From a virus, in IMG/VR virus record IMGVR_UViG_3300010885_005689, positions 1-29,015 of that record: a DNA stretch of 29,015 bases. One strand, 5' to 3'. The position numbers were made by a program, and so were the translations under genes. Below, piece by piece: positions 1 to 29,015 of this stretch (the first letter of the stretch is position 1; every line of letters starts with the position of its first letter). The notes below the pieces were generated by a model. The model searched no databases, had not been told where the DNA came from, and worked only from the letters and a program-made list of their open reading frames with translations.

Positions 1-1
1 A

Positions 2-1483
2 GCAGGAGAGAGAATCCCCTTTTCTCAGATCCTTATTCGTAACTTAGATGGTGGTAATAATGAAGAAGCTATTGCAGGTACAAAACCTAGAAGACTTATT
101 ATTGATGAGATAGGTAAGGGTAATTTTCTTAGAGGATTACAAGCTGCAACACCAGGTTTTACAACACCATTTGGTTGGGGATGTTCTCCAATTCTTACAG
201 GTACAGGTGGAGATATGCAAAACTTCATGGATGCAAAAAGTTTAATGTTTGATGTTCAGAACTTTAACTTCCTAGAATATAATAGTTCTAAAGATGAACA
301 AAGAATCCATGGACTATTTATTTCCCATAAATATAGAATGGAAGCTAAAGAAGAATCCACTCTTGGAGCTTTTCTAGAACAACCAGCCGATTCAGAATTA
401 CATAATGTAAAGATGTTAGTATCTAATGAAGAGAAAGCAGATAAGATTACAAATGACAACCTTGATAGATTAAAGAAAGCTGGTGATAGACTAGCTTATT
501 TAAAAGAGAAGATGTATTACCCACAAGAAGTGGATGATATATTCTTGAATGAAGATACTAATATATTTGATATTGAAGCAGCTAAACGTCAGAAAACCAG
601 ATTGTTAAATCAAGAAAGAACAGGAACTCCTGTTGTTTTATATGATGATGGTAATGGTGTAAGACATGAGTTTACAGATAAACTTCCTATATCAAACTTC
701 CCTTTAAAGAATAGTGATAACAAAGAAGCTCCTGTAATTATATATGAGTTTCCAATTGAAGCTCCTCCCTATGGATTATATGTAGCAGGGATTGACCCTT
801 ATAGACAAGGTAAATCTGCATACTCAAGCTCATTAGGATCTGTATACATATACAAACGTATGCATGCTATATCAGGAGAGGAGTACCAAGATATGTTTGT
901 TGCTAGTTATTGTGCTAGACCAGATAAAAAAGAAACATGGGAAGAACAAGCTCGTTATCTTATAAAGTATTATAATGCTAGAGCATTATGTGAGAATGAT
1001 GAAATATCTTTTATAGATTATATGATAGCTAAAGGAGATGCCCATTATTTAGAAAGACAACCAGATTGGTTAAAAGAAATAGTTCCAAATACTACAGTTA
1101 GAAGGGATTATGGAATACATAGATCTTCTGAAAAAATAAGAGATTTCTTACATGGATGTCTTAAGAAATATACAGAAGAAGCTATACATATTGAAAAGGA
1201 TGAGGATGGAAATATTATATCAGAAATAAAAGGTATGTCAAAAGTATTTGACCCTGTTTTATTAGAAGAAATGATACAATATAATGAATCAGGTAACTTT
1301 GATAGAATCATTGCTGCAGAGCTTGCAATAGCCCTTGCTATGAAACTAGATCCTATAATGGGTAAAATAGGAGGAGAACAAGATGTACGAATACAATCAA
1401 TGTTCAAAAAAAATAAAAAAAATAAACTGTTTACAGAAAGCAGATCAATGTTTAACACACCAAGAAATAAATTATTTACATAA
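2..1483 (+). CDS. terL: Terminase large subunit (TerL), 5' end outside window
   Basis: This is the ATP-driven DNA-packaging motor and headful nuclease, acting at the portal of the empty prohead. The reading frame is open from base 2, so the gene starts upstream and the ATPase Walker A is not in the window. The first visible part carries a Walker B-like stretch (RRLIIDEIGKG, about nt 89-121) and then SPILTGTGGDM, which fits the ATPase coupling motif. The C-terminal half has an RNase H-like nuclease signature: VAGIDPY with Asp at nt 794-796, and ALCENDE near nt 988 as the likely second acidic site. An ATG at nt 215 lies inside the conserved domain and is not the start. The stop overlaps the portal start by one base (TAATG), which implies translational coupling. 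The function is secure from motifs and position; the exact family is inferred. Confidence 0.9.
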   Translation, partial: AGERIPFSQILIRNLDGGNNEEAIAGTKPRRLIIDEIGKGNFLRGLQAATPGFTTPFGWGCSPILTGTGGDMQNFMDAKSLMFDVQNFNFLEYNSSKDEQRIHGLFISHKYRMEAKEESTLGAFLEQPADSELHNVKMLVSNEEKADKITNDNLDRLKKAGDRLAYLKEKMYYPQEVDDIFLNEDTNIFDIEAAKRQKTRLLNQERTGTPVVLYDDGNGVRHEFTDKLPISNFPLKNSDNKEAPVIIYEFPIEAPPYGLYVAGIDPYRQGKSAYSSSLGSVYIYKRMHAISGEEYQDMFVASYCARPDKKETWEEQARYLIKYYNARALCENDEISFIDYMIAKGDAHYLERQPDWLKEIVPNTTVRRDYGIHRSSEKIRDFLHGCLKKYTEEAIHIEKDEDGNIISEIKGMSKVFDPVLLEEMIQYNESGNFDRIIAAELAIALAMKLDPIMGKIGGEQDVRIQSMFKKNKKNKLFTESRSMFNTPRNKLFT

Positions 1484-4068
1484 TGAGCATAATTAGATAT
1501 ACAAAAGATGCAACAATCAGATACGCTTATCTGAACATCTTCCCTGATCAGTTTAAAACAGAGAAAGAAAAACAAGATGAGAGTTGGATAAAAAATACAA
1601 TGGACTATTTCTCCAATAAAGCATACGCTGAGTATGTAAAAAATAAAGATACATTTGTTAAAAATTATGATCTTATGAAAGGAATCTTACGTATGGAAGA
1701 TTTCTATCAGGAACCTGAAGTTAGAAGTTTTACAGATGTACTTACATCTGATTTAGAACTTCCAGCATATGTAAAAATGTATTCAATCATCACCACACCT
1801 GTTAATGAGTTAGTTGGAGAAATATCTAAACGACCAGATACATTTAGAGTGAAAGCTTTTGATGATGATAGTAAAGCAGAAGAGTTACAATTTAAAACAG
1901 ATACTCTTCAGAAATATGTTATTAGTCAAGTGAAGCAACAATTAACAGCTAAAGCTGCTATGTCAGGAGAAGAAATTGATCCTGAGCAATTAGAGCAAAT
2001 GACAATGGAACAGGTTAAGGATCAGTTAGATAGTTATACATCTATTGCTGAAAAATGGGCCAATCATGTTCTTACATGCCAAAAAGCTGAGTTTAATCTT
2101 AAAGAAAAAAGTGAAGATGCATTTAGAGATATGTTAATATCTGCTAGAGAGTTTTATCATATATATGAAGACAATTCAAAACTTGGATTTAATATTGAAG
2201 TGGCTAATCCTAAAAACACTTGGTTTTTAACTACACCAGATAGAAAGTATATATCAGATCCAACAGGTAGAGCACAAGGAGCATATGCTGCAGGAACAGT
2301 AGAAGTAATGGAACTATCTGAAATCATTGAGAGCATACCAGATCTTACTAAAGAAGAGATAGATCACTTACGTTCTTCTCTTCAAGATTATGGATTAATT
2401 AATGTAAGAGAATCTAATCTTGGTAATCCAGATGCTGTTCCAGGACAAGATTCTGTAATGTATGATACCTTTGACCCTCTTGTTCTTCAGACACGTATGA
2501 TTATTGAATCAGAAATGAAAGAAAACAATGATGGGCTAAAAGACTTTTTAGGACTTACAAATAATGTAAGTTCATTTGGGTATAAGTATGTTGTTGTTAG
2601 AAGTTATTGGATTTCTAAAAGAAAAATAGGTAAGCTTATATATATAGATGAGATGGGTAATGAACAATCAACATTAGTTGATGAGAATTACAAATCAGGT
2701 ACAATACCTACACAACAATCTCTTGAATGGGGATGGATTAATGAATGGTATCAAGGTATTAAGATAGGTCCAGATATCTATCACATCAAACCATATAAAC
2801 TATTAAACTATTGTCCTATTATAGGAACAACACATGAAGTAAAGAATACAGAGGCTAAATCACTTGTAGATCTTATGAAACCTTTTCAAGTGTTGTATAA
2901 TGTATGTATGAACCAATTATATAAACTTCTTGAAAAAGAAGTGGGTAAAGTACAATTAATGTCATTGCGTCATATACCAATTCCTAAAGATGGAGATGCA
3001 CAAGATGCTCTTGATATATGGGAAATGGAAGCACGTAATAGAGGTGTTGTATTTATTGATGATAGTCCAGAGAACATGAAAAGTCCTAGTTCATTTAATC
3101 AATTTACAGCTCTTGATCTAACACGTACACAAGAAATACAATCTAGATATACATTAGCACAACAACTTAAAGCTGAATGCTGGGAACTTGTGGGTATGTC
3201 TAAACAGCGTATGGGGTCTGTTTCTGCTTCTGAAAGTGCTACAGGTACTAACACTGCTATGCAACAAAGTTATTCGCAAACAGAGCCTTTATTTGTAGCC
3301 CATGAATATGTTATGGGACAATTATATCAAGCTATTATAGATGCTGCATTATATGTAGAAAGTGCTAAACCACAATCTACACTATCATATATTACATCTG
3401 AAGGAGAATCAGCATTTGTACAAGTGAATGGATCTGATCTTTCATTCCGTGATCTTAAAGTGTTTCTTACTAATAGACCTGAAGATACACAAATGTTTAA
3501 TGAACTTAGACAACTTTCTCAAGCTGTTATTCAAAATGGTGGTACACTTTATGATATAATAGAATTATATAGTACTAAGTCTATGAGAGAAATGAAGAAA
3601 ACATTTAAAGATCTTAGAGATAGACAAATTGCTCAACAAGAACAAGCACAACAATTACAACAGCAACAACAAGAAGCTCAACAACAACAAGCCCAAGCTG
3701 CACAAGAGTTTGCTATTCAACAACATCAAGAACAAATGGCTCATGATGATTATCAAAAAGAACTTGATAGAATATCTAAAAAAGAAATTGCTATTATTCA
3801 AGCTACAGGATTTGGTAAAGTGGAGAGTGAAGATGTTAATGCAAATGCTGTTCCAGATGTAATGGAAGTAAGTAGACTGGCACATGACCAAGATAAAGCT
3901 ACAAAAGATTATGGATTAAAGATGGCTGATATTCAATCTAAGAATAAACAAGCTAGTGATAAAATGTCTATAGAAAAAGAAAAATTACAAGTAACAAGAG
4001 AGAACATGGCCAATGATCTTGCTGTTGCAAAGGAAAATGCTAAAGGACGTAATAACAAAAAAGGTTAA
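1483..4068 (+). CDS. Portal protein
   Basis: Probable portal, the dodecameric ring at one capsid vertex through which DNA is packaged and ejected. The 861 residues match the large portals of crAss-like phages, and position directly after terL and before a scaffold-like protein and the capsid protein supports the call. The N-terminal region (about residues 30-130) is mixed and charged and includes the stretch LPAYVKMYSIITTPVNELVG. The central body (about 350-650) has the alternating helical and strand character of portals. From about residue 718 the protein becomes extremely Gln-rich and then a long charged, coiled-coil-like tail ending in NNKKG. That tail would lie on the inner face of the capsid or contact scaffold; this is inference. 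The start is set by the TAATG overlap with terL. No key residue can be checked without a structural alignment. Confidence 0.82.
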   Translation: MSIIRYTKDATIRYAYLNIFPDQFKTEKEKQDESWIKNTMDYFSNKAYAEYVKNKDTFVKNYDLMKGILRMEDFYQEPEVRSFTDVLTSDLELPAYVKMYSIITTPVNELVGEISKRPDTFRVKAFDDDSKAEELQFKTDTLQKYVISQVKQQLTAKAAMSGEEIDPEQLEQMTMEQVKDQLDSYTSIAEKWANHVLTCQKAEFNLKEKSEDAFRDMLISAREFYHIYEDNSKLGFNIEVANPKNTWFLTTPDRKYISDPTGRAQGAYAAGTVEVMELSEIIESIPDLTKEEIDHLRSSLQDYGLINVRESNLGNPDAVPGQDSVMYDTFDPLVLQTRMIIESEMKENNDGLKDFLGLTNNVSSFGYKYVVVRSYWISKRKIGKLIYIDEMGNEQSTLVDENYKSGTIPTQQSLEWGWINEWYQGIKIGPDIYHIKPYKLLNYCPIIGTTHEVKNTEAKSLVDLMKPFQVLYNVCMNQLYKLLEKEVGKVQLMSLRHIPIPKDGDAQDALDIWEMEARNRGVVFIDDSPENMKSPSSFNQFTALDLTRTQEIQSRYTLAQQLKAECWELVGMSKQRMGSVSASESATGTNTAMQQSYSQTEPLFVAHEYVMGQLYQAIIDAALYVESAKPQSTLSYITSEGESAFVQVNGSDLSFRDLKVFLTNRPEDTQMFNELRQLSQAVIQNGGTLYDIIELYSTKSMREMKKTFKDLRDRQIAQQEQAQQLQQQQQEAQQQQAQAAQEFAIQQHQEQMAHDDYQKELDRISKKEIAIIQATGFGKVESEDVNANAVPDVMEVSRLAHDQDKATKDYGLKMADIQSKNKQASDKMSIEKEKLQVTRENMANDLAVAKENAKGRNNKKG
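3634..3705 (+). repeat. CAA-rich polyglutamine tract in portal
   Basis: About 24 codons of mostly CAA with GAA, GCA and TTA interspersed encode a Gln/Ala-rich helix-prone segment of the portal C-terminal tail. It is a low-complexity coding tract, not a separate element. Length variation by slippage between related phages would be plausible. Confidence 0.8.
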
Positions 4069-4075
4069 AAAATTC

Positions 4076-4091
4076 CTTCTCTTCGGAGAAG
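4076..4091 (+). other. RNA hairpin with UUCG tetraloop after portal gene
   Basis: A perfect 6-bp stem (CTTCTC with GAGAAG) closes a TTCG loop, giving the exceptionally stable cUUCGg tetraloop. It starts 7 nt after the portal stop and lacks a following U-tract, so it is a poor intrinsic terminator. It could protect the 3' end of the upstream message or mark a processing site before the promoter that follows. Confidence 0.7.
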
Positions 4092-4147
4092 TAAATAATA
4101 TTAATGCTATATTAACCAAAAAATTGAATGACATAGAGCAATAACAC

Positions 4148-4178
4148 TTTGATATTAAATACTCTTGTTATACTTTTA
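4148..4178 (+). promoter_or_regulatory. Bacteroidota-type promoter before scaffold and capsid genes
   Basis: TTTG at 4148-4151 and TACTTTTA at 4171-4178 are 19 nt apart. This fits the Bacteroidota consensus TTTG, 19-21 nt, TAnnTTTG with seven of eight bases in the second box. It lies in the 141-nt gap between portal and the scaffold-like gene and would start a transcript about 25 nt upstream of the ATG at 4210, giving the abundant head proteins their own promoter. Confidence 0.6.
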
Positions 4179-4209
4179 CATAAATAAAACCAAATATAAA
4201 TAACTACAT

Positions 4210-5463
4210 ATGGCTGATAATTTAGAAACTATGGGTAACTTTAGTATCCAAGATACTATGGAAATGGGAATGGGTAACCAAGAATTACTTCAAGGGTTAT
4301 TTGAACCTGAAACATCAACTTCTAATCCAGAGGATGTTACACCTATTATAAAAGACGCAAATGCTCCTGCTGCCCCAGATGCACCAGAAGTAAAAAAAGG
4401 TAAAGATATTGTCCCTCCTAAAAACGTTGATGGTAAAACAGATGATGAAAAATTAGATGGACAATCTATGATTGCTGATTTTTTAAGTGATGATGATGAT
4501 GATGACGAAGATGATGCTCCAGTAGCAAAACCTGCAAAACCTGCAAGTGTTGATAATGAAGAAGATGCTGATGCTCCAGAAGGAACACAATTTACTGCTC
4601 TTGCAAATGATCTTTATAAATTAGGAGTATTTACATCTGAAGATGAAGAACAAACTCCAGTTTCTACAGCAGAAGAATTCTTGGAAAGATTTAATGATGA
4701 AAAGAAAAAAGGTGCTAGTGAAATAGTACAAAATTTCATAGGACAATTTGGAGAAGATTACCAAGAAGCTTTTGATGCCATATTTGTAAAAGGAGTTAAT
4801 CCAAAAGAATACTTTGGTGTTTATAATCAAGTAGTTAACTTTGCTGAGATGGATCTTTCAGATGAAGACAATCAAGTGAGGATAATGAAACAAGCTTTAA
4901 CTAACCAAGGGTTTGATCCAGAAGATGTAGAGACAGAAGTTGAAAGACTTAAAAACTATGGAGATCTTGAAAACGTAGCTGCTAAACACCACAAGGTGTT
5001 AGTTAAAAAAGAAGCTGCTAAGTTACAAGAAATGGAATCAAATGCACAACAAGAGTTACAACAAAAGCAAGCTATAAAAAATCAGTACATAAGTAATGTA
5101 CAAACCATCTTACAAGATAAGGTGAAAGCAAAAGAGTTTGATGGTATTCCAATCAATCCAAAATTAGCAAGTGAACTACAGGACTTCTTATTAGTAGATA
5201 AATGGAAAACTCCATCTGGAGAAACTCTTACAGATTTTGACCGTGCTATTCTGGATATGAAAAAACCAGAAAATCATGCAATGAAAGTTAAGATGGGACT
5301 TCTTTTAAAGATGTTAGAAAAAGATCCAACATTATCAACTATACAACGAACAGGTGTTACAAAAAAATCTAATGAACTGTTTGGAGAAGTTGCAAGACAA
5401 GTAACAAAAGCTAAAACAACTGGAGGCACCACTGGTGCTAATTCAAAATCATGGTTCTTATAA
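4210..5463 (+). CDS. Probable scaffolding protein
   Basis: 417 residues between portal and major capsid genes, the usual place of a scaffold or head-assembly protein. The N-terminal third is disordered-looking and strongly acidic, with a run of Asp (DDDDDDEDD, about residues 95-103) followed by Lys/Pro/Ala-rich linker. The middle (about 130-250) is helical and contains FIGQFGEDYQEAFDAIF. Residues about 255-305 are a Gln/Glu/Lys-rich coiled-coil-like segment, and the C-terminus is basic and Gly/Thr-rich, ending in KSWFL. An acidic, helical, internally flexible protein with a basic tail is what scaffolds that bind capsid subunits look like, but no protease or scaffold signature was recognised, so the call rests on composition and position. 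Start at 4210 lies in an A-rich context without a clear Shine-Dalgarno and is preceded by a promoter. Confidence 0.6.
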   Translation: MADNLETMGNFSIQDTMEMGMGNQELLQGLFEPETSTSNPEDVTPIIKDANAPAAPDAPEVKKGKDIVPPKNVDGKTDDEKLDGQSMIADFLSDDDDDDEDDAPVAKPAKPASVDNEEDADAPEGTQFTALANDLYKLGVFTSEDEEQTPVSTAEEFLERFNDEKKKGASEIVQNFIGQFGEDYQEAFDAIFVKGVNPKEYFGVYNQVVNFAEMDLSDEDNQVRIMKQALTNQGFDPEDVETEVERLKNYGDLENVAAKHHKVLVKKEAAKLQEMESNAQQELQQKQAIKNQYISNVQTILQDKVKAKEFDGIPINPKLASELQDFLLVDKWKTPSGETLTDFDRAILDMKKPENHAMKVKMGLLLKMLEKDPTLSTIQRTGVTKKSNELFGEVARQVTKAKTTGGTTGANSKSWFL

Positions 5464-5498
5464 CAAAATAAATAAATAATTAACAAAAACGAATAACA

Positions 5499-7061
5499 AT
5501 GGCAATTCAAACAATTCCTGGGTTAACTGGTTTTACTTATGCTCGTGTAGCGTCTATGGACAAACGTGCTGTAGGAAAACTAACAGACTCTAACCACTTA
5601 GAGAGTTTTCACTCTACTGAGCCTGCAGATTATGATAAAAAGATTATCTCTTTATATACGCAGAGCTCATTGTACAGTAATGACTTTTTGGACATGATCA
5701 ACAAAAGCACACCTTATTACATTGATAATAATAGTGATGCATGGAAATGGCAAATCGCAGTTCCTTACAAATTTCCAAAAATCATTGACATCCCTTCATC
5801 AACTCAAGATTTAATCACTTCTGGTAAAACAGGTATTGATGGTCAAGAATTTCAATTAGTATTAGATACTAATGAATTTTCTAAAAATGCAATTGTATCT
5901 GTAGGTACACGTCAATATGGTCCACGTTTTTACGTGATTAAAGATCCAGTGCCTTGGAATATGGGATTTTTGTATTCATTTACATTAGTAACTGATAATC
6001 CAACAGTTGATTTTGTAAATCCTACATTTTTACAATATGGTGTTGAACTAGAATTAGTTGATGCAGCTATTGGTGAATTTGATCAAGACTTATTAGGTCT
6101 TCCAAGATTAGGTGAGCAAATCACAATGTTTGAATCTTTAGGTTCTGCATATGGTTATGAGCACAAAATCACTGAATGGGCTGATGATAAAATGATGAGA
6201 GATGCTTCTGGTAAAGCTCTTGATATTTTAGTGTATGCTCCACAAAGACGTAACCAATTACCACTTACACGTAATGATGTTAAATGGGAACCGTTTATTG
6301 AATTCTGGATGCGTAAATCTATGATTGAATTAAAAGTTAAACGTATGATCTGGGCTAAACCAGGTACAGTTAAAACTAATGGTTCTAAACAAGAATTAAA
6401 ACGTACATCTGCTGGTGTTTACCACAGAATGCGTAACAATGGAAACTTGGTACAATATAACAGAGGTGAATTTTCTGCTAACTTAATACGTTCAGTATTT
6501 GGAGACTTGTTCTACAGAAGAGTGGATGTAAAAGATAGAAGTGTAAAAATGTATACTAATGAAGCTGGATTCGATGTATTCCAACAAGCTTTAAAAACAG
6601 ATGCATTAAATTCAGGTCTTACTTTTATGGCTGATTCTGGAAACAGATATATGCAAGGTGAAGGTCAACATATCACTTATAACTTTGCATTTGATGCAAT
6701 GGTTACACGTGAGACTGGTAGAGTTGAATTAATTCACTTAAAAGAATTAGATTTACCACAATCTAACTTAGAGTTTGGACAAAACAAAAAATCTACTCCA
6801 GTATTTATGGTGTTTGATGTTTCTCCAATGTCTGATGGATCAATGGTAAATAACATTAGAGAAGTACGTATGAAAGGTGCTCCTTCTATGACATGGGGTT
6901 ATATTGATGGAACTCGTCATCACTTAGGTTTTGCTAAATCTCAAGGTATGTCAAGTGCTAACAAATTCCCAGGATACGAAATCTGGATGAAAGACAGATG
7001 TGATGTATTTATTGAAGATTTATCAAGAACTGTGTTGATCGAGGAAATCCCACAATTTTAA
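5499..7061 (+). CDS. Major capsid protein (HK97-type fold)
   Basis: 520 residues, the size and place expected for the major capsid protein of crAss-like phages, which forms the icosahedral shell. The sequence is smooth, soluble and without signal peptide or membrane segment. It is rich in the strand and loop pattern of capsid proteins, with conserved-looking blocks such as TRQYGPRFYVIKDPVPWNMG (about residues 137-156) and KMYTNEAGFDVF (about 350-361), the latter resembling the P-domain of relatives. Codon choice differs slightly from neighbours: CGT for Arg and GGT for Gly are frequent, consistent with high expression. The gene follows the scaffold-like gene after 35 nt of A-rich leader and is followed by a structured non-coding region. 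I recognise the family by sequence feel and synteny; a profile search would settle it. Confidence 0.85.
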   Translation: MAIQTIPGLTGFTYARVASMDKRAVGKLTDSNHLESFHSTEPADYDKKIISLYTQSSLYSNDFLDMINKSTPYYIDNNSDAWKWQIAVPYKFPKIIDIPSSTQDLITSGKTGIDGQEFQLVLDTNEFSKNAIVSVGTRQYGPRFYVIKDPVPWNMGFLYSFTLVTDNPTVDFVNPTFLQYGVELELVDAAIGEFDQDLLGLPRLGEQITMFESLGSAYGYEHKITEWADDKMMRDASGKALDILVYAPQRRNQLPLTRNDVKWEPFIEFWMRKSMIELKVKRMIWAKPGTVKTNGSKQELKRTSAGVYHRMRNNGNLVQYNRGEFSANLIRSVFGDLFYRRVDVKDRSVKMYTNEAGFDVFQQALKTDALNSGLTFMADSGNRYMQGEGQHITYNFAFDAMVTRETGRVELIHLKELDLPQSNLEFGQNKKSTPVFMVFDVSPMSDGSMVNNIREVRMKGAPSMTWGYIDGTRHHLGFAKSQGMSSANKFPGYEIWMKDRCDVFIEDLSRTVLIEEIPQF

Positions 7062-7072
7062 CAATAAACAGT

Positions 7073-7113
7073 AGTTACTACGCTACCCATAAGAACAGCG
7101 TCCCAGGGTAACT
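7073..7113 (+). other. Stem-loop structure downstream of capsid gene
   Basis: AGTTAC (7073-7078) pairs perfectly with GTAACT (7108-7113) and encloses a second stem CGCT/AGCG (7081-7084 with 7097-7100). It begins 12 nt after the capsid stop. There is no T-tract, so a structural or processing role is likelier than termination. It is the first of several structures in the 7062-7342 gap. Confidence 0.5.
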
Positions 7114-7131
7114 CAATATTTCCGAGAAAAG

Positions 7132-7162
7132 TCCCCTCACCTCCTCTCCCTCCTAGAGGGGA
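7132..7162 (+). other. GC-rich hairpin with pyrimidine loop
   Basis: TCCCCTC (7132-7138) pairs with GAGGGGA (7156-7162), leaving a 17-nt almost pure pyrimidine loop. The stretch TCACCTCCT (7137-7145) is identical to the 16S rRNA 3' anti-Shine-Dalgarno region. The stem is unusually GC-rich for this genome. Its role is unknown. Confidence 0.5.
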
Positions 7163-7175
7163 TGATTCTCAACCC

Positions 7176-7227
7176 AGAGTGATGGATTGGTGTAAACCAG
7201 TCGCATTCCATTCAATTGGAACACTCT
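7176..7227 (+). ncRNA. Compact three-way junction, tRNA-like without D arm
   Basis: A closing stem AGAGTG/CACTCT (7176-7181 with 7222-7227) holds two hairpins: GATTGG/CCAGTC (7185-7190 with 7197-7202, loop TGTAAA) and TTCCA/TGGAA (7206-7210 with 7217-7221, loop TTCAAT), joined by ATG and GCA. Every base outside loops and the two 3-nt joiners pairs, with one G-U. The first loop resembles a Tyr anticodon loop and the second a T loop, so the fold looks like a tRNA lacking a D arm. Whether it is a degenerate tRNA, a mimic or another small RNA is not known. Confidence 0.45.
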
Positions 7228-7233
7228 ACAAAT

Positions 7234-7307
7234 AGTGTGGTAGACTGGAGGGGTTCCAGCTCAGTCTCATAAACTGAAGTACGGAGGTTCGAGTCCTTCC
7301 CACGCAA
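7234..7307 (+). tRNA. Probable tRNA with CAU anticodon (Met or Ile2)
   Basis: The anticodon arm is perfect: stem TCAGT/ACTGA (7261-7265 with 7273-7277), loop CTCATAA with anticodon CAT at 7268-7270. The T arm has a 5-bp stem with one G-U (7283-7287 with 7295-7299) and the classic loop TTCGAGT (7288-7294). The variable loop is 5 nt. The acceptor stem AGTGTGG/CCACGCA (7234-7240 with 7300-7306) pairs at six of seven positions, with A:A at 1-72; discriminator A7307, no encoded CCA. The D arm CTGG/CCAG (7245-7248 with 7256-7259) is preceded by four linker bases instead of two. The 1-72 mismatch recalls initiator tRNA, but the short D loop is irregular, so it may be divergent or decaying. CAU could read Met or, after lysidine modification, Ile AUA codons, which are very common in this genome. 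Confidence 0.62.
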
Positions 7308-7342
7308 CTAAAATAAACCAATTTTTTTAAATTAAACTACAT

Positions 7343-7789
7343 ATGAGTAAAAAAGAAACTGTACTCAAACTTAGAAGCGAAGGTAAAAAATATAGAGAAA
7401 TTGCTGAACTTGTAAATTGTAATTTAAGCTCAGTCTATTATTATTTAAAACATGATAAAAATTTAGAACATTTTAGTGCTAAAAGAAAAGACAAAGAGTA
7501 TAAAAAAATAAGAGTTGGTTCTGTTAATAAAAGCAAAGCTAGAAATAGAGAAGTAGTTTTAGATCACTTTAAAACACATCCTTGTGTAGATTGTGGTAAT
7601 GCAGATGTAAGAGTTTTAGAATTTGATCACGTTAGAGGAACTAAAATAGATTGTGTTTCTGTAGGTGTAAGAGATTCTTGGTCTGTTGAAAAATTAATAG
7701 AAGAAATAAATAAATGTGATGTTCGATGTGCTAATTGTCATAAGATAATGACAGACACTAGAAGAAAGCATAAAACAATAAACCAATAA
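7343..7789 (+). CDS. HNH homing endonuclease with N-terminal HTH
   Basis: 148 residues. Residues about 5-36 form a resolvase-like helix-turn-helix (LRSEGKKYREIAELVNCNLSSVYYYLK). Residues 81-139 are an HNH nuclease fold with the zinc pairs C81-x2-C84 and C129-x2-C132, the catalytic-type D95-H96 in LEFDHV, and N131/H133 in CANCH. It would cleave DNA at a specific site and spread into phages lacking it. It stands between the capsid gene and the next structural gene, after a tRNA and other structured RNA, a common location for freestanding homing genes. The start at 7343 follows an A/T-rich leader; no promoter was found, so it is probably expressed by read-through. No intron core was recognised, and the capsid gene upstream is complete. 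Confidence 0.85.
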   Translation: MSKKETVLKLRSEGKKYREIAELVNCNLSSVYYYLKHDKNLEHFSAKRKDKEYKKIRVGSVNKSKARNREVVLDHFKTHPCVDCGNADVRVLEFDHVRGTKIDCVSVGVRDSWSVEKLIEEINKCDVRCANCHKIMTDTRRKHKTINQ

Positions 7790-7809
7790 TAACTAAATAT
7801 TAAATTACA

Positions 7810-8778
7810 ATGAGTAAAACAGGCAAAATCTCTACGATAAAACGTGAGTACAACAGTTCACAGTTACAAACAATGGACAGTGGGTTAGCACAAAAAGGAA
7901 TGACAAGAATCCCTGGTACAGGTGTATTTAAATATCCTTATAAAGAGTTAGATGGTAAATATAGAACAGGACTAGATCCAGATGCTACATATATCAAAAG
8001 AATTCAAGATCCAATTGAAAAAGATTTAGAAATTGAAAGAGTAATAAATCTTAGAAAAAGACTTGAAGATGAATTAGGGGATATTGATTTAGGACCTCGT
8101 TCAAAGTTTTGGAACTATGGATTATCAACTTCTACAGATGATCAAACACACGTACAACCTGTAAAGTTATTAGATGGTGATAATTATTTTGATCTATCAG
8201 TACCTTTTCAAGAGATAGCCTTTTCATGGTTAAGAGTACATCCTACTATTGCTTCCTCACACCAAGCTTGGGAAAGAGGAGAATATCCAGCAGAAACACA
8301 ATTTTATATTGTTGATGATGAGATTGAAAATGCAGTGGTGTACAAGAAAAAACAATTGATCAACAAAGCTATTGTAATGTTTGATTCAATGAGTCCTGAT
8401 AAAAAACGTAAAGTTGCAAGACTTTTAGGATTACCAGTAACAGAAGACACTAAAGAGGAAGTTGTTTACAATCAAGTAGATAACACACTTAAACAAACAG
8501 AATTTAAAAATGGAAAATATTCAGGTTTAAATCCAGTTGAAGTGTTTAATAGATTTGCCAACATGAAAGAAGATTTACTTCATATACAAGATTTAATTAA
8601 ACAAGCTATTGCACATTCAGTTTATCGTATTAAACCAAATGGTAAAATTTACGAAGGTGAGTTTGAAATTGCTAAAGATGAATCTGATTTAATTAAATTC
8701 CTTGCTGATGATGATAACCAAGATGAGTTATTAATATTAGAAGGTAAATTAAAAACTAAAAAACTAGCTGCTATTTAG
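7810..8778 (+). CDS. Virion-associated protein, crAss-like, function unknown
   Basis: 322 soluble residues without signal peptide or membrane segment. The N-terminus is basic and Gln/Thr-rich, followed by a charged helical segment (about residues 66-92, KDLEIERVINLRKRLEDELG), a globular middle with LSVPFQEIAFSWLRVHPTIASS (about 130-151), a helical region about 175-275 and an acidic C-terminus. I recognise it as the type of protein that follows the capsid gene in crAss-like phages, where minor head, ring or connector proteins lie, but cannot name its role. The stop codon is inside the loop of a strong hairpin terminator, so the transcript from the capsid region probably ends largely here. Confidence 0.55.
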   Translation: MSKTGKISTIKREYNSSQLQTMDSGLAQKGMTRIPGTGVFKYPYKELDGKYRTGLDPDATYIKRIQDPIEKDLEIERVINLRKRLEDELGDIDLGPRSKFWNYGLSTSTDDQTHVQPVKLLDGDNYFDLSVPFQEIAFSWLRVHPTIASSHQAWERGEYPAETQFYIVDDEIENAVVYKKKQLINKAIVMFDSMSPDKKRKVARLLGLPVTEDTKEEVVYNQVDNTLKQTEFKNGKYSGLNPVEVFNRFANMKEDLLHIQDLIKQAIAHSVYRIKPNGKIYEGEFEIAKDESDLIKFLADDDNQDELLILEGKLKTKKLAAI

Positions 8779-8789
8779 TAGCTAGTTTT
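8760..8789 (+). terminator. Intrinsic terminator overlapping a stop codon
   Basis: A 13-bp stem with one G-U wobble (8760-8772 with 8777-8789) closes an ATTT loop; the right arm ends in TTTT. The TAG stop at 8776-8778 lies in the loop and arm. Only 17 nt separate it from the next ATG and no promoter follows, so it may act as a partial terminator that lowers expression of downstream genes. Confidence 0.7.
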
Positions 8790-8805
8790 AAAAATATAAA
8801 AGCAT

Positions 8806-9537
8806 ATGATACCAGTAGATAGTTTATTATACAAGATTGATCAAAGATTGAATAAGCTATCAACTAATGAGCACCAACAAATTCAGTTAGAAGATAAGAT
8901 TTTAGCTTTGAATGAGGCTCAGATCAAGTTGATAAAACAAAAAGTTGATGGCATTAGTACTGCAAGTGGCCTAGGGATGGATGCATTTAAAAAACGTTAT
9001 GAAGACTTACAAAGTCTTGTAATGAATTATAATCATCAACCATTAACATTAACACTTAAAGATGCTGATTTAAACCAATGGGCTGCTAATGTTCATATAC
9101 TTGAACCAAAATATATGTTTTATATAGATTCATATATATTAGCAGACAAAGGAAGATGTAAAGATAGAAAGATTTGGATTAATCGAGATCTTGCTAAACA
9201 TGGTGATTTACAGTTTATATTAAACAATGATCATTATAAACCTTCATTTGAATATCAAGAAACATTTAACTTTCTTGCATCCGATGAAATATCTGTATTC
9301 ACAGATGGAACATTTACTCCTAATAATATACAGATAATGTATATGCGTTATCCTGATTATATAAATAAAGAAGGATATATAATGTTAGATGGCACTCCAT
9401 CATTTGATCAAAATTGTGAACTCCAAGTATATCTAGAAGATGAACTATTAGATTTAACAGTTCAAAATTTAGCAATGTATACAGAGAATCAATCTGCTGT
9501 TCAAAGTGCACAATATAGAATACAAACAAATGAATAA
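8806..9537 (+). CDS. Probable connector or ring protein, crAss-like
   Basis: 243 residues. The N-terminal 65 residues are a long amphipathic helix or coiled coil rich in Gln, Lys and Leu (IDQRLNKLSTNEHQQIQLED and on). The rest is mixed alpha/beta with conserved-looking aromatic stretches (LEPKYMFYIDSY about 104-115, QIMYMRYPDYINKEGYIMLD about 176-195). Such short proteins between capsid and tail genes in crAss-like phages often make up the portal-adjacent rings; assignment to one ring is not possible here. It begins 28 nt after the previous stop, just behind a terminator hairpin, in the context GCATATG. An alternative is a head-completion protein. Confidence 0.5.
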   Translation: MIPVDSLLYKIDQRLNKLSTNEHQQIQLEDKILALNEAQIKLIKQKVDGISTASGLGMDAFKKRYEDLQSLVMNYNHQPLTLTLKDADLNQWAANVHILEPKYMFYIDSYILADKGRCKDRKIWINRDLAKHGDLQFILNNDHYKPSFEYQETFNFLASDEISVFTDGTFTPNNIQIMYMRYPDYINKEGYIMLDGTPSFDQNCELQVYLEDELLDLTVQNLAMYTENQSAVQSAQYRIQTNE

Positions 9538-9565
9538 ACTTTATTAACATTTAAAATAAATAAAA

Positions 9566-10738
9566 ATGGCTGATTTTTCATTAACCACGTTATTCGTGGT
9601 TCCAGTAGGGCAAACAACTGTCCCTAGCTCTGGCTCAACACAAGACCTGACTGCAGGTACTGTGGGAATCTTTAGAAGCGATTACTCTGTAGCTACTGCT
9701 AGTGGAGGTAATGCAATTGCTGATAAACCTTACTTCTATGTAGCACAAGGAAGAGTAAATACTTATCTACAAGGATCTAAAAGATCTGACAAGATATCAG
9801 GTAAAAACAATGCTGGTACAGGTAGTAACGTAACTGAATGGTACAAAATTACTGGTTGCCCAACTGCTGCTAACCAAGTTACTGATGTTACTGATTTCAC
9901 TGTACAATGTGGAGAAAGTATATCTTTAACTTTACGTGCTAGTTCTTCTTACATTAATACATTGTATTTTAATGGTTTCACTCGTTCAGTAACTGTACAA
10001 GCTCCTTGTTGTAACTGTAGCGATAATCCATGCGATGATGTAAGTGATAATACAATAATCAATTTATTGATTGCTAAATTAACTGCTAAAGCTCCTGGTA
10101 TCAATCCTGATAACATTAACTTTAACACATTCTGGACATTTGAAAATGTAGGTGGTACAATTTTACGTATTACAGGAAAACCATTAACTAAATATGGTCA
10201 ACCATGTGATATTGCTGCATTCCCTTTTGAATATGATAGAATGAGCTTTAGAACATTTGTATATGCTGGTCCAGCTACTACTGCTGACTTTATTGTTGCT
10301 GACAATTGTAACTTAGTTGCTAATCCTGTTATCACTCAACGTGCTTCTTATGCTACTGGTACATCTGCAGAAATTGCTCAATTAGAGAAAAACTTCTATA
10401 GCTACCAAGCTGGTTACTTAAAACATTTATATAGAATGAATGGATATAATGAGAACTTTGAAACTTGGGTTTCTGATGGTACTTTTTATAATACATTTTA
10501 TATTAAATTCAATGAGTATAACAGATCTGAGTATCAATGGGGTGATTACATTATGGAAGATTCTACAGTAATTCTTGCTATCCCACAAACAGGTGGTGCA
10601 CTTACTTCTGGATTTGAAACCATTTTGACTGCTGCTTTAGGAACTGCTGTAAGTAACAATGCTTGTATCACTACAACAACTACTACTTCAAGTGCTCCTG
10701 CTAGTACAACAACAACAACTACTACTAGAATTCCTTAA
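9566..10738 (+). CDS. Virion structural protein with C-terminal poly-Thr tag
   Basis: 390 residues, no signal peptide. Most of the protein is Gly/Thr/Asn-rich and beta-prone, starting MADFSLTTLFVVPVG, with a Cys cluster at about residues 149-156 (CCNCSDNPC). A second, more aromatic half (about 275-355) has the pattern EYNRSEYQWGDYIMEDSTV. The C-terminus has six Thr, a Ser/Ala/Pro spacer and then exactly seven Thr followed by RIP. The codons are well chosen and a strong terminator follows, suggesting an abundant virion protein such as a decoration, tube or ring protein; I cannot choose. The start context is AAATAAAAATGG, which recurs before several genes here and fits Bacteroidota initiation without Shine-Dalgarno pairing. 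Confidence 0.55.
   Translation: MADFSLTTLFVVPVGQTTVPSSGSTQDLTAGTVGIFRSDYSVATASGGNAIADKPYFYVAQGRVNTYLQGSKRSDKISGKNNAGTGSNVTEWYKITGCPTAANQVTDVTDFTVQCGESISLTLRASSSYINTLYFNGFTRSVTVQAPCCNCSDNPCDDVSDNTIINLLIAKLTAKAPGINPDNINFNTFWTFENVGGTILRITGKPLTKYGQPCDIAAFPFEYDRMSFRTFVYAGPATTADFIVADNCNLVANPVITQRASYATGTSAEIAQLEKNFYSYQAGYLKHLYRMNGYNENFETWVSDGTFYNTFYIKFNEYNRSEYQWGDYIMEDSTVILAIPQTGGALTSGFETILTAALGTAVSNNACITTTTTTSSAPASTTTTTTTRIP
10670..10726 (+). repeat. Poly-threonine codon tracts (6 and 7 Thr)
   Basis: Six Thr codons (10670-10687), a Ser/Ala/Pro spacer and seven Thr codons (10706-10726) near the gene's end. ACA and ACT are mixed, so the tract is not a pure DNA repeat. Confidence 0.85.
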
Positions 10739-10767
10739 GAATTAACAACTAGTAATTAATAATAACC

Positions 10768-10817
10768 TATGCCAGGGGAAAGAGGATAAATCTCATATTC
10801 CTCTGGCATATTTATTT
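10768..10817 (+). terminator. Strong intrinsic terminator
   Basis: A 13-bp stem with one G-U (10768-10780 with 10798-10810) has a 17-nt loop that can form an inner GAG/CTC pair, and is followed by TTTATTT. It ends the transcript of the abundant-looking gene upstream. The next ATG is at 10826, with no promoter between, so downstream expression must rely on read-through. Confidence 0.8.
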
Positions 10818-10825
10818 AAACAAAC

Positions 10826-11389
10826 ATGGCAAACTTACAATTAGATATACTAGTAGTACCTACTTACGATGTTAATACTCTTGGGGTTGCAGATGCTTCT
10901 GTATATCCTACTAATCCTCCAGTGGTATCTGTACCATCTATTGAGATTGATATACCTGGATTTGGTATTAAAATATTACCATTTGTTCCTAATCAATTAA
11001 ATGTATTTACATCTTCTATTTTAGGAATTACAGAACCTGGTTGTAATCAACCTCTTCCTGATGGAGTGTATAGATTAAAATATTCTGTTGCCCCTGCATA
11101 TTTAAATTATGTAGAAAAAACAATATTACGTGTTGATAGACTTCAAGAGAAGTTTGACAATGCGTTTTTACAATTAAATATGATGGAGTGTGATAGAGCA
11201 CTTAAAACACAATCTAGTGTACAATTAAATACAATTAACTTTTTTATTCAAGGAGCTATTGCTGCAGCTAATAACTGCGCAGAATATGAATCTAATACAT
11301 TATATGCTCAAGCAAATAATATGTTAGATGGTTTTTTAAAATCTAACTGTGGTTGTTCAGGTAATAACTACCAAATAAACTTTTATTAA
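10826..11389 (+). CDS. Structural protein of adaptor type, function unknown
   Basis: 187 residues. The N-terminal 90 residues are beta-prone and rich in Pro and Val (PPVVSVPSIEIDIPGFGIKI), ending in the compact GVYRLKYSVAP. The C-terminal half (about 95-170) is helical with VDRLQEKFDNAFLQLNMMECDRALK, then a Cys/Gly motif NCGCSG near the end. A beta head plus helical stalk ending in Cys suggests a virion adaptor between tail and fibre. This is inference from composition and from its place before the Cys-rich microprotein and the fibre genes; no known family was recognised. It is separated by only 2 nt from the 31-codon gene, so the two are translated together. Confidence 0.45.
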   Translation: MANLQLDILVVPTYDVNTLGVADASVYPTNPPVVSVPSIEIDIPGFGIKILPFVPNQLNVFTSSILGITEPGCNQPLPDGVYRLKYSVAPAYLNYVEKTILRVDRLQEKFDNAFLQLNMMECDRALKTQSSVQLNTINFFIQGAIAAANNCAEYESNTLYAQANNMLDGFLKSNCGCSGNNYQINFY

Positions 11390-11391
11390 TT

Positions 11392-11487
11392 ATGGTACAA
11401 TGTTCAAATTGCGAAGCTAAAGTGGGGTGCGGATGTCAATTAACCAATGGGTTATGTGGACAATGCGCAGCTAAAGTGAATAAATAA
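11392..11487 (+). CDS. 31-residue Cys-rich zinc-ribbon-like microprotein
   Basis: The short frame reads MVQCSNCEAKVGCGCQ and ends CGQCAAKVNK. Its six Cys are arranged as C4-x2-C7, C13-x-C15 and C22-x2-C25, a pattern fitting one tetrahedral zinc site plus two extra Cys. It starts 2 nt after the preceding stop and ends 11 nt before the next ATG, so the spacing is that of a real operon gene. Its first residues resemble the N-terminus of the collar protein at 12103 (MSNCTNCFNGC), hinting at a shared Cys-rich docking knuckle. A role in tail or fibre assembly is inferred only from context. Confidence 0.6.
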   Translation: MVQCSNCEAKVGCGCQLTNGLCGQCAAKVNK

Positions 11488-11498
11488 AAATAGATATT

Positions 11499-12083
11499 AT
11501 GTTATCACCAAGATTAACTAATTGCCCAGAATGTGCTAACATTCCTTTTTTACTTAAAAAAATAGATTGCAAGTTAGCGGAGCTTGGTAATAATTTGTAT
11601 AACAATATTTCATATATGTTAAACAAACCAATCCCTACTGATGATATAATTCAATTAATAGGGTATAGAAGAATATTACAATATAAATATATAAACCCAA
11701 ACTACGCTCATAGATATACAATAAATATGATTGCTAGCAGAGTGATACGTCTTACAGTGGGATGTGTTAGTAAATGTAATACTCCAGAACCTTGTTTAGA
11801 GGTTCCTTGTAATATTACAATAGTTCCTAACACAACAACTACTACCACTACTTTATTTAGTACTAATTATACTGTAGCAGGATGTGAAAGAATGGAATAT
11901 GATGTTATAACATATAATGGTAATGATATATTACCTACAGGTACTATTGTTAGTAATAATACACCTGAATGTTTTTTTATAACTAATGTAACTACTGATC
12001 CTGCAACTGTAAACTTTGTTGAAACTGTATGGCCTATTCCTAATGACTGTCAACCTTGTATAGATTCTCATATAATACCTTAA
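11499..12083 (+). CDS. Two-domain structural protein with internal poly-Thr linker
   Basis: 194 residues. The N-terminal domain (1-110) starts MLSPRLTNCPECANIPF, is mainly helical, contains LIGYRRILQYKYINPNYAHRY and ends in a Cys cluster (CVSKCNTPEPCLEVPC). A stretch of exactly seven Thr (nt 11832-11852) then joins a small beta-prone, Cys-bracketed domain (about 119-194). The N-terminal part looks like a conserved crAss-like adaptor; the C-terminal part looks like an added module of the type seen in the fibre proteins at 13242. Because the linker equals the C-terminal tags of neighbouring proteins in length, this may be a former tagged C-terminus to which a module was later fused. Function unknown; association with tail fibres is inferred from neighbours. 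Confidence 0.5.
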   Translation: MLSPRLTNCPECANIPFLLKKIDCKLAELGNNLYNNISYMLNKPIPTDDIIQLIGYRRILQYKYINPNYAHRYTINMIASRVIRLTVGCVSKCNTPEPCLEVPCNITIVPNTTTTTTTLFSTNYTVAGCERMEYDVITYNGNDILPTGTIVSNNTPECFFITNVTTDPATVNFVETVWPIPNDCQPCIDSHIIP

Positions 12084-12102
12084 ACTTTTTAAAATAAAAA
12101 CT

Positions 12103-13227
12103 ATGTCCAATTGCACAAATTGTTTTAACGGATGTACAGAGATTGTCTCTGACAGATGTGTTAGATATACAGGAATAGATGTTCCTGCACTAGGAATCAC
12201 TACAGGAGATACTTTATCTTCCGTAGAAAGTTCAATAGTAAATTTTCTTGTACCAGTATTAACAGGTGTAGGGATTAAACCAATTATAGATGATACTATT
12301 ATTTGTAATCTTGTAAGAAGTAATCTTCCTACATGTACAACATATACAGGATTTACATTAAATGATGTGTTATCAGCTATTATAAAATCTATTTGTGATC
12401 TTCAAGAACAAGTAGATGTGATAGATGCTACACTCGTTACTATTAATGCCACTCTTACTACATTAAATGCTGATTATACATTACCAATAGGACCTGCACC
12501 AGATTATACACCATGTTTAACAGGTGTTACAGCTTCTTCAGATACACATGCTATTTTACAAGCTGTAATAAATAAACTTTGTGGTTTAGTTACTAGTCTT
12601 CCTCATACATATGTAGCTATTGCAGATATTGATATATTTATACAAGATTATTTAAATAGTACAACTAATAGTCTTATTAGTAATAAAATGGTTCCTTATA
12701 CTGTAGTTCCTTATTTTGGACCTATAACATTTTTTAATTCTACAGGAGCTGGTACATTAAATTGGGATAGAATATTTTTATGTAATGGTAATAATGGAAC
12801 TCCTGATTTAAGAGGAAGAGCTCTTACAGGTGTTATTAATGGTGTTCCTGGTCCAACTATGAATGCTGCTGTTAACCCTTCTGCTAGTCCAGCTAATCCA
12901 AATTATAGTCTTTATGATGTTGCTGGTGCTAATCAAGTAACACTTACATCTACACAAATTCCTTTACATACACATGCTAATACTATTTCAGTAGTAGATC
13001 AAGGACATACTCACACTACATTTGCAGATGTAAAATATAATAGTCCTGGAGCAGGTTTAAAACTTGATACTCAACTTAATATTGCAGGAGGTACTAATAT
13101 TACTAGTTCTAGTACTGCAAATATAGTTGCTACAATAGATAATGTAGCTGGACCTGATGGAGGGGGATTACCTCATCCAAATATTCAACCAGTAATGGCT
13201 TGTTACTATATTCAATACAGACCTTAA
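12103..13227 (+). CDS. Tail fibre protein with phage tail-collar domain
   Basis: 374 residues. The N-terminus is Cys-rich (MSNCTNCFNGC), probably for attachment. A segment about 80-130 is helical and coiled-coil-like with many Thr/Ile/Leu (VDVIDATLVTINATLTTL). The C-terminal 175 residues match the tail-collar / microcystin-dependent family: NWDRIFLCNGNNGTPDLRGRAL, then the His pairs in IPLHTHANT and DQGHTHT (HxH motifs, which bind metal in T4 gp12-like proteins), and the family ending LPHPNIQPVMACYYIQYRP. The role would be host-surface binding by a trimeric short tail fibre. It carries no poly-Thr tag, unlike the genes around it. The call on the collar domain is firm; the receptor is unknown. 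Confidence 0.85.
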   Translation: MSNCTNCFNGCTEIVSDRCVRYTGIDVPALGITTGDTLSSVESSIVNFLVPVLTGVGIKPIIDDTIICNLVRSNLPTCTTYTGFTLNDVLSAIIKSICDLQEQVDVIDATLVTINATLTTLNADYTLPIGPAPDYTPCLTGVTASSDTHAILQAVINKLCGLVTSLPHTYVAIADIDIFIQDYLNSTTNSLISNKMVPYTVVPYFGPITFFNSTGAGTLNWDRIFLCNGNNGTPDLRGRALTGVINGVPGPTMNAAVNPSASPANPNYSLYDVAGANQVTLTSTQIPLHTHANTISVVDQGHTHTTFADVKYNSPGAGLKLDTQLNIAGGTNITSSSTANIVATIDNVAGPDGGGLPHPNIQPVMACYYIQYRP

Positions 13228-13241
13228 ATAAATAAATAAAA

Positions 13242-14483
13242 ATGGCATATCCATATTTAACAGTAAATCCTTGTTGTACAGATGTAATTTTAAATAGTCC
13301 TTGTGGAACTACTGACCCATGTTCTACTCATTTAACTATTTCTAGTACTATTGTTTATGATGGTCCTTTATTACCATGTATAGTAGCTGAACCATGTGAT
13401 ACACTTAATGTTATATTACAAAAAATTGATGAAATTATTTGTACATTACTTTCACAAATAAATACATTAAATAATCAAGTTACTAATATTAATAGTCAAT
13501 TAATAACTATTAATAATGATATAACTAATATATATAATGTATTAGATTATTGTTGTGTAACTACAACAACAACATCAGCTCCTCCTTGTGAAAATTTTTC
13601 ATTAAATAATACAGGAGTTACACCAGTAGCTATAATTATTACAAATTGTATAACACATGTAGAAGAAGCTATAGTATTGATGCCAGGAGCTACAAATATT
13701 TGTGTTGTAACAAATAGTCCTTTAGTTGTACCAGGTACAGTTATTGCAACACCAAATGGCCCTTGTGGTACTACTACAACTACTAGCACAAGCTCAACAA
13801 CTACTACTACTACTACAGCTATTCCATGTGAATGTTTAACTGCTATTAATGAAGATAGTATATCTCACACAATATCTTATACAGATTGTTTTGGTGTTTT
13901 TCTTGAAAATGATATAGATATTCCTTCTTATGGAACTGTAAAATTTTGTGGATGTTGTGCATACTCAAATAGTCGTCTTGTAACAATTTCTATAGGAGAA
14001 AATTGCATAGATCAAATATGTCCAACTACAACCACAACTACTACAACTTGTAATCACCCTAATTTAATTACTAATGGTACATTTAATACTAATTTAAATG
14101 GGTGGAATTTAGATATAGTTCCTGATTGGCAATGGAGTTCTGCACATGGTGGAAGTGCACATTATATAGGAAGAGATGAGCTTGCAATTTTATCTCAAAA
14201 TACATTAACAATAGGAAATACATATGATGTAACATTTGATCTATGGTGTGATAATCCTACTAATATAATTAATGTATTAGCTGGAACAGCTATACATAGT
14301 ATAACAAATATATCAGGATATCAAAGTGTACATATAATAGTTACATGTATAGGTAATTCATTATTTGGTATTCAAGGTGATGATTCACAAGGAAATCCTT
14401 ATGATACAATATATATTAAAAATGTAAATGTAAGTATACATTGTCCTCAATTTACAACAACTACAAGTACAACATTACTATAA
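13242..14483 (+). CDS. Modular fibre/adhesin with poly-Thr linkers and CBM-like domain
   Basis: 413 residues in four modules separated by Thr tracts. Module 1 (1-105) is Cys-rich then coiled-coil-like (INTLNNQVTNINSQLITINN), paralogous to the next gene's product. Modules 2 and 3 (about 112-175 and 193-260) are small Cys-bracketed beta domains with a shared pattern (I-x2-TNC/YTDC near the middle). Module 4 (about 270-405) begins LITNGTFNTNLNGWN and has GNTYDVTFDLW and IKNVNVSIH, the pattern of jelly-roll carbohydrate-binding domains. The protein ends in TTTTSTT-LL. Thr tracts lie at nt 13560-13574, 13770-13817, 14025-14048 and 14454-14474. It probably binds glycans on the host surface. Binding specificity is unknown and the modular origin is inferred. 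Confidence 0.65.
   Translation: MAYPYLTVNPCCTDVILNSPCGTTDPCSTHLTISSTIVYDGPLLPCIVAEPCDTLNVILQKIDEIICTLLSQINTLNNQVTNINSQLITINNDITNIYNVLDYCCVTTTTTSAPPCENFSLNNTGVTPVAIIITNCITHVEEAIVLMPGATNICVVTNSPLVVPGTVIATPNGPCGTTTTTSTSSTTTTTTTAIPCECLTAINEDSISHTISYTDCFGVFLENDIDIPSYGTVKFCGCCAYSNSRLVTISIGENCIDQICPTTTTTTTTCNHPNLITNGTFNTNLNGWNLDIVPDWQWSSAHGGSAHYIGRDELAILSQNTLTIGNTYDVTFDLWCDNPTNIINVLAGTAIHSITNISGYQSVHIIVTCIGNSLFGIQGDDSQGNPYDTIYIKNVNVSIHCPQFTTTTSTTLL
13560..13574 (+). repeat. Poly-Thr linker tract (5 Thr)
   Basis: Five Thr codons (one ACT, four ACA) separate the coiled-coil module from the first Cys-bracketed domain. Confidence 0.8.
13770..13817 (+). repeat. Thr/Ser linker tract
   Basis: Sixteen codons, thirteen Thr and three Ser, in ACT/ACA/AGC/TCA mix; the longest linker of the window. 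Confidence 0.8.
14025..14048 (+). repeat. Poly-Thr linker tract (8 Thr)
   Basis: Eight Thr codons using ACA, ACT and ACC join the third small domain to the carbohydrate-binding-like domain. Confidence 0.8.
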
Positions 14484-14485
14484 AC

Positions 14486-14776
14486 ATGGCTAATTGTCCT
14501 CAAATAAATAATACAACAATAATAGGAACGAGTACTATCACATATGATGGTACTCCTCTTCCTTGTTCAAATGTACAGACATATGATGGATTAAATGATA
14601 TTCTTATAAAATTTGATAATATCATATGTAATATTCAACAATCCACTAATACGCTTATAAATGATATAACAAATATTACAGAAGATGTAATGCTTGTTAC
14701 AGAAGATATAATTAATATAAACAATCAATTAGGTGTATGTTGTCCTACAACTACCACCACTACAACATTAATATAA
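14486..14776 (+). CDS. Short fibre-stalk protein with C-terminal poly-Thr tag
   Basis: 96 residues. The correct start is ATG 14486, two bases after the previous stop; a longer frame from 14441 would overlap the preceding gene. The sequence MANCPQINNTTIIG is followed by STITYDGTPLPC and a helical, coiled-coil-like stretch (LNDILIKFDNIICNIQQ to INNQLGVCC), then exactly seven Thr and LI. It is a paralogue of module 1 of the protein upstream: STI-x-YDG-x2-LPC, LN-x-IL-x-K-x-D-x-IIC and a final CC before the Thr tract line up. It is thus a stalk ending where the upstream protein continues into adhesin modules. A trimeric coiled-coil role is inferred. Confidence 0.65.
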   Translation: MANCPQINNTTIIGTSTITYDGTPLPCSNVQTYDGLNDILIKFDNIICNIQQSTNTLINDITNITEDVMLVTEDIININNQLGVCCPTTTTTTTLI

Positions 14777-14787
14777 AAACTAAATCA

Positions 14788-15039
14788 ATGACAGTATTTA
14801 TAACATTAAGCACAGCAGGAGATAATGCAGGCCCATTTAATTTATATTCAAATATTGATGGATATACAACAGCATTTGAATCAGGAATAGATAAAACTTT
14901 ATTACTCGCAGGATATGCATCTTCATTAGTTCCTGATTATACAACAACTGTTAGAGTACTTTCTACTGGAGAGTGTACTAATTATATTGATTTACTTTTA
15001 TCAGGCACAACTACTACAACAACCACTAGTATAATATAA
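14788..15039 (+). CDS. Small 'NAGPFN' domain protein with C-terminal poly-Thr tag
   Basis: 83 residues from ATG 14788; upstream in-frame codons overlap the previous gene and are not used. The single beta-prone domain begins MTVFITLSTAGDNAGPFN, continues with LLLAGYASSLVPDYTTTVRVL and ends STGECTNYIDLLL, followed by seven Thr and SII. The same domain forms the N-terminus of the protein at 26240 (MTKVITIKLVKTGPNAGPFN, then LLIQGISYIV and TSIGKCN). No named family was recognised. In both places the gene just upstream ends in seven Thr, so domain and tag travel together. A strong terminator follows, ending the fibre operon. Confidence 0.65.
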   Translation: MTVFITLSTAGDNAGPFNLYSNIDGYTTAFESGIDKTLLLAGYASSLVPDYTTTVRVLSTGECTNYIDLLLSGTTTTTTTSII

Positions 15040-15040
15040 T

Positions 15041-15070
15041 AAACTTTTTTTTATTGGTTTTAAAAAGTTT
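15041..15070 (+). other. AT-rich inverted repeat after fibre operon
   Basis: AAACTTTTT (15041-15049) pairs with AAAAAGTTT (15062-15070). It stands 1 nt before the GC-richer terminator and may strengthen it or act on the opposite strand. Confidence 0.45.
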
Positions 15071-15071
15071 T

Positions 15072-15100
15072 CTCCTCAAGGTTATTCTTGGGGAGTTTTT
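15072..15100 (+). terminator. Intrinsic terminator ending the fibre operon
   Basis: A 9-bp stem with one G-U wobble (15072-15080 with 15087-15095) has a 6-nt loop and is followed by TTTTT then ATTTAT. It is the clearest terminator of the window and is followed by a promoter, so 15039-15210 is a transcription-unit boundary. Confidence 0.88.
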
Positions 15101-15148
15101 ATTTATAACTATTTTAATTATAAAGAATTACACCTCTAACTAAAATTA

Positions 15149-15181
15149 TTTGGAATATATAAAAACTATTGTTTATCTTTA
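15149..15181 (+). promoter_or_regulatory. Bacteroidota-type promoter before phosphoesterase gene
   Basis: TTTG at 15149-15152 and TATCTTTA at 15174-15181 are 21 nt apart and match TTTG/TAnnTTTG with seven of eight bases in the second box. It lies between the terminator and ATG 15210 and would drive the phosphoesterase and following genes. Confidence 0.6.
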
Positions 15182-15209
15182 CGATATTTTTTAACTAACG
15201 TACATAAAT

Positions 15210-16430
15210 ATGTCTAAAAATCAAAGTTTATTATATAGATTAGAAGAGTTACTAACGCAAAAGAAAAGTAAAAAGTTCTATGCTGAAAAACTAGGAATAA
15301 GTGAATATGAAGTAAATGAACTTTTAAAGGAGCTTAGAGAAAAAGATAATGAACCTACTGATGTAGTAAGAAATTATACAGAAGAACGTAAGGTTAATGT
15401 TGAAAAAGGTACAATAGAAAGTACAATAGTATCAGACTTTGATCCTAAAGATGATATTGAATTAGCCAAGTTACACAAAATAAATTTAGATAAATACATC
15501 ATAACCAACTATTGGTCTAAGATGTTACCAAGTGGAAAGTTTACTTCCTCAATTTTTTCAAAAAGAAAACAACCTCAAGATTACTCTTCTGAAGACTTTG
15601 CTAAGTTTTTAGAAAACTACAAACCAAATAATATAGAAATTGCACAACCAAAAGAATCTTTAGAAAAAGATTATGTAAATGTAGAAATTTCTATAGCTGA
15701 TTATCATTTAGCTAAAAGAAATGTAGATGGAGATAATAACCCACAAACAAGAGCTAAACGATATTTTGATATGGCTCAATCTTTAATTAAGAAAGTATGG
15801 GTTAATTTTAATATAGACACTGTTGTACTTCCTATATCAAATGATTTCTTTCATACAGATAACTATCAAAACCAAACTACACAAGGTACACCACAAGACA
15901 CTATAATGGGATATTCAGAAGAATATGAATTAGGTTTTAGTATTCTTGTAGACACTATTAATATGTTACGACAATATTCAAGTGATGTAGTGGTAGTGTT
16001 AGTACAAGGTAATCATGATAGAACTAAATCTTTTTATCTAGCACATGCATTAGAAGTATTTTTTAAAGACACAATAGATGTAAATTTTATAAGAGAACAT
16101 TCAGTGATTAAAGGAATTACATTAGGTAATACATTCATTGGGTGGCACCATGGTAATTGTAAGTTAGAAGATCTTCCTTTATTGTTTGCAACACACCCTA
16201 AATATAGTCAAGCATTTGGTAATGCTAAATATAGAGAAATACATACAGGTGACAAACATCACTATATGGCTAAAGAATTAAAAGGAGTGAGAATACAACA
16301 AATGCCCAGTCTTTCTGGAACAGATAGATGGCACTTAGATAATAACTTCGTACATTCAGTGCGAGCAGCTCTAGCTTTAGTTTATGATCCTATATTAGGA
16401 AAGATTGCAGAGTTTGAACAACGTATATAA
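15210..16430 (+). CDS. Calcineurin-like metallophosphoesterase
   Basis: 406 residues. The first 45 residues contain a helix-turn-helix-like segment (FYAEKLGISEYEVNELLKEL). From about residue 155 a binuclear-metal phosphoesterase can be followed: D164-x-H166 in SIADYHLAK, N211-D212 in PISNDFFH, GNHD at 267-270 with strands VVVVLVQ before it, H313-H314 in GWHHGN and the C-terminal H345-x-GD-x-HH351. The middle GD motif reads SND instead. Such enzymes cleave phosphodiester or phosphomonoester bonds; nuclease activity on DNA is plausible because of the DNA-binding-like N-terminus, but the substrate is not shown. It sits in the virion block behind its own promoter, so it could be a DNA repair/processing enzyme or carried in the particle. 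Confidence 0.82.
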   Translation: MSKNQSLLYRLEELLTQKKSKKFYAEKLGISEYEVNELLKELREKDNEPTDVVRNYTEERKVNVEKGTIESTIVSDFDPKDDIELAKLHKINLDKYIITNYWSKMLPSGKFTSSIFSKRKQPQDYSSEDFAKFLENYKPNNIEIAQPKESLEKDYVNVEISIADYHLAKRNVDGDNNPQTRAKRYFDMAQSLIKKVWVNFNIDTVVLPISNDFFHTDNYQNQTTQGTPQDTIMGYSEEYELGFSILVDTINMLRQYSSDVVVVLVQGNHDRTKSFYLAHALEVFFKDTIDVNFIREHSVIKGITLGNTFIGWHHGNCKLEDLPLLFATHPKYSQAFGNAKYREIHTGDKHHYMAKELKGVRIQQMPSLSGTDRWHLDNNFVHSVRAALALVYDPILGKIAEFEQRI

Positions 16431-16433
16431 ATT

Positions 16434-16475
16434 ATGGCAACATTAAGAAAATTAGTATCAGATGATTCAAAGTAG
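16434..16475 (+). pseudogene. 13-codon stub of the structural gene split by a homing gene
   Basis: The frame reads MATLRKLVSDDSK then TAG. Its first nine residues equal the start of the gene at 17267 (MSTLRKLVSS) except at position 2. It begins 4 nt after the phosphoesterase stop, the natural place for the next gene, and the ATG of the GIY-YIG gene lies inside it at 16462 in another frame. I read it as the original 5' end of the structural gene, cut off when the endonuclease gene entered after codon 9 or 10. Confidence 0.65.
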
Positions 16476-17250
16476 TGGTAAATATTATGTATATAGATAC
16501 ATTAGATTAGACAAAAATGAGCCATTTTATATTGGAATTGGTACAAAGGCTAGTAAAAAAATAGGATTTAGATCAATTAAATCTGAATATCATAGAGCAT
16601 TTAGTAAACATTATAGCAATATCTACAATAAAATAATTAAAAAAACCAACTATATTGTAGAAATACTGATTGAATCAAATGATTATAATTTTATTAAAAA
16701 TAAAGAAATAGAGTTTGTTAAACTTTATGGAAGAATAGATAATAAAACAGGAATACTAACAAATTTAACTAATGGAGGAGAAGGAACAACAGGTTTTATT
16801 ACATCTCTTAGTACTAGAGAAAAAATAGGATTAAATAATGCATCTAAAGGAAAATTTGGAAAAGACAATCCTAGATCTAAAAAAATTTATCAATATGATA
16901 TAGATGGTAATTTTATTAAAGAGTGGGATAGTTTAGCAGATGTTGGCAGATTTTTTAATATGCCAAATAAAAGAATACCTTCATTTAAAAATAAAACTTT
17001 TAAAGGTTATCAATGGCATTATAATTTTTTAGGTGTACAAATAAAAAAAGTAGATTATACCGTTGGATTAAATAATAGATTAGTAAAAATTTGTGTTCCA
17101 ATTTATAAATATGATTTAAATAATAATTTTTTATGTAAATATAACTCATACAGTGATGCCTATAAAGATACAGGAATTTCTATTAATGGTATCTGGGGAG
17201 CTATACATAGAAAAAATAATATATGTAAAGGATATATTTGGACTAAATAA
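16462..17250 (+). CDS. GIY-YIG homing endonuclease with NUMOD repeats
   Basis: 262 residues. The nuclease domain shows YYVYRYI (residues 8-14), the YIG part in PFYIGIG (21-27), conserved basic residues after it, a likely catalytic Glu at 82 in KEIEFVKLYGR and the usual LTNGGEG (102-108). It is followed by NUMOD3-like KGKFGKDNPRSKK and two NUMOD1-like DNA-binding repeats: IYQYDIDGNFIKEWDSLADV and the later IYKYDLNNNFLCKYNSYSDA with GIWGAI. The endonuclease would cut an allele lacking the insertion and be copied by repair. It overlaps a stub of the next structural gene, whose start is rebuilt downstream. The codon use is AT-rich and Arg is mostly AGA. Confidence 0.9.
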   Translation: MIQSSGKYYVYRYIRLDKNEPFYIGIGTKASKKIGFRSIKSEYHRAFSKHYSNIYNKIIKKTNYIVEILIESNDYNFIKNKEIEFVKLYGRIDNKTGILTNLTNGGEGTTGFITSLSTREKIGLNNASKGKFGKDNPRSKKIYQYDIDGNFIKEWDSLADVGRFFNMPNKRIPSFKNKTFKGYQWHYNFLGVQIKKVDYTVGLNNRLVKICVPIYKYDLNNNFLCKYNSYSDAYKDTGISINGIWGAIHRKNNICKGYIWTK

Positions 17251-17266
17251 AATATAAAAAATAAAT

Positions 17267-17995
17267 ATGAGTACATTACGTAAATTAGTTTCTTCAATAA
17301 GAAGTGTCCACAAGATACTTTCAACTGACTCTTTGATAACTGACCGTGCAATTGCAAGTGAAATAAGAAATAATTCTTTATTATTAATTAAAAGAGAAAC
17401 AAATCTTAGAAAGCTTTGGTCTACCGATACGCTTTTTACCACTATACCATGTCTTGAGATGTGTGAAGTACCTATTTCTGAATGTTGTAATTATATAGAT
17501 GATTGTACAATAGCAAGAACTAAATTTAAACTCCCACGTATATCAGAAGGTAACTACCAATATGTAATACAAGGAGTTTATTCTATTAATGCTTTAAGTG
17601 GTAGAGGTAAGAAATTAAAAGAAATATCTGTTAATAGATATATAAACTTACTTAAACTTCCTGTAATTAAAAATGAAGAATATTTTTGGATAACAAATGA
17701 ATATCTATATGTAAATAATCCTATGCTTAAATCAATTAGATTAGTAGCATTTTTTGAAGAAGATGTAGATAATGATATTATGTATCCAGAATGTGGTTGT
17801 GGTTCACCAGAATATACAACTGAACAATTATGTATGAATCCTTTAGATAAAGAATTTCCTCTTCCTGGTTATTTAGAACAACAAGTATTAGAATTAACTT
17901 CTAAAAAATTATTGTCTACATATTTTAATATCAAGACAGATAATACACAAGAAGGGATTGATGGTCAACAACCAAATTCAAAACCAACTAATTAA
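17267..17995 (+). CDS. Structural protein (probable head-tail ring or tail component)
   Basis: 242 residues. N-terminal 55 residues are helical and basic (RKLVSSIRSVHKILSTDSLITDRAIASEI). A Cys-containing middle follows (CLEMCEVPISECCNYIDDC, about residues 63-81), then a beta-prone region with KEISVNRYINLLKLPVIKNEEYFWITNEYL, a CGCGS element and a helical C-terminus that trails into a polar tail. I recognise it as a conserved crAss-like virion gene that travels with the one at 19256, probably a ring of the head-tail connector, without being able to name the ring. Its first codons are a synonymously altered copy of the stub at 16434, so its 5' end was likely replaced when the GIY-YIG gene arrived. 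Confidence 0.6.
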   Translation: MSTLRKLVSSIRSVHKILSTDSLITDRAIASEIRNNSLLLIKRETNLRKLWSTDTLFTTIPCLEMCEVPISECCNYIDDCTIARTKFKLPRISEGNYQYVIQGVYSINALSGRGKKLKEISVNRYINLLKLPVIKNEEYFWITNEYLYVNNPMLKSIRLVAFFEEDVDNDIMYPECGCGSPEYTTEQLCMNPLDKEFPLPGYLEQQVLELTSKKLLSTYFNIKTDNTQEGIDGQQPNSKPTN

Positions 17996-17998
17996 TAT

Positions 17999-18079
17999 AT
18001 GCAACATAATCATTATTTATATAGACATTTAAGATTAGCATATGGTTACAAATGGGAGGAGGTAAAGTCGTGCGTGTAG
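17999..18079 (+). CDS. Short upstream frame, possible displaced N-terminus
   Basis: 26 codons (MQHNHYLYRHLRLAYGYK and on) start 3 nt after the previous stop and overlap the ATG of the next gene by 28 nt in another frame. The spacing fits a real operon start, and the aromatic/basic content is not random-looking. It may be the old N-terminus of the gene at 18052, cut off by a 2-nt change near 18050, or a coupling leader peptide. Confidence 0.35.
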   Translation: MQHNHYLYRHLRLAYGYKWEEVKSCV

Positions 18080-18546
18080 CTGTAGATTGGAGATCTTCTA
18101 GTAAAGATAACTATAATAATTTCTGTAAAAAGCATTCTCATATAACACTTACATATGATGAATGGAGAAATATTATCTACACTTATAATGAATCTTTTAA
18201 AGAATATATTTTAGAAACAGGTGATAAAGCTAAACTTCCTTATGGATTTGGTGAGTTTTCTATAAATAAAAAGAAAAGAAGAAAGATGACACATGCTGAT
18301 GGAAAAGAGTTTATTAATCTTCCTATAGATTGGCAAAAAACTAAAGAAAAAGGAAAGGTAATTTACAATTTTAATTATCACACTGAAGGATATTTTTTTG
18401 GTTGGATGTGGTTTAAACAAACTGCAAGATTTAAAAATTCTGATCTTTGGTATTTTAAACCTTCTAGACTTACATCAAGACTTCTATCACATTACTTAAA
18501 AACCAATGATAAGTATCAACACATCTATAAACAATGGAAATCATAA
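18052..18546 (+). CDS. Conserved crAss-like phage protein, function unknown
   Basis: 164 residues from ATG 18052; the frame is closed by a stop a short way upstream. It is basic and aromatic, with GGGKVVRVAVDW at the start, YDEWRNIIYTYNESFKEYILETGDKAKLPYGFGEF (about 45-79, two motifs in one stretch), KKKRRK and a C-terminal GYFFGWMWFKQTARFKNSDLWYFKPSR. The many Lys/Arg and Trp/Tyr suggest nucleic-acid or DNA-bound protein contact. I recall similar proteins in crAss-like structural blocks but no established function. A short frame at 17999 overlaps its start and may be its lost N-terminus. Confidence 0.6.
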   Translation: MGGGKVVRVAVDWRSSSKDNYNNFCKKHSHITLTYDEWRNIIYTYNESFKEYILETGDKAKLPYGFGEFSINKKKRRKMTHADGKEFINLPIDWQKTKEKGKVIYNFNYHTEGYFFGWMWFKQTARFKNSDLWYFKPSRLTSRLLSHYLKTNDKYQHIYKQWKS

Positions 18547-18562
18547 AATAAAAAGTTTTATT

Positions 18563-18594
18563 TTTGGTATTGTCTTATAAATGATTTATATTTG
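18563..18594 (+). promoter_or_regulatory. Perfect Bacteroidota promoter before HNH gene
   Basis: TTTG at 18563-18566 and TATATTTG at 18587-18594, 20 nt apart, match TTTG/TAnnTTTG at every fixed base. The transcript would start near 18601, about 17 nt before ATG 18618, giving the homing gene its own promoter and also feeding the tail genes behind it. Confidence 0.72.
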
Positions 18595-18617
18595 TATATA
18601 ATTTAAAAGTTATTAAT

Positions 18618-19259
18618 ATGATACAATATAAACAAGGTGATAAAATAGGAAAATTAACTTTCATTAAAGAAGATTTTCATCAAAAAGAAGTTACAGGTTT
18701 TCAAAAATATAGAATGGTAGTAATGGAATGTTTTTGCACAAGAAGATTTATTACTAGACTTTCATCAATAAGAAATGGTAAAACTATTTCATGTGGGTGT
18801 ACTAGAAGAGATGGATTACTTAAAATAATAACAACTCATAATATGAGTAAATCTTCTGAATATGCTTCTTGGGAAGCTATGAAATCAAGATGTTTAAATT
18901 CTAATAATATTTTTTATCACAATTATGGAGGAAGAGGAATTACTGTTTGTAAAGAATGGTTAGATTTTAAAAAATTCTATATAGATATGGGAAATAAACC
19001 TGATTCTACTTATTCAATAGATAGAGTAGATGTAAATGGAAATTATGAACTTTCTAATTGTAGATGGGCTAGTAAAAATATTCAAGATAGGAATAAAAGA
19101 AATTCTGTATATTTAATATATAAAAATAAAAAATATATATTAACTGATTTAGCTAAAAAGTTTAATCTTAATCAACAAACATTAAAATCTAGATTAAATA
19201 AAGGAATGGAATTAGAACAAGCTTTAACAAAACCTTATAAATACACAAAAAAATTATGA
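18618..19259 (+). CDS. HNH-type homing endonuclease with N-terminal zinc knuckle
   Basis: 213 residues. The N-terminal 70 residues have the paired Cys C38-x-C40 and C59-x-C61 of a zinc finger common in this endonuclease group. Residues about 80-160 form the nuclease: SWEAMKSRCLN, YHNYGGRGITVC, and the signature SIDRVDVNGNYELSNCRWA (133-151), the diverged HNH pattern of AP2/HNH-type homing enzymes. The C-terminus is a basic helix-turn-helix-like tail (LTDLAKKFNLNQQTLKSRLNK). It has a private promoter and its stop overlaps the next start by 4 nt (ATGA), so it couples translation of a virion gene to its own. It is the third homing-type gene of the window. Confidence 0.85.
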   Translation: MIQYKQGDKIGKLTFIKEDFHQKEVTGFQKYRMVVMECFCTRRFITRLSSIRNGKTISCGCTRRDGLLKIITTHNMSKSSEYASWEAMKSRCLNSNNIFYHNYGGRGITVCKEWLDFKKFYIDMGNKPDSTYSIDRVDVNGNYELSNCRWASKNIQDRNKRNSVYLIYKNKKYILTDLAKKFNLNQQTLKSRLNKGMELEQALTKPYKYTKKL

Positions 19260-20230
19260 GTTATTTTTATAAATATAATTTTGTATCTCCTGAACCAATA
19301 TATGCTATTGTATCAGAAGAACTTAAGTCATATATGGATACTGGTGCGGTTGACAATTTGTTATTTCCTACTTATTTAGATAAAGCTCTAAAAAAGTTAG
19401 GAAGAACATCTTATGTAATAGCAGAAGAAATTCTTTACATAGAAGATTTTGAAGCAAGGCTACCTGATAACTTTTATGCTGTTAGAGAAGCTTGGATGTG
19501 TACAGCAGTAGATGGTTATCCTTATCAATCAGCTAATTCATTTTATACACAAGCAGCTAGTGCTACTACTATTCAAGTGTCACCATTAACTATTGGTGGA
19601 ACTCCTTGTAACAATCCTACGTGTCAATCTCCTCAATGTGATGGTACATGTATGCCAGAATTAGTACAAGCTGTTTATAAGACTAATAATAGTGTTGCTA
19701 GAAGTTTTACTCATCAATATTTACTTAGACCAGGAAACATCTCTGCAAGAAAGAATTGTGGTGTAGATTATACAAACAATTGGGAAATGTATGCTGACTC
19801 ACTTCCTGTACATGAATTTACTCCTGGTGCAGCTAGTCATGATTCATTTGACATACGAGATAATAAATTTGTAACTAATTTTAGAAATGGTGTTGTACAT
19901 TTATTATTTTATGCTACAGAGTATGATGAATTATCAAATCAAATGATTCCTGATAATTATCGTATAAGAGAATATGTAGAAGCATTTATTAAATTTAAAG
20001 TGTTTGAAATGCTTACTAACCAAACTAATGATGAAACATTTAATCAGTTACAACAAAAATTAATTTATCATAAGCAAGCATACGAAGAAGCATATATTAT
20101 GGCAGATATTGAAGTAAAAAAACAAACTGCTGATCAAAAACAAAGAAGAATTAAAAACGATCTTAATAGATTTAATATGTATGAACTTCCCAACCGTACT
20201 AACAGGTATGGAAGAAGACGTAACAATTAG
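19256..20230 (+). CDS. Structural protein (probable head-tail ring protein), crAss-like
   Basis: 324 residues beginning MSYFYKYNFVSPEPIYAIVSEELKSYMDTG, a start I associate with a conserved crAss-like virion family. Features: a helical N-terminus with a conserved-looking LPDNFYAVREAWMC (about 75-88), a Cys cluster (CNNPTCQSPQCDGTCMP, about 118-134), a beta-prone middle and a long helical C-terminus about 250-320 that turns basic (NRTNRYGRRRNN). Such a protein would be a ring between portal and tail. It overlaps the HNH gene by 4 nt and lies 5 nt before the giant tail gene, with which it is probably co-translated. Which ring it forms cannot be decided from sequence alone. Confidence 0.62.
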   Translation: MSYFYKYNFVSPEPIYAIVSEELKSYMDTGAVDNLLFPTYLDKALKKLGRTSYVIAEEILYIEDFEARLPDNFYAVREAWMCTAVDGYPYQSANSFYTQAASATTIQVSPLTIGGTPCNNPTCQSPQCDGTCMPELVQAVYKTNNSVARSFTHQYLLRPGNISARKNCGVDYTNNWEMYADSLPVHEFTPGAASHDSFDIRDNKFVTNFRNGVVHLLFYATEYDELSNQMIPDNYRIREYVEAFIKFKVFEMLTNQTNDETFNQLQQKLIYHKQAYEEAYIMADIEVKKQTADQKQRRIKNDLNRFNMYELPNRTNRYGRRRNN

Positions 20231-20235
20231 TAAAT

Positions 20236-23200
20236 ATGGCTGATCAACAAAACGAACAGGGTAATATAAGAATGGAATTTGGGGTTGCTACTTCTGGATT
20301 AAACATGGACAATACATTGAACCAAGTTAAGCCAGGAGAACTAACCTATGCATTAAATGCAGCATTAGAAAACTTTGATTCTAGTTCAGTTAACTATCAA
20401 AATGAACAAGGTAATGAATTTTGTGTTCAATTTCCTTCAGGATATTCTTTAATAGGTACTCATTTCATTAATGAGAAAAATAAACATATATTCTTTTTAG
20501 CAAATCCTAGCACAGGAATGAGTCAAATAGGATATATGGATAACAATGATTGTATATATAATATATTAGTTGAAGCTACATGTTTAAATTTTAATATTTA
20601 CCATCCTATACATAAAGTAGTACATAAGATTACAAATTGTACAACAGAAATATATTGGACAGATGGTTATAATCCAAGAAGGTATATGGATATTACTCCT
20701 GATAATCTTCCTTGGAAATTATTATCTGGTACATCTTTGTGTGATCCTATATATGATGTAGGTAATTTAGATTGTAATAAAATAAAAATACAACCTAATT
20801 TTAATATTCCTGAATTAAATATTACAGATGTTATTAGTGGAGGAAATTTAAAAGCAGGAACAGTTCAATTTGCTGCACAATATAGTGATGCTTCTGGTAA
20901 TGGATATACATCTTATTATTCTGTTACTAATCCATGTCCTATAGTTGATGTACATATTACAGATTTTAATTTTGATTATGAAGTAGGTAAATCTGTTGTA
21001 GTAGAAATTTCTAATTTAGATATTACAGGAGAGTTTAGATATTTTAATTTAGCTGTTATAAAAACAGTAAATGCTGCTATATCTGTTAATTTAGTAGGAA
21101 CATATTCTATTGATTCTACTTCTAAAAAAATTACATATACAGGTGAAGATGTAACTACAACAACATTAAGTATTGGGGATATATTTGAAAAATATCCTTA
21201 TTATGAAATAGCTCAAGATCTTACAGCTGTTCAAGATATTCTTGTATGGGATAACCTTACTTCTATAGATAGAATTAATTATCAATCTATAGCAAGCCAA
21301 ATAAATCTTAAATGGCAATCATATAAGTTACCTGCCACTGAAAGTTATGCAGATGAAGTAAATGCTACTAATTTAAAAGGATATCTTAGAGATGAAGTAT
21401 ATGCATTTGAGTTAGTATTTTTACTAAAAAATGGAAAACAAACAGATGGTTTTCATATTCCTGGAAGAGTTTTAAATTATAATGATTTACAATTTCCAGA
21501 TGTTCCTGATACAAATGCAGATTTTGTAGGAAACCCTACAACTATTGATCCTGTAACAGGAATAGGATATAGTCCTTATTGGAAAATATATAACACTGCA
21601 ACTTTAACTGGACCTGCAATAGGAGATCCTATTAATAATGCTACACCGCATGAATATGGTGAATTTTCTTATTGGGAATCAGAAGAAAGATATCCTTGTA
21701 ATGTAGCTTTATGGGGTAATCTTGCTGATCAACCTATTAGACACCATAAGTTTCCTGATGTATTAATTAGTCCTGCATTTGAAAGTGCTGTTCCTGAAAT
21801 ACAAAATGGTAAGTATAAAGTAATAATGCAAAATGATTCTGTTTATCCATTGGGGGTTAAAGTGGAATCATCTCAAATTCTTACAGCTATAAATAATTCA
21901 GATCTTACAGATGATCAAAAAGATAATATTGTTGGGTTTAAAATAATAAGAGGAGATAGAGGAACAAATAAATCTATTATAGCAAAAGGTATTCTTAGAA
22001 ATGTTGGTTCATATAAAAGAGAAGAAAAAGAATACTATTACCCAAACTATCCTTATAATGATCTTAATTCAGATAAGTTTATAAATAAAACAAATAATGC
22101 CTGGATACAAGGTGCCACACCTTGGATAATACAATGTTATAGAGGAATTAACGGTGATCCAGCTGTAGCTCCAAGTTATACTTATACAAGTTTAGAAACA
22201 GGAAAACCTACACCTATAACATTACAAGTAGGAGAAATAGTAGAAATATGTTCTACTACAAGACCATTTGCTAATTATCCAGATACTATGTATGTAGGTC
22301 CAGGAAGTTATGATGTATATAAAACTGTGTCTACAGATTGTAGAGGATTTCATGTAAACTGGGATGATCCTTTTACTAATGATAATTCTTCATATATACA
22401 TCGTGAAGAGTATTTAAATGGAAATAGTTGTTGTCTAACTAGTCCATTTAATTGTAATGGTTGTTATTTTGTAAATTATGCAAGGGTTAATGTTAGTGGT
22501 GCACCTGAAGATGATTGTAGAAATAGAGGAATAAATGGTGATTGGATTCCTCCAACATTATATGGTCCATGTCAATGTGGGTATGATAGAACTAAAATGA
22601 TTAGTATAGCAAGTCCATCAAATGTATTTAATTTTGGTCCAGATGGAACTTTACAAAATCCTACAGTTGGAAGAATAAGTCTTTTAAAATGTGGTGAAGA
22701 AATTCCTATAGATTCTTTTAATCCTGATAATAAAGATTTAAAATATAGACAAGTTTTTAATTCTCCAGAAACTTCTTTTGGACAACCTTTTTTAGGAAGT
22801 GTTCTTAAATTAGAAAATGTAATGTATGGTGCAGGAACTGCTCATCATGTTCAAGTTAGAAACAATGCAAAGTATAGACTTCTTTCTAAAGAAGCTCAAC
22901 AAGATGCTTTAAATAGTTCTTATAATATTGCTGCAATTGGTGGATTTAATTCTACAGCTATGTATACAGCATATCAAACTTATTTACAAATTTTTATTAA
23001 TGGTATATTAAGAAAAAACTTTGCTTATTCATATAACTCAATAGCTAATTATGATTATTCATCAAGTATAAATAATAACATTGGTATTAAGCAAAGAGAA
23101 CTAGATTTAAAATCATATTTAATTCCTGTTGTACAATCTGTTGGAGAACCAAATGGAATTAATATAAATAACTATCAAAGAGAAACATCTATATATTTAA

Positions 23201-24741
23201 AAACAATAGAAAAAAGAAATAATAATATTGTAGATCCTTTATTGTTTCCTAGTGATATACCATCTTTATTAAATGGTGCTGTTCCTTATATTACAGATAA
23301 ATCTAGATATACTATATCTGAACTTGAAAATTGTAATTCTCCAGAAAAACAAAAAGATATTACAGTTGTTTCTTATTATGGATCATTAAAAAATATAGTT
23401 ACTAATCAATGGGGACAAATATATTCATATCAAACTGTTGATACTGGTGCACAACAAATATTTAATTCTGTAAATTTTCAACCATCATTTACTGTTTTTG
23501 GTGGAGATACATTTATTTCTCGTTTTGCATTTAAAACTAAATTACCATTTTTTATAGATAATAGAGTTAACTCTCCTGATGATTCTGAAATATTTTATGA
23601 TGAATTAGGAAATTTAGGTTATCCTAAATACTGGCATTCTTCTAGATCTATACTATATGATTTTATTAGAGATGGTAATGTATTTAAAAATATAATATCA
23701 GTTAAAGCACATAATTTTGATTGTGCTACAAATCCTGCTGATATTTCTTCAGCAATAGATGGAATAAATGGTACATATAGAACTTATTATGATGGTAAGT
23801 TTTATTTATTTGCATATGGTATTCCTAATTTTTATTGTGAAAGTTCTTATAATACAGACCTTAGACAAGCATTTAATAATAGAGAAGGTGATTTTTGGCC
23901 ACATGTAACAACAGGTATTCCTGATGACTGGGTACAAGAAACTTTTGTACCTATTACATTTGATAATACATATCATTATAATCCTACTTATTCTAAACAA
24001 AATAAAGAAAATTACTTTAGTCACCTTCCTGCGGATTGGGAATCTAAATTATGTTTTACAAATTATCCATTTAGAGCTATTTATTCTGATGCACAAGAAC
24101 AAAATGCAGATGTAAGAATTAATAATTGGTTAAACTATTCACCTATATCTTTATTTGATTTTCCTCAAAACTATGGTAATCTTATATCTTTAGATGGTAT
24201 TCAAAATAAAGCTATACTTGCTAGGTTTGAAAATAAATCATTGTTATATAATAATTTATTAACAATGAATTCTACAAATCCAAAAGCTGCTTATTTAGGA
24301 GGAACTCAATTATTTGGGGCTACACCTCCAATTGATTTTGCTGAAACAGATCTTGGATTTGTAGGAAGTCAAAATAAATTCTTTCTTAAGATTCCCCAAG
24401 GACAAGTAACAGTAGATGCTAAAAGAGGTCAAATATTTTTAATACAAGGTACAGATATTAATGAAATTGGAGGATTTGGTTCTGGGGTAAACAGATTTAT
24501 GACAGATCATTTATCATTTGAAATGTTAAGATATTTTCCAAAAGTTGATACAGATAATAATTTTAATGGTATTGGATTACATGGTGTATATGATAGTAAA
24601 TTTGAAAGAGTTATTGTAACTAAAATAGATTATATTCCTATTGATAAAGATGTTAAATATGATCCTATAACAAAAGAATTTTACATTGAAACAATTTATG
24701 ATGTAATTCAACCTACAACCACCACTACTACTACATTATAG
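20236..24741 (+). CDS. Giant muzzle-like tail protein, C-terminally truncated and Thr-tagged
   Basis: 1501 residues, by far the largest protein here. It opens with a Gln/Asn-rich lead, then repeating beta elements: IYWTDGYNPRRYMDI (about 136-150), VQFAAQYSDASGNGYTSYYS, a Cys-rich insert about 730-785, and late blocks such as KGQ/KRGQIFLIQGTDINEIGG and FERVIVTKIDYIPIDKDVKYDPITKEFYI. This pattern matches the very large tail-tip or 'muzzle' protein of crAss-like phages, which closes the short tail and guides DNA exit. The frame ends VIQP, seven Thr and L, then tandem stops TAG TAA TAA. Relatives, as I recall them, continue directly into sequence found here at the start of the next gene, so this product seems to be the N-terminal part of a divided protein. 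Confidence 0.7.
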   Translation: MADQQNEQGNIRMEFGVATSGLNMDNTLNQVKPGELTYALNAALENFDSSSVNYQNEQGNEFCVQFPSGYSLIGTHFINEKNKHIFFLANPSTGMSQIGYMDNNDCIYNILVEATCLNFNIYHPIHKVVHKITNCTTEIYWTDGYNPRRYMDITPDNLPWKLLSGTSLCDPIYDVGNLDCNKIKIQPNFNIPELNITDVISGGNLKAGTVQFAAQYSDASGNGYTSYYSVTNPCPIVDVHITDFNFDYEVGKSVVVEISNLDITGEFRYFNLAVIKTVNAAISVNLVGTYSIDSTSKKITYTGEDVTTTTLSIGDIFEKYPYYEIAQDLTAVQDILVWDNLTSIDRINYQSIASQINLKWQSYKLPATESYADEVNATNLKGYLRDEVYAFELVFLLKNGKQTDGFHIPGRVLNYNDLQFPDVPDTNADFVGNPTTIDPVTGIGYSPYWKIYNTATLTGPAIGDPINNATPHEYGEFSYWESEERYPCNVALWGNLADQPIRHHKFPDVLISPAFESAVPEIQNGKYKVIMQNDSVYPLGVKVESSQILTAINNSDLTDDQKDNIVGFKIIRGDRGTNKSIIAKGILRNVGSYKREEKEYYYPNYPYNDLNSDKFINKTNNAWIQGATPWIIQCYRGINGDPAVAPSYTYTSLETGKPTPITLQVGEIVEICSTTRPFANYPDTMYVGPGSYDVYKTVSTDCRGFHVNWDDPFTNDNSSYIHREEYLNGNSCCLTSPFNCNGCYFVNYARVNVSGAPEDDCRNRGINGDWIPPTLYGPCQCGYDRTKMISIASPSNVFNFGPDGTLQNPTVGRISLLKCGEEIPIDSFNPDNKDLKYRQVFNSPETSFGQPFLGSVLKLENVMYGAGTAHHVQVRNNAKYRLLSKEAQQDALNSSYNIAAIGGFNSTAMYTAYQTYLQIFINGILRKNFAYSYNSIANYDYSSSINNNIGIKQRELDLKSYLIPVVQSVGEPNGININNYQRETSIYLKTIEKRNNNIVDPLLFPSDIPSLLNGAVPYITDKSRYTISELENCNSPEKQKDITVVSYYGSLKNIVTNQWGQIYSYQTVDTGAQQIFNSVNFQPSFTVFGGDTFISRFAFKTKLPFFIDNRVNSPDDSEIFYDELGNLGYPKYWHSSRSILYDFIRDGNVFKNIISVKAHNFDCATNPADISSAIDGINGTYRTYYDGKFYLFAYGIPNFYCESSYNTDLRQAFNNREGDFWPHVTTGIPDDWVQETFVPITFDNTYHYNPTYSKQNKENYFSHLPADWESKLCFTNYPFRAIYSDAQEQNADVRINNWLNYSPISLFDFPQNYGNLISLDGIQNKAILARFENKSLLYNNLLTMNSTNPKAAYLGGTQLFGATPPIDFAETDLGFVGSQNKFFLKIPQGQVTVDAKRGQIFLIQGTDINEIGGFGSGVNRFMTDHLSFEMLRYFPKVDTDNNFNGIGLHGVYDSKFERVIVTKIDYIPIDKDVKYDPITKEFYIETIYDVIQPTTTTTTTL
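24715..24735 (+). repeat. Poly-Thr C-terminal tag (7 Thr) before triple stop
   Basis: Codons ACA ACC ACC ACT ACT ACT ACA, then TTA and TAG TAA TAA. ACC is uncommon elsewhere in this AT-rich sequence, arguing for protein-level selection. Confidence 0.85.
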
Positions 24742-24762
24742 TAATAAAAATATAATAATACA

Positions 24763-26238
24763 ATGGCTGACGAAAATACAAAACCAGTAGTTATACGTAC
24801 ACAAGTTTACTTATCAGATCCTGATTATTTTTGTAATAAGTCATGGACAATGTCTTATAATTTAAATACTAAAACATGGATAAGTTATCATAGTTATATT
24901 CCTAATTTTTATATAGGAGAAAATAATTTCTTTTATTCAGGACTTAATGGATGTTGTGATGATAATCAAGCTGGTGGATTTGAAGCTATTGCTGGAGTAA
25001 TAGATAGAACTCCTCCATTAACTACAACCACCACTACATTTTATCCTTCTCCTTCTACCACCACTACTACAACAACATTAAATTGTATATTAGAAGGAAG
25101 AATATATCAAACAGATTGTATATTAGATGGTAATGCAGTAATAACTGTTTATCCTACTACCACTACTACTATATGTCAAAGACCTTTTAATTTAAGATCT
25201 AATCTTTTTCGTACAGGTTATCAAGTAGGAACTGAACCAGCAATAGTTACAACTAATAGTTTGGAAGATGCATGTAATGCAGTTTCTTTTTTAATTTTAC
25301 AACCTGCATATACAACATCATCAGGATTTAGTGTACAAGCTTTATTATATAATATTAATCAAATTGTTTATACTGATTCAACATCAACAGATTGTACATT
25401 AGTAAATAATGGATGGTATTACACTGAAGAAAGTATATATGGTAAATTTGTATATAATGTAGAATATGGTGTTATAAAAGAAATTGTAAATTGTGATTGT
25501 AATGCAACCACTTCAACAACTACAACTGCACCAATAATAGATAATTGTTGTACAGCTTTAATTAGCTCTGGTCCAGACATATACTATCATAATTTAGGAA
25601 GACCTATGGAAAAACTTAATATTCCTAATTACACTGCAAGTTTAGGTATTGCAATGACTAAAAATTATTTTTGGAGTGTTGATACAGAATTTCATCAATG
25701 GGATATAACTCTCACTCCTTTTAATGCTACATTCAATAAAGATATTTTATTTCCAGTAGGATTTACAATTAACTCTGGCATCACTGCTAAAGATGATGAA
25801 ACAATAATTGCAGTGAATAGTACAACTAATGAAATAGTTGAAATAAACATGGATACAGAAATATTATCTCCTATGTTTAGTTTAGGATTTAATAGATTAG
25901 CTATTGGTAATTTAATACTTACAAGTAATGGTAAATTATTATTACTTAATCAAGATAATTTTAGTTTAACTTATTATTTAACTCAGTATGACTATTCTTC
26001 AGGAGTTTTAGAATATGATATAGAAATAACTGCAACTACTCCTCTTAATCTATATGAATGTGATTGTTGGTTATTTATTGTAGATACAGAAGGTACATAT
26101 TGGTTATTAGATAAAACTAATCCATATGATTTACTTCCTGCAGAAACATTTCCTATTATTCCAATGTCAATTACACAAGTGTCATCTTGTTTTTCAGCTG
26201 AAATACCATTAACCACTACCACTACTACCACCATTTAA
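24763..26238 (+). CDS. Tail protein fragment plus modular domains with poly-Thr linkers
   Basis: 491 residues. Residues about 12-60 (VYLSDPDYFCNKSWTMSYN, then WISYHSYIPNFYIG) look like a conserved block of the large crAss-like tail protein rather than a new N-terminus. After that come Thr tracts (nt 25021-25038, 25057-25077, 25156-25170, 25507-25527) separating small Cys-bracketed domains, one about 155-245 with NGWYYTEESIYGKFVYN. Residues about 265-480 show repeated strand patterns (NYFWSVDTEFHQWDI, NSTTNEIVEINMDT, SNGKLLLLNQDN) suggesting a beta-propeller-like adhesin. The end is PL, seven Thr and I. The next ATG is one base after the stop region, so the two are tightly coupled. The fold assignments are by eye. 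Confidence 0.6.
   Translation: MADENTKPVVIRTQVYLSDPDYFCNKSWTMSYNLNTKTWISYHSYIPNFYIGENNFFYSGLNGCCDDNQAGGFEAIAGVIDRTPPLTTTTTTFYPSPSTTTTTTTLNCILEGRIYQTDCILDGNAVITVYPTTTTTICQRPFNLRSNLFRTGYQVGTEPAIVTTNSLEDACNAVSFLILQPAYTTSSGFSVQALLYNINQIVYTDSTSTDCTLVNNGWYYTEESIYGKFVYNVEYGVIKEIVNCDCNATTSTTTTAPIIDNCCTALISSGPDIYYHNLGRPMEKLNIPNYTASLGIAMTKNYFWSVDTEFHQWDITLTPFNATFNKDILFPVGFTINSGITAKDDETIIAVNSTTNEIVEINMDTEILSPMFSLGFNRLAIGNLILTSNGKLLLLNQDNFSLTYYLTQYDYSSGVLEYDIEITATTPLNLYECDCWLFIVDTEGTYWLLDKTNPYDLLPAETFPIIPMSITQVSSCFSAEIPLTTTTTTTI
25021..25077 (+). repeat. Paired poly-Thr linkers (6 and 7 Thr)
   Basis: Six Thr codons, the spacer FYPSPS and seven Thr codons mark the border between the tail-protein block and the added modules. 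Confidence 0.82.
26212..26232 (+). repeat. Poly-Thr C-terminal tag (7 Thr)
   Basis: Codons ACC ACT ACC ACT ACT ACC ACC then ATT and TAA; no codon repeats in a simple period, yet all seven residues are Thr. Confidence 0.85.
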
Positions 26239-26239
26239 C

Positions 26240-27106
26240 ATGACAAAAGTTATAACCATAAAATTAGTAAAAACTGGACCCAATGCTGGACCATTTAACA
26301 TTAGTGATATATATGGAAACATTATAGCTGAAAATGTTTCTAAGAAATTATTAATACAAGGTATTAGTTATATTGTAGATGCTAGTATCTCTGCTGTTGT
26401 TTTAACATCTATAGGTAAATGTAATACATCTTTTACTATACAGTTAAAAGATATTAATATTACAGAGTATGCAGATATAAAATATAGTCAATCTGTTACA
26501 GGATGTGTATGGAGTCATTTAACTAATGTAGAAATTTATAATATATTTTATGGAAACATAGAACCATACATTATAGAATATCCATTTGCTTATAAATATC
26601 AAGATGAAATTCTACAGAATGTAAAAGATTATACAAAAGCATTTGAATATCTACCTATACCAGATGGTGTTTTTAATCAGAACACAAGAATAGAAACAAA
26701 CAATAAATATTTTAATAAAGCTATTTTATATAATGGACAACAAAGTTCTGGTGTGCTTGAACTAGTTGCAAAACCAATGCATAACTTACAAGCTTATAAT
26801 AAATATCCTATATTTAACACAGAAAGTAAAACTATCACTTATACTAAGAGTGATAACTTCTATCAATACAATACATTCTGGGCTGTAGAGAAAAGTTCAC
26901 AAGTTCCATTGTTCTATACATCATGTGAAAGTCTTTCAGTGGATAAAGCAGTAAATCAAGCTAATATGGATTATGGGCCCAGAAGTTTCAAAAAAGCTCC
27001 TCTAAGAGCCAAAGAACTTAGAGTAAGACATATTCTTGACTCATCAAGTACTACTCATCTTGTTTCACAATTTTTATTGACTCCTAGTCAAATCTCATAT
27101 AAATAA
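26240..27106 (+). CDS. 'NAGPFN' domain fused to tail-protein C-terminal part
   Basis: 288 residues. Residues 1-72 are the NAGPFN domain shared with the small protein at 14788. From about residue 85 (VTGCVWSHLTNVEIYNI) to the end the sequence changes character: YPFAYKYQDEILQNVKDY, FNKAILYNGQQSSGVLELVAKP, YTKSDNFYQYNTFWAVEKSS and a basic SFKKAPLRAKELRVRHI. These look like the terminal domain of the large crAss-like tail protein. The gene begins one base after the previous stop. It thus seems to carry the C-terminal third fragment of the divided tail protein behind a newly acquired N-terminal docking module. The end is close to the next ATG (1 nt), so translation is coupled. Confidence 0.6.
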   Translation: MTKVITIKLVKTGPNAGPFNISDIYGNIIAENVSKKLLIQGISYIVDASISAVVLTSIGKCNTSFTIQLKDINITEYADIKYSQSVTGCVWSHLTNVEIYNIFYGNIEPYIIEYPFAYKYQDEILQNVKDYTKAFEYLPIPDGVFNQNTRIETNNKYFNKAILYNGQQSSGVLELVAKPMHNLQAYNKYPIFNTESKTITYTKSDNFYQYNTFWAVEKSSQVPLFYTSCESLSVDKAVNQANMDYGPRSFKKAPLRAKELRVRHILDSSSTTHLVSQFLLTPSQISYK

Positions 27107-27107
27107 C

Positions 27108-28979
27108 ATGAAAGGAAAAGTAAATTGCACATGTGGATGGTCATGGAACAAATCTGATTCTAGTAAAAAAGATATGTACGTATGTCATGAGTGTGGTAGA
27201 GACAATAGTAACAACATGCAGAATGGTGGTTGGTTAGATAGTTATGCTAATGGTGGAACAATGCAAGAACACCAAGAGAATTATAATGATTCAACAACAA
27301 CAGCTCCACAAGGCTATGTAGGTGATGGATATAGTAATGTAGGTAGAAACTATTCTCCTGCATGGGGAGGTTCTTTTCAAGAAGGAGGAGAAATTCCTCA
27401 AGCTCAGAATGGTGGATTAACTTTCTTACAACCTACTAGTGATAAACTACCACAAGGATATAGAATTCCTTATGCTGATCCTAGTTCTGAAAGAGCTATG
27501 TCTATAGGTGGAGAAGATGGAGAACCAGCTTATTTGATTCCTACATTTAAACATGGTGAACCTATTTATAATGCTATTGAAGAATTTAGAAAAACAGGTG
27601 AACATCTTGGTGGTCCATTTAAAACATGGCAAGAAGCTGAGAAATGGGAAAGTGAAACTAGACATCCTGCAGTTGAGAAAGGAGAAAAAATAATGTTTCC
27701 TCAAGAGAAATTTCAGATGGGTGGTTCTATGCCAGGTGCTGTAGGTTTCTCATATGCACGTACACAAGGTGCTGCTCCTAGTAATGGTCCATATGCAAAG
27801 AAAACAAAAGCTAGTGCACAGAATGGTCAAGAGATGAAATTCTATCAAGAAGGGTTAGATTGGAAACCTAAGAGTATTAGTAGAGAAGGTTCAGTTATAA
27901 AAGATGACAGAGGACAATGGGATCATCCAGGAGAAATAACAAGAATCTCAGGAGGTAATATAACAATGAAAAAAGATCCTAAAACAGGCAAAGCTTTAAC
28001 TGAACCTTTATTAGGAATAGCAGATACAGGAGAACAACAATGGATGTATCCAGGAGAAGACTACAATTTTGAAGGAGCTAAACATGTTACAGAATATCCT
28101 ATTGCTCAAGATGATAAAACTTTTATTAAAAATGTTGATAGTTCTTTACAATATCAAAAAGATTGGATGAATTCTCCTAGATATAAAGAAATGCTAAATA
28201 AGTCTACAGAAAATGATTGGATAGATCGTGGTTATGCAGAAGATAGATTAAAAAATTTAGAAGATTTAATTAAAAGCAAATCTTATAATATTAGAAAATC
28301 TGATGATGAATATGGTCCTATAGGTGAAGAGGCAAATTCTAATCCTAATACAGGAGTTATAAATATTTATAAAGGAGGAAGACAACCTGGAGAAGAAGAA
28401 GAAAATATATCACATGAAATATCTCATGGAACTGATAAACCTAGACTTGGTATGATTCCTTTTAGAGATAGATTAATACCTCAAAGTGATATTAACTTAA
28501 TAGAAAAATATAAACCATCTACATATAAAGAAACTGGAGCATATTTGAGAGCTACTCCAGAAGGGAAAGCAAGTATTGAAAAATACAATTTATTGAATCA
28601 AAAAGATATTAATTACAAAACTGAACCTACTGAGACAAGAGCAAGACTTAATGTAATAAGACAGTATGCTAAAGAAAATAATATATATGATCCTTTTAAA
28701 CAAAAAATTACTCCTAGATCTTATGAAAAACTTTTTAAAAATAAAGATAATCTTCCTCAAGGAGCTATGGATTTAAGAAGTATATATACAAAAGATGAAC
28801 TTATAAATTTATTAAATACAGTAAGTCAAAATGATAATCAAGATGACCACCAAAATATAACTGTAGCTAAAAATGGAATAAGACAAGAACAAAAAGGTTT
28901 GCAGAATCTAGATAATCTTGTTAACTTTACAAACTATAATAAACCACAACCAGGTGGATGGTTGAGCAAATACGAATAA
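27108..28979 (+). CDS. Virion protein with zinc ribbon and HExxH metalloprotease domain
   Basis: 623 residues. The N-terminus is a zinc ribbon (C7-x-C9 and C26-x2-C29) followed by the repeated short pattern NGGWLDSYANGG, GGSFQEGGE, AQNGG and finally PGGWLSKYE at the C-terminus; such Gly-rich motifs are common in proteins packed with crAss-like particles. A segment about 120-195 (AYLIPTFKHGEPIYNA, ETRHPAV) and one about 245-340 look globular. A zinc peptidase motif stands at residues 436-440 (HEISH) with upstream strand GVINIYKGG, and Glu 509 in PTETRARLN is a candidate third ligand. It may digest host peptide material on entry or process virion proteins. The peptidase call is by motif only; substrate unknown. 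Confidence 0.65.
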   Translation: MKGKVNCTCGWSWNKSDSSKKDMYVCHECGRDNSNNMQNGGWLDSYANGGTMQEHQENYNDSTTTAPQGYVGDGYSNVGRNYSPAWGGSFQEGGEIPQAQNGGLTFLQPTSDKLPQGYRIPYADPSSERAMSIGGEDGEPAYLIPTFKHGEPIYNAIEEFRKTGEHLGGPFKTWQEAEKWESETRHPAVEKGEKIMFPQEKFQMGGSMPGAVGFSYARTQGAAPSNGPYAKKTKASAQNGQEMKFYQEGLDWKPKSISREGSVIKDDRGQWDHPGEITRISGGNITMKKDPKTGKALTEPLLGIADTGEQQWMYPGEDYNFEGAKHVTEYPIAQDDKTFIKNVDSSLQYQKDWMNSPRYKEMLNKSTENDWIDRGYAEDRLKNLEDLIKSKSYNIRKSDDEYGPIGEEANSNPNTGVINIYKGGRQPGEEEENISHEISHGTDKPRLGMIPFRDRLIPQSDINLIEKYKPSTYKETGAYLRATPEGKASIEKYNLLNQKDINYKTEPTETRARLNVIRQYAKENNIYDPFKQKITPRSYEKLFKNKDNLPQGAMDLRSIYTKDELINLLNTVSQNDNQDDHQNITVAKNGIRQEQKGLQNLDNLVNFTNYNKPQPGGWLSKYE

Positions 28980-28981
28980 TT

Positions 28982-29015
28982 ATGAAAAATCAAATCCTTA
29001 AAATTGCTGGTGTTA
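28982..29015 (+). CDS. Start of next gene, truncated by window end
   Basis: ATG two bases after the previous stop opens a frame reading MKNQILKIAGV to the window edge. This short start resembles that of large crAss-like virion (cargo) proteins as I remember them, but eleven residues are not enough for a firm call. Confidence 0.5.
   Translation, partial: MKNQILKIAGV

Follow-up and report, generated by a model that had tools for sequence, protein, structure and literature searches.

A muzzle protein of crAss-like phages apparently encoded as three consecutive chains around a variable, adhesin-like insert

The muzzle of the crAss-like phage phicrAss001, gp44 (7qol/7qok), is a tail-tip protein situated beside the ring proteins and is described as one polypeptide, which comprises a seven-bladed propeller and a domain that joins the ring (PMC10172136). 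Variation in muzzle length has been reported in the regions of the IG2 and crass domains (PMC10172136). The muzzle analysed here likewise lies beside ring proteins and gp44 is the top structure match of the model of a fused relative, but in the large environmental crAss-like clade to which it belongs inserts and chain breaks are found at two further turns near the C-terminus. The muzzles of Cellulophaga phage phi4:1, Flavobacterium phage FpV4, csAssE-Sib and Leptolyngbya phage Lbo-JY46 share the order of three conserved blocks, A, B and C, with our locus; unlike it, they are encoded in one open reading frame (ORF), with B and C adjacent and without the domain that opens the third chain here (N-domain). 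A second point of comparison is provided by the genes-in-pieces of T4-like phages, such as Aeh1 nrdA, split by mobE, and the split DNA polymerase gene 43 (PMC2988022), in which an insertion breaks an essential phage gene and the separately translated parts reassemble (PMC2988022), as we presume for the present case. Those genes encode enzymes and were split by homing endonucleases or untranslated sequence (PMC2988022), whereas the split muzzle is a structural tail protein, carries adhesin-like material, and is split at two sites in a whole clade. In the literature searched we found no description of a split muzzle, unlike crAss-like introns, inteins and recoding or the T4-like genes-in-pieces.

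The stretch of DNA analysed, hereafter the window, is a virus record of 29,015 bases in a single contig and covers the structural region of a crAss-like phage. Three consecutive ORFs on the plus strand encode chains A, B and C, and the breaks between them are referred to as A/B and B/C (Table 1). Chain A ends with ...VIQPTTTTTTTL (seven Thr and Leu), directly followed by TAG TAA TAA. Chain B starts with MADENTKPVVIRTQVYLSDPDYFCNKSWTMSYNLNTKTWISYHSYIPNFYI and ends with ...IPLTTTTTTTI (seven Thr and Ile) and TAA; one base further on, chain C begins, which contains YPFAYKYQDEIL ... LRVRHI. The coordinates, the tagged 1501-residue protein with its triple stop and the block sequences were thus as described in the first-pass annotation. 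Genes for crAss ring proteins adjoin chain A (Pfam matches to Ring_2, PF25702, at 17267-17995 and to Ring_1, PF24228, at 19256-20230). Homing-type elements were also observed within this structural block, namely an HNH endonuclease gene between the ring-protein genes (18618-19259) and a NUMOD1-bearing ORF (16462-17250).

Table 1 Features of the split muzzle locus and of related genes in the window.
Feature	Coordinates	Strand	Details
Array-type gene	14486..14776	+	ends ...CCPTTTTTTTLI
Free-standing paralogue of the chain C N-domain	14788..15039	+	83 aa; profile score 96.0, E 1.2e-30; ends ...TTTTTTTSII
Chain A	20236..24741	+	1501 aa; muzzle core; heptathreonine tag at end
Seven-Thr tag at the A/B break	24715..24735	+	site of extra modules in several relatives
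Triple stop TAG TAA TAA closing chain A	24739..24747	+	sequence
Chain B	24763..26238	+	491 aa; block B, then variable insert with five Thr tracts
Muzzle block B	24817..24948	+	residues 19-62; rich in strands; strongly conserved
Variable adhesin-like insert	24949..26235	+	429 aa; Thr tracts; missing from single-chain relatives
Terminal seven-Thr tract of chain B	26212..26232	+	
Chain C	26240..27106	+	288 aa; array-type N-domain, then C-terminal muzzle block
N-domain of chain C	26240..26491	+	~84 aa
Muzzle block C	26498..27103	+	residues 87-288; begins near strand CVWSHL

Chain A showed homology over nearly its full length to single-chain crAss-like muzzles, with tblastn matches to Lbo-JY46, phi4:1 and csAssE-Sib and at least 80 relatives in IMG/VR. 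A single ORF holds all blocks in Lbo-JY46 (1654 aa), phi4:1 (2289 aa), csAssE-Sib (2257 aa) and FpV4; the phi4:1 protein was found in virions by MS/MS, and the csAssE-Sib protein is annotated as muzzle protein. PHROG 37948 was matched by chain A (E 7e-101) and by chain B (2.6e-9). PHROG 15100 matched residues 23-64 of chain B at model positions 1546-1587 and residues 88-286 of chain C at positions 1588-1781; the two matches join at 1587/1588, indicating that these pieces abut in single-chain homologues. In the fused chain, the strand CVWSHL comes after the end of block B. These abutting matches, together with 65 single-chain relatives, bear out the earlier proposal that the blocks lie consecutively near the C-terminus of one crAss-like tail protein: in the single-chain muzzles the blocks were present in the same order, and neither homologues lacking them nor relatives whose counterparts of the three products aligned with unrelated full-length proteins turned up. 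It is therefore well supported at the level of sequence that chains A, B and C of the window correspond, in order, to consecutive pieces of one crAss-like muzzle protein. In place of one polypeptide per subunit, the window has three ORFs with stops at the A/B and B/C breaks. Since homology and gene place are kept while the single polypeptide is lost, we regard the locus as a split variant by descent, not as an ordinary crAss-like muzzle. Accordingly, the 288-aa chain C and block B should be annotated as muzzle parts, and not be labelled unknown proteins.

Relatives were collected from IMG/VR using chain A, chain C and an alignment of distant homologues as queries; used by itself, the Leptolyngbya phage protein returned nothing, whereas the alignment query succeeded. 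Profiles built for blocks B and C and for the C-terminal part of A were then run against 247 loci, 234 of which matched the block B profile. The three blocks were in one ORF in 71 loci, A and B were joined with C separate in 109, all three were separate in 47 and 20 were incomplete, counts that describe the sample and not natural frequencies, since the loci retained per scan were the best matches to the query. Removal of near-copies left 65 one-ORF loci, 68 with only C separate and 23 with three ORFs, the window among the last; the clade thus comprises 91 distinct loci with B and C as separate genes. The distance from B to C was 1-14 codons in the single-chain loci (65 distinct, comprising phi4:1, FpV4, csAssE-Sib, Lbo-JY46 and IMG/VR contigs), and 157-903 codons plus a stop in the split loci listed. 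As in the T4-like genes-in-pieces, the insertion lies exactly between pieces that are contiguous in unsplit relatives.

The tree of chain A (156 rows, 1214 columns) gathered the split rows in one branch with a support of 100, and the sole unsplit row inside it was locus L239 (L numbers denote loci of the survey). L239 reads ...NNFFYSGLNDCDGFTSTQQSATSCMWRHLKNPEIYN... across B and C with no stop, and its C block groups with those of the split loci L078 and L082 (support 98). Since its A and C sequences alike place it inside the split clade, L239, one metagenomic contig that ends within block C, is most readily explained by re-fusion through deletion. Over the whole C-block tree, three changes between split and unsplit are needed instead of two, and few branches are well supported. 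From these trees, the B/C break is a single old event, save for the nested natural re-fusion in L239. The A/B break changed seven times on the chain A tree and was consequently not one event; it is separate from the B/C break, repeated and reversible, having arisen or been lost several times. Some single A/B rows, such as L040, may be sequencing faults. A search for chain C in bacterial genome assemblies gave no match.

The material inserted at the B/C break of the window comprises residues 65-491 of chain B and residues 1-87 of chain C. The insert is 76% identical to that of the nearest relative, L004, and 38-50% identical to those of the others compared, while the flanking blocks are 69-98% identical. 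Its length after block B ranges from 25 to 1690 codons with a median of 278 (91 split loci). The 1690-codon tail belongs to a chain at L081:9995-19555 which, at about 3190 aa, is among the largest proteins in the set. Across ten near-relative pairs, dN/dS ranged over 0.02-0.17 in A, 0-0.16 in B, 0.04-0.21 in C and 0.26-0.74 in the insert; purifying selection acts on the B and C cores, and far less on the insert. No Pfam or NCBIfam match was obtained for the insert of the window, to which we would ascribe an adhesin role. DNA similarity to several relatives picks up again at 26196-26212, level with the last Thr tract of chain B or slightly upstream of it, which agrees with an exchange border without proving one; the insert could instead diverge fast in place. 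The B stop and the C ATG were mostly -1 to 13 bases apart in the 91 split loci, and the frame of chain C relative to B took all three values (41/27/23). Such short gaps in three frames fit re-initiation or translational coupling, and exclude one conserved frameshift or readthrough. Chains B and C are separated by 252-1951 bases in L030, L038, L065, L174, L180 and L184; an N-domain ORF lies within this gap in L038, L065, L174 and L184, indicating that extra genes can stand between the muzzle pieces.

The N-domain opens chain C in all 91 split loci and is present in none of the 65 single-chain muzzles. Its paralogues are the N-termini of other proteins, encoded by tandem, often Thr-tagged, adhesin-like genes. 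Another ORF ends close upstream of 80 of 85 paralogues, and in 14 of these 80 it ends with a Thr tract. In the window, the free-standing paralogue starts 11 bases after the stop of the array-type gene, which is the layout of the B/C break. Both of these small tandem genes end with a seven-Thr tag. A hand-written, consensus-like query found no match to the N-domain in annotated phages. Since chain C always opens with an array-type N-domain, the stop-start pair probably arrived with a two-gene array fragment. Such a fragment would consist of the end of one gene (variable modules, Thr tract and stop) and the start of the next (ATG and N-domain), and would have entered the turn between two C-terminal beta strands of the muzzle gene. 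The suggestion in the first-pass annotation that a tag and a fresh start codon had sealed each break does not hold for the B/C break, which traces to a single event and where a conserved array-type domain of ~84 residues opens chain C.

At the A/B break, the window has only the Thr tag, and a similarly short tag is found in L004, L079, L009, L090 and L007. Several close relatives carry modules of ~170-690 residues there, differing in kind, after a Thr/Ser-rich stretch. A FISUMP domain (PF09603 / TIGR02145), absent from the window, was matched in the chain A tails of L086 and L028 at this site. A and B are connected in frame by a short linker in L159, L013 and L023. At the A/B site, ~307 codons are present in the single chain of phi4:1 and ~358 in that of FpV4, which indicates that this turn tolerates inserts in general. 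The idea that adhesin modules had entered between the blocks applies to the B/C break, where variable, adhesin-like material lies exactly between them, but not to the A/B break of the window with its tag alone.

Tracts of at least five Thr occurred in 88 of 91 B-bearing chains, in one of 63 complete single-chain muzzle ORFs and in none of 90 C chains. Such a tract fell within the last 20 residues of 51 of 91 B chains, compared with 44 of 891 other ORFs of the same loci; with ~44% of B chains lacking one, the terminal tag is not required. Tract lengths peaked sharply at seven (347), compared with six (127) and eight (67), with mixed codons enriched for ACC, a pattern indicative of selection at the protein level. 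Because the codons are mixed, we discarded the idea of a pure DNA repeat. These data suggest a fixed-length heptathreonine element in the split clade, which might be a linker, a glycosylation site or something else. We favor linkers, which may also mark the edges of module exchange. Further Thr tracts are found in the window at 10706-10726, 11832-11852 and 13797-13817.

Sequence searches of solved structures with chains A and C gave insignificant matches only, so that structure comparison was needed. The re-fused L239 chain was modelled over its C-terminal half with AlphaFold (53 sequences, mean pLDDT 70), and confidence in the B-C part was mostly 80-94, the junction loop excepted. The best match of this model was the phicrAss001 muzzle (7qol, E 4.4e-12), followed by other podovirus nozzles and beta-propellers. 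The B/C junction is a low-confidence loop (489-498) between strands 480-483 (FFYS) and 501-504 (MWRH), and the A/B junction is a turn between strands 425-429 (FYII) and 435-438 (TVVK). Both breaks are thus predicted to fall in turns between beta strands, which may be loops of the propeller. When chain C of the window was modelled alone, confidence was ~83-90 for the N-domain and generally lower for the muzzle part, below the confidence of that part in the fused chain; the best match was again the muzzle (7qok, E 3.5e-3).

For the virion to retain a muzzle, three separate chains would have to rebuild one fold. We propose that the separately translated chains fold together round the same sheet into a hexameric muzzle, and that the tail of chain B, or in some relatives that of chain A, hangs outside as an exchangeable adhesin. 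As every adhesin forms the end of a chain of its own, it could be lengthened, shortened, frameshifted or swapped without harming the essential downstream segment, and the virus can probably swap fast-changing segments without disturbing the essential core. Assembly of the virion muzzle from three chains is our reading of the sequences, and we consider the explanation as a whole, combining a three-piece muzzle subunit, an origin from an array fragment, co-folding chains and exchangeable adhesin tails, to be highly probable. A further extension is offered tentatively and may well prove wrong: the muzzle would be a chassis with two standard sockets, at which chain breaks in surface turns would allow adhesin chains to be attached as the tail of a subunit piece, heptathreonine-bordered cassettes would move between the array and the muzzle, and host range would evolve by cassette swaps on the DNA gate.

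One long chain could still be produced if the breaks were only apparent and were overcome by stop readthrough or frameshifting. Other crAss-like groups recode UAG or UGA (PMC7886860), and the stop of chain A in the window is TAG; however, TAA TAA follows it directly, and TAA ends the B chain in nearly all loci listed. Moreover, chain C occupies all three frames relative to B, in the numbers given above, and in every one of the 91 loci it starts with an ATG and a domain of N-terminal type, which leaves readthrough or frameshifting very unlikely. We give just as little credence to the idea that the inserts are spliced out as introns or inteins to restore one chain. Some crAss-like groups are rich in self-splicing introns and inteins (PMC7886860) and ORFs of homing-type endonuclease and NUMOD1 character lie nearby (18618-19259 and 16462-17250), but the insert is itself an open reading frame, 25-1690 codons long after block B and freely variable in length. 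In addition, it is Thr-rich and adhesin-like, it is closed by a stop, after which comes a conserved domain starting with ATG, relative frames vary instead of being conserved, and endonuclease and intein profiles were unmatched in B and C (PHROGs, Pfam and NCBIfam).

Chains B and C might alternatively have left the muzzle and now be separate adhesin or accessory proteins that retain old sequence, as could be suspected from the domain typical of another family gained by chain C and from the mostly variable chain B. This is improbable, given that the constraint on the B and C cores is comparable to that on A, that exactly one copy of block C is present in each of 24 large phage records (24/24), that model confidence for the C core was lower in isolation than within the fused chain, and that natural re-fusion in L239 restored a single chain. 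The window is one 29 kb contig, which could raise the suspicion of an assembly error or a decaying gene; the chance of this is practically negligible, as many samples, with 91 distinct loci in all, show the B/C layout, and the frames are intact and under selection. We therefore retain the muzzle assembled from three chains as the preferred explanation. No profile match to a homing endonuclease was found in the inserts examined; the split muzzle is hence not of the homing-endonuclease type of the T4-like genes-in-pieces, and may still work in the same way. It represents a clear, clade-wide case in which an essential structural protein is maintained as separate pieces, with variable adhesin-like segments that end their own chains. 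Should three-chain assembly be confirmed, the distal tail would couple receptor binding directly to the DNA gate, and host range could change with no need of in-frame insertion.

Two other genes of the window deserve mention. The ORF 3' of chain C (27108-28979) encodes a 623-aa protein without match in PHROGs and Pfam, which is rich in Cys at its start (CTCGWSW...CHECG) and contains an HEISHG motif, a type of motif typical of zinc metallopeptidases. The ORF at 12103-13227 encodes a putative fibre protein, the C-terminal part of which resembles a tail-collar domain by eye.
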